DNA of 64,000 nt. Origin: Micrococcales bacterium 72-143 (lineage in GTDB: Bacteria; Actinomycetota; Actinomycetes; Actinomycetales; Microbacteriaceae). The notes under the pieces are model-generated. The model saw nothing but the letters and a program-made list of their open reading frames with translations. It was not told where the DNA came from and ran no database searches. Made by a program: the position numbers and the translations under genes. Below are positions 1-64,000 of the stretch, in pieces. Numbering within the stretch: position 1 is the first letter of the stretch; each line of letters begins with the position of its first letter. The stretch covers positions 248,001-312,000 of the forward strand of contig MKVM01000005.1 in the NCBI GenBank assembly GCA_001898835.1, in the 5' to 3' direction.

Positions 1-490
1 CGAGGGCGAGCGCGATCGCGCCGACGCCGGTGCCGATCGTGATGCCGATGTTCGTGACCGTGCGCAGCACCGCGCGGCTCGTGACGCGCGTCTCGGGCGA
101 GAACGCACGCGCGATGATCGCCGAACGCACCGAGCCGTTGGTGCCGAGCGCGACCGAGACGACCGACTCGGCCACGACCGCCTGCCACAGCTCGGTGACG
201 AGCGCCACGGACGCCAGCGCGAGGCCCGCCGCGACGACCCCGCCGACGAGCATCCAGCGCGCCGAGACGGAGTCGGCCAGGTGACCGCCGAGATACGACG
301 CCGCGATGCCGATGCCGGACCCGATCGCGTACACGAGTGCGACCTGCTCGGCAGGCAGGCCCGCGACGAGCGAGAGGTACAGCACGACGAGCGTCAGCGA
401 GACGCCGCGTCCGACGGTGCTGATGAGCGTCGCGACGGTGAGCGAGCGCAGCACGGGGTCGGCGAAGGTATCGCGGATGCGGGCGAACAT
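1..490 (-). CDS. MFS transporter, N-terminal part
   Basis: The reverse strand from an ATG at 490 reads into a membrane protein that runs off the left edge (163 residues visible). It begins MFARIRDTFADPVLRSL and shows alternating hydrophobic segments with a loop (GGHLADSVSARW) like the GxLaDrxGrr signature between helices 2 and 3 of the major facilitator superfamily. A GGAGG ribosome site sits 4 nt before the ATG. The substrate cannot be told; exporters of this type usually have 12 helices and about 400 residues. Confidence 0.8.
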   Translation of the reverse strand, partial: MFARIRDTFADPVLRSLTVATLISTVGRGVSLTLVVLYLSLVAGLPAEQVALVYAIGSGIGIAASYLGGHLADSVSARWMLVGGVVAAGLALASVALVTELWQAVVAESVVSVALGTNGSVRSAIIARAFSPETRVTSRAVLRTVTNIGITIGTGVGAIALAL

Positions 491-591
491 GAACCTCCAG
501 GCTAACTTCCCGCGCCACATGACCTTGGTCCTACCGGCCGACGGCGAGCCGGGCTAGCTTCGAGGCGAAAGCCCACGAGAGGGAGCCCACC

Positions 592-1083
592 ATGACCACC
601 ACCAGCGAATCCCGCACCGACGTCACCGTCTCCGCCCGTGCCGCGGGCCTCATCCGCCTGGTCGGCCTCGCCGGCATCGTGGGCGGCATCCTGCTCATCG
701 TCGCGGCAGGCGCGGTATGGATCACCGTGGCGACGCAGCTGCGCGCCGAGAACATCACGATCCCCGACGACGCGATGGCGTTCCCGGGGGCGACCGTCCA
801 GGGGCCCGTCACCGCCTACATCCAGGCCGACATCATCCAGACGCACGCCCTCGAGATGAGCGACGGCAAGACCTACGCGGAGCTCGACCGCGACGACCCG
901 CTGCGCGCGACCGTCATGAACGCCTCGTTCCTCCGGGCCTCGCTGTTCACCTCGGTGGTCTCGTTCGGGGTGGCGCTGCTCGCCGCGGGGATGGGCGCGC
1001 TGTTCGTGCTCTTCGGCGCGAGCCTGCGCGCGCTCGTGGGCGCGCCGCGCGCCCGCGACGCGAGGCCCGTCAGCGCGGACTAG
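592..1083 (+). CDS. Small membrane protein, two helices
   Basis: A 163-residue protein with one hydrophobic helix near residues 20-45 and a second near 120-145, separated by a polar region (about 46-115) that probably faces outside. It resembles a conserved actinobacterial membrane protein sometimes mislabelled as ring-opening dioxygenase LigA; I see no catalytic motif and its role is unknown. GAGAGGGAG lies just before the ATG and a TAGCTT -10 box at 555-560. Its 3' end overlaps the convergent BenE gene by 14 bp. Confidence 0.7.
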   Translation: MTTTSESRTDVTVSARAAGLIRLVGLAGIVGGILLIVAAGAVWITVATQLRAENITIPDDAMAFPGATVQGPVTAYIQADIIQTHALEMSDGKTYAELDRDDPLRATVMNASFLRASLFTSVVSFGVALLAAGMGALFVLFGASLRALVGAPRARDARPVSAD

Positions 1084-2260
1084 GCGCCGTCCTCCGGCGC
1101 GGGCGCCACGTCAGCACGAGCATCGCGACGCCGCCCACCACGAGTCCCCAGAACGCCGACCCGATCCCCGCGATGGTCACCCCCGACGCCACCACGAGGA
1201 AGGTGACGGCGGCGACGATACGGGTGGATGCCTCCTCGAGGGCGGTCGTGGCCGCCGTCGCGAAGGCCCCGAAGAGCGCGAGCCCCGCGACCGCGGTGAT
1301 GAGGATGGGCGGGCTCACCGAGACGAGCACGGTCGCTGCGCCCGCTCCGAGCCCGATCACGAGGTAGGCGACGCCCCCCGTGACCGACGCCACCCACCGG
1401 CGGTCGCGATCCGGGTGCGCGTCGGGGCCCGCCATCATCGCGGCCGTGATCGCCGCGAGGTTGAGGGTGTAGCCGCCGAACACCGAGCCGACGACGGTCG
1501 CCGCACCCGAGCTCGCGAGGATCGCCCGGGCGGGCGGATGCGGGTAGCCGAAGGTCGTGAGCACAGCGAAGCCCGGCACGTTCTGGCCGGCCATCGTGAC
1601 GACGTACAGCGGCACCCCGAGGCTCACGAGCACGGCCGGGTCGAGGCTCGGCCAGGTGACGGTGATCGTCGGCAGCAGCTGGGTTCCCGCCAGGTCGGCC
1701 GCCTCGCCGGAGACGGCCACCACGACGACCGTGACCACGACGGCGGCAGGCACCGCCCAGCGTGGCGCGAGGCGCGCGACCACGAGCCACACGACGACCA
1801 CGGGGAGCGCGAGCGCGGGCAGCTGCACCGACGCGAGCACGGGCGCGAGGCAGATGGGGAACAGGATGCCGGCGAGCATGGCGCTCGCGATGGCCTTCGG
1901 GATGCGCGTCATCGCGCGGGCGAGGGCCGGCCACAGCCCCGTGATCACGAGCAGCACCCCGCACAGCAGGAAGGCGCCCACCGCCGCGCGGTAGTCGCCC
2001 GTCGTCGCTTGCGCCGCGACGAGCAGCGCCGCACCGGGGGTCGACCACGCGAAGGCGAGCGGCATCCGATAACGCAGGCCGAGCACGATCGCGAGCATCC
2101 CCTGCAGGAGGCAGAGCGCGAGCAGCCCGGATGCCGCGTCGGCGTCCGAGGCGCCCACGGCGTGGAGGCCGGCCACGACGAGCGCGAAGGAGCTCGCGAA
2201 TCCGGTGACCGCGCCGACGATCCCGGCGCCGATCGGCTGGGCGAGGTCGGAGGCGCGCAT
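1070..2260 (-). CDS. benE: BenE-family benzoate/H+ symporter-like permease
   Basis: A 396-residue protein with about 12 hydrophobic segments. The regions RMPLAFAWSTPGAALL (about 65-80) and AGQNVPGFAVLTTFGYP in the second half are typical of BenE, a proton-coupled aromatic-acid permease of the inner membrane. Length fits the family. No benzoate catabolic genes lie nearby, so the substrate is only inferred from family. The ATG at 2260 is preceded by a TAGGCT box 8 nt upstream. Confidence 0.85.
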   Translation of the reverse strand: MRASDLAQPIGAGIVGAVTGFASSFALVVAGLHAVGASDADAASGLLALCLLQGMLAIVLGLRYRMPLAFAWSTPGAALLVAAQATTGDYRAAVGAFLLCGVLLVITGLWPALARAMTRIPKAIASAMLAGILFPICLAPVLASVQLPALALPVVVVWLVVARLAPRWAVPAAVVVTVVVVAVSGEAADLAGTQLLPTITVTWPSLDPAVLVSLGVPLYVVTMAGQNVPGFAVLTTFGYPHPPARAILASSGAATVVGSVFGGYTLNLAAITAAMMAGPDAHPDRDRRWVASVTGGVAYLVIGLGAGAATVLVSVSPPILITAVAGLALFGAFATAATTALEEASTRIVAAVTFLVVASGVTIAGIGSAFWGLVVGGVAMLVLTWRPRRRTAPSPR

Positions 2261-2348
2261 GGCATCCGAGCCTATTGGCCGTCGTCGCCCGATGACGCGG
2301 GCCGCCGCGCGAGCCGTGGACCGCTCGGCGCGCGGCGACGCGGACGGC

Positions 2349-3134
2349 TCAGGAGATGTCGAGGCCCCGCGCGACCGCGTCTCGGGCGGCGACGTCGCGG
2401 CTGACGCCGTCGCGGGCGGCGCGCTCGTCGAGCCGAGTGAGCAGCTCGCCGTCGAGCTCCACCGCGAAGCCCGACGCGTGCGCCGCGGCCGCAGCCGTCC
2501 CCACGGGCGCGCGCCGCAGCACGAGCCCCAGGATCGGCAGCGCGATCGTGCCGAGCGCGTCGAGGATGCCGACCACGCCGAGCGCGCGCCAGTACGGCTC
2601 CCCGTGGTCGCCGGGGATCTCGCCGCCCGACACGATCGGCAGGATGATCATGACGGCGACGACCACCACCGTGACGAGCGTCACGGCCAGCGCGATCCGG
2701 ATGGCCCGGTGCGGCCGACCCGCGAGCAGGAGCAGCAGGTTGGCCTGCGCGAGGCTCACGGCGACGACCGTGAGCACGCCGAACGCCTTCAGCCACGGCT
2801 CCATGCCGTCCCACGAGCTCGTCGTGCCCCAGTCGACCCAGATGAGGACGAAGGCGCACAGCGCCGCCCCCGCGCTCGCCGCGATGCCGACGAACCCCAC
2901 GACGCGCACGGCGCGCGTGACGATCGCGAGGTGGCAGAGCGCCGTCGTGCCGAACGCGGCCACCGTGAGCGTCGTGAGCAGCACCCTGCCCTGCAGCTCG
3001 CCGAACTCGCCGCTCAGCAGGGCGATGATGCCGAGCAGCGCGGCGACGGCGAGCGACGCGATGATCGCGATGATGGCGGCGCGACGGATGCCGCGGACGA
3101 CGGGCGAGGGGGGCACGACGGCGGTGTCGGTCAT
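2349..3134 (-). CDS. Multi-pass membrane protein with polar C-terminal tail
   Basis: A 261-residue protein with about six hydrophobic helices (residues 18-200) and a soluble tail (about 215-261) rich in Asp/Arg, with VELDGELLTRLDERAARDG resembling a short ribbon-helix-helix-like segment. I do not recognise a family. The start at 3134 is preceded by TAGGGT at 3141-3146, six nt before the ATG, as expected for a leaderless mRNA. Confidence 0.6.
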   Translation of the reverse strand: MTDTAVVPPSPVVRGIRRAAIIAIIASLAVAALLGIIALLSGEFGELQGRVLLTTLTVAAFGTTALCHLAIVTRAVRVVGFVGIAASAGAALCAFVLIWVDWGTTSSWDGMEPWLKAFGVLTVVAVSLAQANLLLLLAGRPHRAIRIALAVTLVTVVVVAVMIILPIVSGGEIPGDHGEPYWRALGVVGILDALGTIALPILGLVLRRAPVGTAAAAAHASGFAVELDGELLTRLDERAARDGVSRDVAARDAVARGLDIS

Positions 3135-3183
3135 GCCTCGACCCTAGCCAACCCCTCCCCGGACGAGCGGGATCCGGCCTCCG

Positions 3184-3552
3184 TCAGCGGGCGACCAGGT
3201 GCCGGCGGATGATCTCCGCGGCATCCGCCGGTTCGAGCTCACCCCGCGCCACCCCGAGCACGAGCTCGAACGCGGTGTCGGTATCCATGTCATGGCGGTA
3301 GCCGTTGATCCAGAGGAACAGCACCGTGAGCGTCCACGCGGTGCGCTTGTTCCCGTCGACGAGGGCATGGTTCCGCGCAAGGGACTCGAGGAGTACAGCG
3401 GCCTTCAGTTCGAGCGTCTCGTAGGCGTCGGTGCCGAAGACCGTCGTCGCGGGTCGTGCGAGTGCGGATGCGAGAAGTCCCGCGTCGCGCGCGTGGAAGC
3501 CGAAGCGACCGAGAACCTGAAGCGCGTCGTCGATCGTGAGGTAGCGGGTCAC
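3184..3552 (-). CDS. doc: Doc-type toxin (Fic/DOC fold)
   Basis: A 122-residue protein with the Doc motif HALVDGNKRTA (about residues 61-71), matching the HxFx(D/N)xNKR core of the phage P1 Doc kinase, which phosphorylates EF-Tu; the usual Phe is Leu here. Length is typical for Doc. The ATG overlaps the stop of the antitoxin gene by 4 nt, implying translational coupling. The target is inferred from the family only. Confidence 0.88.
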   Translation of the reverse strand: MTRYLTIDDALQVLGRFGFHARDAGLLASALARPATTVFGTDAYETLELKAAVLLESLARNHALVDGNKRTAWTLTVLFLWINGYRHDMDTDTAFELVLGVARGELEPADAAEIIRRHLVAR

Positions 3553-3755
3553 GCGTCTTCGAGGCGCGTCAGGAGTTCGGCATCGTGACTCAGCACGAAG
3601 TCGAGACCCTCGTCGATCTCGTCGCGCCGGGAGGCGCGCTCGACCACGACACGGGCGCCCCGCAGGAGAAGTGCGTGCTTCGAGACGTTCTCGCGAGCCG
3701 CGAGCTGCTCGAGTTGAGTGTCGAGTTCCTCGGGAATGCGAACGGTGATGGCCAT
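3549..3755 (-). CDS. Ribbon-helix-helix antitoxin for the Doc toxin
   Basis: A 68-residue protein beginning MAITVRIPEELDTQLEQLA, a ribbon-helix-helix DNA-binding start (strand then two helices), followed by a C-terminal tail that probably neutralises the toxin. It is the first gene of the pair and overlaps doc by 4 nt. A perfect inverted repeat lies 8 nt upstream and covers the likely -10 box, so autorepression is expected. There is no good ribosome site, which suggests a leaderless mRNA. Confidence 0.85.
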   Translation of the reverse strand: MAITVRIPEELDTQLEQLAARENVSKHALLLRGARVVVERASRRDEIDEGLDFVLSHDAELLTRLEDA

Positions 3756-3763
3756 ACCCCGAA

Positions 3764-3782
3764 TGATACCACTTTGGTATCA
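3764..3782. promoter_or_regulatory. Operator/promoter of the Doc toxin-antitoxin pair
   Basis: TGATACCA (3764-3771), 3-nt spacer CTT, TGGTATCA (3775-3782): a perfect 8-bp inverted repeat. On the reverse strand it contains TATCAT, a good -10 box placed 7 nt before the antitoxin ATG. A ribbon-helix-helix antitoxin bound here would block RNA polymerase. Confidence 0.75.
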
Positions 3783-3798
3783 GGCGCTCTCGGGATGG

Positions 3799-5076
3799 TT
3801 AGGCGGACTTCTCCGCGCGACGTGCCGGACGCGGCACGATCGTGGGGGCCGCGTTGTCGATCACGGCCTCCTTCGTCACCACCACGCGGGCGACCTCCTC
3901 GGAGGACGGCACCTCGAACATGATCGGCCCGAGCACCTCCTCGAGGATCGCGCGGAGGCCGCGAGCGCCCGTCTGGCGCAGCACCGCGAGATCGGCGATC
4001 GCCTCGAGCGCACCCTGGTCGAACTCGAGCTCCACGCCGTCGAGCTCGAACATGCGCTGGTACTGCTTGACGAGCGCGTTCTTCGGCTCGGTGAGGATCT
4101 CCATGAGGGCCGACTGGTCGAGCGGCGACACCGTCGTGACGACCGGGAGGCGGCCGATGAACTCGGGGATGAGGCCGAACTTGTGCAGGTCCTCCGGAAG
4201 CACCTCGCTGAACAGCTCCGCCTCGTCGCGCTTGCTGTGCAGGGGGGCGCCGAAACCGATGCCGCGGCGGCCGACGCGCGCCGAGATGATCTCCTCGAGG
4301 CCCGCGAACGCGCCCGCCACGATGAACAGCACGTTCGTCGTGTCGATCTGGATGAACTCCTGGTGCGGATGCTTGCGGCCGCCCTGCGGCGGCACCGAGG
4401 CGACCGTGCCCTCGAGGATCTTCAGCAGCGCCTGCTGCACGCCCTCGCCCGACACGTCGCGCGTGATCGACGGGTTCTCGGCCTTGCGGGCGATCTTGTC
4501 GACCTCGTCGATGTAGATGATGCCCGTCTCGGCCCGCTTGACGTCGTAGTCGGCGGACTGGATGAGCTTGAGCAGGATGTTCTCGACGTCCTCGCCGACG
4601 TAGCCCGCCTCGGTGAGCGCCGTGGCATCCGCGACCGCGAACGGCACGTTGAGGCGCTTCGCCAGGGTCTGCGCGAGGTAGGTCTTGCCGCAGCCCGTCG
4701 GCCCGATGAGCAGGATGTTCGACTTCGCGATCTCGACGTCGTCGCGCTTCGCGTCGGCGGGGGCGAGCGTCTGCATCGAGCGGATGCGCTTGTAGTGGTT
4801 GTAGACGGCGACGGAGAGCGCCCGCTTGGCGGGCTCCTGACCGATGACGTACTCCTCGAGGAAGGAGAAGATCTCCTTCGGCTTCGGGAGGTCGAACTCG
4901 CTCGCGACCTCCTCGCCCGCCTCGGCGAGCCGCTCCTCGATGATCTCGTTGCACAGTTCGACGCACTCGTCGCAGATGTACACGCCGGGACCGGCGATGA
5001 GCTGCTGAACCTGCTTCTGGCTCTTGCCGCAGAAGGAGCATTTGAGCAGGTCGGCGCTCTCTCCGATGCGTGCCAT
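3799..5076 (-). CDS. clpX: ATP-dependent Clp protease ATP-binding subunit ClpX
   Basis: The AAA+ unfoldase that feeds substrates to ClpP. The 425-residue product starts [13 protein letters not shown] and has the N-terminal zinc-binding domain (CSFC near 13-16, CDEC near 35-38), Walker A GPTGCGKT, the pore loop GYVGED, Walker [12 protein letters not shown], and a C-terminal small domain. A longer open frame upstream is rejected because GGAGGGG lies properly before the ATG at 5076 and the length fits ClpX. The two clpP genes lie 2.3 kb away on the same strand. Confidence 0.97.
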
Positions 5077-5223
5077 CCCGGTCTCCCCTCCGAAGCGGTA
5101 CCGGCAGCCTAACCCGTCCCGGTGACGGAGGCGGGCGTCTGCGCGAATAACGTGTCGGCGCGCCGTCCCCGGTTCGCGTGGCACGCGTTCGCGGGGCACG
5201 CGCCGCGCCCCGGCGGCCCCGGC

Positions 5224-5229
5224 TACCCT
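5224..5229 (+). promoter_or_regulatory. -10 box, leaderless promoter
   Basis: TACCCT ends 6 nt before the ATG at 5236, placing the transcription start at or next to the start codon. Expected to drive the 5236-7279 copper-handling cluster. Confidence 0.5.
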
Positions 5230-5235
5230 GGAGTC

Positions 5236-5835
5236 ATGACGCCGAGAGCCGCCCGCCTGTCGCGCGGCGCGCTGCTCGGCGGCGTCGCCACGGTGCTCGC
5301 CGCGGTCTCGCACCTCACGGGCGGCGGCCCGGCGCCGAGCGCCATCGCCCTCGCGCTCGGCGCGGTCTTCGCGACGGCGGTCGGCACGGTCGCCGTCGGG
5401 CGTGTCGCCGCGGGCCGCCGGATCGCGCTCCCCCGCCTCGTCGCGGGCGTCGCGATCGCGCAGCTCGCCTTCCACCTCGCCTTCTCGCTGCTCGGGCAGG
5501 GCGGCGCCGTGACGGCCACGGGCGCGCACCACCACGCGCTCGTCGCGCTCGTCGCCGACCCCGGGGCCGCCGTGGCCCAGGGCGGCGGCGCGATGTGGCT
5601 CGCGCACCTCGTCGCGGGCGCGCTCACCGTGCTCTACCTGCGTCACCTCGAGCGCCGCGTGTGGGGCGTGCTCGCGCGGCTCGGCGGGTTCCTCGTGCGC
5701 GCCCTCGGCATTCGGATGCCGGCGCCGGCGCACGAGGCCCCGCGGGCCGCGGTCGTCCGCCACGTGGTGCCCCGAGCATCCGCTCTCCTCGACACGATCG
5801 CCCGGCGCGGTCCCCCGCGGGCCGTTCGCGCCTGA
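5236..5835 (+). CDS. Hydrophobic membrane protein in the copper cluster
   Basis: A 199-residue protein with about four hydrophobic segments between residues 10 and 145 and a His run ([11 protein letters not shown], about residue 95) between helices; the C-terminal 50 residues are basic. I do not recognise the family, though the place before YcnI and CopC suggests a metal-related role. The start at 5236 fits the TACCCT box; the upstream GTG/ATG extension in the same frame lacks a signal. The next gene follows after 68 nt. Confidence 0.65.
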
Positions 5836-5903
5836 CGTCCGGATGGTCCGGGCGTCGCCAGGCGCGCCCGCGATCGCATCCGAACCCATTCGTCAGGAGA
5901 ACC

Positions 5904-6674
5904 ATGTCCCGCATCCCCCGCCGCGCCTCCGCGGCTCTCGTCGCGGTCGCCGCCGCGACCGCACTCGCACTCGCCGCACCGCTGTCGGCGAGCGCTCACG
6001 TCTCGCTCGACGGCAACACCGCCGAGCCCGGCAGCTACGCGCTGCTGACCTTCAAGGTGCCGAACGAGTCCGACGCCGCCCGGACGGTGTCGCTCACCCT
6101 CACCCTGCCCGCCGACACCCCGTTCACGAGCGTGCGCACGGTGCCCGTCCCCGGCTGGACCGCGGAGCTGGTGCGCGAGAAGCTGCCCGAGCCGGTCACG
6201 GTGGGCGAGACGCAGATCACCGAGGCGGTCACCCGCATCGTGTGGACCGCGGATGCCGGGGCCGGTCTCGGCGCCGGCGAGCTCGGCCTGTTCCCGGTGT
6301 CGCTCGGACCGGTGCCCGACACGGGCTCGATCCTGCTCCCCGTCGACCAGGGCTACAGCGACGGCAGCACCGTGTCGTGGAGCGACGCCGCCGAGGGGTC
6401 CGAGCACCCGGCGCCCGTGCTCTACGTGAACGACGCGCCCGCGGCCGACCACCACGGTGGCACGGACGACGACCACGCGACGCCGGAGGTCACGAGCGCA
6501 CCCGACGCGGCGGCGCCCGACGCCCAGCCGCCGGTCGACGTGCTCGCGCGCGTGCTCGGCATCGGCGGCCTCGCGCTCGGCGCCGTCGGCCTCGTGCTCG
6601 CGGTCGTCTGGCGCCGACGGGCCGCGGATGCCGTGGCCGGCCCGCGCGAGCCCCGCGACGGCGGCGACGCGTGA
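5904..6674 (+). CDS. ycnI: YcnI-like (DUF1775) copper-binding exported protein
   Basis: A 256-residue protein with an N-terminal signal peptide (about 1-32, ending ASAHVSL), a DUF1775 beta domain, a His/Asp-rich linker (DHHGGTDDDH, about 180-190) and a C-terminal anchor helix (about 217-240). Cleavage would leave the His of AHVSL at the mature N terminus, where YcnI proteins bind Cu(II). AGGAG lies 5 nt before the ATG. It overlaps copC by 4 nt (GTGA). Confidence 0.88.
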   Translation: MSRIPRRASAALVAVAAATALALAAPLSASAHVSLDGNTAEPGSYALLTFKVPNESDAARTVSLTLTLPADTPFTSVRTVPVPGWTAELVREKLPEPVTVGETQITEAVTRIVWTADAGAGLGAGELGLFPVSLGPVPDTGSILLPVDQGYSDGSTVSWSDAAEGSEHPAPVLYVNDAPAADHHGGTDDDHATPEVTSAPDAAAPDAQPPVDVLARVLGIGGLALGAVGLVLAVVWRRRAADAVAGPREPRDGGDA

Positions 6675-7279
6675 CACGCGCACTGCGCGCGCTCGCCGCG
6701 GCGGCATCCGTCGTCGCGGCGGGGGCCGCCCTCGCGCTCGTCGCGGCACCGGCGGCCGAGGCCCACAGCGTGCTCGTGGCGTCGACGCCGGAGGCCGGCG
6801 TCACGCTCGCGGAGCTGCCCGCGGAGTTCTCGGTCACCATGAACGAGACGCTGCTCTCGGGCGCCGGGGATGCCGCGTTCGCGCTGCGGGTGCGCAGCTC
6901 CGACGGGCTCTACTACGGCGACGGATGCCTCACGATCGTCGATGCGACCGTCTCGACCCCCGCGGCGATCGGCCCGGCGGGCGACTACACGCTCGAGTGG
7001 CAGGTCGTGTCGGCCGACGGGCACCCGGTCGGTGGCGAGATCCCCTTCACCTGGACGGGTGAGGCAACCGCGGACGGCGCGACGGAGCCGGCCGCGTGCG
7101 GCGGGGCGGTTCCGAACCCGGGCACCACCACGGGGCCGGACGACGGATCCGGTCACCACGGCGACACGGCATCCGAGATCCCGCTCGGTGACGTGCTGTG
7201 GATCGTCGGGGCCGTTCTTGTGGTGGCACTCGCCGTGACGGGCGCCCTCATCGCGACGCGGCGTCGACCGGGCACATAG
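6671..7279 (+). CDS. copC: CopC-domain copper resistance protein, membrane anchored
   Basis: A 202-residue protein starting at GTG, with a signal peptide (1-31, AAEAHSVLV), the CopC beta-barrel domain (about 32-130, including WQVVSADGHPVGGEIPF) and a C-terminal helix (about 178-198) followed by RRRPGT. The mature N-terminal His and the His of DGHPVGG are the usual Cu(II) ligands. It is translationally coupled to ycnI. No CopD follows. The pair probably delivers or buffers copper outside the membrane. Confidence 0.88.
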   Translation: MTRALRALAAAASVVAAGAALALVAAPAAEAHSVLVASTPEAGVTLAELPAEFSVTMNETLLSGAGDAAFALRVRSSDGLYYGDGCLTIVDATVSTPAAIGPAGDYTLEWQVVSADGHPVGGEIPFTWTGEATADGATEPAACGGAVPNPGTTTGPDDGSGHHGDTASEIPLGDVLWIVGAVLVVALAVTGALIATRRRPGT

Positions 7280-7296
7280 CGGGCGGAGAAACGTCG

Positions 7297-7326
7297 AGGC
7301 GGCGGGAGCAGTTGCTCCCGCCGCCT
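7297..7326. terminator. Strong hairpin between convergent copC and clpP
   Basis: A perfect 14-bp inverted repeat, AGGCGGCGGGAGCA (7297-7310) and its complement (7313-7326), with a 2-nt centre. It lies 18 nt after the copC stop, between convergent genes, with no T tract, so it could end transcription from both sides or be a palindromic repeat element. Confidence 0.6.
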
Positions 7327-7385
7327 GTACGTTTGTGCGCCCGCGCCTGCGGCATCCCGCGCCGATGTCGCAGTTGCTCCCGCCG
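7308..7385 (+). repeat. 16-nt direct repeat
   Basis: GCAGTTGCTCCCGCCG occurs at 7308-7323, inside the hairpin, and again at 7370-7385, just after the clpP stop. The second copy lacks the other arm. Confidence 0.7.
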
Positions 7386-7395
7386 ATGGGGAGGG

Positions 7396-8070
7396 TTATG
7401 CCTTCGTCAGCGCCGCCTGCACGTTCTTGCGGCTCGAGAGCACCTGGTCGATGAGGCCATAGTCGAGCGCCTCGTCCGCCGACAGGATGCGGTCGCGCTC
7501 GATGTCGGCGTTGACCTCCCCCTGCGTGCGGTTCGAGTGCCGCGAGAGCGTCTCCTCGAGCCAGGTGCGCAGGCGCAGGATCTCCTTCGCCTGGATCTCG
7601 ATGTCGGACGCCTGACCGCGCCCGGCCTCGCCGACCGCCGGCTGGTGGATGAGGATGCGCGCGTTCGGCAGCGCGAGGCGCTTGCCGGGCGTGCCCGCGG
7701 CGGCGATCACGGCGGCCGCCGACGCGGCCTGCCCGAGCACGACCGTCATGATCTGCGGACGGATGTACTGCATGGTGTCGTAGATCGCCGTCATCGCCGT
7801 GAACGAGCCGCCGGGCGAGTTGATGTACATCATGATGTCGCGGTCGGGGTCCATCGACTCGAGCACGAGCAGCTGCGCCATGATGTCGTCGGCCGAGGCG
7901 TCGTCGACCTGCACGCCGAGGAAGATGATGCGGTCCTCGAAGAGCTTCGCGTACGGGTCCTGACGCTTGAAGCCGTACGCCGTGCGCTCCTCGAAGCTCG
8001 GCAGGATGTAGCGCGACTGGGGCATGCGCGAGGCGAGGTCTCCGCCCGCCATGAACGTGGGGGTCTCCAT
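7396..8070 (-). CDS. clpP: ATP-dependent Clp protease proteolytic subunit (downstream copy)
   Basis: A 224-residue ClpP with INSPGGSFTAMTAIYD, the catalytic Ser in GQAASAAAVI, the His in ILIHQPAVG and the Asp in NADIERDRI. Actinobacteria make mixed ClpP1P2 rings and this is one of two paralogues. The start METPTF at 8070 has AAGGA 9 nt upstream. It lies 28 nt after the other clpP and is surely co-transcribed. Confidence 0.95.
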   Translation of the reverse strand: METPTFMAGGDLASRMPQSRYILPSFEERTAYGFKRQDPYAKLFEDRIIFLGVQVDDASADDIMAQLLVLESMDPDRDIMMYINSPGGSFTAMTAIYDTMQYIRPQIMTVVLGQAASAAAVIAAAGTPGKRLALPNARILIHQPAVGEAGRGQASDIEIQAKEILRLRTWLEETLSRHSNRTQGEVNADIERDRILSADEALDYGLIDQVLSSRKNVQAALTKA

Positions 8071-8098
8071 GAGGTCTGTTTCCTTGTCTCTCTCGCGC

Positions 8099-8704
8099 TC
8101 AGTTCTTGCCGGTGCCGGGCTTGGCGTCCGTGCCCGCGCCGCCCACGACATCCGCCGCGGACGCCCGGATGTGGTCGACGAAGCCGTACTCGAGGGCCTC
8201 CTCGGCGGTGAACCAGCGGTCGCGGTCGCCGTCGGCGTTGACCTGCTCGACCGTCTTGCCGGTCTGCTCGGCCGTGATCTGCGCGAGGCGGTTCTTCATG
8301 TCGATGATGAGCGCCGCCTGGGTCTGGATGTCGGAGCTCGTGCCGCCGAATCCGCCGTGCGGCTGGTGCAGCAGCACGCGCGCGTTCGGGGTGATGTAGC
8401 GCTTGCCCTTGGTGCCGGCGGTCAGCAGCAGCTGCCCCATCGAGGCGGCCATGCCGATGCCCACGGTGACGACGTCGTTCGGGATGAACTGCATCGTGTC
8501 GTAGATCGCCATGCCGGCGGTGATGGAGCCGCCGGGGCTGTTGATGTAGAGGTAGATGTCCTTCTCGGGGTCCTCGGCGGCGAGCAGCAGCAGCTTGGCC
8601 GCGATCTCGTTCGCGTTCTCGTCGCGCACCTCGGACCCGAGCCAGATGATGCGGTCCTTCAGGAGGCGGTCGAAGACGCTCGGCGGGAATGCCGGTTCTG
8701 CCAT
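8099..8704 (-). CDS. clpP: ATP-dependent Clp protease proteolytic subunit (upstream copy)
   Basis: A 201-residue ClpP with [16 protein letters not shown], the nucleophile Ser in [11 protein letters not shown], the His in VLLHQPHGG and the Asp in NADGDRDRW. It is the first gene of the clpP pair; AAGGAG lies before the ATG at 8704. The open frame extends upstream without support. The C-terminal tail [12 protein letters not shown] is polar. Confidence 0.95.
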
Positions 8705-8858
8705 GGGAGGAGCTCCTTGCTCTGTTCTCGAGGACACAGCCTGTGACGAGGCACCTGCCTCGACGTCGCTCACGAATCTACCGGGGCGCCTCCGAGCGCT
8801 CTGCCGTGTTCGCCCTGGGCAGAGTCGCGCCGCCGCACCCTCCCCACCCGGCTCGAAA

Positions 8859-8931
8859 ATGCAGGAGTCGTGCGCGCCGCATCCCTCGACCGCGGGCGGC
8901 CCGGCGACGACGCGCCCGGACCCTCCTGCAT
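8859..8931. repeat. Long inverted repeat upstream of clpP
   Basis: ATGCAGGA (8859-8866) and TCCTGCAT (8924-8931) flank a GC-rich centre in the 250-bp gap between divergent clpP and the TPR gene. The context CGAAAATGCAGGA recurs as CGAAACTGCAGGA near 50470, so this looks like a family of intergenic repeats rather than a local operator. Confidence 0.5.
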
Positions 8932-8954
8932 CTTCGACGTCGTACGGTGGGGGG

Positions 8955-9443
8955 ATGGAGTGGCGTGAGCGTATCGAGGCCGTGTGGGCGGATGCCGGGC
9001 AGCTGGACGAGGCGGAGCTCGTGCGGCGCGTCGACGAGATCGCGGCCGAGCGTCCCGACGACCCGGTGGGGCTGTGGCAGCGCGGCGGCGCCCGCGACTC
9101 CACGGGCGACCCGGAGGGCGCCGTCGGCTTCTACCGCGCGGCCCTCGCGGCCGGGCTGCCGGATACCGAGCGGGCGCAGTGCGTCATCCAGCTCGCGAGC
9201 ACCGTGCGCAACCTCGGCCGGCCGGAGGAGTCGCTCGAGTTGCTGCGGGAGGAGTTCGCGGGGCGTCCCGCCAACGACGAGTACGCGGATGCCGCGGTCG
9301 CGTTCGCGGCGCTCGCCCTCGTCGACCTGGGTCGTCCGGTGGAGGCCGTCTCGGCCCTGCTGCACGCGCTCACGCCCCACCTCCCGCGGTACCACCGCTC
9401 GGTGCCCGCCTACGCGGACGCGCTCCTCGAGCGCGACGCCTGA
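8955..9443 (+). CDS. Tetratricopeptide-repeat protein
   Basis: A 162-residue soluble helical protein. Residues about 30-140 read as TPR-like pairs ([52 protein letters not shown]). Such small TPR proteins are common in actinobacteria; the partner is unknown. The ATG at 8955 follows TACGGT (8943-8948) by 6 nt, fitting a leaderless mRNA. Confidence 0.75.
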
Positions 9444-9449
9444 CCGGGT

Positions 9450-9965
9450 CTACGCCAGCAGCTTCTCGAGGGTGTTGACGTTGCGCACCGTGAGGTGCGG
9501 CTTGTAGGCGGCCTTGCCGGTGGTCTTGCCGAGCACCGAGTCGAGTGTGTCGCCCTTGGGCACGGTCCAGTAGACGACGCCGTCGCCCGCCTCCGCCTGC
9601 TCGTGCGCGGGGTCGAGCTCGAACGCGAGCAGCTCCTTCGCGACGCCCGGGTCGAGCACGAACATGACGTAGTCGTGCCAGCCCTCGCGGCCGCGCGCGA
9701 ACGGGTAGCCGTCGACGATCGCGCGCAGCGCATCCGTCGTGAGCACCTGCACCCAGGCGTCGTAGCCGAAGCGCTCGCGGAGGGCCGCCTCGACCTCCGA
9801 CTTGACGACGGATGCGGATGCGTCGCTCGTGACGAGCACGTTGCCGGACGCGAGAACCGTCTTCACCCCGTCATAGCCGAGGCCCTCGAGCAACTCGCGC
9901 AGCTCGGCCATCTTCACCGTCACCCCGCCGACGTTGACGCCGCGAAGGAGGACCACGTATCGCAC
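9450..9965 (-). CDS. DUF1697 family protein
   Basis: A 171-residue protein beginning with GTG, reading VRYVVLLRGVNVGG, the hallmark N terminus of DUF1697, followed by MAELRELLEGLGY and TVLASGNVLV. The family has a ferredoxin-like fold and no known reaction. TAGGGT lies 6 nt before the start codon (9972-9977), so the mRNA is likely leaderless. Confidence 0.88.
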   Translation of the reverse strand: MRYVVLLRGVNVGGVTVKMAELRELLEGLGYDGVKTVLASGNVLVTSDASASVVKSEVEAALRERFGYDAWVQVLTTDALRAIVDGYPFARGREGWHDYVMFVLDPGVAKELLAFELDPAHEQAEAGDGVVYWTVPKGDTLDSVLGKTTGKAAYKPHLTVRNVNTLEKLLA

Positions 9966-9996
9966 GGCGTCACCCTACGCCGCACGCCGGACACGC

Positions 9997-10026
9997 CGAA
10001 GGGCCCCGCTTGCGCGGGGCCCTTCG
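9997..10026 (-). terminator. Terminator of tig
   Basis: A perfect 13-bp stem, CGAAGGGCCCCGC (9997-10009) with TTGC loop and its complement (10014-10026), beginning 8 nt after the tig stop. No T tract; it lies between tig and the same-strand DUF1697 gene. Confidence 0.8.
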
Positions 10027-10033
10027 CGAGATG

Positions 10034-11407
10034 TCAGTGGTCGTGACCCTCGTGGTCGTCGTGGTCGTGCTCGACGCCGACGAGATCCGTCTCCTCGATG
10101 ATCTCCGAGTCGTCGGAGCCGTCGCCGAGCACCGTCGCGGTGAGGGCGGAGACGTCGACCGCCTTGCCCTTCTCGTCGACGACCTTGGCCTTCGAGAGCG
10201 CGAGCGCGATCGCCTTCGAGCGGGCGACCTCGCCCACCATGGCCGGGATCTGGCCCGAGTTGCCGAGCGCCTGGATGAACTCGCCCGGCTCCATGCCGTA
10301 CTGCGCGGCGGCCTGGACGAGGTAGGAGGTGAGCTCGTTCTGGCTGACCTTCACCTCCTCCTTCTCGGCGATCGCGTCGAGCAGCAGCTGGCGCGTGAAG
10401 ACCTTCTCGGATTCCTCGGCGACCTCGGCGCGGTGCACGTCGTCCTCGAGGCGCCCCTCGTTCTCGAGGTGACGGTGCACCTCGTCGTCGATGAGTCCCT
10501 GAGGCACGGGGATCTCGGCCTTCTCGAGCAGCAGGTCGATGAGCTTGTCGCGCGCGGCGACCGCCTGCCCGAACTCGGCCGACTTCTCGAGCTGCTCCTT
10601 GATGTCCTTGCGGAGCTCGCCGATGGTGTCGAACTGGGAGGCGATCTGGGCGAAGTCGTCGTCGGCCTCGGGCAGCTCGCGCTCCTTCACGGAGATGAGC
10701 GTGACCGCGATCTGGGCCTTCTCGCCCTGGTGGTCGCCGCCGACGAGCTCCGACTCGAAGGTCGTCGACTCGCCCGCGGTGAGCGTGTCGAGCGCCTCGT
10801 CGATGCCCTCGATGAGCTCGCCGGAGCCGATCTCGTAGGAGATGTTGGACGCGGTGTCGATCTCCTCGCCGCCGATCGTCGCGACGAGGTCGAGCTGCGC
10901 GAAGTCGCCCTTCTTGGCGGGGCGGTCGACGGTCACGAGGGTGCCGAAGCGGGTGCGGAGGTTCTCCAGCTCGGCCTCGACCTCATCCGGTCCGACCTTC
11001 GCGGCCTCGACCTCGACCTTGAGGCCGTCGTACTTGGGCACCTCGAACTCGGGGCGCACGTCGACCTCGACGGTGAAGACCAGGTCGCCGGAGAAGTCCT
11101 TCTCGCTGGGCCAGGTGGTGACGTCGGCCTCGGGGCGGCCGAGGGGGCGCACCTTCTCCTCGGCGGCGGCCTCGCGGTAGAAGCGCTCGAGGCCCTCCGA
11201 CACGGCGTGGTTGAGCACCTCGGCGCGGCCGATGCGCTGGTCGATGATGGGCGGCGGCACCTTGCCCTTGCGGAAGCCGGGGATGTTGACCTGCTCGGCG
11301 ATGTGGCCGTACGCGTGGTCGATCGAGGGCTTGAGCTCCTCGGCGGTCACGGTGATGGTGAGCTTCGCGCGCGTGGGCGACAGCTTCTCGACGGTCGTTG
11401 AGACCAT
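10034..11407 (-). CDS. tig: Trigger factor, ribosome-associated chaperone
   Basis: A 457-residue protein with the ribosome-binding signature GFRKGKVP near residue 44, a central FKBP-like prolyl isomerase domain (about 150-240, GDFAQLDL) and the helical C-terminal chaperone arms. It ends in a His/Asp-rich tail ([11 protein letters not shown]) that could bind metal ions. CAGGAG lies 10 nt before the ATG. A tRNA-Pro gene sits 36 nt upstream on the same strand and may share its transcript. Confidence 0.97.
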
Positions 11408-11443
11408 GGGGATGTACTCCTGGGGTTGTTCGCTGATGTTCCG

Positions 11444-11518
11444 TCGGGGCGACAGGATTTGAACCTGCGACCTCCCGCTCCCAAAGCGGGCACTCTAGCC
11501 AAGCTGAGCTACGCCCCG
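11444..11518 (-). tRNA. tRNA-Pro, anticodon TGG
   Basis: The reverse strand folds as a cloverleaf: acceptor CGGGGCG/CGCCCCG, D arm starting TAGCTCAG, anticodon stem CCCGC/GCGGG with loop TTTGGGA (anticodon TGG), T arm CAGGTTCAAATCCTG, discriminator A. CCA is not encoded. A TAGACT box at 11593-11598 on the same strand could be its promoter. Confidence 0.95.
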
Positions 11519-11741
11519 GATAGCCGGGTCTTCTCGCAGCCGGCTGTCGGGCGGGGTGACGGATGCGATCCGGCCCGAAAACGGCCTCGGACAGTCTAGC
11601 CGTATGCGGCTGCGCGCCCGCTGCGGCACCGAAACGGCGCCATCGACCCGTCCGGGCCGCGTCGTCGGGTCGTTCGCGCCGTCTCGATGCTCCGCCGCGC
11701 GCCTCGGACGGATGTCGGAGGCGCGGCGCACCATGGTAGGC

Positions 11742-11912
11742 ATGGCGAGCATCGAGATCCTCGAGGTGCGGGCGTACGAGCCCCGCTGCCTCGACTGCGG
11801 CGAGACGGGTCCCATCGAGTCGAGCGCCTTCTGGGCGATGGCGTGGGAGGAGGCGCACGTGTGCGTCGCCGCGCGCATCGACTCCGAGGCGCCGCAGCTG
11901 ATCAGCGCCTGA
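11742..11912 (+). CDS. Small CxxC protein of unknown function
   Basis: A 56-residue protein (from MASIEILEVRAYEPRC) with a zinc-ribbon-like CLDCG and a third Cys in EAHVCVAARI. An alternative ATG lies three codons upstream at 11733. It reads as a conserved small protein of Microbacteriaceae; no function is known. It sits between the two tRNA genes. Confidence 0.6.
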   Translation: MASIEILEVRAYEPRCLDCGETGPIESSAFWAMAWEEAHVCVAARIDSEAPQLISA

Positions 11913-11936
11913 TCCGAGCCGCCCTCCGCCCTGCGC

Positions 11937-11942
11937 TAGACT
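11937..11942 (+). promoter_or_regulatory. -10 box of tRNA-Gly
   Basis: TAGACT lies 38 nt upstream of the tRNA-Gly 5' end, in a short gap with no other use. Confidence 0.45.
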
Positions 11943-11979
11943 CGCGGGGTTGCCTGCGGCCTTTCACGGCGGGGCATCC

Positions 11980-12053
11980 GGGGATGTAGCTCAATGGTAG
12001 AGCCTCAGTCTTCCAAACTGATTACGCGGGTTCGATTCCCGTCATCCCCTCCA
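11980..12053 (+). tRNA. tRNA-Gly, anticodon TCC
   Basis: Cloverleaf with acceptor GGGGATG/CATCCCC, D arm TAGCTCAATGGTAGAGC, anticodon loop CTTCCAA (anticodon TCC), T arm GCGGGTTCGATTCCCGT, discriminator T and an encoded CCA at 12051-12053. Confidence 0.96.
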
Positions 12054-12083
12054 CTTCGGCGGCGCGTCCGCGAGGATGAACCC

Positions 12084-14465
12084 ATGCGCCGCGCCGCACG
12101 GTTCGTCTCCCGCTACCGGGTCACCTTGGCCATGCTCCTCGTGTTCCTCGTGGTCAATGTCGTCAACGGCGCGCTGGTTCGCTACTTCGAGGCCGACGAC
12201 GCGCTCTACGGCGAGGTCGCGTACGGTCTGCCGTCGCTGCTCGAGGGGCGGTGGTGGACGCTCCTCACCGGCATGTTCTTCGTGTCGAACCTGTGGATCT
12301 ACATCCCGATCCTGCTGCAGTACGGCATCACCTCGGCCCTCTACGAGCGACGCGCCGGCCACGTGCGCACCCTGCTGGTGACGCTCGGCGGGCAGGCGCT
12401 CGGGTCGCTCCTCACGAGCCTGTCGGTGCTCGCGCTGCTGCCCACCGGCTGGCACTGGGCCGAGGATCCCGGATCCGACCTCGACACCGGGATGTCGATC
12501 GCCGCGTTCGTGCTGCTCGGCGCCCTCACCGCGCTCATGCAGCCGGTGTGGCGGCGGCGGGTGCGCGTCCTCGGCTGGACGCTCGTCGTCGTGCTGTTCC
12601 TCGACTCCGCGCAGCTCTGGGACCTGGAGCACCTCATCGGCTTCACGCTCGGGGTGTTCGCCGGCCCGTTCGTGCTGGGAAGGATGCCGCAGCGCCCCGG
12701 CGTGCGGTTGGGGCCCCGTACGCAGCGCGTGGTAGCCGCCACGATCGTGGCGATCGTGGGGCTCGAGACGATCATCGAGGGCTTCCTGCCCGCGGGACTG
12801 CCGCAGCTGTTCACCATCGAACGCACGGGCGCCCCGAGCGGCATCGACCTGACGCTCGTGGTGATCGCCCTGCTGTTGCTGTTCGCGGCGGATGCCCTGC
12901 GCCGCGGCCGGCGACTCGCCTGGGTCTTCGCGACGGCGTTCCTCGCGCTCGGGGTGTTCGCGATCGCCGTGATCGAGACGCGCGCCCAGCGCGTCGCCGA
13001 CCTCGTCGTCTTCGGCGGCGTGCTGCTCGTCCTGCTCACGACCGCTCGCGCGTTCACGGTGCGCACCCGGCACCGGGCCTTCCGGCGCACCTTGGCGCGC
13101 CTCGGTTGGGTGCTGCTCGTGCTCGTCTGTTATGCCGCTGCGGGGTTCTGGGCTCTGCAGGACGAGTTCCGGGTGCCCGCCACCCCGGCCACGGCGCTCG
13201 GCGAGTTCCTCGCGCGCCTGCTGTTCGTCGATCCGCACCTGCTCCACCCGACAAGCCATCTGGCGCGGCTCTTCCTGCACTCCATCGGGCTCGTCTGGGT
13301 TGCCGCGCTCGTCGTGAGCCTCGTGCGGCTGTTCTATTCGAGCCGCCGTCCGCCCCTGGACCCGGATGCGGCGGGGCGCCTGCGCGAGCTGCTGCGGCAT
13401 CACGAGTCCTCCACCGTGCAGTGGATGCTCACCTGGCGCGGCATCACCCCCTGGTTCAGCGCCGACGGGGAGACCGCGATCGGATACCGCCTCGTCGGCT
13501 CGGTGGCGCTCGCGCTGGGCGACCCGGTCGGCCCGCCCGGGCGGCGGATGGCGGCGCTGCGCGAGTTCGACGCCTTCTGCTTCGCGAACGGCTGGATTCC
13601 GTGCCTGTTCTCGGCAGGCGAGGAAACCGCCTCCGACGCGCCCTCGCTCGGGTGGAAGTCGGTGGAGATCGCCGAGGACTCGATCGTCGAGCTGCCGGGC
13701 CTCGCATTCACGGGGAAGCCGTGGAACGACGTGCGCACCGCCCTCAACCGCGCCGAACGCGAGGAGGTGGTGTACGCCGAGACGCGCTGGGCGGATGCCG
13801 CCCCGGTGGTCACCGACCAGCTGCGGATCATCTCCGGCGGCTGGGTCGACGACAAGGCGCTCCCCGAGATGCGGTTCACGCTCGGCACCCTCGCCGAGGC
13901 GGACGACCCGGAGGTGCGCCTCTCGCTCGCGACGGACGCCGACGGCACCATTCAGGGCTTCACCTCGTGGCTGCCGGTGCATCGCGACGGGGAGCCGGTG
14001 GGCTGGACCCTCGACCTCATGCGGCGCCGCGACGACGCCTTCCGGCCGGTCATGGAGTTCCTGATCGGCGAGGCGGCGCTCTCGTTCCGCGACCAGGGCT
14101 ACGAGTTCCTGTGCCTCTCGGCCGCGCCGCTCGCGAAGGCACCCGAGCGCCTCGACGCGAACTCCGACGGGCGGGTGCTGCAGCGCATCCTCGACTTCCT
14201 CGGCGGTGTGCTCGAGCCGTTCTACGGCTTCCGCTCGCTCTTCCGGTTCAAGCAGAAGTTCAACCCCGTGCACCGCGCCCAGTACCTGGTGTTCCCGGAT
14301 GAGACGGCGCTCGTCGAGATCGGCGTCGCGATCGTGCGCGCCTACCTGCCGGATGCCCGCGCCCGCGACTGGCTGCGCCTCGCGTGGGGCCTGGTGCGCC
14401 CCGAGCGCGAGGAGCCGGCGCGCCAGGCGGCCGGGACGGCTCCCGCCCCGACCGCCGCGGGCTGA
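12084..14465 (+). CDS. Rhomboid-like/DUF2156 membrane protein (MprF/LysX-type)
   Basis: A 793-residue protein in two parts. Residues 1-220 form about six helices resembling the rhomboid-like membrane domain (LLEGRWWTLLTGMFF, then DTGMSIAAFVLLGALTAL) without a clear protease dyad; 240-430 hold more helices. Residues about 440-780 are a DUF2156 GNAT-like aminoacyl-transferase domain (DPVGPPGRR, FSAGEET, LSAAPLAK), as in proteins that transfer lysine or alanine from tRNA to phosphatidylglycerol. The start is the ATG at 12084, 31 nt after the tRNA-Gly. Acceptor and amino acid are unknown. Confidence 0.82.
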   Translation: MRRAARFVSRYRVTLAMLLVFLVVNVVNGALVRYFEADDALYGEVAYGLPSLLEGRWWTLLTGMFFVSNLWIYIPILLQYGITSALYERRAGHVRTLLVTLGGQALGSLLTSLSVLALLPTGWHWAEDPGSDLDTGMSIAAFVLLGALTALMQPVWRRRVRVLGWTLVVVLFLDSAQLWDLEHLIGFTLGVFAGPFVLGRMPQRPGVRLGPRTQRVVAATIVAIVGLETIIEGFLPAGLPQLFTIERTGAPSGIDLTLVVIALLLLFAADALRRGRRLAWVFATAFLALGVFAIAVIETRAQRVADLVVFGGVLLVLLTTARAFTVRTRHRAFRRTLARLGWVLLVLVCYAAAGFWALQDEFRVPATPATALGEFLARLLFVDPHLLHPTSHLARLFLHSIGLVWVAALVVSLVRLFYSSRRPPLDPDAAGRLRELLRHHESSTVQWMLTWRGITPWFSADGETAIGYRLVGSVALALGDPVGPPGRRMAALREFDAFCFANGWIPCLFSAGEETASDAPSLGWKSVEIAEDSIVELPGLAFTGKPWNDVRTALNRAEREEVVYAETRWADAAPVVTDQLRIISGGWVDDKALPEMRFTLGTLAEADDPEVRLSLATDADGTIQGFTSWLPVHRDGEPVGWTLDLMRRRDDAFRPVMEFLIGEAALSFRDQGYEFLCLSAAPLAKAPERLDANSDGRVLQRILDFLGGVLEPFYGFRSLFRFKQKFNPVHRAQYLVFPDETALVEIGVAIVRAYLPDARARDWLRLAWGLVRPEREEPARQAAGTAPAPTAAG

Positions 14466-14467
14466 GC

Positions 14468-14539
14468 TCAGCAGCAGCCCGTGTCGCACGATCCGGGCAC
14501 GGCCGGGTCGCACAGGGGCGACGCACAGCATGCGTCCAT
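14468..14539 (-). CDS. 23-residue cysteine-rich peptide beside ars genes
   Basis: A short open frame beginning MDACCASPLCDPA and ending DTGCC, with six Cys at 4, 5, 10, 18, 22 and 23 (26% Cys). A strong ribosome site, AAGGAGG (14545-14551), lies 5 nt before the ATG, which argues for real translation. It is divergent from arsR across an AT-rich operator region. It could chelate As(III) or another soft metal as a minimal metallothionein; this is inference. I know of no named family for it. Confidence 0.6.
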   Translation of the reverse strand: MDACCASPLCDPAVPGSCDTGCC

Positions 14540-14589
14540 GACTGCCTCCTTCCGGGGTCGGCGGATGGGTGCGACGAGCGTCTCGTTAA

Positions 14590-14625
14590 ACATCGATGAA
14601 TGTCAATATTTATAATTATCGATGT
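14590..14625. promoter_or_regulatory. AT-rich ars operator and arsR promoter
   Basis: ACATCGAT (14590-14597) and its complement ATCGATGT (14618-14625) flank an AT-rich centre unusual in this genome. It contains a perfect TATAAT (14611-14616) for arsR, with a poor -35 (TAAACA, 18-bp spacer), and TTGACA on the reverse strand (14601-14606) facing the Cys-rich peptide. Likely the ArsR binding site. Confidence 0.7.
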
Positions 14626-14636
14626 AAGATCGAGCC

Positions 14637-14996
14637 GTGATCCCCGTCGCGACCATCCAGGGCGAGCCGTGCTGCGCCCCGCTCGCCGAGTCCCCGCTCG
14701 GCGCCGACGATGCGGAGACCCTCGCGCGCTCGCTCAAGGCGCTCGCCGATCCGGCCCGCCTGCGCATCCTGTCGCTCGTCGCCGCCTCGGCCGACGGCGA
14801 GATCTGCGTGTGCGAGCTTCCCGCGCCCCTCGGGCTCACGCAGCCGACGGTCTCCCACCACCTCAAGGTGCTCACCGACGCCGGTTTCCTCGCCCGCGAG
14901 AAGCGCGGCACCTGGGCGTGGTTCCGGCTCGTGCCGGGCGCGCTCGACGCGGTCACCCGCCCGCTCGCCGAGCCGGTCGAGGCGGTTCCCGCGTGA
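14637..14996 (+). CDS. arsR: ArsR-family arsenic-responsive repressor
   Basis: A 119-residue winged-helix repressor starting at GTG. The recognition helix is in LGLTQPTVSHHLKVL (about 66-80). Cys12-Cys13 near the N terminus and Cys57 (plus Cys59) in ICVCELP match the Cys15-Cys16-Cys55 As(III) site of Corynebacterium ArsR rather than the E. coli CxCxxC type. It should repress its own operon and release on As(III) or Sb(III). It overlaps arsC by 4 nt. Confidence 0.9.
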   Translation: MIPVATIQGEPCCAPLAESPLGADDAETLARSLKALADPARLRILSLVAASADGEICVCELPAPLGLTQPTVSHHLKVLTDAGFLAREKRGTWAWFRLVPGALDAVTRPLAEPVEAVPA

Positions 14997-15391
14997 GCGC
15001 CCCCACCGTGCTCTTCGTCTGCGTGCACAACGCGGGCCGCTCGCAGATGGCCGCAGGGTACCTGCGGCACCTCGCGGGCGACCGCGTCCGGGTGCTCTCC
15101 GCGGGATCCGAGCCGGCGGATGCCGTGAATCCGGCCGCGGTCGCCGCGATGGCCGAGGAGGGCATCGACATCGCCGCGGCACGGCCCGAGCTCCTCGATC
15201 CGGATGCCGTCCGCGCCTCCGACGTCGTCGTCACGATGGGCTGCGGCGACGCCTGCCCGGTCTTCCCCGGCAAGCGCTACGAGGACTGGGAGCTCGACGA
15301 CCCCGCGGGCCGCGGGGTCGCGGACGTCCGCCCCATCCGCGACGCCATCCGAGCCCACGTCGAGGCTCTCATCGCCGAGCTCGGGGTCTGA
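14993..15391 (+). CDS. arsC: Arsenate reductase, low-molecular-weight phosphatase type
   Basis: A 132-residue protein with the P-loop C10-VHNAG-R16 (CX5R) at the N terminus and a second Cys pair in MGCGDACP (Cys84, Cys88). This resembles Corynebacterium ArsC1/ArsC2, which join arsenate to mycothiol. It starts at GTG within the arsR stop. No arsenite pump gene follows on this strand; the next gene is a convergent MFS transporter. Confidence 0.9.
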   Translation: MSAPTVLFVCVHNAGRSQMAAGYLRHLAGDRVRVLSAGSEPADAVNPAAVAAMAEEGIDIAAARPELLDPDAVRASDVVVTMGCGDACPVFPGKRYEDWELDDPAGRGVADVRPIRDAIRAHVEALIAELGV

Positions 15392-15398
15392 GCGCGGG

Positions 15399-16649
15399 TC
15401 AGCCCGCCGCGTCGGCCGCGGGCCGCACCGCCCGCTCCTCCCGCAGCGCCGGAAGGTAGAGGAACGCGCCCAGCAGGCTGAAGGCGCCGGCTACCACCAC
15501 CGCGAGCGAGGTCGAGGTGAGCTCCGCGAGCGGCCCCAGCACGAGCAGGCCCACGCTGTAGGTGCCGCCGGCGACCATCGAGTTCATCGACAGCACGACG
15601 GCGCGGGTGGCAGAGGTGGCCTGCCGGTGCAGGAGGGCGTTGTGCATCGGGCTCGCCGCGCCGTGCACGAGGTACACGACGCCGTAGGCGGCCAGCAGGC
15701 CGACCGCGCCCGTCGTGAGACCCATCGCGACGACGAAGGCCCCGTTGAGCAGCCGCGCGAGGATCGCCGTGCGCGCCACCCCGAAGCTGCGCGACGCGAC
15801 GCCCGCGAGGGCGGAGCCGACCGCGAAGAGCCCCCACGCGGCGGCCGACGCCGGTCCGAACAGAGCCGCCGCGCCCGCCTCTCCCCCGACGAGCTCGGCG
15901 AGGCGCACGGGCGTCAGGGTCTCGAAGGCGATCATCGCGACGCTCCAGAACACCTCGACGAGCACGAGGCAGCGCAGCACCCGTGACCTCCGCAGCACGC
16001 CGATCCCGCCTCCGAGGGTCTCCCTCAGCCCGAGCGCCGGCGACACCTCCCGCGGACGCCGCGACTCGCGCACGAGCACCGCGACGAGCAGCAGGTGCAC
16101 GAGCGACACCGCGATCGCCACGAGGAAGGGGAGCACGAGCGGCGAGCGGAGGGCGAGCGGATGCCACGCGACGAGCGCACCGCCCGCGAGCGCACCGAGC
16201 GCGATCGCCAGGCCCAGGCCCGTGCCCGCGCGGCTGAGCCCGCGCTCCACCGGGTACCCGGGGTCGTCCGCGTGCGCGGCGTCGACGAACCACGCCTCGA
16301 GCGGTCCCGAGTCGAGCACCCGGAAGAGCCCCTGCAGCAGCATCGCGACCGCGAACATCCAGAACCCCTGGGCGAGCAGGAACAGCATCGAGGAGATGAT
16401 CGCGAGCACCCCCGCGAGGAGCAGCACGGGGCGGCGTCCGATCGCGTCGGCGAGGCCGCCCGTGGGCAGCTCGAGGGCGAGCACGACGAAGCCCTGCACG
16501 GCGAGGATGACGCCGAGCTCGGCGAGCGTCAGGCCGCGTTCGAGCGGCAGCAGCACTGTGAGCCCGAACACGAGCCCCACGGGCAGCCATCGTGTCGCCG
16601 ACAGCAGCACGAGGCGCCGCTCGGCCTGCCGGGCCGAGACCGGCGTCAT
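15399..16649 (-). CDS. MFS transporter
   Basis: A 416-residue 12-helix carrier. LALELPTGGLADAIGRRPVLLL (residues about 55-76) carries the MFS loop 2-3 signature. The ATG at 16649 overlaps the stop of the HTH gene by 4 nt, so regulator and transporter form one operon. Probably a drug exporter; the substrate is not apparent. It ends 8 nt from the convergent arsC stop. Confidence 0.88.
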   Translation of the reverse strand: MTPVSARQAERRLVLLSATRWLPVGLVFGLTVLLPLERGLTLAELGVILAVQGFVVLALELPTGGLADAIGRRPVLLLAGVLAIISSMLFLLAQGFWMFAVAMLLQGLFRVLDSGPLEAWFVDAAHADDPGYPVERGLSRAGTGLGLAIALGALAGGALVAWHPLALRSPLVLPFLVAIAVSLVHLLLVAVLVRESRRPREVSPALGLRETLGGGIGVLRRSRVLRCLVLVEVFWSVAMIAFETLTPVRLAELVGGEAGAAALFGPASAAAWGLFAVGSALAGVASRSFGVARTAILARLLNGAFVVAMGLTTGAVGLLAAYGVVYLVHGAASPMHNALLHRQATSATRAVVLSMNSMVAGGTYSVGLLVLGPLAELTSTSLAVVVAGAFSLLGAFLYLPALREERAVRPAADAAG

Positions 16650-17266
16650 GCTCCGGGTGCCGGGGATGCCGGGGCCGCGTCCGGCGGCAGCAGCTCGACC
16701 GGACGGGTGAACTGGAAGGCGTGGATGCGGCGCGCGCGGGGGTCGCCGCGGCCCGCGTCGCGGTAGCGCGCGAGCACCGCGTCGAGCTCCTCCCCCATGG
16801 CGGCGAGCTGCTCGGGCGTAAGGAACAGCACGCTGTCGTCGAGCCCGAGCGCGTCGGTCCACTCGGGCGGCCAGGTCTCGCTCACGTCGAGCCACTGCTC
16901 GGCGCGTTCCGCGAGCTGGCGCACGTAGTCGCGCTGCAGCCAGCCGAGCGCCGTGCGCGCGTCCTCGTCGTCCGCGAAGTCGGAGTCGGTCCAGGAGTGG
17001 TAGTCGGTCGACGCGCGCCAGAGCCGCCGCCTGCCGGCGCCCTCCTCCGTGTCGACGACGAGCTCCACGGACTCGAGCGCCCGCAGGTGGTAGCTCGTCG
17101 CGCCGGTGTTCGTGTGCAGCTCGGTGGCGAGTTCGGTCGCGGTCGCGGGTCCGTGCAGCCGCAGCCGCCCGAGGATGCGGGAGCGCAGCGGATGCGCGAG
17201 CACCCGCACCGCCCGCGCGTCGAGCCGCATGCCGGTGTATCGGGTGGGTGCGCTGTCGTCGGTCAC
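16646..17266 (-). CDS. ArsR-type winged-helix regulator of the MFS gene
   Basis: A 206-residue protein from GTG at 17266 (AAGGA 8 nt upstream). The winged helix spans about residues 15-85 (VLAHPLRSRILGRLRLHGPATATELATEL, TGATSYHLRAL), followed by a longer helical domain. Such proteins usually control the adjacent transporter. Upstream Cys-rich in-frame sequence is left out because it lacks a ribosome site. Confidence 0.8.
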   Translation of the reverse strand: MTDDSAPTRYTGMRLDARAVRVLAHPLRSRILGRLRLHGPATATELATELHTNTGATSYHLRALESVELVVDTEEGAGRRRLWRASTDYHSWTDSDFADDEDARTALGWLQRDYVRQLAERAEQWLDVSETWPPEWTDALGLDDSVLFLTPEQLAAMGEELDAVLARYRDAGRGDPRARRIHAFQFTRPVELLPPDAAPASPAPGA

Positions 17267-17280
17267 CGGGCCATCCTTGC

Positions 17281-17300
17281 ATGCACAGAATTTATGCACA
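17281..17300. promoter_or_regulatory. Tandem ATGCACA site upstream of the HTH gene
   Basis: ATGCACA occurs at 17281-17287 and 17294-17300, a 13-bp direct repeat with an AT-rich spacer, 15 nt above the regulator start. It may be that regulator's operator. Confidence 0.4.
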
Positions 17301-17408
17301 ACTTCTTTGCACTGGCGAGAGACCCCCGCAACGCATCCCCGGCGCACTCACAGCGCAACGGAATACGTCGCCGGGTAGGCTGAGGCAAGTCGACAGGCGA
17401 TCTGCCCC

Positions 17409-18563
17409 TTGGCTTCACCTCCGGCCCGCTCGGGCCGCCAAGCGGACGGAAGACCGATCACCTCCATCTCCCAGACCGCCGGACCGGGGCGTATCCGCGA
17501 AACGCGACCCCGTGCGGGCGAGGCCATCGACCCCACCCGTACCTTCACCCAGCTGTCGCGCACCGTGCGCGAGACGGGCCTGCTACGCCGCAGCGGCTGG
17601 TTCTACAGCCTCCTCGGCGGCGGGCTCCTGCTCGCCCTCGGCGGGGCCATCACCGGCTTCGTGCTGCTCGGCGAGAGCTGGTTCCAGCTGCTCATCGCCG
17701 CCGCGCTCGGCATCATCTTCACCCAGGCCGCGTTCTTCGCCCACGAGGCCGCGCACCGCCAGGTGCTCGCATCCGGTCCCGCCAACGACCGGCTCGGCCG
17801 CCTCGTCGCCGTGCTCGGCGTGGGAATGAGCTACCAGTGGTGGATGACGAAGCACACGCGGCACCACGCGAACCCCAACCGCATCGGCAAGGATCCCGAC
17901 GTCGAGATCGACGTGGTGGCGTTCACCGCCGAGTCGGCGGCCACCCAGCGCGGCCTCCTGGCGTTCATCACCCGCCGCCAGGGCTGGCTCTTCTACCCCC
18001 TCATGCTGCTCGAGGGCCTCAACCTGCACCGGCACTCGGTGCGCTCGCTGCTCGAGCGGCGCGCGGTCGAGGGCCGCTGGTTCGAGCTCGGCCTGCTCGC
18101 GCTGCGCACCGCCGTCTACCTCGGCGCCGTGTTCTGGGTGCTGCCGCTCGGGATGGCGTTCGCGTTCATCGGCGTGCAACTCGCCGTCTTCGGCCTCTAC
18201 ATGGGCAGCACCTTCGCCGTGAACCACACCGGGATGCCGATCATCCCCGCCGAGGAGAAGCTCGACTTCTTCACCAAGCAGGTGCGCACCTCGCGCAACA
18301 TCTCGGGCGGCTTCTGGGCATCGGCGCTGCTCGGCGGGCTCAACTACCAGGTCGAGCACCACCTCTTCCCGAACATGGCGAGGCCCCACCTCGCCCACGC
18401 CCGCGAGATCGTGCGCGAGTACTGTCAGACTCACGACATCCCCTACACGGAGATGAACCTCGCCCGCGCCCACGCCGCCGTGGTGCGCCACATGCATGAG
18501 GTCGGGCGCGCCGCGCTCGATCCCTTCACCTGCCCGATCCTCGCCAAATATCGGCGAGCCTGA
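17409..18563 (+). CDS. Membrane fatty-acid desaturase
   Basis: A 384-residue di-iron desaturase. The three His boxes are HEAAHR (about residue 113), HTRHH (about 150) and QVEHH (about 317), with four hydrophobic helices. It probably inserts a double bond into membrane acyl chains; the cold-shock gene 52 nt downstream fits a role in cold fluidity. The start is uncertain: TTG at 17409 has no ribosome site, while GGAAG lies before an ATC codon (about 17457) where homologues begin. A TAGGCT -10 box lies at 17376-17381. Confidence 0.88.
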
Positions 18564-18615
18564 GGGACCAGGCCGGCCGCCCCAGGCGGACGGAACGAAT
18601 ACAAAGGAGAACACC

Positions 18616-18819
18616 ATGACCACCGGAACCGTGAAGTGGTTCAACGCCGACAAGGGATACGGCTTCATCGCCCCCGACGACGGCAGCGCCGACCTCTTCG
18701 CCCACCACTCGGCGATCGCCGGCTCCGGCTACAAGAACCTCGAAGAGGGCCAGAAGGTCCAGTTCGACACCGTGCCCGGGCCGAAGGGCCCGCAGGCGGC
18801 GAACATCTCGCCCGCCTGA
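18616..18819 (+). CDS. csp: Cold-shock protein, CspA family
   Basis: A 67-residue OB-fold protein with RNP1 KGYGFIAP and RNP2-like DLFAHHSAI. It binds single-stranded nucleic acid and melts RNA structure. AAAGGAG lies 8 nt before the ATG. It lies 52 nt after the desaturase gene and is followed by a strong terminator. Confidence 0.95.
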
Positions 18820-18872
18820 CCGGATGCGGTCGGCTCCCGTCCACGGACGGGGGCTGACCCTCTGTCACCTCG

Positions 18873-18906
18873 GGGGCGGGCGGGCTGATGCCCGCCCGCC
18901 CCTTCT
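18873..18906 (+). terminator. Terminator after csp
   Basis: A perfect 13-bp GC stem, GGGGCGGGCGGGC (18873-18885), TGAT loop and complement (18890-18902), then TTCTT. A good intrinsic terminator 53 nt after the csp stop. Confidence 0.88.
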
Positions 18907-18949
18907 TCATCGCGTCACGACGAGCCGTTCGGCCCGCCGAAAGTGACCA

Positions 18950-18979
18950 TTGCACCCCGCATATGGGGGGCAGTAGCAT
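18950..18979 (+). promoter_or_regulatory. Promoter of the small DUF2510 gene
   Basis: TTGCAC (18950-18955), 18-bp spacer, TAGCAT (18974-18979). It predicts a leader of about 55 nt before the ATG at 19041. Confidence 0.55.
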
Positions 18980-19040
18980 CACCTCAGCCGCATCGCTCTC
19001 CCCCCTGCCCGCGGCGACCCGAACCCCCCAGGAGCGAACC

Positions 19041-19223
19041 ATGACCGTCGTGAACCCCAGCACGACCGCAGCCCCCGCCGGCTGGTACCGCGATCCCCTC
19101 GGCATCCCCCAGCTCCGCTGGTGGAACGGGATCGCGTGGACCAACCACATCCAGGAGAACCGTCCCGAGCTGCAGACCTGGACGGCCGACTTCAGCACCG
19201 TTTCGCGCTCGTCGGTGGCCTGA
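19041..19223 (+). CDS. Small DUF2510 protein
   Basis: A 60-residue protein that is little more than a DUF2510 domain: APAGWYRDPLGIPQLRWWNG then WTNHIQ (about residues 11-36). DUF2510 is a short Trp-rich motif usually fused to membrane or other domains. CAGGAG lies 7 nt before the ATG. Two larger DUF2510 proteins occur at 50.5 and 52.5 kb with nearly the same motif. Confidence 0.8.
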   Translation: MTVVNPSTTAAPAGWYRDPLGIPQLRWWNGIAWTNHIQENRPELQTWTADFSTVSRSSVA

Positions 19224-19328
19224 CCCCGCTCAGCCACCGGCGGGTGCGTGCCCGACCCCCGGGTGCACCTGCATATCACCCAGCCGATAGCCGGCACACC
19301 CGACGGGTGGGCGCGCCGACTATCCGTT

Positions 19329-19366
19329 GACGCGCGGGCGTCGATCTTCGGATCCGCCCGCGCGTC
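19329..19366. terminator. Hairpin with TTCG loop
   Basis: GACGCGCGGGCG (19329-19340) pairs with its complement (19355-19366); inside, GATC-TTCG-GATC extends the stem with a stable tetraloop. It lies between the DUF2510 gene and the LuxR gene, so it may end the former's transcript. Confidence 0.55.
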
Positions 19367-19412
19367 GACTTCTCCGTCGGCCGAGGCCGAGCGCCCCTCC
19401 TATGCTGAGCGC

Positions 19413-22013
19413 ATGTCGATGACGGAGGCGGAGGCGGACGAGCTCGTCGGCCGCGCGACCGACCTCGACCGGCTCGCCGAGCTGCTCCGCTCGGGCGGCG
19501 CGATCCTGCGGGGCCCCGCGGGGATCGGCAAGAGCGCGGTGCTGCGGCACGCGGCGAGCGCCGCCACGGGTCGCATCGTGAGCGTCGAAGGCAACGAGGC
19601 ATCCGGGGCCGTGCCCTTCGGTCCCTTCGCACCTCTGCTCGGAGCCTCCGGTCCGGACGGCACGGACCCACTGGCCGTCGCGTCCGCGATCCACGACAGG
19701 CTCACGGGCGCCGCCCTCCTGACCGTCGACGACGCGCACCGGCTGGATGCGGCATCCGCGGGGATCGTGCATCGGATCGCCGCCGAGGGGGTCCCCCTCC
19801 TCCTCGCGGTGCGGTCGGGGGAGGCGCTCCCCCCGGCGATCGAGTCCCTGTGGACGCGCGGCGTGCTGACCATGCACGACGTCGAACCGCTCGGCCCCGC
19901 GGAGGTCGGGCTCTACATCGCGAGCCGGCTCGGGGGGCCGGTCGACCCCGGGCTCGCCCGCGCCCTGCATCGGGCGTCGGGCGGTGTGCCCCTCTACGCC
20001 CGCGAGCTCCTGCGCGCCGCCCTCGAGCGCGGAACCGTGCGCCGACACCGCGGCATATGGGTGCTGCACGGGAGGCTGACGGCCGGCGGCAGCCTCGCAT
20101 CGGTGCTCCGCAACCAGCTCCACGCGCAACCGCCGGGGGTGCGTCGCGCCGTCGACTGCCTCGCCCTCACCGAGCCGATCGAGCTCGCCCTCCTGAGCCC
20201 CCTCGTCAGCGAGGCCGAGCTGGACCGGGCCGAGCGCGAAGGCCTCGTCCGCATCGACGACACCGGGGACGTCCTGCTCGCGCGCCTCGGGCACCCGCTC
20301 TACCGCGACGTCGCGCTGGAGGAGCTGACCCCCGCTCGACGCCGACGCGTCGCCGACCTGCTGCTGCGCTCCGTCGATGAGTTCCGCATCCCCGTCGACC
20401 CGACGCTCCTCGCGGCGTGGCGCCTCGAACGCGCCGACACCCGGCCTCCGCAGGAGTGGCTGCAGGCGGCGCGCCAGGTGACCCCCACCGATCTGCCGCT
20501 CGCGGAGGCGTTCATGCGGGCCGCGGTCTCCAGCGACGGCGGACCGGAGGCGCTTCTCAGCCTCGCCGGGCTGCTCACCCACCAGCACCGCCTCGAGGAG
20601 GCGGGCGAGGTCTTCGACGAACTCGCCGCGATCCCGGTTCCACCCGGGACGCGCATCATGATCGCCTCGGTCGAGGCGTTCCTCCTCGCGATGCCCGGCC
20701 AGCGGCCCAAGCAGGCCCTCGCGCTCGTCGAGCAGACGACCGTCGCTCACGGCGCCTCCCCCGAGCTCGAGTCCGCGCGCGCGCTGGCGCTCTGGCGCTC
20801 CGGTCAGGTCGAGGCAGCCATCCCCATCGGTCGCACCGTCGCCCAGGACCCGACCGCCTCGATCGCGGCACGGGCGAGCGCCGCGCTGACCACCTGCTCG
20901 GCGGAGATCTACGCCCTGCGATTCGCGGAGTCGGAGTTCGGGCTCGATCTCGCGCTCATGGACTCCCTCGTGGCTCAGGCGCTCGTCGAGCTCCCGGAGG
21001 CGCCGCGATCCGCCGCCCTCGTCCGCGCGAGCCGCGTCGCGATGCCGGTCACCGACCTCGACGCCGGCCTGCGGATCGCGGCGAGCGGCGCGCAGGAGGC
21101 GCTCGTCGCCGGCGACGACGGGGTGCGCGCGCAGTTCTCGATGCTCAACGGCTGGATGCTCGCGCTCGCGGGCGACATCTCGGCGGCTCTCGAGCAGCTC
21201 AACGGCGCGCACGCCGGTCGCGGCGTCTGGATGCCGACGACTCTCCCCTGGCTGCGTGCGACGCTCGTGCGCGTGCTGAGCGCCGCGGGCCGGGCCGGCG
21301 AGGCGCACGAGCTGCTCGACGAGCTCGAGGCCGCTCCCCGCGCGGGTCTCTACGAGCTCGACACGGTGCTCGCACGCGCAGCCGTCCTCGAAGCGGAGGG
21401 CGATGTTCCGGGTGCGATCACCACTCTCCGCGCCGCGACCGCGTCCGGCCGCTCAGGCGGCAACCGCCTCCGCAGCGACGAGCTCTGGCTGCGACGGCTC
21501 CGCCTCGGCGACGACGGCGCCGCATCCGAGGTCCACCGCCGCTACGGCCGACGTGAGGGGTCCGTCTCGGCCGCCATCGCGGCGCACGCGGCGGCCGTCC
21601 GCAGCGGCGACCGCATCGCGATCTCGCTCGGCGTGGGCGCGCTCGCATCGTCCCGGATGCTGTGGGACGCCTGCGAGGCCCAGGCCGACCTCATCCGTCG
21701 CCACCGCGCCGTGGGCGACGACACCTCCGCCACCGTCGCGGTCGAGCGGCTGGCGACGCTCGTCGCGGCCACCCGCGGGCTCGCCGTCCAGTCGGTGCTC
21801 CAGGAGCTGCGGCCCGCGCTCACGCGCCGGGAGCGCGAGATCGCCCGGCTCGCGGCGAGCCTGCCCGATCTGGCGATCGCCGAGCGGCTCGGCATCTCGG
21901 TGCGTACCGTGCAGACGCACCTCACGCGGGTCTACCGGAAGCTGCGGGTGTCGGGGCGGGCCGATCTCGCCGGTCACGCGGACGCGTGGCCCGAGCTCCA
22001 CGATCGCGTCTGA
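19413..22013 (+). CDS. Large ATP-binding LuxR-family regulator (LAL type)
   Basis: An 866-residue regulator with an N-terminal P-loop ATPase (Walker A GPAGIGKSA near 35, Walker B LLTVDDAH near 105), a long helical TPR-like middle and a C-terminal LuxR helix-turn-helix (LTRREREIARLAASLPDLAIAERL, then ISVRTVQTHLTRVYRKL). LAL proteins sense an inducer through the ATPase/TPR part and activate target genes. TATGCT (19401-19406) lies 6 nt before the ATG. The target is unknown; the convergent lipoprotein operon is the nearest candidate. Confidence 0.88.
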   Translation: MSMTEAEADELVGRATDLDRLAELLRSGGAILRGPAGIGKSAVLRHAASAATGRIVSVEGNEASGAVPFGPFAPLLGASGPDGTDPLAVASAIHDRLTGAALLTVDDAHRLDAASAGIVHRIAAEGVPLLLAVRSGEALPPAIESLWTRGVLTMHDVEPLGPAEVGLYIASRLGGPVDPGLARALHRASGGVPLYARELLRAALERGTVRRHRGIWVLHGRLTAGGSLASVLRNQLHAQPPGVRRAVDCLALTEPIELALLSPLVSEAELDRAEREGLVRIDDTGDVLLARLGHPLYRDVALEELTPARRRRVADLLLRSVDEFRIPVDPTLLAAWRLERADTRPPQEWLQAARQVTPTDLPLAEAFMRAAVSSDGGPEALLSLAGLLTHQHRLEEAGEVFDELAAIPVPPGTRIMIASVEAFLLAMPGQRPKQALALVEQTTVAHGASPELESARALALWRSGQVEAAIPIGRTVAQDPTASIAARASAALTTCSAEIYALRFAESEFGLDLALMDSLVAQALVELPEAPRSAALVRASRVAMPVTDLDAGLRIAASGAQEALVAGDDGVRAQFSMLNGWMLALAGDISAALEQLNGAHAGRGVWMPTTLPWLRATLVRVLSAAGRAGEAHELLDELEAAPRAGLYELDTVLARAAVLEAEGDVPGAITTLRAATASGRSGGNRLRSDELWLRRLRLGDDGAASEVHRRYGRREGSVSAAIAAHAAAVRSGDRIAISLGVGALASSRMLWDACEAQADLIRRHRAVGDDTSATVAVERLATLVAATRGLAVQSVLQELRPALTRREREIARLAASLPDLAIAERLGISVRTVQTHLTRVYRKLRVSGRADLAGHADAWPELHDRV

Positions 22014-22032
22014 AGCGCCGTCCGCCTCCGCT

Positions 22033-23892
22033 CTACGACGCCGCCGACCCCGTGCCGCCGAGCACCACCGGGATCGTCGTCTCCAGCCAGCCCTCGGGGG
22101 TGGGGAAGTCTGTCTCATCCCGGCTGCGGACGAGGAGATAGATCGTCCCCGCCTCGAGCGAAGTGCGAGGCACCTCGAACACCTCCCGCACGCGCGTCGG
22201 CACACCCACCTCCAGTTGCAGGATGCCGGTGGGGTCGTCGATCGAGGGGACCGTCACGTACCCGTCGTCACGCGAGAGGTAGACCTGCCTCGTCGGGTTG
22301 AAGAACAGCGTGCGGTGGTCCGCGTCGGATGACGTCGTCACGGTGTACTCCAGCTGCAGTTGCACCATCCCCGGCGCGAGGTCGGTCGAGGTGAAGTAGC
22401 CGACCCGGTAGCGCTGCATGTCGATCGTGAACTCGCCCGCGGATGCGGCCTCCGCCTCGAGCGGTTGCGCCGATCCCAGCTGCGGGCTCGCCTCTCCCGC
22501 GAAGGCGACTCGCGCGTTCCGCCCCAGATGGAGCACCGCGTCCGCGGGATCGAAGTCGGACGGCAGATCGAAGAAGGTGAGCACGGTCCGCTGCGGGGCT
22601 CCCGAGGACGACAGTCCGTTGACCTGCAGCAGGGCGCCCGCCATCCGGCCCGCGAAGCCGAGAGCCGTCTTCAGGGTGAGCGTCGGGGGCACGCTGAACA
22701 CGCCCCCGGCGTCGTCGGCGCCGCGATAGCTCACCGCGAGGTCGAGGTCGAGGCGACCCGTGGAGGGCGAGAACATCGCACCGGTGAGCTGGATGTCGCA
22801 TCCGGCCGCGTTCACGGCGGGCGCCTCGACCTCGATGGTGCGGTCGGCCTCCGGCGTCTCGGCGGGCGCAGGCTCGCCGCCCTCACCCGCGGAGGGCACG
22901 CGCGGCTCGATGAGCGGCAGGGGAAGCTCGGCGTCGGCCGGGCGCTCGGCGGGTGCGACGTCGGCCCGGGTGACCGTGATCGGGATGGGCACAGCCTCGT
23001 TGCCGACCACGGGCTCCCCGAAGATGCCGGGCGCCTCGCGGAACAGCAGGAGGTCGTAGTCGCCGAGCGCGTCATCCGGCACCTCGAACTCGACCCACGA
23101 CCCCTCGCTCGCGCTCCACACGACCTCGCGCACCGAGGGCGTGGTGCGCGACTTCACGACCGTCCCGTCGGGCAACCGCAGCGCGAGGGAGTCGGATGCG
23201 ACCCATCCGACCCGGCTCGCCGTGCTGTTCCAGACGTCGAGTGCGAGCCGGAGCACGCGGTGCTCGGCGTCCGCCTGCGAGTTGTCGCTCAGGTGACCCG
23301 CGGAGAGGAGGGCGCCGCGCACGTGCACGGCGTGCGGGCCGAAGTCGGCCCACCGGTCGACGGCGACCTCGCGCGCCGCGAGCTGCTGCTCCCCGGCGCC
23401 GTCCGCGAGCGCGATGGTCGTCACCCGTTCGCCACCGTCGCCGACCGTGAGGACGCCGCCCTCGAGAGGATTCTCCGGGAGGTAGCGCCAGGCGAAGGTG
23501 AGATCGGCCGACTCGCCGGGAGGGACCCACGACTCCGCCCATCCGACGGCTTCGCCGGACGCGGGCTCCCCGCCGGATGCCAGCCGCAGCTTCACGGTGC
23601 CGAATCGTGACGGAGCGGTCGCATAGTCGTCGGACAGGTTCTGCCAGCGGGTGCCCACGACGAGCGTGGTGGTCACCTCGTCGTAGACGGCATAGCCCGC
23701 GGTCACCGCGAACGCGCCGTACTGGAACGACGCCGCGAGCTTGCTGCTGTGCTGGCCGTCGACGAGCTGCGGTGTCGGCGGGCCGGCGAACGGCGCCCCG
23801 GGCGTGCACCCGGCCAGCAGCAGCACGGCCGCGAGCGCCGTGGCGAGCCCGCCGGCGAGGTGACGTCGGGCTGCAGGGTGGCTGCGGGGCAT
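22033..23892 (-). CDS. Lipoprotein of unknown function
   Basis: A 619-residue secreted lipoprotein with signal peptide and lipobox LLAGC (Cys29). The rest is largely beta-type sequence, in two halves separated by a Pro/Glu-rich linker (about 330-360, PAPAETPEAD). I do not recognise a domain. It is the last gene of a three-gene operon; its ATG shares a base with the upstream stop (TGATG). It ends close to the convergent LuxR-family gene. Confidence 0.75.
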   Translation of the reverse strand: MPRSHPAARRHLAGGLATALAAVLLLAGCTPGAPFAGPPTPQLVDGQHSSKLAASFQYGAFAVTAGYAVYDEVTTTLVVGTRWQNLSDDYATAPSRFGTVKLRLASGGEPASGEAVGWAESWVPPGESADLTFAWRYLPENPLEGGVLTVGDGGERVTTIALADGAGEQQLAAREVAVDRWADFGPHAVHVRGALLSAGHLSDNSQADAEHRVLRLALDVWNSTASRVGWVASDSLALRLPDGTVVKSRTTPSVREVVWSASEGSWVEFEVPDDALGDYDLLLFREAPGIFGEPVVGNEAVPIPITVTRADVAPAERPADAELPLPLIEPRVPSAGEGGEPAPAETPEADRTIEVEAPAVNAAGCDIQLTGAMFSPSTGRLDLDLAVSYRGADDAGGVFSVPPTLTLKTALGFAGRMAGALLQVNGLSSSGAPQRTVLTFFDLPSDFDPADAVLHLGRNARVAFAGEASPQLGSAQPLEAEAASAGEFTIDMQRYRVGYFTSTDLAPGMVQLQLEYTVTTSSDADHRTLFFNPTRQVYLSRDDGYVTVPSIDDPTGILQLEVGVPTRVREVFEVPRTSLEAGTIYLLVRSRDETDFPTPEGWLETTIPVVLGGTGSAAS

Positions 23893-25901
23893 CAGATCGG
23901 CCCGTCCGAGGGTGAGGAGGGCTCGGGCCGCGGCACATCCGGCTCCCAGTCCGCACAGTAGAAGTACGTCGGATTGCCGTAGATGTCGCGTTCGGTGTGC
24001 CGAGGGTCGGGCTGGAGGTCGCAGTACTCGCTGTCGAGCGAGTAGCCGTCGTCCTCCCCCGCCGGTCGCGGCGGCGGCTTCGGGCCGTTCGAGCCGGAGC
24101 CGCCGCCCGTGCCCCCGCCGCTCAGGCCGCCCCCGTCGACCGGGTCGGCGTTCCCCGAGTTCGGGTTCTCGGTGCCCTGCGTCATCGGCTTGGCAGGGCG
24201 GGGCGGATGCTGCTGCCCCTTGCCCGGCGGCTTGGGGGCGCCCGCCGCCGTGTACGGGTCGTCGTCGCGCTGCCGCTTCTGGACGGGCGGCGTCTCCCGC
24301 GGAGCCTCGTCGGCCGACGTCTGCGCGGGGCAGATCGGCATGTCGACGGTGCGGTTGATCACCTCCTTCGTCTTCTCCAGGATGCTGAACTCGAGCTTCG
24401 GCGGGATGCTCAGGGAGAGCTTCTTCTGCAGCGCGGCGAGGTAGTGATCGTCGATCTTGCCCCCGAGGCCGCCGCCGGCGCTGATCACGAGGGTCACCTG
24501 GCACGGAACACCCCATGGCGCGGTGAGGGCGGTGCCGCGCAGGACGCCCGCGGTCGCTGTAAAGCTCCCGAACGGTCCGATCGACACCGCCTTGATGCCG
24601 AACCCCAGACCGATCTTGGCCTTGAGCCCGAACACTGCGCCGTCGATCCCGAGCGAGGCTGCCGAGATCGACTGGATCATCGGGCTGGCGACACTCACCT
24701 TCGGCGCGACCGCCTCCCCCATCCGCATGCCGAGGTCGCCGTCCAGCCGATAGCTGCCCGAGGCGAGCATGGTCGAGTTGCGTGCCGAGAGCGCGGTGCG
24801 GAAGGTGAACTTCATCTCCATCTCCAGCTCGAGGGGCACGCCGTTGACGACCATCGGGAGCGAGTACTCGATCGGGATCTCGAGCGTGAAGTTCGCGTTG
24901 TCCGCGAGCGACTGCACCCCCGCGCCGAAGGCGATGTCGAAGCCCGTGAATCCGGAGACCAGGAACGTCGACTTGTCGCGCCACTCGCCGTTGCGGATGC
25001 CGGAGAGCGCGTACACGCGCAGGTGGTCGTAGTTCAGCTTCCCGGTGATGCCGCCGACGAGTCCGTCCTGCTCGATCCACCCCTTGAAGCCGACCGAGGT
25101 GCTGGTCGCCGTGAAGCCGACGACCCAGGGGGCGATGGAGATCTTCTTCCCCTCGATCTCCCAGCCCTGGTCCTGGAAGCCCTTCGGCCGCTCGGAGGGG
25201 GTGGGGGCCGGGGCGGGCGATGCCGCGGGGGCGCGGTAGCCGGCCGGGGACGCCGTGGGGCTCGGGTCCGGGACCTCGGGGCTGGGCGAGGGGTCCGCGC
25301 CGGGTTCCGGGTCGCCCGTGCCGTCGCCGCCCACGTCGTCCGGGTCGGCGAGGTCGTCGCCCTCCTCGCCATCATCTGCTTGACCGTCGACGAGCATCCC
25401 CGGGTAGGGGTCGATCTCCGAGATGACGAAGTCGTCCTCGTTCACCTCCTGGTCGATCTCGAAGTCCGCGTTGCGCACCACCTCCGGCAGGTCCACGGGG
25501 ATGAGCGTCACCTCGACTCCGCCGCCGTCGGGGTGCGTGAGTGCGCCGACGCGTCCGACGACACGGTTGGTGAGGAAGAGCAGCTCGCCCTCGGCGATGT
25601 CCGACACGCCCGGGTAGCCCGCGTCGAGACGCCAGCTGAGGCCGTCCGCGGAGACCTCCTCGATCGCGAGAGCGCCGTGCTCGAGCACGACCACGTCCGG
25701 CTGCAGCTCCATGCCGCCGTCCGGGTCGGGCGAGAGGCCCCAGCGCTGCTCGGCGGCGCGGATCTCGCCGTCGGTGGGGCCGGACGTGAGACTCACCACC
25801 GCGAAGATGCCCCCGGTGGCGACGAGCACGCCCGCGAGGGCTGCCGCCGTCGGCACGAGCCAACGCGGCCGTCGACGGGGCGGCGTCCCCTCCCCGGTCA
25901 C
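23892..25901 (-). CDS. Membrane-anchored extracellular protein of unknown function
   Basis: A 669-residue protein starting at GTG: basic N terminus, one helix (about 14-38), an acidic region, a Pro/Ser/Asp linker (about 170-245, PSPSPEVPDPSPTASP), a large beta-rich domain (about 250-500, with many FTFRTAL-like strands) and a Pro/Gly low-complexity tail. Probably held by the N-terminal anchor with the bulk outside. Three of its few Cys (WGVPCQV, PICP, EYCDL) could pair. No known family. Overlaps the upstream gene by 4 nt. Confidence 0.7.
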   Translation of the reverse strand: MTGEGTPPRRRPRWLVPTAAALAGVLVATGGIFAVVSLTSGPTDGEIRAAEQRWGLSPDPDGGMELQPDVVVLEHGALAIEEVSADGLSWRLDAGYPGVSDIAEGELLFLTNRVVGRVGALTHPDGGGVEVTLIPVDLPEVVRNADFEIDQEVNEDDFVISEIDPYPGMLVDGQADDGEEGDDLADPDDVGGDGTGDPEPGADPSPSPEVPDPSPTASPAGYRAPAASPAPAPTPSERPKGFQDQGWEIEGKKISIAPWVVGFTATSTSVGFKGWIEQDGLVGGITGKLNYDHLRVYALSGIRNGEWRDKSTFLVSGFTGFDIAFGAGVQSLADNANFTLEIPIEYSLPMVVNGVPLELEMEMKFTFRTALSARNSTMLASGSYRLDGDLGMRMGEAVAPKVSVASPMIQSISAASLGIDGAVFGLKAKIGLGFGIKAVSIGPFGSFTATAGVLRGTALTAPWGVPCQVTLVISAGGGLGGKIDDHYLAALQKKLSLSIPPKLEFSILEKTKEVINRTVDMPICPAQTSADEAPRETPPVQKRQRDDDPYTAAGAPKPPGKGQQHPPRPAKPMTQGTENPNSGNADPVDGGGLSGGGTGGGSGSNGPKPPPRPAGEDDGYSLDSEYCDLQPDPRHTERDIYGNPTYFYCADWEPDVPRPEPSSPSDGPI

Positions 25902-26461
25902 CGCGGGAGACCCAACTCGTCCGCGAAGCCGGTGAACAGCTCGAGCATCCGGTCCTGCGTGACGAGGCTCGCGTCGTGGGCGACGACCTGCAGCGACGCG
26001 TAGTCGTCACCCACCCGCATCTCGACGGATGCGGCGATCGACCCCGGCTCGCCCGCGAACCGGGCCGCGTCGCCGAGCCCGGCGACCTCCACCGCCCCGA
26101 GCTTGTCGGCGTCGACGGCGTATGTCGCGTCGGCGTTCTCCGCGTCGTCCCAGATGAGGTTGACGTTGACGTAGGCGACGCTGTCGGGGGTGTTGATCAT
26201 GCAGCCCGCCATGCCCGGACCGTAGTCGAGGGGCCGGAACTGCGGCTCGTGGCCGATCAGCGTCGCCGGGTCGACGGCGGCCGCGGCCGCGCACAGCGCC
26301 TCCCCCGACCACCCGGATGCCGCGTCGGCCCCGGATCCGCCGCCACCGCCTCCGTCCGAGCCGCCGGCCGGGGCCGGCTGCCCCGCCGCCGCGCACCCTG
26401 ACAGCAGGAGGAGGCAGGCGAGAAGGGATGCGGGGGCGACAGCCCTGGATCGGAAGGCCAT
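25898..26461 (-). CDS. Small lipoprotein, DUF3558-like
   Basis: A 187-residue lipoprotein with lipobox LLSGC (Cys23), a Gly/Ser linker and a compact domain with two Cys (EALCAAA, AGCMINT) as in DUF3558 proteins. It is the first gene of the operon. TATCTT (26469-26474) ends 7 nt before the ATG, so the mRNA is likely leaderless. Confidence 0.72.
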   Translation of the reverse strand: MAFRSRAVAPASLLACLLLLSGCAAAGQPAPAGGSDGGGGGGSGADAASGWSGEALCAAAAAVDPATLIGHEPQFRPLDYGPGMAGCMINTPDSVAYVNVNLIWDDAENADATYAVDADKLGAVEVAGLGDAARFAGEPGSIAASVEMRVGDDYASLQVVAHDASLVTQDRMLELFTGFADELGLPR

Positions 26462-26468
26462 GACGAGG

Positions 26469-26474
26469 AAGATA
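26469..26474 (-). promoter_or_regulatory. -10 box of the lipoprotein operon
   Basis: TATCTT on the reverse strand, 7 nt before the ATG at 26461, with no ribosome site: a leaderless start for the 26461-22033 operon. Confidence 0.5.
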
Positions 26475-26558
26475 GGGATCCGCCCGCGACGGGCCTATAC
26501 GTACTGAGCCTCCGCGACGGCACGACGTACGTAGTCCGCCGGGCGCCGCGGCGGCGGG

Positions 26559-27203
26559 TCAGCGCTGCAGCCAGGCGACGACCGCGAGCACCCGCCGGTG
26601 GTCGGTGCCCGAGTCCTCGAGGCCGAGCTTGCCGAAGATGGCCGTCACGTTCTTCTCGACGGCGCCGATGCCGATGAACAGCTGCTTCGCGATGGCCGCG
26701 TTGCTGCGTCCCTCGGCCATGAGCTGCAGCACCTCGCGCTCCCGCGGCGTCAGTGACGCGAGCGGGTCGTGTCGGCGCCCGATGAGTTGCGCCACGACCT
26801 CCGGGTCGAGCACGGTGCCGCCAGCGGCGATGCGGTCGACCGCATCCGTGAGCTCCTCGAGGGATGCCACGCGGTCCTTCAGGAGGTACCCCACCCCGCC
26901 CGAACCCGCGCCGAGCAGCTCCTGGGCGTACGCGACCTCGACGTACTGGGACAGCAGCAGGATGCCGGTCTCGGGCAGCTCGTGCCGCAACCGGATGGCG
27001 GCGCGCACCCCCTCGTCGCGGAAGGTGGGCGGCATCCGCACGTCGAGCACGGCCAGCTCGGGCGCGAGCGTCGGTGCCGCCGCGAGCAGCTCGTCGGCAT
27101 CCCCGTAGGAGCCGACCACCTCGTGGCCGGCCTCCTCGAGCACGCGCACGAGCCCCTCCCGCAGGAGGACGGAATCGTCGGCAACCACCACGCGCACGCT
27201 CAC
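26559..27203 (-). CDS. NarL/LuxR-family response regulator
   Basis: A 214-residue regulator: receiver domain (acidic pair at the start, phospho-Asp in LAVLDVRMP, Lys in YLLKDRV) and a LuxR helix-turn-helix (LTPREREVLQLMAEGRSNAAIAKQL). Partner of the kinase 10 nt upstream. GTG start; TAGCCT at 27211-27216 includes the kinase stop and could give a second, leaderless transcript. Confidence 0.92.
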   Translation of the reverse strand: MSVRVVVADDSVLLREGLVRVLEEAGHEVVGSYGDADELLAAAPTLAPELAVLDVRMPPTFRDEGVRAAIRLRHELPETGILLLSQYVEVAYAQELLGAGSGGVGYLLKDRVASLEELTDAVDRIAAGGTVLDPEVVAQLIGRRHDPLASLTPREREVLQLMAEGRSNAAIAKQLFIGIGAVEKNVTAIFGKLGLEDSGTDHRRVLAVVAWLQR

Positions 27204-27213
27204 GACCCCCAGG

Positions 27214-28566
27214 CTAGCGAGCGACCGCGGGGCCGACGGGCAGCGGCAGGTGCGCGACGACGTGCGTCGGCCCGCCCGCGGGGCTCACGAGCTCGACCGC
27301 ACCCCCGAGGCCGCGCAGCCGCTCCTCGATACCGGCGAGGCCGTGGCCCTCCTTGGCCGATGCGCCGCCCACCCCGTCGTCGGTGACGACGACGTCGAGC
27401 CAGCGCGGCTGCCCCGCCTCATCGGGCCGCAGCTCGAGCCGCACCCAGGCGTTCTCGGCGGCGGCGTGCTTGGCGACGTTCGTGAGCGCCTCGGCGGCGA
27501 TGAAGTAGGCGTTGCGCTCGAGCTCGGGCGGCAGCACGAATCCGGCGGGCAGCAGCGACTCGACGTGGGTCGGCAGCGGCGCCCGCACGGCGAGCGACTC
27601 GAGGGCGGCGACGAGGCCGCGGTCGAGCAGGATGGGCGGGGCGAAGCCGCGGGACAGCGCGCGCAGTTCCTCGAGCGCCTCCTTCGACTGGCTGCGGGCC
27701 TGCGCGATGAGCTCGCGGGCGGCATCCGGGTCCCTCTCCAGCTGGCGCTCGGCCGAGGCGAGGTCCATCTGCAGCCGCACGAGGCGCTGCTGCGGCCCGT
27801 CGTGGATGTCGCGCTCGAGCCGGCGCAGTGCCGTGCCCTCGGCGGCGACCGCCGCGCTGCGCGAGGCGGAGAGGTCGGCCATCTGCACCCGCAGCTCCTC
27901 GGAGCGGAACGCGGACAGCATCCCACGGGCGATGCCGTGGTGGATCCAGGTGAGGCCGTGGGTGACGAACGGCAGCGTCAGCAGGAACACGAGCCCCAGG
28001 ACGAAGACGATCGCGCCGTGCAGCACGGGGCTCTCGAGCAGCTCCGGCACCTCGACACCGCGGTCGTCGAGCAGCTCCACGAGCCCCCAGAGCCCGACGG
28101 CGCCGTCCGGCAGGAACACGGCGTAGACGGGGAACAGCACCCCCGCGAGCGCGACCGACAGCCAGGTGATCGTGATCGACCACGAGACGATCCCGACGAC
28201 CGGGTTCACGATCGAGCCGTGCAGCAGGTAGAGCCAGTAATGGCCGTCGACGACGGGCGCGATCAGCTTCGCGAGCGCGCTGCCGCCCCGCGCCGTGCGG
28301 TCCCAGCGCGGCGGGGTGATCGCCGGGAACAGCGCGCCACGAAGGCGCCACAGCTCGAGGATTCCGAAGCCGCGTGCCACGAAGAGCGCGGCGAGCACGA
28401 GGAATACGCCCACGACGATGGGGATCATGCCGACACCCGTCCAGAAGAGCGTCATGAGCAGGCTGACGCCGACGACCGTGATGGGCAGCAGCGGCAGGAG
28501 GAAGCCCAGCTCGGGCAGCAGCCCCGCCCAGTACCGGCCGTAGCCGCGCCGCGTCGTCGTCTCCAT
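27214..28566 (-). CDS. Sensor histidine kinase, HisKA_3 type
   Basis: A 450-residue kinase with about five or six N-terminal helices in a sensor domain (residues 15-225), the dimerisation/phospho-acceptor motif RDIHDGPQQRLVRLQMDL (about 265) and an HATPase domain (EALTNVAKHA, DDGVGG, GHGLAGIEERL). It pairs with the next gene's NarL-type regulator. The signal is unknown. Start METTTRR chosen over an ATG 12 codons upstream. Confidence 0.9.
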   Translation of the reverse strand: METTTRRGYGRYWAGLLPELGFLLPLLPITVVGVSLLMTLFWTGVGMIPIVVGVFLVLAALFVARGFGILELWRLRGALFPAITPPRWDRTARGGSALAKLIAPVVDGHYWLYLLHGSIVNPVVGIVSWSITITWLSVALAGVLFPVYAVFLPDGAVGLWGLVELLDDRGVEVPELLESPVLHGAIVFVLGLVFLLTLPFVTHGLTWIHHGIARGMLSAFRSEELRVQMADLSASRSAAVAAEGTALRRLERDIHDGPQQRLVRLQMDLASAERQLERDPDAARELIAQARSQSKEALEELRALSRGFAPPILLDRGLVAALESLAVRAPLPTHVESLLPAGFVLPPELERNAYFIAAEALTNVAKHAAAENAWVRLELRPDEAGQPRWLDVVVTDDGVGGASAKEGHGLAGIEERLRGLGGAVELVSPAGGPTHVVAHLPLPVGPAVAR

Positions 28567-28609
28567 GCCACCAGCATCCCGGATGCCGGCGCGGCCCGGC
28601 ATCCGGGTG

Positions 28610-31600
28610 TCAGACCGACACGCGGTGGGGATAGCCCCCCAACCTCACGACCCGGTCGGCGTCGTCGTGATCGTCGACCCGGTGCGACACGAGCACGACC
28701 ATGCGGTCGGCGCCCGCGACGCGGATGTCGGCCATGAGGGCGCGCGCCGTCGGCTCGTCGAGGTGAGCGGTGGGCTCGTCGAGCAGCAGCAGCTCGGCAC
28801 GCGCGAGGAGAGCGCGGGCGATCGCGAGGCGCTGCCGTTCGCCGCCGGAGAGAGCGCGCCCCGCCTGGCCGACGCGCGTCGCGAGCCCGTCGGGGAGCGT
28901 CTCGAGCAGCGCGCCGAGGCCGGCCCGCCCGAGCGCCTCGGCGAGCTCGGTGTCGTCGGGGACGTCGTCGCGCGGCCGCCCGATGAGCAGGTTGCCGCGG
29001 ATCGTGGAGTCGAAGACGTGCGCCTCCTGCGGGCACCACGCCACGTGCCGGCCCCAGGCGGCGCGGTCGAGCCCGGCGACGGGCGCACCGTCGGCGCGGA
29101 CCGCGCCCTCGTCGGGCGCGATCGAGCCCATGATCATGGCGAGCAGGGTCGACTTGCCGGAGCCAGACGGTCCCGCGATGCGCAGCCGCTCCCCCGGCAC
29201 GAGCGCGGCGTCGACGCCCGCGAACAGCGGATGCGCCGCGCCGGGGAGCACGCGCGTCACCCCGTCGAGCGCGAGGCCACCGACCGGCCCGTGGAGACGC
29301 TCGCCGCCGCCCAGCGTCTCGGGTGCCTCGAGCAGCGGTGCGAGACGGGTGAGCACGGCCCGCAGTGTCCGGATGCGACGCGCGGCGGCCGCGACCCCGT
29401 CGACCGCCTCGACGAGCGCGAGCGCCAGCAGCGCGACGACCGCGACCGTCGCGGTGGGCGTGCCGGCCGGGGCGAGCACCGGCACCGCGACGGCGAGCCC
29501 CGCGCATCCCGCGAGGGCGAACGCGGTGCCGAGACCGGATGCCATCGCCGCCCGCCGCTCGGCGGCCGCGAGCCGGTCCCCGACCCGGTCGATCGCGGCG
29601 AGCGCCGCGGGAGCGAGGCCGCCGCCGCGCAGCTCGTCCGCTGCCGCGCCGAGGGCGCTCATCCGCCGCACGAGAGCCGAGCGCGCCGCAACCCGGCCGC
29701 CGTCTGCGGTGCCCGCGGCGAGCAGGCCGCCGAGTGCGGCGAGCGCGACGGTGGCGAGCAGCACGAACCACACGACGCCCGCCAGCTCGGGGGCGAGGAT
29801 CGTCGTGGTGAGCCCGACCCCGGCCACCGCGACCACCCCGGCCGCGATCGGCGGGATGACGCGGGGCAGCTGCTCGCGCAGCTCGGCGGGCTCCGTCACG
29901 AGCACGTCGAGGGTCGCGCCCGGGCCGAGCAGCCCGCGCATCGCCGGTCCCTGAGCGGCGAGCCGGCGCCACAGCCGCAGGCGGAGCGCATCCGTCGCCC
30001 GGAACACCGCGTCATGCGCGAGCAGCCGCTCCACGTAGCGGGCCACGGGGCGCCCCAGACCGAAGAAGCGCACCCCGACGATCGCGACGAGCAGGTACAT
30101 GATCGCGGGTTCCTCGGAGGCCCGCACGATGAGCCAGCCCGAGACGCCGGTGAGCGCCAGACCGAGACCGATCGCGAGAGACGCCATCGCCGCGGCGCCC
30201 GCCCAGCGCCATCCGGATGCGGCGAGCACCGCCATCCCCGCTGATCGAGCAGCCCGCGCACGCCACCCCGCTGGCCGAGCAGCCCGCGCAGCAGGCAACC
30301 CCGCCGGTTGAGTAGCCCGCGCAGCGGGCGTATCGAAACCCCCGTCCGCACCACGAGCGGCGGTGCTGGGCGTCTCGACACGCGCCTGCGGTGCCGCCGG
30401 ACCGGCGGGGTGGCCGGCGCGCGGCGGCGCCACCTCCACCACCTCGTCCGCGAGCGCGAGCGTCGCCGCCTCATGCGACACGAGCACCGTCGCCACGCGG
30501 TCGGCGCGGGCCCGGATCGCCGAACGGACCAGGCCGGCCGAGGCCTCGTCAAGGTGCGCCGTCGGCTCGTCGAGCACGAGCAGCCGCGCCCCGGCGTCCA
30601 CCCGCGCGAGGGCGCGCGCGATCCCCGCGCGCCGCTGCTCGCCGGGGCTCAACTCCGCGAGCGGTACGAGCAGCAGTCCGTCGAGGCCCAGCTCGGCCGC
30701 GCGGGCGCGCGCAGCGTCCGCATCCGCTCCCGCGAGCGCGAGCTCCGCGAGGAGCGTCTCCTCCGCGAACCGTGGGGTCTGGGCGGCGTAGGCCGTACGG
30801 GCGGGGTCGCCCGTGACGGAGCCGGTGAGCTCCGCGTCGGCGGGGAGCGCGCCGACGAGCGCCGCGAGCGCCGTCGACTTGCCGCATCCGCTCGGCCCGG
30901 CGAGCGCGGTGATGCGCCCCTCCACCGGGCGCACGGTGAGCGCCGACAGCACCGGCGCGCGCCCCGGGAACCGCACCCCGACCGCCACGAGCGCGGGTTC
31001 CCCCGGCGCGGGCACGGCGGAGGTGCGTCCGTCGGCGAGCAGCTCGCGCACGCGACGCAGCGCCGAGAGCCCGTCCTGCGAGGAATGGAACGCCGCGCCC
31101 ACGTCGCGCAGCGCGGTGAAGCACTCGGGCGCGAGCAGCAGCACGAGCACCGCCACCTCGAGCGTCACCTCCCCCGAGAGCAGGCGGACCCCGAGGAACA
31201 CCGCGATGACGGCGACCGAGATCGTCGCGATGAGCTCGAGCGCGAGCGCCGAGAGGAACGCTGTGCGCAGCGTCAGCATGGTGCGGCGCCGGTAGTCGGA
31301 CTGGATGCGGTCGAGGGCGGCGAGCTGCTCCTCGAGCCGCCCGAGCCCGACGAGCACCGGGAGGCCGCGGGCGAGCTCCACGAGGTGGTCGGCGAGCCGC
31401 GTGAGCGCGTCGGTCGCCCGGTCGACGCGGTCGCGGGTGTGCATGCCGATGAGCACCATGAACACCGGCACGAGCGGGATCGTGCAGGCGAGCACGACGG
31501 CCGAGAGCAGGTCGGCCCCCAGGATGCGCAGCCCGGCGGCCAGCGGCACGATGACGGCCGACACCATCGCCGGCACGGCCACGCCGAAGTAGTCGTCGAG

Positions 31601-31957
31601 GGCGTCGAGCCCCTCGGTCGCGAGCACCGCCGTGCCGCCGCCCGCCGCATCCCCCGCCGCGATGCGCGCCGTCAGCTCCCGGCGCAGCCGCGTCTTCGCG
31701 CGGATCGCGGCGCGCCGCGCGAGAACCGCCTGCGCCCAGGAGGCGCCCGCCCGCAGCAGCACGCCCACCGCGCCGAGCGCGAGCCAGGCGGCGGGATCCC
31801 CGCCCGAGGCGAAGGCCGCGAGCTGGCGTGCGATCGACTCCGCGATGAGCAGGATGCCGACGGCGCCGGCGACGCTCGCGAGCACCACGGGCACGAGCGC
31901 GCGGGCACCGCCCGGGCCCAGCTCGGGCCGCGGGCGGGCGCTGCGCTCGGCGGTCAT
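28610..31957 (-). CDS. cydDC: Fused CydD-CydC ABC transporter for cytochrome bd assembly
   Basis: A 1115-residue fusion. Residues 1-310 hold the CydD membrane domain, then an ATPase (GPSGCGKST, signature LSPGEQRR, LLVLDEPTAHLDE); from about 575 the CydC membrane domain, then a second ATPase (GPSGSGKST, LSGGERQR, LLLLDEPTAHLDE). CydDC exports reductants needed to load haem into cytochrome bd. Separate genes are usual in E. coli; the fusion is common in actinobacteria. The linker (about 540-575) is built from a palindromic repeat element. One nt separates it from cydB. Confidence 0.95.
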   Translation of the reverse strand: MTAERSARPRPELGPGGARALVPVVLASVAGAVGILLIAESIARQLAAFASGGDPAAWLALGAVGVLLRAGASWAQAVLARRAAIRAKTRLRRELTARIAAGDAAGGGTAVLATEGLDALDDYFGVAVPAMVSAVIVPLAAGLRILGADLLSAVVLACTIPLVPVFMVLIGMHTRDRVDRATDALTRLADHLVELARGLPVLVGLGRLEEQLAALDRIQSDYRRRTMLTLRTAFLSALALELIATISVAVIAVFLGVRLLSGEVTLEVAVLVLLLAPECFTALRDVGAAFHSSQDGLSALRRVRELLADGRTSAVPAPGEPALVAVGVRFPGRAPVLSALTVRPVEGRITALAGPSGCGKSTALAALVGALPADAELTGSVTGDPARTAYAAQTPRFAEETLLAELALAGADADAARARAAELGLDGLLLVPLAELSPGEQRRAGIARALARVDAGARLLVLDEPTAHLDEASAGLVRSAIRARADRVATVLVSHEAATLALADEVVEVAPPRAGHPAGPAAPQARVETPSTAARGADGGFDTPAARATQPAGLPAARAARPAGWRARAARSAGMAVLAASGWRWAGAAAMASLAIGLGLALTGVSGWLIVRASEEPAIMYLLVAIVGVRFFGLGRPVARYVERLLAHDAVFRATDALRLRLWRRLAAQGPAMRGLLGPGATLDVLVTEPAELREQLPRVIPPIAAGVVAVAGVGLTTTILAPELAGVVWFVLLATVALAALGGLLAAGTADGGRVAARSALVRRMSALGAAADELRGGGLAPAALAAIDRVGDRLAAAERRAAMASGLGTAFALAGCAGLAVAVPVLAPAGTPTATVAVVALLALALVEAVDGVAAAARRIRTLRAVLTRLAPLLEAPETLGGGERLHGPVGGLALDGVTRVLPGAAHPLFAGVDAALVPGERLRIAGPSGSGKSTLLAMIMGSIAPDEGAVRADGAPVAGLDRAAWGRHVAWCPQEAHVFDSTIRGNLLIGRPRDDVPDDTELAEALGRAGLGALLETLPDGLATRVGQAGRALSGGERQRLAIARALLARAELLLLDEPTAHLDEPTARALMADIRVAGADRMVVLVSHRVDDHDDADRVVRLGGYPHRVSV
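30241..30341 (-). repeat. Palindromic repeat element in the cydDC linker
   Basis: Three degenerate units sharing GAGCAGCCCGCGCA start near 30247, 30277 and 30310, followed by GTATCGAAACCCC. The last unit matches the intergenic element at 39.24 kb (GGTTGAGTAG ... GTATCGAAACCCC). Unit spacing of 30 and 33 nt keeps the reading frame, giving tandem Ala/Arg-rich peptide repeats. Confidence 0.8.
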
Positions 31958-31958
31958 G

Positions 31959-33008
31959 TCAGCGGGCGCCCGCGACCGCGTCGGGGCGCACGGCGGGCAC
32001 CGCGTCGTGCGGCTCCGGCAGGTGCTGCGGGGCCACCCGCTTGCGGAACACCCAGTAGCTCCACGCCTGGTAGGCCAGGATCACGGGCAGCGCGACACCC
32101 GTCACGACCGTCATGACCATGAGCGTGTACCCCCCGCTCGCGGCGTTCCAGATCGTGAGGTCGTAGGCCGGGTCGATCGTCGAGGGCAGCACGACGGGGA
32201 ACACCGCCGCGAAGATGGATGCCGCCCCGAACGCCCCGAACGCGGCGAACCCCGTGAAGGCCCAGCCCTCGCGGCGACGGCGGGCGAACACCCAGCCCGC
32301 CACACCGACGACGACCGCGAGCCCCAGCAGGATCCAGCTCACGACGTTCCCGCCCTGCAGCTCGACGAGGATGGCCCAGCCGGCGATCGGCAGCAGCGCG
32401 ACGGGGGCGAGGCGCGGGACGAGCCCGCCCATCCGCTCGCGCACCGGGCCGTCGGTCTTGAGCGCGAGGAAGGTCGCGCCGTGCACGAGGCAGAAGCCGA
32501 CGAGCGCCAGCCCGCCCAGCACCGCCACGGGCGTCAGCCACACGAACGGGCCGCCCACCCGGTCGCCGTTCGCGTCGATCGGCAGCCCGGTGGTCGTGAG
32601 GGCGAGGCCCGCGCCGATGCCGAACGCGGCGACGAGCGAGCCGAGGCCGATCGACCAGTCCCAGAACCGCGTCCAGGCGCGCGAGACGATCTTTCCGCGG
32701 TACTCGATCGAGACGGCCCGCATGATGAGCCCCAACAGCACGAGCACGAGCGGCACGTAGAGGGTCGAGAACAGCGAGGCGTACCAGTACGGGAACGCCG
32801 CGAAGGTGCCCGCGCCGGCGGTCAGCAGCCACACCTCGTTGCCGTCCCACACGGGCCCGATCGCGTTGAGCATCACGCGGCGCTGCTTCTCGTCGCGCGC
32901 GCTGAACAGCATGTGCATGCCGACGCCGAGGTCGAAGCCCTCGAGCAGGATGTAGCCGCCCCAGAGCACCGCGATCGCGACGAACCAGACGACGGGGAGT
33001 GCGTCCAT
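31959..33008 (-). CDS. cydB: Cytochrome bd ubiquinol/menaquinol oxidase subunit II
   Basis: A 349-residue protein with eight or nine helices, starting MDALPVVWFVAIAVLWGGYILLEGFDLGVG, the CydB signature. It pairs with CydA in the high-affinity terminal oxidase used at low oxygen. It lies 30 nt after cydA and 1 nt before cydDC, in one operon. Confidence 0.97.
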   Translation of the reverse strand: MDALPVVWFVAIAVLWGGYILLEGFDLGVGMHMLFSARDEKQRRVMLNAIGPVWDGNEVWLLTAGAGTFAAFPYWYASLFSTLYVPLVLVLLGLIMRAVSIEYRGKIVSRAWTRFWDWSIGLGSLVAAFGIGAGLALTTTGLPIDANGDRVGGPFVWLTPVAVLGGLALVGFCLVHGATFLALKTDGPVRERMGGLVPRLAPVALLPIAGWAILVELQGGNVVSWILLGLAVVVGVAGWVFARRRREGWAFTGFAAFGAFGAASIFAAVFPVVLPSTIDPAYDLTIWNAASGGYTLMVMTVVTGVALPVILAYQAWSYWVFRKRVAPQHLPEPHDAVPAVRPDAVAGAR

Positions 33009-33038
33009 TTCCTTCTTCTCCGTTCCGGATGCTGCAGC

Positions 33039-34631
33039 TCAGTAGGCGAAGGCCAGGACGTCGTCGCGGTCGCCCGCTCCGGCATCCGTTCCGTCGCCCG
33101 GCTCGATGTCGTCGTGCGCGGCGAACAGCTCGGGCATGACGCCCGCGACGCCCGCCCGCACGAACCGGGCGAGGAGCATGACCTCGACGATCATGAGCAC
33201 GAGGTAGACGAGGCCGAGCGACACGAGCGAGAAGATGACCTCCCGCCCGTCGACACCCGGCGAGACGGCCGCCGCGGTGAACATGAACACCCCGTCGACG
33301 CCGCTCGGGTTGGGGTTGGGCGCCACCACGAAGGGCTGGCGGCCCATCTCGGTGAAGATCCAGCCCGCCGCGTTCGCGCCGAAGGGGGCCAGGATGCCGA
33401 ACACCGCGAGCTGCATGAGCGGCTTCGAGTTCGGCACGGTGCCCTTGCGGGTGATGAACAGGGCGACGGCGGCCGCGAACGCGGCGAGCGCGCCGAAGCC
33501 GATCATGATGCGGAAGCCCCAGTAGGTGACCTCGAGGTTCGGCAGGTAGTCGATGGCGGCCCCCGACCGCTCGCCGTAGATCGGGTCGTCGGGGAGGTTG
33601 GTGCCGTACTTCTCCTGGTACTCGGGGATCAGCTGGTTGAGTCCCGGGAGCTCGGTCGTGAAGTCGCCCTTGGCGAGGAACGACAGCATCCCGGGGATCT
33701 CGATGAGCGGCGTCACCTTGTCGCAGTCCTGCGAGCCGAGCTCCCCGATCGAGAGCACCGAGAAGCTCGTGCCCGTGTGGCAGGCCGCCTCGGCCGCCGC
33801 CATCTTGAGCGGCTGCTGCTCGTACATGAGCTTGCCCTGGATGTCTCCCGTGATCGCGACGGCGCCGAAGCCGACGATCGCGACGGCCGCGCCGATGCGC
33901 AGCGAGGTGATCCACACCCTGTGGTCCCGCGCGTCGCGGCCCGGGATCTCGGGCGCCTCGCCGACGATCACGCGACCCTTCGCATCCACGGTGTCGATCC
34001 CGTCGCGGCGGCGTCGCCACAGGTGGTACCAGCTGATGCCGAGCAGGAAGCCGCCGGCCACCGCGACCGCCCCCGCCATGGTGTGCGGGAACGCCGCGAG
34101 AACGGTGTTGTTGGTGAGCACGGCCCAGATGTCGACGAGCACCGGCTTGCCGTCGGTGAACTCGACACCCACCGGGTGCTGCATCCAGGAGTTCGCGGCG
34201 AGGATGAAGTAGGCCGAGATCCACGAGCCGATCACCGCGAGCCAGAGGGTCGCGAGGTGCACCCGCTTGGGGAGCCTGCCCCATCCGAAGATCCAGAGGC
34301 CGAGGAACGTCGACTCGACGAAGAACGCGAGCAGTCCCTCCATGGCGAGCGGGGCGCCGAAAACGTCGCCCACGAAGCGCGAGTACTCGCTCCACGCCAT
34401 CCCGAACTGGAACTCCTGCACGATGCCGGTCGCGACGCCCATGATGAAGTTGACGAGGTAGAGCTTCCCCCAGAACTTCGTCATCCGGAGCCACTTCTCA
34501 TCCCCGGTGCGCACCCACATGGTGTGCAGGATGGCGACGAGCAGGCCGAGCCCGAGCGTCAACGGGACCATCATGAAGTGGTAGACGGTCACGATGCCGA
34601 ACTGCCACCTGGCGATCTCGAGCGGATCCAC
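33039..34631 (-). CDS. cydA: Cytochrome bd oxidase subunit I
   Basis: A 530-residue protein with nine helices. The haem ligand His is in FGIVTVYHFMMVPLT (near 19); PHTMAGA carries the second His; GWIFTEMGRQPF matches the family's GRQPW loop with Phe for Trp. The Q loop is short, as in actinobacteria. GTG start with GGAGGAGG 7 nt upstream. First gene of cydA-cydB-cydDC, behind a DosR-like box and a separate palindrome. Confidence 0.97.
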   Translation of the reverse strand: MDPLEIARWQFGIVTVYHFMMVPLTLGLGLLVAILHTMWVRTGDEKWLRMTKFWGKLYLVNFIMGVATGIVQEFQFGMAWSEYSRFVGDVFGAPLAMEGLLAFFVESTFLGLWIFGWGRLPKRVHLATLWLAVIGSWISAYFILAANSWMQHPVGVEFTDGKPVLVDIWAVLTNNTVLAAFPHTMAGAVAVAGGFLLGISWYHLWRRRRDGIDTVDAKGRVIVGEAPEIPGRDARDHRVWITSLRIGAAVAIVGFGAVAITGDIQGKLMYEQQPLKMAAAEAACHTGTSFSVLSIGELGSQDCDKVTPLIEIPGMLSFLAKGDFTTELPGLNQLIPEYQEKYGTNLPDDPIYGERSGAAIDYLPNLEVTYWGFRIMIGFGALAAFAAAVALFITRKGTVPNSKPLMQLAVFGILAPFGANAAGWIFTEMGRQPFVVAPNPNPSGVDGVFMFTAAAVSPGVDGREVIFSLVSLGLVYLVLMIVEVMLLARFVRAGVAGVMPELFAAHDDIEPGDGTDAGAGDRDDVLAFAY

Positions 34632-34673
34632 GGGTGCCCTCCTCCGGTCGCGCGCACCGCGACCTCACGGTTC

Positions 34674-34695
34674 AACCTTCCGACTGCGGAAGGTT
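34674..34695. promoter_or_regulatory. 22-bp palindrome over the cydA promoter
   Basis: AACCTTCCG (34674-34682), 4-nt spacer, CGGAAGGTT (34687-34695): a perfect 9-bp inverted repeat. It overlaps the predicted -10 region, so it suits a repressor, or a hairpin at the start of the leader. Confidence 0.65.
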
Positions 34696-34703
34696 CGGCG
34701 TCA

Positions 34704-34717
34704 GGGCCCAAGGTCCC
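34704..34717. promoter_or_regulatory. DosR-like box upstream of cydA
   Basis: GGGCCCAAGGTCCC; the opposite strand reads GGGACCTTGGGCCC, close to the mycobacterial DosR box. A start site 42.5 nt from its centre would fall near 34668, after GAAGGT (34675-34680). Confidence 0.72.
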
Positions 34718-34791
34718 GCGTCGTCGTACGCCCGAAGTCGGGGTCGGCGTGCGAGGCCGACCCGTCGATGAAGGCGCGACCGATGCGCGTG

Positions 34792-35150
34792 TCAGCTGCG
34801 CGCTCGACGTCCCGCCCTCTCGGCGAAAGCGTCAACAGCCCGAAGAACGTCGTCGGCTCGCCAAACGGGCCCGAAGCCGTGCTCCGCCTTGCGCGAGATG
34901 ATGCCCGCATCAGCGAGCTTGTTGAGCGACGGATACGCGTTGGGCAGTTGCACGCCGAGTTCCCGCGCGACGGTACGGGCGTCGAGCACGGGACGACGGG
35001 CGAACACGTCGAGCAGCCGCCACGCACCGCTGTCGCGTCGCGCGACGAGGCGTCCGTCCCACTCGGACCGGATGCGATCGATCTCGGCGATGAGGGTACG
35101 CGAGTTTGCGATCGGCGCATCCGCCGCCGCCGGCACGATGGCGGGCGCGC
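34792..35150 (-). pseudogene. Fic-family protein, C-terminal remnant
   Basis: The reverse strand encodes a segment with LIAEIDRIRSEWDGRLVARR, DSGAWRLLDVFARRPVLDA, LGVQLPNAYPSLNKLADAG and a closing FAERAGRR, which reads as the winged-helix C-terminal domain of actinobacterial Fic proteins. No HPFxxGNGR catalytic motif or sensible start lies upstream in any reverse frame; the following 100 bp look unrelated. I read it as a truncated Fic gene whose 5' part is lost. The upstream limit is approximate. Confidence 0.65.
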
Positions 35151-35268
35151 AGCTCAACGTCGACCTGCTCCTGGAGGACGCCGCGGCCCGCCGCGGGCGG
35201 CTCGACTGAGGAGCGCGTCGCACGGCCGAAACCGTCTCGAAGCCGGCGCTCCGTGGCAGCATGGGCGC

Positions 35269-35916
35269 ATGCCGCGATCGACATCCCGCGAGGTGGCCCG
35301 CGTGCGCACTCGCGGGCTCATCGCCATCGTCGCGGGCGTGGTCGCCGCCGTCGCCACCGCGCCCCTGCTGGGAGTCGCGGGCGGACTGCTCGCCGGCTGG
35401 ACGGTGCTCGCGCTCGTGAGCGTCGCCTGGGTGCTGCTGCTCGTCTGGCCCATGGATGCCGCCCAGACCCGCGCCCACGCGACCGCCGAGGACCCGGGGC
35501 GGCGGGTGGCGCGGTTCATCGCGATCCTCGGAAGCGTCGCGAGCCTCGGCGCCGTCGCCGTCGTCATCGTGCAGGCGAAGCACGCGCCGGCCCTGCTCTC
35601 CGCCCTGCTCGCGGGCGTCGCGGTGCTGAGCGTCGCCGCATCGTGGGCGCTCATCCAGGTCGACTACCTGCTGCGCTACGCGCACCTCTACTACGCGGCC
35701 CCGGTTGGCGGCATCGACTTCAACCAGGACCAGCCGCCTCAGTACACCGACTTCGCCTACTTCTCGGTCGGCCTCGGCATGACCTACCAGGTGGCCGACA
35801 CCGACGTGCGCGACGGAGGCATCCGCCGCATCGTGATCGCCCAGACGCTGCTCGCCTACCTCTTCGGGGCGATCATCCTCGGCACGATCATCAACCTCAT
35901 CACGAGCCTCGGCTGA
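35269..35916 (+). CDS. DUF1345 membrane protein
   Basis: A 215-residue protein with five or six helices and the DUF1345 core YTDFAYFSVGLGMTYQVADTD (about 162-182), a region resembling a potassium-channel pore segment. Function unknown. The ATG at 35269 has only a weak GGCAGCATGGG upstream. It lies between cydA and pta on the plus strand; the DosR-like box for pta begins 11 nt after its stop. Confidence 0.85.
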   Translation: MPRSTSREVARVRTRGLIAIVAGVVAAVATAPLLGVAGGLLAGWTVLALVSVAWVLLLVWPMDAAQTRAHATAEDPGRRVARFIAILGSVASLGAVAVVIVQAKHAPALLSALLAGVAVLSVAASWALIQVDYLLRYAHLYYAAPVGGIDFNQDQPPQYTDFAYFSVGLGMTYQVADTDVRDGGIRRIVIAQTLLAYLFGAIILGTIINLITSLG

Positions 35917-35926
35917 GCCGGCCGCC

Positions 35927-35940
35927 GGGCCCAACGTCCC
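35927..35940. promoter_or_regulatory. DosR-like box upstream of pta
   Basis: GGGCCCAACGTCCC. Its centre lies 43.5 nt before the predicted leaderless start of pta at 35977, the usual place for a NarL-type activator that overlaps the -35 region. Confidence 0.75.
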
Positions 35941-35963
35941 GCCCGCGGGCCGGCGCGCTCGCG

Positions 35964-35969
35964 TAGCGT
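35964..35969 (+). promoter_or_regulatory. -10 box of pta-ackA
   Basis: TAGCGT, 7 nt before the GTG at 35977. No ribosome site is present, so a leaderless mRNA is expected. Confidence 0.6.
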
Positions 35970-35976
35970 GGGGTGC

Positions 35977-38064
35977 GTGGCGACCCGCATCTACCTGACG
36001 AGCGCCGAGGGGCGCACCGGCAAGTCGACCGTCGCCGTGGGGCTCCTCGAGACCCTCACGGCATCCGTCCCCCGGGTCGGGGTGTTCCGGCCCATCGTGC
36101 GGGCGGATGTGGAGCGCGACTTCATCCTCGAACTGCTCGTCGCGCACGCGAGCGCCGGCCAGAGCTACGAGGACTGCGTGGGCGTCGACTACGACGCGCT
36201 GCACGCCGACCCGGATGCGGCGCTCGCCACGATCGTCGAGCGCTTCGCCGAGGTGGAGGAGCGCTGCGACGCCGTGCTCATCCTCGGCTCCGACTACACC
36301 GACGTCGGCACCCCCACCGAGCTCTCCACCAATGGCAGGATCGCCGCCAACCTCGCGGCCCCCGTCGTGCTCGTGACGGGCGGCCGGCATCCGGAGGGCG
36401 ACGGGGAGCGCACCGCGAAGCAGTGCGCCGAGATCGCCCGCATCGCCCTCGACGAGCTGCGCGAGGAGCACGCGGAGGTGCTCGCCGTCATCGTGAACCG
36501 TGCCCGGCCCGACCGGGTCGAGGAGATCGCGGCCAGGGTCGCCGACGCGACCGGTCTGCCCGCCTGGGCCATCGCCGAGGACCCCGAACTGCAGGCCCCG
36601 CTGCTGCGGACCGTCCTGGAGGCGGCGGAGGCGCACCTCGTGCGCGGCGACGAGGCAGCGCTCGAACGCCCCGTGATGGGCACCACGATCGCCGCGATGA
36701 GCCTCCCCAACGTGCTCCCCCGGCTGCACGCGGGCGGCGTCGTCATCGTGCCGGGCGACCGCTCGGAGGTGCTCGTCGGCACCATGGCGGCCCAGCTGTC
36801 GCAGACCTTCCCCGCGCTCGCGGGCATCATCCTGAACGGCGGGTTCGAGATCGACCCGGCGATCGAGCGCCTCATCGACGGGCTCGGCACGCCGCTGCCG
36901 ATCGCGAGCACCCCGCATTCCACCTTCGACACGGCGCTGCACGTCGCGCAGGCCCGCAGCCGGCTCGCCGCCGACTCGCCCGCGAAGCACGCCCGCGCGG
37001 TCGCGCTGTTCGCGGAGCACGTCGACGCGGCCGAGCTCGTGCGGCTGCTGAGCCTGCCGACGGGCGCGGGGGTCATGACGCCGATCCGCTTCGAGCACAC
37101 CCTCGTCGAACGGGCCCGCGCCGCGGCCAAGCACATCGTGCTGCCGGAGGGCGACGACGACCGCATCCTTCAGGCCGCCGCGCTCGTCGTGAAGCGGCGC
37201 ATCGCGAGCCTCACGATCCTCGGCGACCCGGATGCCGTGCGCGCCCGCGCCGCCGCGCTCGGCCTCGACCTCGGCGACACGCGCATCCTGTCGACGACCG
37301 ACCCCGAGCTGCACGCCCGCTTCGCCGAGGAGTACGCGCGGCTCCGGGCCCACAAGGGCGTCTCGCCCGAGCTCGCGGCCGACACGGTGACCGACGTGTC
37401 GTACTTCGGCACGATGATGGTGCACCTGGGCCTCGCCGACGGCATGGTGTCGGGGGCGAAGCACACGACGGCGCACACCATCCGTCCGGCGTTCGAGATC
37501 GTGAAGACGGCCCCGGGCGTCTCGGTCGTCTCGAGCGTGTTCCTCATGGCGCTCGCCGACCGGGTGCTCGTCTACGGCGACTGCGCCGTCATCCCCGAGC
37601 CGACCGTCGAGCAGCTCGCCGACATCGCCGTCTCCTCCGCGGCGACGGCGCGGCAGTTCGGCATCGAGCCGCGCGTCGCGATGCTCTCCTACTCGACCGG
37701 CGAGTCGGGCTCCGGTGCGGAGGTCGACCGGGTGCGTGCCGCCACAGCCCTCGTGCGCGAGCGGGCGCCCGAGCTGCCCGTCGCCGGCCCCATCCAGTAC
37801 GACGCGGCCGCCGACCCGACCGTCGGCGCGTCCAAGATGCCGGGGTCGGAGGTCGCCGGCCGCGCGACGGTGTTCGTGTTCCCCGACCTCAACACGGGCA
37901 ACAACACCTACAAGGCCGTGCAGCGCTCGGCGGGCGCCGTGGCCATCGGACCCGTGCTGCAGGGGCTCGCCAAGCCCATCAACGACCTCTCGCGCGGGGC
38001 GCTCGTGCGCGACATCGTCAACACCATCGCCATCACGGCGATCCAGGCGGAGGGGCGCTCGTGA
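35977..38064 (+). CDS. pta: Phosphate acetyltransferase
   Basis: A 695-residue long-form Pta: an N-terminal BioD-like P-loop domain (RTGKSTVAVGLLE, near residue 13), a DRTGG domain (about 215-330) and the catalytic PTA domain (about 370-690; SYFGTMMVHLG, HTIRPAFEIVK, FPDLNTGNNTYKAVQRS). It converts acetyl-CoA and phosphate to acetyl phosphate. The inner GTG at 35977 is preferred to one three codons earlier because of the TAGCGT box. Overlaps ackA by 4 nt. Confidence 0.96.
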   Translation: MATRIYLTSAEGRTGKSTVAVGLLETLTASVPRVGVFRPIVRADVERDFILELLVAHASAGQSYEDCVGVDYDALHADPDAALATIVERFAEVEERCDAVLILGSDYTDVGTPTELSTNGRIAANLAAPVVLVTGGRHPEGDGERTAKQCAEIARIALDELREEHAEVLAVIVNRARPDRVEEIAARVADATGLPAWAIAEDPELQAPLLRTVLEAAEAHLVRGDEAALERPVMGTTIAAMSLPNVLPRLHAGGVVIVPGDRSEVLVGTMAAQLSQTFPALAGIILNGGFEIDPAIERLIDGLGTPLPIASTPHSTFDTALHVAQARSRLAADSPAKHARAVALFAEHVDAAELVRLLSLPTGAGVMTPIRFEHTLVERARAAAKHIVLPEGDDDRILQAAALVVKRRIASLTILGDPDAVRARAAALGLDLGDTRILSTTDPELHARFAEEYARLRAHKGVSPELAADTVTDVSYFGTMMVHLGLADGMVSGAKHTTAHTIRPAFEIVKTAPGVSVVSSVFLMALADRVLVYGDCAVIPEPTVEQLADIAVSSAATARQFGIEPRVAMLSYSTGESGSGAEVDRVRAATALVRERAPELPVAGPIQYDAAADPTVGASKMPGSEVAGRATVFVFPDLNTGNNTYKAVQRSAGAVAIGPVLQGLAKPINDLSRGALVRDIVNTIAITAIQAEGRS

Positions 38065-39197
38065 GCGGCATCCGCAACGTCTTCGTGCTCAACGTCGGCT
38101 CGAGTTCCATCAAATACCAGGTGCTCGACGTCGAGACGGGCGAGGTCTTCGCGTCCGGGCTCGTGGAGCGGATCGGGGTGCCCGGCTCCGACACGCCGGA
38201 CCACGCCGCCGCCCTCGCGGTCGTGCTCGCCGAGCTCGCCGGGGTGCCGCTCGACGCGGTCGGCCACCGCATCGTGCACGGCGGCACCCGCTTCGTGCAG
38301 GCCACCCTCATCGACGACGACGTGGAGCGCGAGATCGAGGCGCTCGCCGATCTCGCGCCGCTCCACAACCCGCCGGGGCTCGCCGGCATCCGTGCCGCTC
38401 GCGCCGCGCTGCCCGAGCTCCCGCACGTCGCCGTGTTCGACACGGCGTTCCACGCGACCATCACCCCCGCGGCCCGCGACTACGCGATCGACGCGGAGGT
38501 CGCGGCGCGCACCCGCATCCGGCGCTTCGGCTTCCACGGCACCTCGTACCGCTACGTGTCGCGGATCGCGGCGGAGGTGCTGGGTCGCGTGGGCGACCCC
38601 GAGCTCAAGCTCGTCGCGCTGCACCTCGGCAACGGCGCCTCGGCGACCGCCATCCAGGGCGGCCGCTCGGTCGACACCTCGATGGGGATGACGCCGCTCG
38701 AGGGACTCGTGATGGGCACCCGTTCCGGCGACATCGACCCCGCGATCCCGCTCTACCTCGCGCGCGAGCACGGTTTCACGATCGCCGAGCTCGACGAGCT
38801 GCTCAACAAACGGTCGGGTCTCCTGGGGCTCGCGGGCCGCAGCGACATGCGCGAGCTCGTCGCGGCGGCCGAGTCGGGAGACCTGCCGGCGGCGCACGCC
38901 CTCGACATCTACGTGCACCGGCTGCGCCACTACATCGGCGCCTACGCGGCCGTGCTCGGCGGCATCGACGCGCTCGTCTTCACGGCCGGGGTCGGGGAGA
39001 ACTCGGATGTCGTGCGCCGGCGCGCGGTCGCGGGCCTCGAGTTCCTGGGGCTCGCGGTCGATCCGGCGCTCAACGCGGTGCGCTCGCACGAGCCCCGCGT
39101 CATCTCCCCCGCCGGCTCGCGTACCGCCGTGCTCGTCGTGCCCACGAACGAGGAGCTCGAGATCGCCCGGGAGACCCGCACCGCGGCGGGCCGCTGA
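38061..39197 (+). CDS. ackA: Acetate kinase
   Basis: A 378-residue kinase with FVLNVGSSSIKY at the N terminus, HRIVHGG, FDTAFHATI, GFHGTSYRYV and the ATP-site GNGAS and GVGEN motifs. It makes ATP and acetate from acetyl phosphate, completing the overflow/fermentation route with pta, useful when respiration is limited. GTG start within the pta stop. Confidence 0.97.
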   Translation: MSGIRNVFVLNVGSSSIKYQVLDVETGEVFASGLVERIGVPGSDTPDHAAALAVVLAELAGVPLDAVGHRIVHGGTRFVQATLIDDDVEREIEALADLAPLHNPPGLAGIRAARAALPELPHVAVFDTAFHATITPAARDYAIDAEVAARTRIRRFGFHGTSYRYVSRIAAEVLGRVGDPELKLVALHLGNGASATAIQGGRSVDTSMGMTPLEGLVMGTRSGDIDPAIPLYLAREHGFTIAELDELLNKRSGLLGLAGRSDMRELVAAAESGDLPAAHALDIYVHRLRHYIGAYAAVLGGIDALVFTAGVGENSDVVRRRAVAGLEFLGLAVDPALNAVRSHEPRVISPAGSRTAVLVVPTNEELEIARETRTAAGR

Positions 39198-39235
39198 CCC
39201 CCGCCCTCCCCCAGCGATGGCATGCCTCCGCCCCT

Positions 39236-39380
39236 CCCCGCCGGTTGAGTAGCGCCGCGCCGCGGCGCGTATCGAAACCCCCCGCACGACGGATGGCGAC
39301 GGGGCATGCGCACCCTCACCTCTCACGCGTGCCGAGGGTCTCGATACACCGCCTGCGGCGGCACTCGACCAGCGGGAGGC
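39236..39380. repeat. Paired palindromic repeat elements
   Basis: Two inverted copies of one family fill the 200-bp gap after ackA: CCGGTTGAGTAGCGCC ... GCGTATCGAAACCCC (about 39240-39281) and GAGGGTCTCGATACAC ... ACTCGACCAGCGGG (about 39331-39373). Each has its own GC-rich palindrome, and together they can form a long stem. Confidence 0.75.
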
Positions 39381-39398
39381 GGGCGCGGCGCTGAGCCG

Positions 39399-40199
39399 CT
39401 ACGGGCGCACCACGAGCACCGGCGCGTTCGCGTTGAGGAGCACCGCGTGCAGCGTCGTGCCGAGCGGGGAGGGGGTGGCCGCGCCGGGACCCACCACGAG
39501 CAGCGCGCTGCCGCGGGAGGCGTCGAGCAGCGCGTCCGCGGGCGGGCGGGCCGACAGGCGCGAGCGGATCTCGAGCATCCCCTCGACGGCGAGCGCCGCA
39601 TCCGCCGCGAGCGCCAGCGGGCTCTCGGCATCGGCCCGCGAGCCGTGCGCGAGCTCGGCGGGCACCGCGTGGACGAGGGTGAGCCGCATCCCGCGCTCCG
39701 CCGCCTCGCGGGCGGCCCGGGCACCGATGAACGCCGCCGTCTCCGTGCGGTCGACACCCGCGACGACCCCCTCGCGGAACCGCGGATCGAAGACCGGCAC
39801 GACCGCGACGTCGCCGCGCGCCGCGAGCGCGAACTGCACGCTGCGCGAACCCAGCACGCGCCCCGACACGTATCCCGTCTTCCCGGTGCCGACGACGACC
39901 GTGTCGCCTGCGCCGGCACGCTCGGCGATCGTCCACACGGGCACCCCGCTCAGCAGCTCCGTCGACACCTCCAGCCCCGGATGGGCGGAACGGATCTCGC
40001 GCGCCGCCCCCGACAGCAGCCGCTCCCCCGCCGCCTCCGCCTCGTCGAGCAGCGCGAGGTCGTGCATCGCCTGCTCCGGGTCGGCCACGTGCACGAGGGC
40101 GAGCCCCGCGCCGTCGCGGCGGGCGTGCCGCACCGCCCAGGCGAGCGCGGCGTCCGCGGGCGAGGAGCCGTCGACGCCGACGACGTAGCGGGAACCCAT
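39399..40199 (-). CDS. Tandem universal stress protein
   Basis: A 266-residue protein with two UspA domains (about 1-135 and 140-266). The first begins SRYVVGVDGSSPADAALAWA and ends with the ATP-binding VVVGTGKTGYVSGRVLGSRS; the second ends LLVVGPGAATPSPLGTTLHAVL. Tandem Usp proteins are prominent DosR targets in mycobacteria. The ATG lies 42.5 nt from the centre of a DosR-like box, with GACGCT as a weak -10, so the gene is probably leaderless and DosR dependent. Confidence 0.9.
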   Translation of the reverse strand: MGSRYVVGVDGSSPADAALAWAVRHARRDGAGLALVHVADPEQAMHDLALLDEAEAAGERLLSGAAREIRSAHPGLEVSTELLSGVPVWTIAERAGAGDTVVVGTGKTGYVSGRVLGSRSVQFALAARGDVAVVPVFDPRFREGVVAGVDRTETAAFIGARAAREAAERGMRLTLVHAVPAELAHGSRADAESPLALAADAALAVEGMLEIRSRLSARPPADALLDASRGSALLVVGPGAATPSPLGTTLHAVLLNANAPVLVVRP

Positions 40200-40234
40200 C
40201 TCCCGAGCGTCGCACCCGGATGCGGACGCGGCCC

Positions 40235-40248
40235 GGGCCCAAGGTCCC
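40235..40248. promoter_or_regulatory. DosR-like box upstream of the universal stress gene
   Basis: GGGCCCAAGGTCCC, identical to the cydA box and also followed by GCG. Centre 42.5 nt from the stress-protein ATG. Confidence 0.75.
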
Positions 40249-40267
40249 GCGGGCCCCTCCGATCGCT

Positions 40268-40322
40268 GAGTGGTCGGTTCCCGGTCCCAAAACCCGGGAA
40301 TGAGGCGATCAACCGACCACTC
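40268..40322. repeat. Nested inverted repeat
   Basis: GAGTGGTCGGTT (40268-40279) pairs with AACCGACCACTC (40311-40322); within it TTCCCGG (40278-40284) pairs with CCGGGAA (40294-40300), so two stems compete. TGGTCGGTT-N-CCGG recurs at 62.5 kb. It lies between the divergent stress-protein and sensor-kinase genes. Confidence 0.7.
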
Positions 40323-40361
40323 GGCGAACGGAGGCCCGGGGATGCCTGGGAGGATGGGGGC

Positions 40362-42014
40362 ATGCCCGCCCCCGACGCCGACGAGCCGCGCCTGCGCCGC
40401 CTGCTGGACGTCGTGCCGCAGGTCATCGGCGAGCTCGACCTGGACCACGTGCTCGAGCGGATCATCGACGCCGCCGTCGACCTCGTCTCCGCCCGCTGGG
40501 GCGCGCTCGGGGTCATCGCGCCCGACGGCACCCTCGAGCGGTTCGTGCACGTCGGCATGGCGCCGCCCGAGGTCACCGCGATCGGCCACCTGCCGGAGGG
40601 TCACGGCCTGCTGGGGGCGGTCATCGACACGGGCGAGCCGATCCGTCTCCCGCACCTCGCCGACGACCCGCGCTCGGTCGGCTTCCCCGCCCACCACCCG
40701 CACATGGACGCCTTCCTCGGCGTGCCCATCCGCATCCGCGACACGGTCTTCGGCAACCTCTACCTCACCAACCAGGACGGCGGGCCCGAGTTCTCGGAGG
40801 AGGACCAGCGGCTCGTCGGCTCGCTCGCGGCGGTCGCGGCGATCGCGATCGAGAACGCACGGCTGTTCGACGAGCAGGTGCGGCGCGAGCGGTGGTCGAC
40901 CGCGCTCGCCGAGGTGACCGCGGCGCTGCTCTCGGAGGACACCGTCGACGTGCTCGCCGTGCTCGCGGAGCGCGTCGCCTCGGTGATCGACAGCGAACTC
41001 GTGTGCGTCATCGTCGCCGACGGCGCCGACGACGGCGAGCCCATGCTGCGCGTCGACACGGCGCGCGGTGTCGGCGCCGAGGAGCTCATCGGCCGGCGCT
41101 ACCGCGCGGCGGGCACGCTCTCGGGGCACGCCATCACGTCCGGCACGATCGCCTCGACGGAGGGGGCCGAGCGGGCCGAGTCGGTGCTGCGCGACGGCCC
41201 GAGCGCCGCCATTGCGCTCCCGGTGCGGGCAGGCGACCTCGTGCTCGGCGCCCTCAGCGTCTACCGCCGCGCCGAGTCGCCGCGGTTCACGGATGCCGAA
41301 CGCGCCATGGCCGCCGAGTTCGCCCAGCAGGCGGGCATCGCGATCGAGCTGACGCGCGGCCGCACCGACCGGCAGCGCCTCGCGCTCGTCGAGGACCGCG
41401 CACGCATCGCACGCGACCTGCACGACCACGTCATCCAGCGCCTGTTCGGCACGGGCCTCGCCCTGCAGTCCGTCGGCGCGCGCACCCCGGCGGCCGCGGA
41501 GGCGATCGCCGCCCAGGTCGACGCGATCGACGCGGCGATCGGCGAGATCCGCACCGCCATCTTCGCCCTCGCGCCCCGCGCCGGCTCGGACGGCGCCCTC
41601 CGGCACCGGCTGCTCGACGTGTCGACGGATGCCGCCGCCGGCCTCGCGAACCCGCCCCTCGTGACCTTCGCGGGACCCGTCGACCTGCTCGTCGGCGGAT
41701 CACTCGCCGACGACGTGATCGCGGTCGTGCGCGAGTGCCTCGCCAACGCCGCCCGCCACGCGCACGCGAACCGTGTCGAGGTCGCGGTGACGGTCGACGA
41801 CGAGGCCGTCGTCGTGACGGTGGACGACGACGGGGTGGGGATCCCCGCGGGGGCGCGGCGCGCATCCGGCACCCGCAACCTCGAGGAACGCGCGCGGCGC
41901 CGGGGCGGTAGCTTCGAGGTGGCCGCACGAGAGCCGGGCGGCACCCGCGCCCGCTGGACGGCCCCCGTCGCCCCGGCATCCGCCGAGACCGCCCCCGAGA
42001 GGAGCACCCCGTGA
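40362..42014 (+). CDS. dosS: DosS/DevS-like GAF sensor histidine kinase
   Basis: A 550-residue soluble kinase: GAF-A (about 25-165), GAF-B (about 185-330), HisKA_3 with phospho-acceptor His354 in RDLHDHVIQRLFGTGLALQ, and HATPase (ECLANAARHA, DDDGVGI). The motif FPAHHPHMDAFLGVP aligns with mycobacterial DosS so that His112 takes the place of the haem ligand His149, and Tyr134 in GNLYLT that of Tyr171. It likely senses O2, NO or CO through haem. It overlaps the regulator gene by 4 nt. Confidence 0.92.
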   Translation: MPAPDADEPRLRRLLDVVPQVIGELDLDHVLERIIDAAVDLVSARWGALGVIAPDGTLERFVHVGMAPPEVTAIGHLPEGHGLLGAVIDTGEPIRLPHLADDPRSVGFPAHHPHMDAFLGVPIRIRDTVFGNLYLTNQDGGPEFSEEDQRLVGSLAAVAAIAIENARLFDEQVRRERWSTALAEVTAALLSEDTVDVLAVLAERVASVIDSELVCVIVADGADDGEPMLRVDTARGVGAEELIGRRYRAAGTLSGHAITSGTIASTEGAERAESVLRDGPSAAIALPVRAGDLVLGALSVYRRAESPRFTDAERAMAAEFAQQAGIAIELTRGRTDRQRLALVEDRARIARDLHDHVIQRLFGTGLALQSVGARTPAAAEAIAAQVDAIDAAIGEIRTAIFALAPRAGSDGALRHRLLDVSTDAAAGLANPPLVTFAGPVDLLVGGSLADDVIAVVRECLANAARHAHANRVEVAVTVDDEAVVVTVDDDGVGIPAGARRASGTRNLEERARRRGGSFEVAAREPGGTRARWTAPVAPASAETAPERSTP

Positions 42015-42628
42015 CCCGCGTCTTCCTCGTCGACGACCACGAGATCGTGCGGCGCGGCATCGCCGAGCTGATCGACGCCGAGCGCGACCTGGAGGTGGTG
42101 GGCGAGTCGGGGCAGGTGCGCGGCACGCTCGCCAAGATCGACGTCGTGAAGCCCGACGTCGTGGTGCTCGACGTGCGCCTGCCCGACGGCGACGGCATCG
42201 AGCTGTGCCGCACCATCCGCTCGGCCCTGCCCGAGGTGCGCTGCCTCATGCTGACCGCCTACGACGACGACGAGGCGAGCCGTTCCGCGGTGCTCGCGGG
42301 GGCGTCCGGCTACGTGCTGAAGGACATCCGGGCCCGCGGGCTCGTGGAGGGGGTGCGGAAGGTGGCGGCGGGCGGCACGCTGCTCTCGACGCACGTGACG
42401 CAGCGGGTCGCCGAGTCGTTCGCCGGGCCGCAGGGCGACGAACCCGAGCTGACGCTGCGCGAACGCCAGGTGCTCGACCTCATCACCGAGGGCCTCACCA
42501 ACCGCCAGATCGGCGAACGGCTGGGTCTCGCCGAGAAGACCGTCAAGAACTACGTGTCGGGGCTGCTCGCGAAGCTCGGCATGGAGCGGCGGACGCAGGC
42601 CGCCGTGTACCGGCTCGAACACAGGTAG
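42011..42628 (+). CDS. dosR: DosR/DevR-like response regulator
   Basis: A 205-residue NarL-family regulator with Asp54 in VVVLDVRLPDGDGIELCR and a LuxR domain whose EGLTNRQIGERLGLAEKT and VKNYVSGLLAKLGMERRTQA nearly repeat the DosR recognition region. Phosphorylated by the upstream kinase it should bind GGGACC-TTGGGCCC-like boxes, three of which lie within 8 kb. GTG start coupled to the kinase stop. Confidence 0.93.
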   Translation: MTRVFLVDDHEIVRRGIAELIDAERDLEVVGESGQVRGTLAKIDVVKPDVVVLDVRLPDGDGIELCRTIRSALPEVRCLMLTAYDDDEASRSAVLAGASGYVLKDIRARGLVEGVRKVAAGGTLLSTHVTQRVAESFAGPQGDEPELTLRERQVLDLITEGLTNRQIGERLGLAEKTVKNYVSGLLAKLGMERRTQAAVYRLEHR

Positions 42629-42752
42629 CGTCAGGCGACCTCCCGGTCAACCCCCGGTCAGGACAGCCTTCTCTTCGTTGCGGAATGCGCGCGCGTGAGT
42701 ACCGTTGAAGAAGACGAAGGCCGGCGATCCCGGCCGAGAAGGAGACGAGAAG

Positions 42753-43244
42753 ATGACCGACGCCAAGACCAAGACCATCCCCACGACCTCGCTGGACCCG
42801 GATGCGAGCGCCGGCGTCGCCCAGTTCCTGAGCCCCGTCGTCGTGAACCTCCAGGCTCTCGCGGTGGACGGCAAGCAGGCGCACTGGCACGTGCGCGGCG
42901 CCAACTTCATCGGCGTGCACGAGTTCCTCGACGTCCTCGTCGACCACGCCCACGCCTGGGCGGACCTCGCGGCCGAGCGGATCGTCGCCCTCGGGCTGCC
43001 GATCGACGCGCGCGTGCAGACGGTCGCCGAGAAGACCACGACGCCGAAGCTCGCCGACGGCTTCCAGCAGTCGGATGCCACGATCGCCGCCGTCATCGCC
43101 CAGATCGACGCGACGCTCGAGCTCGTGCGCACCGCCGTCGAGGAGCTCGACGAGCTCGACCTGCCGTCGCAGGACATCGCGATCGAGATCGCGAACGGGC
43201 TCGACAAGGACCGTTGGTTCCTCTTCGCGCACGTCGCGAGCTGA
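42753..43244 (+). CDS. dps: Dps-family DNA-binding ferritin-like protein
   Basis: A 163-residue protein with the Dps ferroxidase signature KQAHWHVRGANFIGVHEFLDVLVDH...WADLAAER. It stores iron and shields DNA from peroxide in starved or stressed cells. AAGGAG lies 10 nt before the ATG at 42753. It follows the DosR-like gene by 124 nt with its own likely -10 (TACCGT near 42700). Confidence 0.92.
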   Translation: MTDAKTKTIPTTSLDPDASAGVAQFLSPVVVNLQALAVDGKQAHWHVRGANFIGVHEFLDVLVDHAHAWADLAAERIVALGLPIDARVQTVAEKTTTPKLADGFQQSDATIAAVIAQIDATLELVRTAVEELDELDLPSQDIAIEIANGLDKDRWFLFAHVAS

Positions 43245-43262
43245 GGTTCCGGACTCATCCGA

Positions 43263-43293
43263 CGAAGGGCGCCCCGTCGAGGGGCGCCCTTCG
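43263..43293. terminator. Terminator between dps and the amidohydrolase
   Basis: A perfect 13-bp stem, CGAAGGGCGCCCC (43263-43275), loop GTCGA and complement (43281-43293), 18 nt after dps and 23 nt from the convergent stop. It may serve both genes. Confidence 0.82.
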
Positions 43294-43316
43294 TGGTCTC
43301 GATGCGGCACCTGTCG

Positions 43317-44786
43317 TCACGCGCGGTGCAGCGACCCCGCCACCACCGTGCCGTGCACGGGCATCGTGCGCAGGGCATCCGGCTCGACCGCGTGCGGGTC
43401 GGCGTCGAGGATCGCGAGGTCGGCCGGCCCGCCCACCTCGACGCCCGCCACCCCGCCCCACGAGGCGCGGAGGGCGTCCGCGAGCGGCAGCGACTGCTCC
43501 GGATGCCACTGATCGCGCCCGCCGCGCGAGCGCGTGACGGCGGCGGCGAGCGTCGCCCACGGGTCGAGCGGGGCGACGGGCGCGTCCGAGCCGAGCTCGA
43601 GCACGGCGCCCGCGTCGAGCAGCGCCCGATAGGCGAAGGCCCGGTAGGTGCGCCCCGCCCAGTGGTGGTCGGCGACGTCGCGGTCGTCCATGGCGTGCTC
43701 CGGCTGCACGCTGGCATGCACGCCGAGCGCGGCGAAGCGCGGCACATCCTCCGGCAGCACGAGCTGCGCGTGCTCGATCCGCGGCGGCAGCGATGCGGAT
43801 GCCGGCACCGCGAGTGCCGAGAACGCGTCGAGCGCCTGGGTGACCGCGCGGTCCCCGATCGCGTGGATCGTCGGAACGAGCCCCGCCGCGAGCGCCTCCC
43901 GCCCCGCGGAGACGAGCTCCGCATCCGTGTAGCTCGCCAGGCCGTGGCCGCCGCCCGGGTACTCGTCGGCGCACCAGGCGGTGCGCGAGTTGAGGGCGCC
44001 GTCGGTGAAGAGCTTGAACCAGCCGACGGTCGCGAGCCCGCCGGTACCCGGGATCGCGTCGCCGGACCGCAGCCCGCGGGCGCGCACGACGTCGAGGTCG
44101 ACGGGGTAGACGCCCGCCCGCACCCGCAGGCCGCGGGAGCCGGCCGCGATCCGTCGCCCCCACGACGCCACGGCGTCGCTCATCTCGAGGTCGACGACGC
44201 CGGTCACCCCGCGAGCGGACGCCGCGCGGACCGCATCCGCCACCCAGCGGTCGACCGTCGCGTCGTCTGCGGCCGACAGCCGCACGTTGAGGTCGAACGC
44301 CGCCTGCTCGTTGAGCCACCACGCACCGGCCGGCATCCCGAGCCGACGCAGCAGCGCGGCGTTCGACCACACCGTGTGCACGTCGCCCGACACGAGCGCG
44401 ACCGACACCTCGCCGAGCTCGAGCAGCTCGGGGTTCGGCGCGTCCGGCCAGAGCGCGTCGCGGAAGCCGTAGCCGAGCAGGATCTCGCCCGCGTCCCACC
44501 CCGCGTCGACCCGGGCGCGGACGAGGGTGGCCACCTCCGCCGCCGAGCGGGCCGCCGAGAGGTCGAGTCGGCGCGACACCGCTGCCCACTGGCCCATGTG
44601 CACGTGGCCGTCCCACATGCCCGGCATGAGGTAGCGTCCGTCCAGCTCGACGCGCTCCGCGCCGGGCGCCGCGAGCGCCGGCCCGACGCCCGCGATCCGC
44701 CCCTCCCGGAGCAGCACGTCGACGGGTGCCGCGGCCGTGCTCTCCGCGCCGACGAGCCGCACCCCGCGCAGCAGCGTCGCCGCCAC
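43317..44786 (-). CDS. Amidohydrolase, YtcJ-like
   Basis: A 489-residue metal-dependent hydrolase with MPGMWDGHVHMG (HxH metal ligands, about 56-67), WFKLFTDGALNSRTA, HAIGDRAV and the late GSDAPVAPLDPW Asp. It belongs with the amidohydro_3/YtcJ group, whose substrates are mostly unknown. Starts at GTG, 2 nt after the PaiB-like gene stop, so they are co-transcribed. Confidence 0.85.
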   Translation of the reverse strand: MAATLLRGVRLVGAESTAAAPVDVLLREGRIAGVGPALAAPGAERVELDGRYLMPGMWDGHVHMGQWAAVSRRLDLSAARSAAEVATLVRARVDAGWDAGEILLGYGFRDALWPDAPNPELLELGEVSVALVSGDVHTVWSNAALLRRLGMPAGAWWLNEQAAFDLNVRLSAADDATVDRWVADAVRAASARGVTGVVDLEMSDAVASWGRRIAAGSRGLRVRAGVYPVDLDVVRARGLRSGDAIPGTGGLATVGWFKLFTDGALNSRTAWCADEYPGGGHGLASYTDAELVSAGREALAAGLVPTIHAIGDRAVTQALDAFSALAVPASASLPPRIEHAQLVLPEDVPRFAALGVHASVQPEHAMDDRDVADHHWAGRTYRAFAYRALLDAGAVLELGSDAPVAPLDPWATLAAAVTRSRGGRDQWHPEQSLPLADALRASWGGVAGVEVGGPADLAILDADPHAVEPDALRTMPVHGTVVAGSLHRA

Positions 44787-44788
44787 GC

Positions 44789-45427
44789 TCAGCCCTCCCC
44801 GTCGTCGCGGCGCGCCCGCGCGGTGCGCTGCATCTCGTCCGCGAGCGTCGGCTGCGCGTACGGGCCGTCGCCCGCGAGCTCGGCGATGATCCGCTCGCGC
44901 ACCTCCGGCGGCTTGTTCTGGCTGAACTTGCCGCGCGCGTCGAAGCGCGTCACCCGGATGCGCAGCCCGACCGTGCCCTTCGCGACGCGCCGGGAGTACT
45001 CCTCGTCGCTCGCGAGCGAGCGGGGCTCGGGCATCGGATGCTCGAAGTGGTCGGTGAGGCGCTCGAGCACCCGGTAGTTCTCCTCCTCGCTGAGCACCTC
45101 GGGCACACCGTAGAGGTGGGCCGTCGCGTGGTTCCAGGTGGGGATGATGTCGCCCTTCTCGTACCAGTTGGGCGAGATGTAGCCGTGGGGTCCCTGCACG
45201 ATCACGAGCATCTCGTGCTGCCCCACCTCGTGCGCCACCTCGTCGGGCCGGCCGAAGTGCGTGACGATGACGATCGAGTCGTCATCCGTCTCCTCGAGCA
45301 GCGTCGGGTAGTGCGAGGCGACGAGGCCCGTGGAGGCGGGTGACACGTAGGCCGTCCACGGGTTCGCGCGGATGAGGCGCTTCACCTCGTCGACGTCGGT
45401 CATGAGATAGCGGGGCGTGTGGCGCAT
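44789..45427 (-). CDS. PaiB-like FMN-binding protein
   Basis: A 212-residue protein starting MRHTPRYLMTDVDEVKRLI, with VSPASTGLVASHYPTLLEE and GPHGYISPNWYEKGDIIPTWNHATAHLYG, the PaiB signature. The fold is a split-barrel flavin-binding domain; PaiB of Bacillus affects sporulation and protease genes, but here the role is open. ATG at 45427 fits homologues better than one five codons upstream. Confidence 0.87.
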   Translation of the reverse strand: MRHTPRYLMTDVDEVKRLIRANPWTAYVSPASTGLVASHYPTLLEETDDDSIVIVTHFGRPDEVAHEVGQHEMLVIVQGPHGYISPNWYEKGDIIPTWNHATAHLYGVPEVLSEEENYRVLERLTDHFEHPMPEPRSLASDEEYSRRVAKGTVGLRIRVTRFDARGKFSQNKPPEVRERIIAELAGDGPYAQPTLADEMQRTARARRDDGEG

Positions 45428-45457
45428 GCCCCATCGTCGCATCCCACGGCCGCCGCG

Positions 45458-45521
45458 ATAGTTCCCGTTCCGCGCGATAGTTCCCGAAGGAACGGGTGCG
45501 AACGCGCGGAACGGGAACTAT
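45458..45521. repeat. 19-bp inverted repeat with inner copy
   Basis: ATAGTTCCCGTTCCGCGCG (45458-45476) pairs perfectly with 45503-45521. The loop holds another ATAGTTCCCG and a GTTCC/GGAAC palindrome. Its right arm overlaps the stop codon of the Nei gene. It may end nei transcription. Confidence 0.8.
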
Positions 45522-46522
45522 TGCTGGTCGGTGGGGCACCAGTACAGTTTGCGTCCGCCGAGCTCCGTCATGGCGATGGGGGTGCCGCACACGCGGCACG
45601 GCTCGCCCGTGCGGTGGTACACCCAGTGCCGGTCGGCTCGGGATGCCATGGCGCGCGCGTAGGCCTCCGGGTCGAGGTCGTCCATGGTGAGCATCTGGCC
45701 GGTCTCGACGCCGACCCGCAGGAGGTGCACCCAGTCGCGCCAGAGACCGCGCACGATCTCCTCGGGCACCTCGCGGCCCGGCCGGAAGGGGTCGAGGCGC
45801 GCGCGGAACAGCAGCTCGGCGCGGTAGACGTTGCCGATGCCGGAGACGACCGACTGGTCCATGAGCAGCAGCGCGATCGGGGTGGGCTTCCGGCGCACGA
45901 CCGTCGTGAAGCGTTCCTCACCCTCGGCGAGATCGTCGACCATCGGGTCGGGACCGAGCTTCGCGATCGTGCGGTCGACCTCCTCGACGGTCTGCACCTC
46001 GCAGGCGGTCGGGCCGCGTAGGTCGGCGCACGCCGTCTCGGTGAGCAGACGCACGCGGACGGCGCCGACGGGCTCCGGGGGCCAGGTCTCGAGCTCGAGC
46101 TCGAGCTTCTCCGACTCGGCCATGCGCAGCCGCGTGCGGCGGGGTGCGCCGATCGACCACGGGGAATCCTCGTGGGCACCGACGACGGTGCCCAGCGAGG
46201 GCGCAGCGGAACCCACGACGGTGCCGCGCTGGTTGGTCTGCCCCATCCGCCCGTTCGCGGATGCGATGGTCGGGTCGACGGAGATGTCGCCCGCGAAGTC
46301 CCACGCGCCGTACATTCCGAGGTGCACCCGCAGCCAGAGCCCGTGGTCGAACTCGAGGAACATCTGCTTGCCGACGGCCTTCGCCTGCACGATCTCGTGC
46401 CCGTCGAGCTGCGCCGCACCCGCCGCGAACCGCCCCTGGGGCGAGCTCACCGCGACCGGTGCGCCCTCGAAGTTGGCGGCGAACTGCCGCGCGATCCGGT
46501 GTACGGAGTGGCCTTCGGGCAT
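45518..46522 (-). CDS. nei: Fpg/Nei-family DNA glycosylase
   Basis: A 334-residue base-excision repair enzyme. After Met it starts PEGHS, giving the catalytic N-terminal Pro and Glu; AKAVGKQMFLEF has the conserved Lys and SVVSGIGNVYRAELLF the helix-two-turn-helix. The C-terminal zinc finger has Cys309, Cys312 and Cys329, but the fourth ligand is Asp332 (CPTDQQ). It removes oxidised bases and nicks the abasic site. It lies 3 nt after rpiB. Confidence 0.92.
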   Translation of the reverse strand: MPEGHSVHRIARQFAANFEGAPVAVSSPQGRFAAGAAQLDGHEIVQAKAVGKQMFLEFDHGLWLRVHLGMYGAWDFAGDISVDPTIASANGRMGQTNQRGTVVGSAAPSLGTVVGAHEDSPWSIGAPRRTRLRMAESEKLELELETWPPEPVGAVRVRLLTETACADLRGPTACEVQTVEEVDRTIAKLGPDPMVDDLAEGEERFTTVVRRKPTPIALLLMDQSVVSGIGNVYRAELLFRARLDPFRPGREVPEEIVRGLWRDWVHLLRVGVETGQMLTMDDLDPEAYARAMASRADRHWVYHRTGEPCRVCGTPIAMTELGGRKLYWCPTDQQ

Positions 46523-46525
46523 GGG

Positions 46526-47011
46526 CTACTCGATGTCGTGGCCGACGATGCGGCCCGTGGTCTCGTACTCGGCGAGCTGGGCGATGCGTCGGGCGTGGCG
46601 CTCCTCGCCCGAGAACGGGGTGGCGATGAAGCGGTCGATGAACGCGATCGCCTCCTCGACGGTGTGCTGCCGGGCGCCGATGGAGATGACGTTGGCGTCG
46701 TTGTGCTCGCGTGCGAGCTCGGCGGTCGCGTCGTTCCAGACGAGCGCCGCGCGCACGCCCTCGACCTTGTTCGCGGCCATCTGCTCGCCGTTGCCCGAAC
46801 CGCCGAAGACGACGCCGAGGGCCTCGACGCCCGAGCGCTGGTCGCGCACCACGGCTCGCGCCGCGTTGATGCAGAAGGCGGGGTAGTCGTCGAGCGGGTC
46901 GTAGCTCTGCGGACCGTGGTCGATCACCTCGTGGCCGGCGTCGGCGAGGTGCTGCTGGAGGGTCCGGCTGAACTCGAGGCCCGCGTGGTCGGTCGCGATG
47001 TGGATGCGCAC
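46526..47011 (-). CDS. rpiB: Ribose-5-phosphate isomerase B
   Basis: A 161-residue RpiB with IATDHAGLEF, DYPAFC, GVVFGGSGNGEQMAANKV (GSGNG anion loop) and HNDANVISIGAR. The catalytic position in this actinobacterial type is the Glu of SGNGEQ. It links ribulose-5-P and ribose-5-P. GTG start with TAGACT (47018-47023) 6 nt upstream, a leaderless arrangement; nei follows. Confidence 0.95.
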   Translation of the reverse strand: MRIHIATDHAGLEFSRTLQQHLADAGHEVIDHGPQSYDPLDDYPAFCINAARAVVRDQRSGVEALGVVFGGSGNGEQMAANKVEGVRAALVWNDATAELAREHNDANVISIGARQHTVEEAIAFIDRFIATPFSGEERHARRIAQLAEYETTGRIVGHDIE

Positions 47012-47119
47012 CCGTCGAGTCTAGGAGCCCGCACCGACGCGCTCTTCTCGCGCAACCCCCTGGCCTCCGTCGGCGGCGAGGAGCAGAATCGGGGAAAGAA
47101 CGACTGCGAGGTGATCTCG

Positions 47120-47779
47120 ATGCGTCAGCGCACCAGCTTCGTCCCGGATGTCATGCCGCACCTGAAGGCGGGCAGGCACCGCAATCCGCGCCGCGGCGCG
47201 TGCTTCATGGAGTTCGCCTCCTACCTGGCGGGCGAACGCTGGAGCGACCATCCCGCGTGCACCGACCGCACGCTCGCGGCTCTCGCCCGCGGGGTCAACG
47301 ACCTCGTCGCCGACGACCGCCGCGACGAGCTCGTCGAGCTGATCCCGCGCGTCGTCGGGCTGCGGGGCGGCGACGAGCTCGGCCTCCTGGTCGCGTTGCG
47401 CGCCGCGATCACCGCGCTGCCGGTCGCGAGCCTGGAGCGCCAGCGCGTGCTGGCCGCGGGCATCATCTCGATCTGCGCGCTCCTCGCGCAGCGCGGCGTG
47501 CCCTCGCACGACCTCCGCGACGAGGCGCACCGCGTGCTCGACGAGGTTCCGGATGCCGCCCGCTGGGCGCGCACCCACGTCACGACGATCTCGCCCCGCT
47601 CCCCGCGGCTCGACACGATCAGCTGCGAGCTCGTCGTGGCGACCGCGGTGGTAGGCGCCGCCCGCGCGTGCGTGCCCGACCCGGACGCCCACCTCATCCG
47701 GATGCTGTCGGATGCGGTCGCCGATATCGAGGCGGTCGTGCGCCCCAGCGCCCTCGCGCCCGTGCCCGCGCTGCTCTGA
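47120..47779 (+). CDS. Conserved actinobacterial protein of unknown function
   Basis: A 219-residue, mainly helical protein. The start (PDVMPHLKAGRHRNPRRGACFMEFASYLAGERWSDHPACT in two pieces) is strongly conserved in Micrococcales as far as I recall, but no function is known. ATG at 47120 or GTG at 47111 could start it. pepN follows after 59 nt. Confidence 0.72.
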   Translation: MRQRTSFVPDVMPHLKAGRHRNPRRGACFMEFASYLAGERWSDHPACTDRTLAALARGVNDLVADDRRDELVELIPRVVGLRGGDELGLLVALRAAITALPVASLERQRVLAAGIISICALLAQRGVPSHDLRDEAHRVLDEVPDAARWARTHVTTISPRSPRLDTISCELVVATAVVGAARACVPDPDAHLIRMLSDAVADIEAVVRPSALAPVPALL

Positions 47780-47838
47780 GGCGCGAGCGCCTAGGCTGGC
47801 AGGCGGACACGATCCACGAAACCTGAAGGAGCGCACGC

Positions 47839-50397
47839 GTGCCTGGAGAGAACCTCACCCGCATCGAAGCCCAGGAGCGCAAGCGACAGGTCGAGGTCGA
47901 GAGCTACGACATCGAACTCGACCTGACGACGGGCGAGAAGACGTTCCGCAGCACCACCACGGTGCGCTTCACGGCATCCGCGGGCGCCTCCACCTTCATC
48001 GACGCGATCACCGCCGAGGTGCACTCGGTCGTGCTCAACGGCTCCGAGCTGGGCGCCGAGGTCGCGGACGGCGTGCGCATCCGGCTCGACGAGCTCGCCC
48101 CCGTCAACGAGCTCGTCGTGGTGGCCGACTTCGCCTACACGAACACGGGCGAGGGCCTGCACCGCTTCGTCGACCCGGTCGACGGCGAGGTGTACCTGTA
48201 CTCCCAGTTCGAGGTGCCCGACAGCCGTCGCGTCTTCGCGGTGTTCGAGCAGCCCGACCTGAAGGCGAACTTCCGCTTCACCGTCACGGCACCCGCGGCC
48301 TGGCAGGTGGTCTCCAACTCCCCCACCCCCGAGCCCGAGAACCTCGGCGACGGCACGGCGGTCTGGCACTTCGATCCGACGCCCCGCATCTCGAGCTACA
48401 TCACCGCGCTCGTCGCGGGCCCCTACGAGGTGGTGCGCAGCGAGCTGACGAGCTCCGACGGCCGCACGATCCCGCTCGGCGTCTTCGCCCGCAAGTCGCT
48501 CTTCGGCTACCTCGACGCCGACTACGTCTTCGACATCACCCGCAAGGGCTTCGCCTACTTCGAGGAGAAGTTCGGCTACCCCTACCCCTTCGCCAAGTAC
48601 GACCAGCTCTTCGTGCCCGAGTTCAACGCGGGCGCGATGGAGAACGCGGGGGCCGTCACCTTCACCGAGACCTACGTGTTCCGCTCGAAGGTGACCGACG
48701 CCATCAAGGAGCGTCGCGTCGTCACGATCCTGCACGAGCTCGCGCACATGTGGTTCGGCGACCTCGTGACCATGAAGTGGTGGAACGACCTCTGGCTCAA
48801 CGAGTCGTTCGCGGAGTGGGCGTCGACGATCGCCACCGCCGAGGCGACCGAGTGGACGGAGGCGTGGGCCACCTTCCAGGCCATGGAGAAGAGCTGGGCG
48901 TACCGCCAGGACCAGCTGCCGTCGACCCACCCGGTCGTGGCCGACATCCGCGACCTCGACGACGTGCAGGTCAACTTCGACGGCATCACCTACGCCAAGG
49001 GCGGCTCGGTGCTCAAGCAGCTCGCCGCCTGGGTCGGCATCGACGCGTTCTTCGCGGGCGTCGGCGCCTACTTCCGCGCTCACGCCTACGGCAACACCGA
49101 GCTCGCCGACCTGCTGCGCGAGCTGGAGAAGAGCTCGGGCCGCGACCTCTCGACGTTCTCGGCGCAGTGGCTCGAGACCGCGGGCGTCAACACGCTGAAG
49201 CCCGAGATCGAGACGGATGCCGCGGGCGTCGTCACCTCGTTCCGCGTGCGGCAGGCCGCGCACCCCGACCACCCGGTGCTGCGGCAGCACCGCATCGCGA
49301 TCGGCTTCTACGACTTCGCGTCGGAGGCGGCGGATGCGCCGCTCGTGCGGGTGCACCGCCACGAGTTCGACCTCGCGGCCGAGGAGTGGAACGAGGTGCC
49401 CGAGCTCGTCGGCCTGCCGAAGCCCGCACTGGCGCTGCTCAACGACGACGACCTGGCGTACGCCAAGATCCGCATGGACGAGGGCTCGTTCGGCGTCGCC
49501 ATCGACGGCCTCTCGCGCATCCAGGACCCGCTCGCCCGCGCCCTCGTGTGGGGTTCCGCGTGGGATTCGACGCGCGACGGCGAGATCGCCGGCCGCGACT
49601 ACGTGCAGCTCGTGCTCGGCAACATCGGGCCCGAGACCGAGTCGACCACGATGCGGCTCTCGCTCACCCAGCTCGTGCAGACCGCGCGCCTCTACGTCGA
49701 CCCCGCCGCCCGCGAGGCGACGATCCGCGAGGTCGGCGACCGGCTGTGGCGGCTCGCCCAGGACGCGGCGCCCGGCTCGGATGCGCAGTTCCAGTTCGTG
49801 AAGTTCTTCGCGAACATCGCGTCCACCCCGGAGCACGCGGCCGTGCTGCAGCGGTTGCGTGCCGGCGAGCTCGCGCTCGAGGGCCTCGCCGTCGACACCG
49901 ACCTGGACTGGGAGCTGCTGGAGGGTCTCGTGCTCGTCGGGGCGGCCGGTGAGCTGGAGATCGCGGCGGCCCTCGAGAAGGACGACACCGCGAACGGGCA
50001 GCAGGCCGCCGCGCGCGCCCGGGCGACCGTGCCGACGCTGGAGGCGAAGGAGGCGGCGCTCGTCGCGGGCCTCACCGACGCATCCATCTCGAACGTCGTG
50101 CTGCGCAACATGGCGCTCGGCTACACGCACACGAACGACCCGTCGAGCCTCGCCCCGCTCGTGCCGCTCTACTTCGAGTCGATCCGGCGGGTGTGGGATG
50201 AGCGCAGCTTCCAGCTCGCGCAGTACATCGTGCACGGCTTCTACCCGGCGACGCTCGCGACGACCGAGCTCGTGGATGCGACGCGTGCCTGGCTCGACGC
50301 GAACCCCGAGCCGGCGGCCCTGCGCCGCATGATCGTCGAGGAGCTCGCGGGGGTCGAGCGCGCGCTCGCCGCGCAGGAGCGCGACCGCCGGGCCTGA
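47839..50397 (+). CDS. pepN: Aminopeptidase N, M1 metallopeptidase
   Basis: An 852-residue zinc peptidase with GAMENAGAV at about 265-273, the metal site HELAHMWFGD (from His299) and the third ligand Glu in WLNESFAEW. It trims N-terminal residues from peptides in the cytoplasm. GTG start with GAAGGAG 9 nt upstream. A strong hairpin follows. Confidence 0.96.
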   Translation: MPGENLTRIEAQERKRQVEVESYDIELDLTTGEKTFRSTTTVRFTASAGASTFIDAITAEVHSVVLNGSELGAEVADGVRIRLDELAPVNELVVVADFAYTNTGEGLHRFVDPVDGEVYLYSQFEVPDSRRVFAVFEQPDLKANFRFTVTAPAAWQVVSNSPTPEPENLGDGTAVWHFDPTPRISSYITALVAGPYEVVRSELTSSDGRTIPLGVFARKSLFGYLDADYVFDITRKGFAYFEEKFGYPYPFAKYDQLFVPEFNAGAMENAGAVTFTETYVFRSKVTDAIKERRVVTILHELAHMWFGDLVTMKWWNDLWLNESFAEWASTIATAEATEWTEAWATFQAMEKSWAYRQDQLPSTHPVVADIRDLDDVQVNFDGITYAKGGSVLKQLAAWVGIDAFFAGVGAYFRAHAYGNTELADLLRELEKSSGRDLSTFSAQWLETAGVNTLKPEIETDAAGVVTSFRVRQAAHPDHPVLRQHRIAIGFYDFASEAADAPLVRVHRHEFDLAAEEWNEVPELVGLPKPALALLNDDDLAYAKIRMDEGSFGVAIDGLSRIQDPLARALVWGSAWDSTRDGEIAGRDYVQLVLGNIGPETESTTMRLSLTQLVQTARLYVDPAAREATIREVGDRLWRLAQDAAPGSDAQFQFVKFFANIASTPEHAAVLQRLRAGELALEGLAVDTDLDWELLEGLVLVGAAGELEIAAALEKDDTANGQQAAARARATVPTLEAKEAALVAGLTDASISNVVLRNMALGYTHTNDPSSLAPLVPLYFESIRRVWDERSFQLAQYIVHGFYPATLATTELVDATRAWLDANPEPAALRRMIVEELAGVERALAAQERDRRA

Positions 50398-50405
50398 CCT
50401 CGCCG

Positions 50406-50440
50406 TGCGGGCGTGCCCCCCGCTCGGGGGCACGCCCGCA
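50406..50440 (+). terminator. Terminator after pepN
   Basis: A perfect 15-bp stem, TGCGGGCGTGCCCCC (50406-50420), CGCTC loop and complement (50426-50440), 8 nt after the stop. No T tract. Confidence 0.82.
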
Positions 50441-50454
50441 GGGTTCGGCTCGGA

Positions 50455-50460
50455 TAGCGT
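50455..50460 (+). promoter_or_regulatory. -10 box upstream of the GTPase cassette
   Basis: TAGCGT about 80 nt before the GTG at 50539. The leader between holds TGCAGG/CCTGCA arms (about 50476-50499). Confidence 0.4.
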
Positions 50461-50538
50461 GATTACCGCACCCGAAACTGCAGGATCTTCCCGACCCCTG
50501 CACCCGATCCCATTCACTTACCCGAAAAGCGCACTGCC

Positions 50539-51408
50539 GTGACCGACACCCAGGTCCGGGCAGGCTGGTATCCCGACCCGCTGGGCATGCCTCAGCTCAG
50601 ATGGTGGGACGGCCGTTCCTGGACGAGCCACATCTCCACCGCACGCGAAGCGCCGGTGCGATCGGCCGCGCCCACGGGATACGCGGAACCGGATGAGACG
50701 CGCCCCCGCGCGCGGCATCGCGCCGAGCCCGCGGGCGAGCGGGAGGTCCCCGCCGCGTCGCCGCAGTACGCGAGCGGTCAGTCGGCGCTTCCCGCGGGCA
50801 CGAACGCCGCACCCGAGCTCGGCTGGGCGGGCGCCGCTCTCACGCTGCACTCCGTGCAGGCGACGCGGGTGCCGATGCTCATCGAGCTCGGTGTCGCGAA
50901 CCACCCCAGCATCCGCATCGACCCGCGGCACCAAGCCTACGACTGGCTGCTCGAGCTCGAGCGCTTCCCGGAGGCGCCGTTGGGGGTCGTCGTCTCGGTC
51001 GAGCTCGTGGGCGAGTCCGCACCGCCGCCCTTCGCCCTGCCGGGCAAGAGCCTCGACGAGCTGCTGTGGAAGGTCGGCCGCGCGGCGTTCCCGGAGCGGC
51101 TCGCGCCCTGGCTCGAGGACGGCGACGCCTACTGGCTCACGCGCTGGCCGAACTGGACGACGCTGCAGCCCGAGACCGACCACATCCGGCAGACGGCGAT
51201 GCTCGCCAACACCATGCTCACCGTCGAGCAGCTCGCCGGACTCTCCGGCCGCGGCATCGAGACCACCCGCACCCTCGTGAACGCGCTGAGCCTCATGGGC
51301 GCGCTCGGGGTCGCGTCCGCGGCGACGATCGCCCCCCGGCCGGCGGTCGAGGCGCTCGGCGAGGGCAGCCTGTTCCAGCGGCTGCGGCGGCGCTTCCGGA
51401 TGGTCTGA
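50539..51408 (+). CDS. DUF2510 protein with a C-terminal winged-helix-like region
   Basis: A 289-residue protein from GTG: DUF2510 (VRAGWYPDPLGMPQLRWWDG, 6-25), a disordered charged linker (35-90), a beta-rich domain (about 92-165) and a helical end (about 210-262: DHIRQTAMLANTMLTVEQLA, GIETTRTLVNALSLMGAL) that reads like a helix-turn-helix. It is paralogous to the protein at 52484 over its whole length. The stop overlaps the GTPase ATG, so the two are coupled. Confidence 0.8.
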   Translation: MTDTQVRAGWYPDPLGMPQLRWWDGRSWTSHISTAREAPVRSAAPTGYAEPDETRPRARHRAEPAGEREVPAASPQYASGQSALPAGTNAAPELGWAGAALTLHSVQATRVPMLIELGVANHPSIRIDPRHQAYDWLLELERFPEAPLGVVVSVELVGESAPPPFALPGKSLDELLWKVGRAAFPERLAPWLEDGDAYWLTRWPNWTTLQPETDHIRQTAMLANTMLTVEQLAGLSGRGIETTRTLVNALSLMGALGVASAATIAPRPAVEALGEGSLFQRLRRRFRMV

Positions 51409-51962
51409 TGGCCGAGTACGTCATCCTGTTCGCCGGCCCCATGGGGGCGGGGAAGACGACCGCGATCCGCTCCCTCAGCGAGATCGAGGTCGTCTCGACG
51501 GAGGCCGTGAACTCGGACCGCTCGGCGGTGGACAAGCCCACCACGACGGTCGCGCTCGACTACGGCGAGATCGATCTCGACCCCGACAAGGTGCGCCTGT
51601 ACGGCGTCCCGGGGCAGGCGCGCTTCGACTTCATGTGGGAGATCCTGCGGGAGCGGGCGATGGGGCTCATCGTTCTCGTGAACGCCGACGCGCCCGAGCC
51701 CGAGCGCCACGTGCACGAGCAGCTGGCCGCCTTCGCCGAGCTCGCCTCCCGCGGCGGCGTCGTGGTCGGCGTCACCCGCTACGACGTGCAGCGCACCGAT
51801 ATCGGCGACCGCATCGTCGCGACCGCCCGCGCCGTGCTGCCGGACCGGGTGACCCCGGTGTTCGCGGTCGACGCGCGCGACCAGGAGCAGATGCGCACGC
51901 TGCTGCTGTCGCTCATCGCCGACATCGAGACGCGCCAGGCGCTCGCGGAGGCGGGCGCGTGA
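51408..51962 (+). CDS. Small Ras-like GTPase (MglA/CvnD-type)
   Basis: A 184-residue P-loop protein: G1 GPMGAGKT (10-17), a Thr run PTTTVALDYG for G2 (44-53), G3-like VRLYGVPGQARF (62-73), G4-like VTRYD and a G5-like VDARD. The PGQ replaces DxxG as in prokaryotic MglA/conservon GTPases. It lies between a DUF2510 gene and a Roadblock gene, overlapping both, which implies a shared complex. Confidence 0.88.
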   Translation: MAEYVILFAGPMGAGKTTAIRSLSEIEVVSTEAVNSDRSAVDKPTTTVALDYGEIDLDPDKVRLYGVPGQARFDFMWEILRERAMGLIVLVNADAPEPERHVHEQLAAFAELASRGGVVVGVTRYDVQRTDIGDRIVATARAVLPDRVTPVFAVDARDQEQMRTLLLSLIADIETRQALAEAGA

Positions 51963-52360
51963 ACGCGGGGCTCCCCCCGCATCGCGACCCCGCCATCGTC
52001 TCGGCCGCGGGTGCCGCGCTCGCCGGGCTCGCCGCGGCCTGCCGGCCGCTTCGCGCCGCCGTCGTGCTGACCGACGACGGGTTCGAGATCGCCCGCGTGC
52101 CGCAGGCGGGGTCGGGGCAGCGGCTCGCGAGCATGGCGAGCGCGCTGCAGGCGCTCGCGGATGCCGTGGTGCGCGAGCTGCGGATCGGCACCACCGACCA
52201 TCTGCAGCTCCTCGCGAGCGAGGGCGCGGTCGTCGTGCGCCGCGTCGGCGCTCACCCGTGCGCGCTCGTCGCCGTGTTCGACGAGCGTCCGGGCGCGGAC
52301 GAGCTCGGCGACCTCGAGGCGGCCGCCGCCCGCGTCGCCCTCGCCTGGCCCGACGTGTAG
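51959..52360 (+). CDS. Roadblock/LC7-like protein
   Basis: A 133-residue protein with the Roadblock pattern: helix (SAAGAALAGLAAACRPLRAAVVLTDDGFEIA), central helix (ASMASALQALADAVVRELRIG) and closing strands (HLQLLASEGAVVVRRV, ALVAVFDE). Roadblock proteins act as partners or GAPs of prokaryotic Ras-like GTPases (MglB with MglA, CvnB with CvnD). GTG start overlaps the GTPase stop by 4 nt. Confidence 0.85.
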   Translation: MNAGLPPHRDPAIVSAAGAALAGLAAACRPLRAAVVLTDDGFEIARVPQAGSGQRLASMASALQALADAVVRELRIGTTDHLQLLASEGAVVVRRVGAHPCALVAVFDERPGADELGDLEAAAARVALAWPDV

Positions 52361-52408
52361 CCGCCTCCGTCCCCCGTTCGGGGCGCGCGGCGATTCGACG
52401 GGCTCGGC

Positions 52409-52414
52409 TACCCT
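52409..52414 (+). promoter_or_regulatory. -10 box of the second DUF2510 gene
   Basis: TACCCT, about 70 nt before the ATG at 52484; the leader has a GGCGCG-CCATA-CGCGCC hairpin. It suggests the paralogue can be made separately from the cassette. Confidence 0.4.
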
Positions 52415-52483
52415 TGCAGCGGCGCGCCATACGCGCCGGCCGCCACCACCCGGCGCGGCCAGACCCGACAGCGAAGAGCCACG

Positions 52484-53290
52484 ATGGACGAGCGCCAGAC
52501 CCCGGCAGGGTGGTACCCCGACCCGCTGGGTCTCCCCCAGCTGCGCTGGTGGGACGGTCAGGGCTGGGCCGAGCACACCTCCGAGGCGCGCCGCCCGCTG
52601 CTCGGGCAGCAGGCCCGTTCGGTGGCCTTCGCCGAGCCGGAGCCTGAGCTGATGGAGCAGGAGCCGGTCGCCGCCGAGCGGGCGCAGGCCGAGGCGGGCG
52701 ATCCCGTGGTGCCGCCCACGCCGCGTCCGGCCGCACCCGCGGGTCCCGCGGCGCTTCCCGCCGGCAGCACCGACGGCGCCGTGCAGGGCTGGAGCGGTGC
52801 CGCGCTCACGATCACCTCGATGCGCGCCGCCGGCGTGCCCACGATCCTCGACGTCGAGGTGGCCGGCCACCCGAGCCTCGTGATCGACCTGCGCCACAAC
52901 GCCTTCTCCTGGCAGCTGGGCCTCGACCGCTTCCCGGCGGAGCCCTCGTCGGTCTCCGTCTCGGTGCGCATCGCCGACGCCTCCACCCCGGCTCCCTTCG
53001 AGCTCCCGGGCGCGTCCCTCGACGGGCTGCTGTGGAAGATGGGCTTCGCCGCGTTCTCGGACGAGCTCGCCCCGTGGCTGCAGCCCGGTCAGGCCTACCG
53101 CCTGACGCGCTGGCCGCAGCTGACCGGATTCGAGCCCGAGACCGACCCGCTGCGTCAGGCCGCCATGCTCAGCAACGGCGCCTTCACGATCGAGCAGCTC
53201 GCGAACTTCACGGGCCGCTCGGTCGAGCCGACCCGCACCCTCATCAACGCGCTCAGCCTCATGGGCGTGCTCGAGGTCATCGCCCGCTGA
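52484..53290 (+). CDS. DUF2510 protein, paralogue of the 50.5-kb gene
   Basis: A 268-residue protein with DUF2510 (TPAGWYPDPLGLPQLRWWDG), a longer Glu/Pro-rich linker (40-95), then the same beta domain and helical end (DPLRQAAMLSNGAFTIEQLA, VEPTRTLINALSLMGVLE). Clear similarity to the 50539 protein across the length indicates duplication around the GTPase-Roadblock pair. The divergent linkers suggest distinct partners. Confidence 0.8.
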   Translation: MDERQTPAGWYPDPLGLPQLRWWDGQGWAEHTSEARRPLLGQQARSVAFAEPEPELMEQEPVAAERAQAEAGDPVVPPTPRPAAPAGPAALPAGSTDGAVQGWSGAALTITSMRAAGVPTILDVEVAGHPSLVIDLRHNAFSWQLGLDRFPAEPSSVSVSVRIADASTPAPFELPGASLDGLLWKMGFAAFSDELAPWLQPGQAYRLTRWPQLTGFEPETDPLRQAAMLSNGAFTIEQLANFTGRSVEPTRTLINALSLMGVLEVIAR

Positions 53291-53299
53291 TCCGCCGCC

Positions 53300-53584
53300 T
53301 CAGGCGAGCGTGAGGAACAGCCGCTCGAGCTCCGCGACCGTGAGCTCGCCCTCGCCGGGCTCCTCGTCATCCGGACGCCCGACGCAGTCGCGCATCGCGT
53401 TCGCGACGATCGCGAAGCCCGCCCGGTCGAGAGCCGAGGAGACCGCCGACAGCTGGGTGACGACGGCGCGGCAGTCGTCGCCCCGCTCGACCGCGGCGAC
53501 GAGGGCGCGCAGCTGACCCTCGGCGCGCTTGAGCCGGTTGGCGATCGCGCGGCGCTCCTCCGCGGATGCGGACGCCGCGGTCAT
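53300..53584 (-). CDS. cstR: CstR-like persulfide-sensing repressor (CsoR family)
   Basis: A 94-residue four-helix repressor: RRAIANRLKRAEGQLRALVA, then Cys38 (GDDCRAVVTQLSAV) and Cys67 (AMRDCVG), separated by 28 residues as in Staphylococcus CstR. The His four residues before the second Cys that copper-sensing CsoR uses is Ala here, so copper sensing is unlikely. It overlaps the rhodanese gene by 4 nt and should repress the operon from the palindrome at 55897. Confidence 0.88.
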   Translation of the reverse strand: MTAASASAEERRAIANRLKRAEGQLRALVAAVERGDDCRAVVTQLSAVSSALDRAGFAIVANAMRDCVGRPDDEEPGEGELTVAELERLFLTLA

Positions 53585-53907
53585 CGCCTCGCTCCCGTCA
53601 CACGCTCCCCGGCGCGTCGCCACGCCACGATGCCGCCCCGGAGGCTGTGCGCGTCGACGCCCTTCCGCCGGAGGACCGCCGCCCCCTGCGCCGACCGCAC
53701 GCCGGAGTGGCACATCACCACGACCGGGGTGCCCGCCGGGAGGTCGCCCGCGCGACGCTCCAGCTGATCGAGGGGGATGTGGCGGGCGGCCGGGGCGTGC
53801 TCGCTCCGCCACTCCTGCGGCGAGCGCACGTCGACGAGCACCGCGCCGTCGTCGAGCAGCGCGCGAGCCTGTGCGACCGAGACGGAGGTGCGCCGGAACC
53901 AGGCCAT
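53581..53907 (-). CDS. Single-domain rhodanese
   Basis: A 108-residue sulfurtransferase with DVRSPQEWRSEHAPAARHIPL and the active Cys66 in VVVMCHSGVRSA. It moves sulfane sulfur between donors such as persulfides and acceptors. ATG shares a base with the upstream rhodanese stop. Third gene of the sulfur operon. Confidence 0.92.
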   Translation of the reverse strand: MAWFRRTSVSVAQARALLDDGAVLVDVRSPQEWRSEHAPAARHIPLDQLERRAGDLPAGTPVVVMCHSGVRSAQGAAVLRRKGVDAHSLRGGIVAWRRAGERVTGARR

Positions 53908-54215
53908 CAGTCCATCCCCCGCTCCACGGGGAGGCCGGCGCCGAACCACCCGGTGATGCCTCCGAGCACGTTCACGGCGTCGATGCCCTGCGCCTCGAGG
54001 AACGCCGTCGCATGCGCGCTGCGGCCGCCAGAGTGGCACATGACGTACAGCGTCTCGCCCGCGGGCAGCTCGCCGAGGCGCTGGGGCAGCTCGCCGAGCG
54101 GGATGAGGGTGGCTCCCTCGACGTGCGCGACCTCGTACTCGTCGGGCTCGCGCACGTCGATGAGGGCGACGCCGTCGCCCAGGGCGGCGAGCTCGGTGGG
54201 TTCGATGGATTTCAT
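53907..54215 (-). CDS. Single-domain rhodanese
   Basis: A 102-residue sulfurtransferase with DVREPDEYEVAHVEGATLIPL and the active Cys60 in LYVMCHSGGRSA. Nearly parallel to the next rhodanese but with different flanks. GGAGAG lies before the ATG, which overlaps the reductase stop by 4 nt. Confidence 0.92.
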   Translation of the reverse strand: MKSIEPTELAALGDGVALIDVREPDEYEVAHVEGATLIPLGELPQRLGELPAGETLYVMCHSGGRSAHATAFLEAQGIDAVNVLGGITGWFGAGLPVERGMD

Positions 54216-55885
54216 CTGTTCTCTCCGTTCTGTGCGACGAGTCGGAGCTCGCCGGCGAGTGCGCGCGCGGCCTGCCCGGCGCGCCAGGTGACGTATCCGC
54301 CGTCGAGGTTCACGACGTCGAGGCCGTGTGCCTCGAGCAACCGTACGGCGGTGTGGGCTCCCTGACCGACACGGCAGTGGACGACGAGCGGCGTTCCCCG
54401 CAGTTCGTCCATCCTCCCGCGCAGTTCCTCGACGGGGATCCACTCGGCCCCGGGGATGAGCCCCTCGGCGAGCTGGTCGGCGCCGCGCACGTCGAGGAGC
54501 CGGGCGCCGGCGGCAATGGCGTCGTCGAGCTCGTGCCACTGGATGGCGCGCTCGCCCGAGCGTCGATCGTCGGCCACGTAGCCGAGCATGTTCACCGGGT
54601 CCTTCGCGGATCCGTACTGCGGGGCGTAGGCGAGCTCGAGCTGGGCGAGCCCGCTCGCCGGGATGCCGCCGCGCGCGGCGGTCGCGATCACGTCGATGCG
54701 GCGATCGACGCCCGCTCCCCCGACGGCCTGGGCGCCGAGGATGCGGTCGTCGTCGGGGTCGACGAGCAGCTTGAGCGACATCGCCTCGCCGCCCGGGTAG
54801 TACCCGGCATGGTGCAGCGGATGGGTGTGGATGACCCGGTGGGGCCGGCCGAGCTCGCGCAAGCGGGCCTCGCCGGCCCCCGCAAGCGCCGCGGTGATCC
54901 CGAAGGCACCGACGATGGCGACGCCGATCGACGGCGCGGCGTGCACGGGAAGGCCCGCGATCGCGTCGGCGACGAGCCGTCCGTGGAGGTTGGCGGGGCC
55001 GCCGAGCGGGATGGAGCGCGTGCCGCCGAGCACCGCATCCGCCTTCTCCGCGACGTCGCCGACGGCCCGGATCGCGGGGTCGCTCGTGCGGAACTCGTGG
55101 TCGACGAGCACGCCGCCCGCGGGCCCGAGGGCGAGACCGGCCGCGCGCGCCAACCGCGCATCCGGTCGCACGCCGATCGCGGCGATCACGACATCCGCGG
55201 GCAGCACCGTGCCGTGGTCAAGCACGACGCGGTCGTCGTCGATGAGCGACGCCTCGGCACCCAGGTGCAGCTCGACCCCTGCCGCGATCATCGCCTCGGC
55301 GAGCGGCGCGACCATCTCGGGATCGAAGCCGGTGAGCAGTTGCGGAGCCCGCTGCACGAGCGCGACCCGCAGCCCGCGGGCGTGCAGGTTCTCGACCACC
55401 TCGACCCCGACGAATCCGCCTCCCAGCACGACGATGTCCCGCGCCCCGTCGAGGGCGGCCACGATGCCGTCGAGGTCGGCGAGGTCCCGCAGCACCCGCG
55501 CGCGTTCGGCCCCGGGGATCGCGGGCCGCACGGGGACGGCGCCGGTGGCGAGCACGAGCTCGTCGTAGGGCAGGCGCTCGATGCCGCCCGGACCCTCGAC
55601 GAGGAGCTGGTGCGCCGCGCGGTCGATCTCGAGCGCGGTGGTGCGCACGCGCACGTCGAGCGCGAAGCGGGCGCGCAGGCGCGCAGGCGTCTGCAGCAGC
55701 AGCCCCTCGCGCTCGGGGATCGCGCCCCCGATCAGGTACGGCATGCCGCAGGTGGCGATGGAGACCTCGGCGCCGCGTTCGACGACGGTGATCTCCGCGG
55801 TCTCGTCGAGGCGGCGGAGGCGGGTGGCCGCCGACATCCCCGCGGCGACTCCCCCGACGATCACGATGCGACGACGCTCTGTCAT
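54212..55885 (-). CDS. CoA-disulfide reductase/rhodanese fusion (CoADR-Rhd)
   Basis: A 557-residue flavoprotein: FAD fold IVIVGGVAAGMSAATRLRR, redox Cys46 in ATCGMPYLIGG (single-Cys CoADR type), NAD(P)H fold IVVLGGGFVGVEV, dimerisation domain, and a C-terminal rhodanese (about 455-545) with Cys in LVVHCRVGQGA. Such enzymes reduce CoA persulfide or polysulfide. First gene of the operon; TATAAC (55894-55899) stands just before the ATG, with no ribosome site. Confidence 0.93.
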   Translation of the reverse strand: MTERRRIVIVGGVAAGMSAATRLRRLDETAEITVVERGAEVSIATCGMPYLIGGAIPEREGLLLQTPARLRARFALDVRVRTTALEIDRAAHQLLVEGPGGIERLPYDELVLATGAVPVRPAIPGAERARVLRDLADLDGIVAALDGARDIVVLGGGFVGVEVVENLHARGLRVALVQRAPQLLTGFDPEMVAPLAEAMIAAGVELHLGAEASLIDDDRVVLDHGTVLPADVVIAAIGVRPDARLARAAGLALGPAGGVLVDHEFRTSDPAIRAVGDVAEKADAVLGGTRSIPLGGPANLHGRLVADAIAGLPVHAAPSIGVAIVGAFGITAALAGAGEARLRELGRPHRVIHTHPLHHAGYYPGGEAMSLKLLVDPDDDRILGAQAVGGAGVDRRIDVIATAARGGIPASGLAQLELAYAPQYGSAKDPVNMLGYVADDRRSGERAIQWHELDDAIAAGARLLDVRGADQLAEGLIPGAEWIPVEELRGRMDELRGTPLVVHCRVGQGAHTAVRLLEAHGLDVVNLDGGYVTWRAGQAARALAGELRLVAQNGENR

Positions 55886-55896
55886 GGCGACAGGTT

Positions 55897-55912
55897 ATAC
55901 CCCCGGGGGTAT
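55897..55912. promoter_or_regulatory. CsoR/CstR-type operator
   Basis: ATACCCCCGGGGGTAT, a perfect 16-bp palindrome, overlapping the TATAAC -10 box of the sulfur operon and 11 nt before the reductase ATG. It matches the TACCCC-GGGGTA core of CsoR-family operators. Confidence 0.88.
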
Positions 55913-55962
55913 TGATGTCTGGGAGGGGGCTGGACGCTCCGGCCGCTGACTACTCTGGAGAC

Positions 55963-56952
55963 ATGCAAGCGCTCGTCGACTGGTGGGAGAGCCTCGGGCC
56001 GTGGCAGACCCCGCTGCGGGTGCTGTTCATCATCGTCGTCTGCGTGCTCATCCGGATCGTGCTGCAGTTCGTCATCCGCCGCACCGTGCGCTCCATCGTC
56101 TCGGGCGTCAAGAAGAAGCAGGGGGTCGACGACACCCAGGCCCTCGTCGCCACCCCCCTCGCCGCGGTGCGGGTCGTGCAGCGCACACGCACCCTCGGCG
56201 GGGTGCTGTCGAGCGCCGTCACGACCGTCATCGTGATCGTCGGATCGCTGCTCATCATCACGACCATCTCCCCGGATGCGGCGGGCGCGTTCTCGCTCAT
56301 CACCGCCGCGATCGGCGCGGGCCTCGGCTTCGGCGCCCAGAACATCGTCAAGGACGTGCTCAACGGCCTCTTCATGGTCATCGAGGACCAGCTCGGCGTC
56401 GGCGACGTCGTCGACCTCGGCCCCGCGACCGGCGTCGTGGAGGCTGTCGGCATCCGCATCACCGACATCCGCGACGTCAACGGCACCCTGTGGCACGTCC
56501 GCAACGGTGAGATCGTGCGGGTCGGCAACCTCTCGCAGGGCTGGGCGCGGGCCATCATCGACCTCGCCGTGCCCTACGAGTCGGATATCGACGAGGTCGA
56601 GGCTCTCATCCTGACGACCGCTCTCGACATGGCTGCCGAACCGAAGTGGAAGCGGCTCATCATGGAGAAGCCGGAGCTGTGGGGCATCGAGTCGATCTCC
56701 GCCGAGGCGGTCGTGGTGCGCCTCGTGGTCAAGACCCGCACCTCCGCGAAGGACGAGGTGGCGCGCGAGTTGCGGCTGCGGCTCAAGCGCGCGCTCGACG
56801 CCGCGGGCGTGAAGCTGCCCGCTCTCAACTCGATCGTGCTGTCGGGCTTCGAGGGCGCCGGCTCGATCCGCGGCGCCCGCCCGCCGAAGACGGCGCAGCT
56901 GCCGGTCGTCGACAAGCCGAAGGCGCCCCGGGCACCGAAGGCCGACTCGTGA
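55963..56952 (+). CDS. mscS: MscS-family mechanosensitive channel
   Basis: A 329-residue protein with three N-terminal helices (about 20-120), the pore helix ([25 protein letters not shown]), the beta domain ([37 protein letters not shown]) and a basic tail. It releases solutes on hypo-osmotic shock. TACTCT (55951-55956) ends 6 nt before the ATG. Its stop overlaps the globin GTG. Confidence 0.92.
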
Positions 56953-57365
56953 ACCTGCAGATCCGGATGGGGCAGGGCGGCGACGTCGTCGGCCCGAGCT
57001 TCTGGGCCGAGGTCGGCGGCCGCCCGACCTTCGAGCGGCTCGTGCGCCGCTTCTACGAGGGCGTCCGCGAGGACGAGCTGCTGTGGCCGATGTACCCGGA
57101 GGACGACCTCGAGGGCGCCATCCAGCGCCTCACGGGCTTCCTCGAGCAGTACTGGGGCGGCCCCGGCACCTACAGCGAGCAGCGCGGCCACCCGCGGCTG
57201 CGCATCCGGCACGCGCCGTTCGCGGTGACGCCCGCGGCCCGCGACGCCTGGCTCGCGCACATGCGCGTCGCCGTCGACGAGCTCGGGCTCAGCCCGCTGC
57301 ACGAGAACATGCTGTGGGACTACCTGGAGCGCGCGGCGCACGCCATGGTCAACACCGCGGACTGA
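56949..57365 (+). CDS. glbO: Truncated haemoglobin, group II (GlbO type)
   Basis: A 138-residue 2/2 globin with [33 protein letters not shown], the Gln-rich turn [28 protein letters not shown] (His of the RHAPF segment is the haem ligand) and [12 protein letters not shown]. It may bind O2 or detoxify NO. It is coupled by a 4-nt overlap to mscS, a pairing repeated in many actinobacteria as far as I recall. Confidence 0.93.
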
Positions 57366-57438
57366 GTTCGGCTCGGTAGTGTGGAGCACCGGGAGAGTCG
57401 GACGATCGACCGACTCTGAGGGAAACACGGGGGAACGC

Positions 57439-59100
57439 ATGCCGGACCAGGCTGACGCCATCATCATCGGGGCGGGACTCGCGGGGCTCGTCGCCGCATC
57501 CGAGCTCGTCGACGCGGGCAAGAGGGTCGTCATCCTCGACCAGGAGCCTGAGGCGAGCATGGGCGGTCAGGCCTGGTGGTCGTTCGGCGGCCTGTTCCTC
57601 GTCGACTCCCCCGAGCAGCGCCGCATGGGCGTCAAGGACTCGCACGAGCTCGCCCGCCAGGACTGGCTCGCGAGCGCCGAGTTCGACCGCGCCGAGGACG
57701 ACTGGGCGCGCGAGTGGGCGGAGGCCTACCTCGCCTTCGCGGCGGGCGAGAAGCGCGCCTGGCTGCACGAGAAGGGCGTGCGCTTCTTCCCCGTGGTCGG
57801 CTGGGCGGAGCGCGGCGGCTACACGGCCACGGGCCACGGCAACTCCGTCCCCCGCTTCCACATAACCTGGGGCACCGGGCCCGGCATCCTGGAGCCCTTC
57901 ATCCGCACCGTGCGGGAGGGCGTCGAGAAGGGGCTCGTCGAGCTGCGCTTCCGCCACCGCGTCGACCGGCTGATCGTCAAGGCCGGCGCCGTCGTGGGCG
58001 CCGCGGGCAAGGTGCTCGCCCCGGATGCCGCCGAGCGCGGCGAGGCCTCCAACCGCGACGAGGTCGAGGACTTCGAGGTGAGGGCGCCCGCCGTCGTGGT
58101 CGCTTCCGGCGGCATCGGCGGCAACCACGACCTCGTGCGCGAGAACTGGCCCGAGTGGCTCGGCACCGCCCCCGAGCACATGCTCTCCGGAGTGCCGGCG
58201 CATGTCGACGGGCGCATGCTCGGCATCGCCGAGAAGGCGAAGGCGCGCCTCGTCAACCAGGACCGCATGTGGCACTACGTGGAGGGCATCGAGAACTACG
58301 CGCCCGTGTGGCCGCTGCACGGCATCCGCATCCTGCCGGGCCCGTCGAGCATGTGGTTCGACGCGACCGGGCAGCGCCTGCCGGTGCCGCTGTTCCCCGG
58401 CTTCGACACGCTCGGCACCCTCGAGTACCTGCGGCAGTCCGGGCACGACCACTCGTGGTTCATCCTCGACCAGTCGATCATCGAGAAGGAGTTCGCGCTC
58501 TCCGGTTCCGAGCAGAACCCCGACCTGACCGGAAAGAGCGTGCGCGAGCTGTTGCGCCAGCGGCTCGGCAAGGGCGCGACGGATGCCGTGGAGGCGTTCA
58601 AGGAGAAGGGCGCCGACTTCGTGGTCGCCGACTCGCTCGACGACCTGTTCGCGGGGATGCGACGCCTGGCCCCCGACGTCGAGCTCGACACGCTCGCCAT
58701 CAAGCAGGAGCTCGAGGCGCGCGACCGCGAGCTCGACAACACCTTCACGAAGGACGCGCAGATCACCGCGCTGCGCGGCGCCCGCAACTACCGGGGCGAC
58801 AAGCTCATCCGGGTGGCGAAGCCGCACAAGATCCTCGACGAGCGGCACCGGCCGCTCATCGCGGTGAAGCTGCACGTGCTCACCCGCAAGAGCCTCGGCG
58901 GCATCCAGACGAACCTCGACGCGCAAGCGCTGAACGCGGCGGGCAAGCCCATCGCGGGCCTCTACGCCGTGGGCGAGGCGGCGGGCTTCGGCGGCGGCGG
59001 CGTGCACGGCTACCGTTCGCTCGAGGGCACCTTCCTCGGCGGCTGCCTCTTCACGGGCCGCCAGGCCGGCCGCGCGATCGCGGCCGCCGCCGCCGGCTGA
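57439..59100 (+). CDS. FAD-binding dehydrogenase (COG3573-like)
   Basis: A 553-residue flavoprotein with the dinucleotide fold IIIGAGLAGLVAASELVDAGK at the N terminus, SMGGQAWWSFGGLF, and a C-terminal GLYAVGEAAGFGGGGVHGYRSLEGTFLGGCL. It resembles predicted oxidoreductases related to ketosteroid dehydrogenase and fumarate reductase flavoproteins. The substrate is unknown. GGGGGAAC precedes the ATG. Confidence 0.9.
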   Translation: MPDQADAIIIGAGLAGLVAASELVDAGKRVVILDQEPEASMGGQAWWSFGGLFLVDSPEQRRMGVKDSHELARQDWLASAEFDRAEDDWAREWAEAYLAFAAGEKRAWLHEKGVRFFPVVGWAERGGYTATGHGNSVPRFHITWGTGPGILEPFIRTVREGVEKGLVELRFRHRVDRLIVKAGAVVGAAGKVLAPDAAERGEASNRDEVEDFEVRAPAVVVASGGIGGNHDLVRENWPEWLGTAPEHMLSGVPAHVDGRMLGIAEKAKARLVNQDRMWHYVEGIENYAPVWPLHGIRILPGPSSMWFDATGQRLPVPLFPGFDTLGTLEYLRQSGHDHSWFILDQSIIEKEFALSGSEQNPDLTGKSVRELLRQRLGKGATDAVEAFKEKGADFVVADSLDDLFAGMRRLAPDVELDTLAIKQELEARDRELDNTFTKDAQITALRGARNYRGDKLIRVAKPHKILDERHRPLIAVKLHVLTRKSLGGIQTNLDAQALNAAGKPIAGLYAVGEAAGFGGGGVHGYRSLEGTFLGGCLFTGRQAGRAIAAAAAG

Positions 59101-59148
59101 GCGGCCCGCGCAGCGGGGGTGTCGAAGCCAGCCGGCTCCCCCATCCGA

Positions 59149-59556
59149 CTACGGGGCGATCAACTGCACGGTGGGGAAGTACGTCGCGTAGCGACCGCGA
59201 TCCCGCGTGAGCAGGCGATGGCCGGCGACCGCAGCGTGTGCCCCGATGTAGAAGTCGGGCAGCGGCGCCCGCCGGGACCCGCCACCGCGCCGATAGCGGA
59301 GGAACGCCTTGCCCGCGATGAACCCGGCGGCCCACGGCAGCGCCTCCCGAACGAAATGACTCGGCGGGAGGGTGCCCTCGAGATCCTCGATGCGGGCGAA
59401 GCCGACCGAGACCTCCGCGTACACGATCGGGTTCACGACCACGGGGCCGACGCCGAGCGCCTCCTGGAGGGCCGCGCTCGACCAGTCGCCCCACACCGGA
59501 TCGTCGGTGAAGATGTCGAGCAGCACGTTCGAGTCGACGAGCGTGGCGTCAGTCAT
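59149..59556 (-). CDS. vapC: VapC-type PIN-domain toxin
   Basis: A 135-residue PIN ribonuclease with acidic residues in LVDSNVLLDIF (Asp8), YAEVSVGF (Glu), LPDFYIGAHA (Asp) and LLTRDRGRY (Asp). VapC toxins cut tRNA or rRNA. It overlaps the antitoxin gene by 8 nt. Confidence 0.92.
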   Translation of the reverse strand: MTDATLVDSNVLLDIFTDDPVWGDWSSAALQEALGVGPVVVNPIVYAEVSVGFARIEDLEGTLPPSHFVREALPWAAGFIAGKAFLRYRRGGGSRRAPLPDFYIGAHAAVAGHRLLTRDRGRYATYFPTVQLIAP

Positions 59557-59776
59557 CCCGCAACAGTGCCATCAACTCGTCCGTCGTCTGCGCGGTGTTC
59601 GCTCGTCCGCGCATCCGCTGCACCAGGCGCGCTTCACGACTCCCCCCCGCATCGCTGTGCACGATCCGCAGGGTGGCGCCGTCGGCGACGACCTCGACCT
59701 CGTCACCCTCGACGAAGCCGTACGCGTGCCGCAGCTGCGCGGGAATCGTCACCTGCCCCTTGCTGTTGAGTCGCAT
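59549..59776 (-). CDS. vapB: VapB-type AbrB-fold antitoxin
   Basis: A 75-residue protein with the AbrB/SpoVT swapped-hairpin start MRLNSKGQVTIPAQLRHAYG and an acidic tail. The ATG at 59776 has AGGAGG nine nt upstream; a GTG three codons earlier is too close to it. CTAC-GTG-GTAG at 59790-59800 and TATTAC nearby may be operator and -10. Confidence 0.9.
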   Translation of the reverse strand: MRLNSKGQVTIPAQLRHAYGFVEGDEVEVVADGATLRIVHSDAGGSREARLVQRMRGRANTAQTTDELMALLRDD

Positions 59777-59827
59777 CCTGGCCACCTCCTACGTGGTAGA
59801 CGTAATACAGGATACGCGGCCTGTCAC

Positions 59828-60520
59828 TCAGCGGGCCAGCGTCCAGGCGCGCCGCTTCACGAGCACGTGCCCGCGACGCGTGGTGAGACGTGTCCAGGGG
59901 CCGGTCTCGTAGGAGGTCACGGCGTCGTCGCCCAGGAACCCCAGGCTCACGGCGGCGAAGCCGGCGCCCGCCGGGATGTGCTCGGCACCGGGGATCTCCC
60001 GCCCCCACACCTCCGCGCGCACCCGCCGCACGATCGACTCGCCCACGGCATCCGGCACCGCATCGGCGACCTCGGCGATGCCCTCCCGGGCGACCCGGTC
60101 GAGCGTCGCGGCATCCGGCCCCGGCACCGCCCGCCAGCCGCCGCGCGGCGGCGAGATCGCCGCCCAGGTGGCCGTATGCACCTCCATGGGGAGGCCGACC
60201 GTGGCGGCGTCCTGCCGGCCCTCGTGGATCGCGGCGACCGCCAGCTCCTGCGCGCGCTCCACCCGCAGCAGAAGCGAACGGATGGGGACGACGACGTCGA
60301 ACTCCCCCGTGCTGGAGAGCGCCAGGGTGCGCAGCCCCAGCACCGTCGGGGTCTCATCGAGCAGGCCCACCGGGTAGAGCACGGCGGCGTACACGGCGAG
60401 CACGCCGCTTCCCCCGATGAGGCGCACCGAGCCGTCCTCCACGCGCTGGGCGCGCGCGAGGAACACCTGCAGGTCGTCGAGCGACGCGGGGTCCGTGAGG
60501 GTGAAGGAGCGGGCGGTCAC
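59828..60520 (-). CDS. Conserved actinobacterial protein of unknown function
   Basis: A 230-residue soluble protein from GTG, with no signal peptide or helix. VRLIGGSGVLAVYAAVLYP and GEFDVVVPIRSLL suggest an alpha/beta fold, but I cannot name a family. It is divergent from the thioesterase gene, 50 bp away, and convergent with nothing. Confidence 0.65.
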   Translation of the reverse strand: MTARSFTLTDPASLDDLQVFLARAQRVEDGSVRLIGGSGVLAVYAAVLYPVGLLDETPTVLGLRTLALSSTGEFDVVVPIRSLLLRVERAQELAVAAIHEGRQDAATVGLPMEVHTATWAAISPPRGGWRAVPGPDAATLDRVAREGIAEVADAVPDAVGESIVRRVRAEVWGREIPGAEHIPAGAGFAAVSLGFLGDDAVTSYETGPWTRLTTRRGHVLVKRRAWTLAR

Positions 60521-60570
60521 AGCGTTCCCAGCCTAACCGGATGCCGGCACGCCGCTTCTAGACTGGAGCC

Positions 60571-61464
60571 ATGAGCGACCCCCGACCGGGCCTCGACCCG
60601 CTGGCCGGCCTGCTGGCCACCCTCGACCTCACCGACACGGGGGCCCGAACCGACGAGGACATCTTCACCGGCCCGAGCCAGTGGATGCCGGGCGGGCGCG
60701 TCTTCGGCGGGCAGGTGTACGCGCAGTCGATCATGGCCGCGATCCGCACGACCCCGCCGGACCGCGCGATCCACTCGACCCACGGATACTTCCTGCGGCC
60801 CGGGGATGCGAGCGCACCGATCACCTTCTCCGTGGACCGCATCCACGACGGCCGCTCGTTCTCGACACGGCGCACCCAGGCGTACCAGAACGGGGTGCCG
60901 ATCCTATCCATGATCGCGTCGTTCCAGGACCACGACCCCGGCCTCGAGCACCAGCTCGACGCGCCCGAAGGGGTCACCCCGCCCGAGGATCTGCCGAGCG
61001 CGGCCGAGGTGCTGGGGCCCATCGATCACCCGGTCGCCCAGTTCTGGGCCACGAGCCGCGCGTTCGACATCCGGCACGTCGAGCAGCCGATCTACTTCGC
61101 CGCCGACCCGCTCGAGCGGCCGCGGCAGGCGGTGTGGATGCGCACGGTCGGCCCGATGCCCGACGACGAGAACCTGCACCGCGCGGCCCTCGCCTACGCG
61201 AGCGACTACTCGATCCTGGAGCCGATCCTGCGGGCCCACGGCGTGGCCTGGACGCACCGCGGCCTCAAGATGGCGAGCCTCGACCATGCGATGTGGTGGC
61301 ACCGCCCGGCGCGGGTCGACGACTGGCTGCTGTACGTGCAGGAGTCGCCGACCGCATCGGGGGGCCGGGGGCTGTCGACGGGACGGATCTTCACCCGCGA
61401 CGGCGTGCTCGTGGCGTCGATCGCCCAGGAGGGCATGGTGCGCGTGCCCGAACTGCACGACTGA
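60571..61464 (+). CDS. tesB: Acyl-CoA thioesterase II
   Basis: A 297-residue double hot-dog enzyme with GRVFGGQVYAQSIMAA near residue 43 and STHGYFLRPGD, and in the second half MASLDHAMWWHRPARVDDWLLY (active Asp) and QEGMVRVP. It hydrolyses acyl-CoA to free acid. TAGACT (60559-60564) ends 6 nt before the ATG, which also has GGAG. Confidence 0.95.
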   Translation: MSDPRPGLDPLAGLLATLDLTDTGARTDEDIFTGPSQWMPGGRVFGGQVYAQSIMAAIRTTPPDRAIHSTHGYFLRPGDASAPITFSVDRIHDGRSFSTRRTQAYQNGVPILSMIASFQDHDPGLEHQLDAPEGVTPPEDLPSAAEVLGPIDHPVAQFWATSRAFDIRHVEQPIYFAADPLERPRQAVWMRTVGPMPDDENLHRAALAYASDYSILEPILRAHGVAWTHRGLKMASLDHAMWWHRPARVDDWLLYVQESPTASGGRGLSTGRIFTRDGVLVASIAQEGMVRVPELHD

Positions 61465-61483
61465 GCGCGGTGCGCCCGCCGGC

Positions 61484-61906
61484 TCAGCGGGCCGGCGCGA
61501 TCCGCTGACCCGCCGTCACGGCGACGCCCGCCACGGCGAGGTGCATGAGCATGAGCGCGACGACGCCCCCGGGTGTCGTCCCCGGGATGAAGCCCAGCGC
61601 GAGCAGGGCGACGTCGGGCACGAGGGAGAGCACCACGAGCACGGGCACCAGGATGCGCAGCAGCCGCGCCGAGCGGCGCACGAAGCGCACGACGAGCGCC
61701 CAGCCTCCCAGCGCGGCGAGGGTGCCGGCGACCGCGAAGCTCAGGTAGACGGCCGGCTGCAGCGGCGGGTAGGCATCACCCGCACCGGCGGCCCGTGCGA
61801 CGAGCGCGATGATCGTGGTGAGCACGGCGGAGGTGGCGACGGCCGCCAGCACGAGCAGGGCGACGGTGAGCGGGCGGGGTGCGGTTCGTTCGACGGCGGC
61901 GGTCAT
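61484..61906 (-). CDS. Four-helix membrane protein (DUF6069-like)
   Basis: A 140-residue protein with four helices (about 13-38, 50-75, 82-105, 112-132). The layout fits the small actinobacterial DUF6069 group, of unknown function. GAGGAG lies 6 nt before the ATG. Confidence 0.65.
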   Translation of the reverse strand: MTAAVERTAPRPLTVALLVLAAVATSAVLTTIIALVARAAGAGDAYPPLQPAVYLSFAVAGTLAALGGWALVVRFVRRSARLLRILVPVLVVLSLVPDVALLALGFIPGTTPGGVVALMLMHLAVAGVAVTAGQRIAPAR

Positions 61907-62019
61907 GGCGATCTCCTCACGGATGCGGTCGGTGTGCCGCCGACGCTACGGACGCCGGCGGCGCACGGGAACCGCCCGGCGGAGTAACCGCCCTGCTCCG
62001 TCGGGAGTAGCCGCCGGCG

Positions 62020-62496
62020 TCAGCCGCGCTTGCCGAAGGCCACGGGCGCCTCGACGTAGGGCGTGAACAGCTCGCGCAGCTCGTCGGGGATGCGGGACGG
62101 GCGGCCGGTCGCCGCGTCGACCATCACGAGGGTCGTCGACGCGACCGTGTAGAGCACGCGCGGCTCGACGCCCTTCGGGGAGTACACCTCGTAGCAGATC
62201 TGGAAGCTCGCGCCGCCGAGGTTGCCGATCCACAGCTCCACCTCGATGGGGCTGCGCTGGTAGGGGATGGGCGCGAGGTACTCGACCTCCTGACGGGCGA
62301 TGAGGCTGATCGTCGCGGCGCCGGGCCGCGCGTCGATGACGGCGGTCGGACGCGCCTGCTCGGCCCCGGCATCCGGGCGCCAGAACGCGTCGATACGCGC
62401 CTCCTCGAGCAGGCGCAGCATCTCGGCGTTGTTGACGTGCGCGTAGGCGTCGAAGTCGCTCCACCTCAGCCGGATGGGGATGTGGATGCGCGTCAT
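62020..62496 (-). CDS. 4HBT-type acyl-CoA thioesterase
   Basis: A 158-residue hot-dog protein with IRLRWSDFDAYAHVNNAEMLRLLEEAR, the 4HBT signature with catalytic Asp in SDFDAYAHVNN. It likely hydrolyses acyl-CoA; the acyl chain is unknown. It is on the same strand as ettA, separated by a cluster of hairpins. Confidence 0.9.
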   Translation of the reverse strand: MTRIHIPIRLRWSDFDAYAHVNNAEMLRLLEEARIDAFWRPDAGAEQARPTAVIDARPGAATISLIARQEVEYLAPIPYQRSPIEVELWIGNLGGASFQICYEVYSPKGVEPRVLYTVASTTLVMVDAATGRPSRIPDELRELFTPYVEAPVAFGKRG

Positions 62497-62533
62497 GCCT
62501 GCTGCCTGAGTGTGAGATGGTCGGTTTCCGGCG

Positions 62534-62598
62534 CCGGACGCGAGACGCGTCCGGGGACTGACCGCGCGGAGGCCAGAAATGGCCTCCGCCCTGAGCGG

Positions 62599-62606
<8 letters not shown>
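62534..62606 (-). terminator. Two hairpins at the end of ettA
   Basis: A bipartite stem: GGGACTGACCGC (62554-62565) with 62595-62606, and inside it GCGGAGGCC (62566-62574) with 62581-62589. Next to it CCGGACGCG (62534-62542), loop AGA, complement (62546-62554). The first stem includes the ettA stop codon. A 12-bp palindrome TCCGGCGCCGGA (62527-62538) adjoins. Confidence 0.75.

Positions 62607-64000
<1,394 letters not shown>

Follow-up and report, generated by a model that had tools for sequence, protein, structure and literature searches.

The 64-kb window (the whole stretch of DNA that was analysed) carries what is very probably a DosS/DosR (DevS/DevR) oxygen-response module with a rewired regulon, a reading to which we give a probability of about 0.87. 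Three near-identical 14-bp boxes were found upstream of cydAB, pta-ackA and a two-domain usp gene, with dosS-dosR adjoining. The boxes are conserved, co-occur with DosR and lie over the -35 region, an arrangement shared with mycobacterial DevR promoters; on these grounds, the most likely reading is direct activation of these genes by DosR once the heme kinase loses O2.

Kinase, regulator and boxed promoters in the window

The features of the locus are as follows.
31959..33008, minus strand: cydB, cytochrome bd subunit II (Pfam Cyt_bd_oxida_II, E 1e-95)
33039..34631, minus strand: cydA, cytochrome bd subunit I, 530 aa, GTG start (Pfam Cyt_bd_oxida_I, E 4e-149)
34674..34680, minus strand: cydA -10-like element, GAAGGT (34680-34675) or AAGGTT (34679-34674), 30.5 or 31.5 nt from the box centre
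34704..34717, minus strand: box of the cydAB promoter, GGGCCCAAGGTCCC, toward cydA GGGACCTTGGGCCC (sequence match, genus comparison, shuffles)
35927..35940, plus strand: box of the pta promoter, GGGCCCAACGTCCC, centre 43.5 nt from the GTG (sequence match, shuffles)
35964..35969, plus strand: pta -10 element TAGCGT, 30.5 nt from the box centre; pta predicted leaderless
35977..38064, plus strand: pta, phosphate acetyltransferase, 695 aa, AAA_26-DRTGG-PTA
38061..39197, plus strand: ackA, acetate kinase, overlapping the 3' end of pta
39399..40199, minus strand: usp, tandem universal stress protein, 266 aa, two Pfam Usp stretches
40206..40211, minus strand: usp -10-like element GACGCT, 30.5 nt from the box centre
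40235..40248, minus strand: box of the usp promoter, GGGCCCAAGGTCCC, toward usp GGGACCTTGGGCCC, centre 42.5 nt from the ATG
40350..40355, plus strand: dosS -10-like element GAGGAT, 108.5 nt from the usp box; dosS predicted leaderless
40362..42014, plus strand: dosS-like kinase, 550 aa, Pfam GAF-GAF-HisKA_3-HATPase_c
42011..42628, plus strand: dosR-like response regulator, 205 aa, receiver and LuxR-type C-terminal domain

The three matching boxes that an earlier note on this DNA had placed at 34704, 35927 and 40235 were all found there, and our measurements gave the same distances from box centre to start codon, 43.5 nt for pta and 42.5 nt for usp. The cydA -10-like element sits in an inverted repeat, AACCTTCCG-ACTG-CGGAAGGTT (34674-34695).

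The kinase has the features of the DosS/DosT class, namely a DosS/DosT-like GAF-A, GAF-B, HisKA_3 and HATPase. Kinases of this class bind heme and are off with O2 and on when deoxy or bound to CO or NO. The best PDB matches of GAF-A were 2vzw (E 3e-42), which we take to be DosT (the entry is titled probable histidine kinase), and DevS GAF/heme-domain entries (E 6e-37 to 7e-36). The earlier note had set His112 and Tyr134 of the kinase at the positions of DosS His149 and Tyr171, and the alignment bore this out, with His112 at the proximal position (DosS H149, DosT H147) and Tyr134 at the distal one (Y171, Y169); the roles of both residues in DosS are described in passages of PMC4082495. Gly50 is aligned with DosS Glu87, where DosT has Gly85.

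The closest PDB match of the regulator was M. tuberculosis (Mtb) DevR (3c3w, E 2.7e-66). By alignment, the regulator keeps D54, D8/D9 and K104, and its K176/K179/N180 correspond to Mtb K179/K182/N183. Its recognition region, EKTVKNYVS, is identical in Mtb DevR, which together with D54 agrees with the Asp54 and near-identical recognition region claimed before. Mtb DevR K179 and N183 are DNA contacts. K182 is a DNA contact according to text excerpts of PMC5999986.

Conservation of the boxes within the genus

Every genome of the genus with a DosR match, eight in number with the present one, has boxes upstream of cydA, pta and usp; the matrix scores of these boxes within the genus are circular, since the matrix was built from these sites. 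Further boxed genes lie elsewhere in the genome, namely a PNPOx-like gene, the gene of a 172-aa protein and a TetR gene, and the window thus holds only part of the likely regulon rather than the "one compact locus" of the earlier note. The PNPOx-like gene, whose sites were kept out of matrix training, is boxed in the same eight DosR-positive genomes. G007 has a single box common to cydA and pta. The lowest usp box score among the eight (12.6) belongs to G001, in which dosR is broken over two frames and the boxes are still there. The 172-aa gene was dropped as a conserved target because of weak scores in the other eight genomes of the genus: its box is strong in the present genome only, with 9.8 at the same place in G004 and at most 8.7 in the others.

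The ninth genome of the genus, G003, has no DosR ortholog (best match 45%). Its pta gene retains the -10 element and the box is absent; no cydA was found at E<=1e-60 and no usp within the 20-kb locus.

Spacing between box and -10 element

All 32 promoters of the genus and all 15 boxed ones from other genera have an nAnnnT hexamer 29.5-32.5 nt from the box centre, as compared with 0-10 of 32 and 0-2 of 15, respectively, in other 4-nt windows; the spacing rests on predicted -10 elements and predicted start points. Since the -10-like hexamer starts at this distance in 47 of 47 promoters, the box is placed over the -35 region. The known DevR arrangement has a TSP-proximal Dev box that overlaps -35 (passages of PMC3029386). 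A distance of about 30.5 +/- 1 nt between box centre and -10 hexamer may serve as a promoter rule for predicting DosR regulons. The PNPOx site, the fixed box-to--10 spacing and the DosR-free genome within the genus go beyond the earlier note.

This arrangement bears on a reading in which DosR binds the boxes and represses cydA and/or pta, or only modulates them. The pta -10 element TAGCGT is good, and DosR-free expression is possible, as required in G003 and in the many unboxed relatives among those sampled. However, the box over -35 in 47/47 promoters is the known activating arrangement of DevR, and the weak cydA and usp -10 elements (GAAGGT, GAnnCT) would presumably need help, so we consider repression or mere modulation quite unlikely and direct activation by DosR the better reading.

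The dosS promoter differs from the three boxed ones. Because the usp box is 108.5 nt away, the dosS -10 lies outside the activation geometry; across the eight DosR-positive genomes of the genus the distance from the usp box to the dosS promoter ranges from 18.5 to 108.5 nt, and none of the eight has a box in activation geometry to the dosS -10. The autoregulation known from other DosR systems is therefore not seen here, and there is no support for dosSR activating itself through the usp box, the spacing being wrong in 8/8 genomes. In the portions of PMC11876180 available, dosS and dosR of M. avium are likewise absent from the list of differentially expressed genes, though upstream of dosR there is a putative motif. 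Such autoregulation is common, not definitional, for DosR/DevR regulons.

Co-occurrence of box and DosR in the family

To extend the comparison, promoters were drawn from 149 genomes of the family, probably Microbacteriaceae, and scored at a threshold of 9 with a matrix trained on genus sites only. Outside the genus, a cydA box was found in 11 of 26 promoters sampled in genomes with DosR versus none of 14 in genomes without it; for type-A cydA only, the counts were 9/19 and 0/14 (p=0.004, Fisher, shared ancestry ignored). The other 15 of the 26 scored below 9, G065 and G134 among them at 8.9, and the reversed-sequence control reached 9 or more in 2 of the 26. A pta box was found in 4 of 47 promoters sampled in DosR-bearing genomes versus 0/33 in those lacking DosR (p=0.14, Fisher, shared ancestry ignored), where the four include G120 at 8.3, below the threshold, and a site in G056 (9.7, 95 nt away) was left uncounted. 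The pta box is patchy and rare in the family outside the genus.

The same matrix gave 15.3 for an Mtb hspX site, 10.9 for fdxA, 13.0 for the Streptomyces OsdR consensus and 8.6 for its uspA site (AGGGCCGATCGGCCCT and GGGGCCGACCGTCCCT, respectively, in excerpts of PMC5069765).

These data also weigh on whether another regulator of the LuxR/NarL family uses the boxes as its operators, with dosSR a mere neighbour. The genome holds 27 DosR-like matches (E<=0.001), DosR itself included, and sites of the NarL family are similar palindromes. Against this, the box tracks the DosR ortholog among the sampled genomes, and G003, with 17 related matches still in place, has neither DosR nor a boxed pta. Published sites of DevR and OsdR are also recognised by the matrix from the genus, and the recognition region EKTVKNYVS equals that of Mtb DevR. 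We therefore regard another regulator as very unlikely. The earlier inference of direct DosR control over cytochrome bd and acetate overflow stands as a prediction; for this lineage, such putative direct control of cytochrome bd and pta-ackA has strong support in the eight-genome conservation, G003, the family co-occurrence and the -10 spacing.

Frequency of the box in the window and the genome

With at most one mismatch, the window holds 3 box matches, while 100 dinucleotide shuffles had a mean of 0.06 and 0/100 reached 3. The exact box occurs in 4 copies in the 3.33-Mb genome (reversed control 0), all four in promoters, the fourth copy, on C3, included. When one free mismatch was allowed genome-wide, 5 boxes were found versus 7 for the reversed control, so this loosening is uninformative. 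The relaxed pattern GGGYCSAANGWCCC gave 7 genome sites versus 0 for the reversed control, 6 of which precede genes. The seventh, L126, lies within a longer hairpin with convergent genes on either side and was discounted as a terminator. Of the relaxed sites elsewhere in the genus, L115, L118 and L129 are in coding sequence and L116 is between convergent genes; L117, upstream of an unassigned frame, was left out of the counts. Gene starts outside the window were assigned from homology and -10 position, and two of the relaxed sites of this genome, L001 and L121, are overlapped by longer open reading frames.

Some relaxed-motif sites (L115, L116, L118, L126, L129) do fall inside genes or in the gap of a convergent pair, and these, like the 7 versus 5 count of the reversed control, would suit GC-rich palindromes arising by chance in a GC-rich genome. 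This origin nevertheless has a negligible probability and is rejected on the shuffles of the window, the conservation of the cydA, pta, usp and PNPOx boxes in 8/8 genomes and the fixed spacing in 47/47 promoters.

Discussion

We propose the following mechanism for DosR activation. When O2 is lost, the heme-GAF kinase DosS would phosphorylate DosR at Asp54, as homology and the conserved residues suggest. DosR~P would then bind the palindrome GGGNC-WW-GNCCC, to which the identity of the recognition region and the box-DosR co-occurrence point. The box would replace the -35 element, with about 42.5 nt from its centre down to the predicted start point, and DosR would in this way probably recruit RNA polymerase. 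In this way cydAB (high-affinity oxidase) and pta-ackA (acetyl-CoA to acetate and ATP) would be switched on, as would usp and, elsewhere in the genome, the PNPOx-like flavoprotein gene. With these targets, DosR of the genus would drive microaerobic respiration and acetate overflow together with classical stress genes, beyond dormancy alone.

Most of what is known of DosR concerns its role in dormancy, and usp genes are among its established targets. The present system resembles DevR/DosR of M. tuberculosis and M. avium in its heme-GAF kinase, NarL-type regulator, palindromic box over -35 and usp targets, but differs in that boxes here precede cydAB and pta-ackA. The boxed PNPOx-like gene resembles, at family level, the M. 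avium PNPOx-family target MAV_4110, which is strongly induced by low oxygen and lower in a dosRS mutant (passages of PMC11876180). Judged by locus number, MAV_4110 lies beside dosR (MAV_4109). In the available portions of the M. abscessus and M. avium (PMC11876180) DosR papers, the word start "cyd" has 0 occurrences. According to excerpts of PMC7739888, cydAB of M. smegmatis is outside the 49-gene DevR regulon, and hypoxic induction of cydA is similar without devR (data not shown in that paper). OsdK/OsdR of Streptomyces coelicolor (SCO0203/0204) is alike in being a functional DevR ortholog, and differs in having a predicted site before osdR itself, whereas no box here stands in activation geometry to dosS. 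Neither "cyd" nor "acetate" occurs in the text portions of the OsdR paper available (PMC5069765).

Other regulators of cytochrome bd, with other sites, differ from the box here, a DosR-type palindrome tied to the presence of DosR. One of these is Rex, which controls cytochrome bd in Streptomyces. Others are Crp and PrrAB of M. smegmatis, which are alike in raising or regulating cytochrome bd when oxygen or respiration fails (passages of PMC7739888 and PMC6898941). Among the matches listed in a search of titles and the beginnings of abstracts in the open literature, no report of DosR control of cydAB or pta-ackA was found. The putative rewired respiratory/fermentative regulon appears to be new relative to known DosR targets.

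The pta-ackA target might also close a metabolic loop, with DosR as an energy switch, although we hold this to be rather unlikely. Acetyl phosphate from DosR-induced Pta could phosphorylate DosR Asp54 as a feed-forward or, alternatively, acetylate the conserved DNA-contact lysine K179 (Mtb K182) as a brake; such action of acetyl phosphate on DosR would let the state of carbon overflow adjust the oxygen response. If the loop is true, DosR of the family would be a respiratory/fermentative energy switch, with a portable -35-replacing box dropped onto existing promoters.

Under direct activation by DosR, the same regulator and box appear to be wired to a high-affinity oxidase and acetate production; in M. 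smegmatis, control of cytochrome bd by DosR is reportedly absent. G003, of the same genus and without the system, provides a natural control, and the rewiring of a regulon as one 14-bp element is gained or lost at a fixed distance would be directly testable outside mycobacteria.

Gene arrangement and the DosS-DosR pair

In Micrococcales bacterium 72-143 (genome of 3,330,479 bases in 6 contigs), the genes for oxygen sensing, respiration and acetate overflow occur in the window in the following order:

cydB and cydA, minus strand, leftmost in the listed gene order
34795-35226, minus strand, between cydA and the DUF1345 gene: short winged-helix-like frame with a weak TrmB match below the cut-off, possibly a small regulator
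DUF1345 membrane protein gene, between this frame and pta-ackA
pta-ackA, plus strand, right of the DUF1345 gene
usp (tandem-domain), minus strand, between pta-ackA and dosS-dosR
dosS-dosR, plus strand, right of usp
dps, plus strand, right of dosS-dosR

The best solved-structure match of DosR was M. tuberculosis DevR (3c3w, E 2.7e-66). Asp54 is kept, as the earlier note had claimed, together with D8/D9 and K104, and the near-identical recognition region it described was found as the block EKTVKNYVS shared with DevR. DosS contains two GAF stretches, HisKA_3 and HATPase domains, and in structure comparison its GAF-A matched DevS chains and 2vzw (E 3e-42), which we take to be DosT. The GAF-A alignment also bore out the placement of kinase His112 and Tyr134 at DosS His149 and Tyr171, while Gly50 occupies the position of DosS Glu87, like Gly85 in DosT (positions from the accessible part of PMC4082495). 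Given these three residues, a DosT-like oxygen pocket is predicted.

DosR-type boxes in the window and the genome

The 14-bp box, a palindrome of the type GGGNC-WW-GNCCC, gave three matches in the window when its exact sequence was allowed up to one mismatch (34704-34717, 35927-35940 and 40235-40248, exactly where the earlier note had placed it), against a mean of 0.06 in 100 shuffles, none of which reached 3. The whole genome holds four exact copies and the reversed control none. With one free mismatch, 5 genome sites were obtained against 7 in the reversed control, so this count alone is uninformative. The relaxed pattern GGGYCSAANGWCCC returned 7 genome sites (reversed control 0), namely the three window boxes, L001, L005, L121 and L126. 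L001, the fourth exact copy, and L005, a one-mismatch copy, each stand 43.5 nt upstream of a gene: L001 ahead of the ATG for a 172-aa protein, with the same -10 as pta, TAGCGT, and L005 ahead of a TetR-family gene. L121 falls between an EamA-like transporter gene and a Pyridox_ox_2 (PNPOx-like) gene. These start codons outside the window were assigned from homology and the -10 position, with longer frames overlapping the L001 and L121 sites. L126 was rejected as a terminator-like hairpin. The 172-aa gene (L001 1551-2069), with a leaderless-type promoter and no Pfam family, has relatives in all nine genus genomes and a strong box only in this one.

Conservation in the genus

Among nine genus genomes, this one included, a DosR ortholog (at least 84% identity) was present in eight, and all eight carry the box before cydA, pta and usp; in G007 one box is common to divergent cydA and pta. 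The same eight genomes encode a PNPOx-like ortholog (77-100%), each boxed with a score of at least 14.4 by a matrix trained on genus sites without PNPOx. The ninth genome, G003, has no DosR ortholog (best match 45%), no CydA at E<=1e-60 and no usp in its 20-kb locus; the pta promoter of its pta-ackA-dps locus has TAGCGT and GTG but no box, and its best PNPOx-like relative (47%) is unboxed.

In G001, dosR (G001:C1:104851-105463, part of L113) is split over two overlapping frames, through either an assembly error or gene decay, and the usp box is the most degenerate of its kind. In G008, a pair of boxes spaced by 29 bp (L110 13059-13072 and 13088-13101) precedes cydA, and L109 has a similar degenerate pair; such an arrangement recalls the multiple Dev boxes of mycobacterial promoters.

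Spacing between box and -10 element

An nAnnnT hexamer follows the box centre, starting 29.5-32.5 nt away, in 32/32 genus promoters (cydA, pta, usp and PNPOx, eight each), against 0-10 of 32 for other 4-nt windows; the distance was 30.5 nt in 24 and 31.5 nt in 11, some having both. Distances to the assigned start codons varied, from 42.5 to 87.5 nt for cydA, pta and usp and from 60.5 to 69.5 nt for PNPOx. In other genera, all 15 boxed promoters (11 cydA, 4 pta) have the hexamer at the same spacing (other windows 0-2/15). On predicted start points, this fixed spacing makes the box cover the -35 region, with its centre about 42.5 nt upstream of the start point, the placement described for TSP-proximal Dev boxes in the accessible part of PMC3029386.

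Across 80 dosR loci, cydA was within reach in nine and testable upstream in eight. The spacing fits in L017 (Curtobacterium, 30.5), L068 (Amycolatopsis, 31.5), L071 (Lacisediminihabitans, 29.5) and L093 (Nanopelagicales, 32.5). L027 has a box without the hexamer at that spacing; in L064, which lacks the hexamer, a site scoring 14.6 stands just 11.5 nt upstream of the aligned start; and L039 (best 7.8) and L045 (best -1.2) have no cydA site.

A perfect 9-bp inverted repeat (AACCTTCCG/CGGAAGGTT, 34674-34695) overlaps the cydA -10, with similar repeats seen by eye in some genus genomes, and is possibly a second operator. Many sampled family pta promoters, with or without DosR, have a leaderless-type TAnnnT directly before GTG, so that the pta box seems to have been added onto a promoter that is older.

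Box and regulator across the family

In 149 family genomes (76 genera), DosR (E<=1e-60) was found in 54, CydA (E<=1e-60) in 121, full-length type-A CydA, the window type, in 34, and full or partial Pta (E<=1e-150) in 133. DosR accompanied type-A CydA in 20/34 genomes versus 34/115 others (p=0.0024, shared ancestry ignored). By the genus-only matrix (threshold 9), cydA was boxed in 11/26 DosR+ promoters (19 type-A outside the genus, G142, 3 other dosR-linked and 3 unlinked) versus 0/14 DosR- promoters, these being all type-A promoters of DosR- genomes (p=0.0036, shared ancestry ignored); reversed sequences gave 2/26. For type-A cydA alone the counts were 9/19 and 0/14. The distance from dosR to cydA is below 15 kb in 13/54 DosR+ genomes, two of them in the genus, and linked cydA was boxed more often (8/11 versus 3/15 unlinked).

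For pta, 4/47 DosR+ promoters were boxed (G034, G042, G154 and G120, the last kept at 8.3, below threshold, for its same place; a 9.7 site in G056, 95 nt away, was left out) versus 0/33 DosR- promoters chosen among the higher-identity Pta matches (p=0.14, shared ancestry ignored). The seven DosR+ genomes outside this sample comprise 2 of the genus and 5 with partial Pta. Judged by these counts, DosR recurrently targets cydA within the family and occasionally pta, the latter in about four genera, this genus among them.

In other genera, a palindrome-like TTCTAC...GTAGAA is seen by eye in several cydA promoters that lack a strong DosR box (L233, L235, L239, L214, L250, L223, L222), and the boxed promoter L225 (G054) seemingly has both elements, which suggests another cydA regulator that swaps with DosR.

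Comparison with known DosR systems

The boxed usp agrees with known systems, in which usp genes are standard DosR targets. The accessible part of PMC11876180 describes strong low-oxygen induction of an M. avium PNPOx-family gene, numbered beside dosR, and a lower level of it in a dosRS mutant. For M. smegmatis, the accessible text of PMC7739888 places cydAB outside the 49-gene DevR regulon with Crp in control and reports similar cydA induction without devR (data not shown there), and that of PMC8125079 lists cytochrome bd apart from DosR-regulated proteins in the CO response. The string 'cyd' is absent from the text of the OsdR, M. abscessus and M. avium DosR papers, and the titles and abstract starts of the papers listed from the open library contained no report of DosR control of cydAB or pta-ackA; the novelty of these targets is limited to that library.

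Unlike the mycobacterial and OsdR systems compared, dosS here has no box at activating distance. A separate leaderless -10 is predicted for dosS; the usp box lies 18.5-108.5 nt away from it, at activating distance in 0/8 genus genomes, and would overlap the dosS promoter in G005, G006 and G008.

Proposed role of the module

The accessible parts of three papers report that acetyl phosphate phosphorylates OsdR in vitro (PMC5069765), that M. tuberculosis DosR regains strong DNA binding after acetyl phosphate treatment (PMC12919924) and that K182 acetylation abolishes DosR-DNA binding (PMC5999986). Since pta-ackA is a putative DosR target and K182 is kept here as K179, acetyl phosphate might conceivably link overflow metabolism back to oxygen sensing in a loop, although we consider this improbable.

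DosR control of cydAB, pta-ackA, usp and PNPOx is the best reading of the gene anatomy, conservation, co-occurrence and promoter spacing. Loss of O2 from the heme would activate DosS, and phosphorylated DosR would bind the box and recruit polymerase to promoters with weak -10 elements. At low oxygen, respiration would then pass to cytochrome bd, Pta-AckA would use overflow acetyl-CoA to make ATP, and the classical protective arm would consist of Usp and PNPOx.
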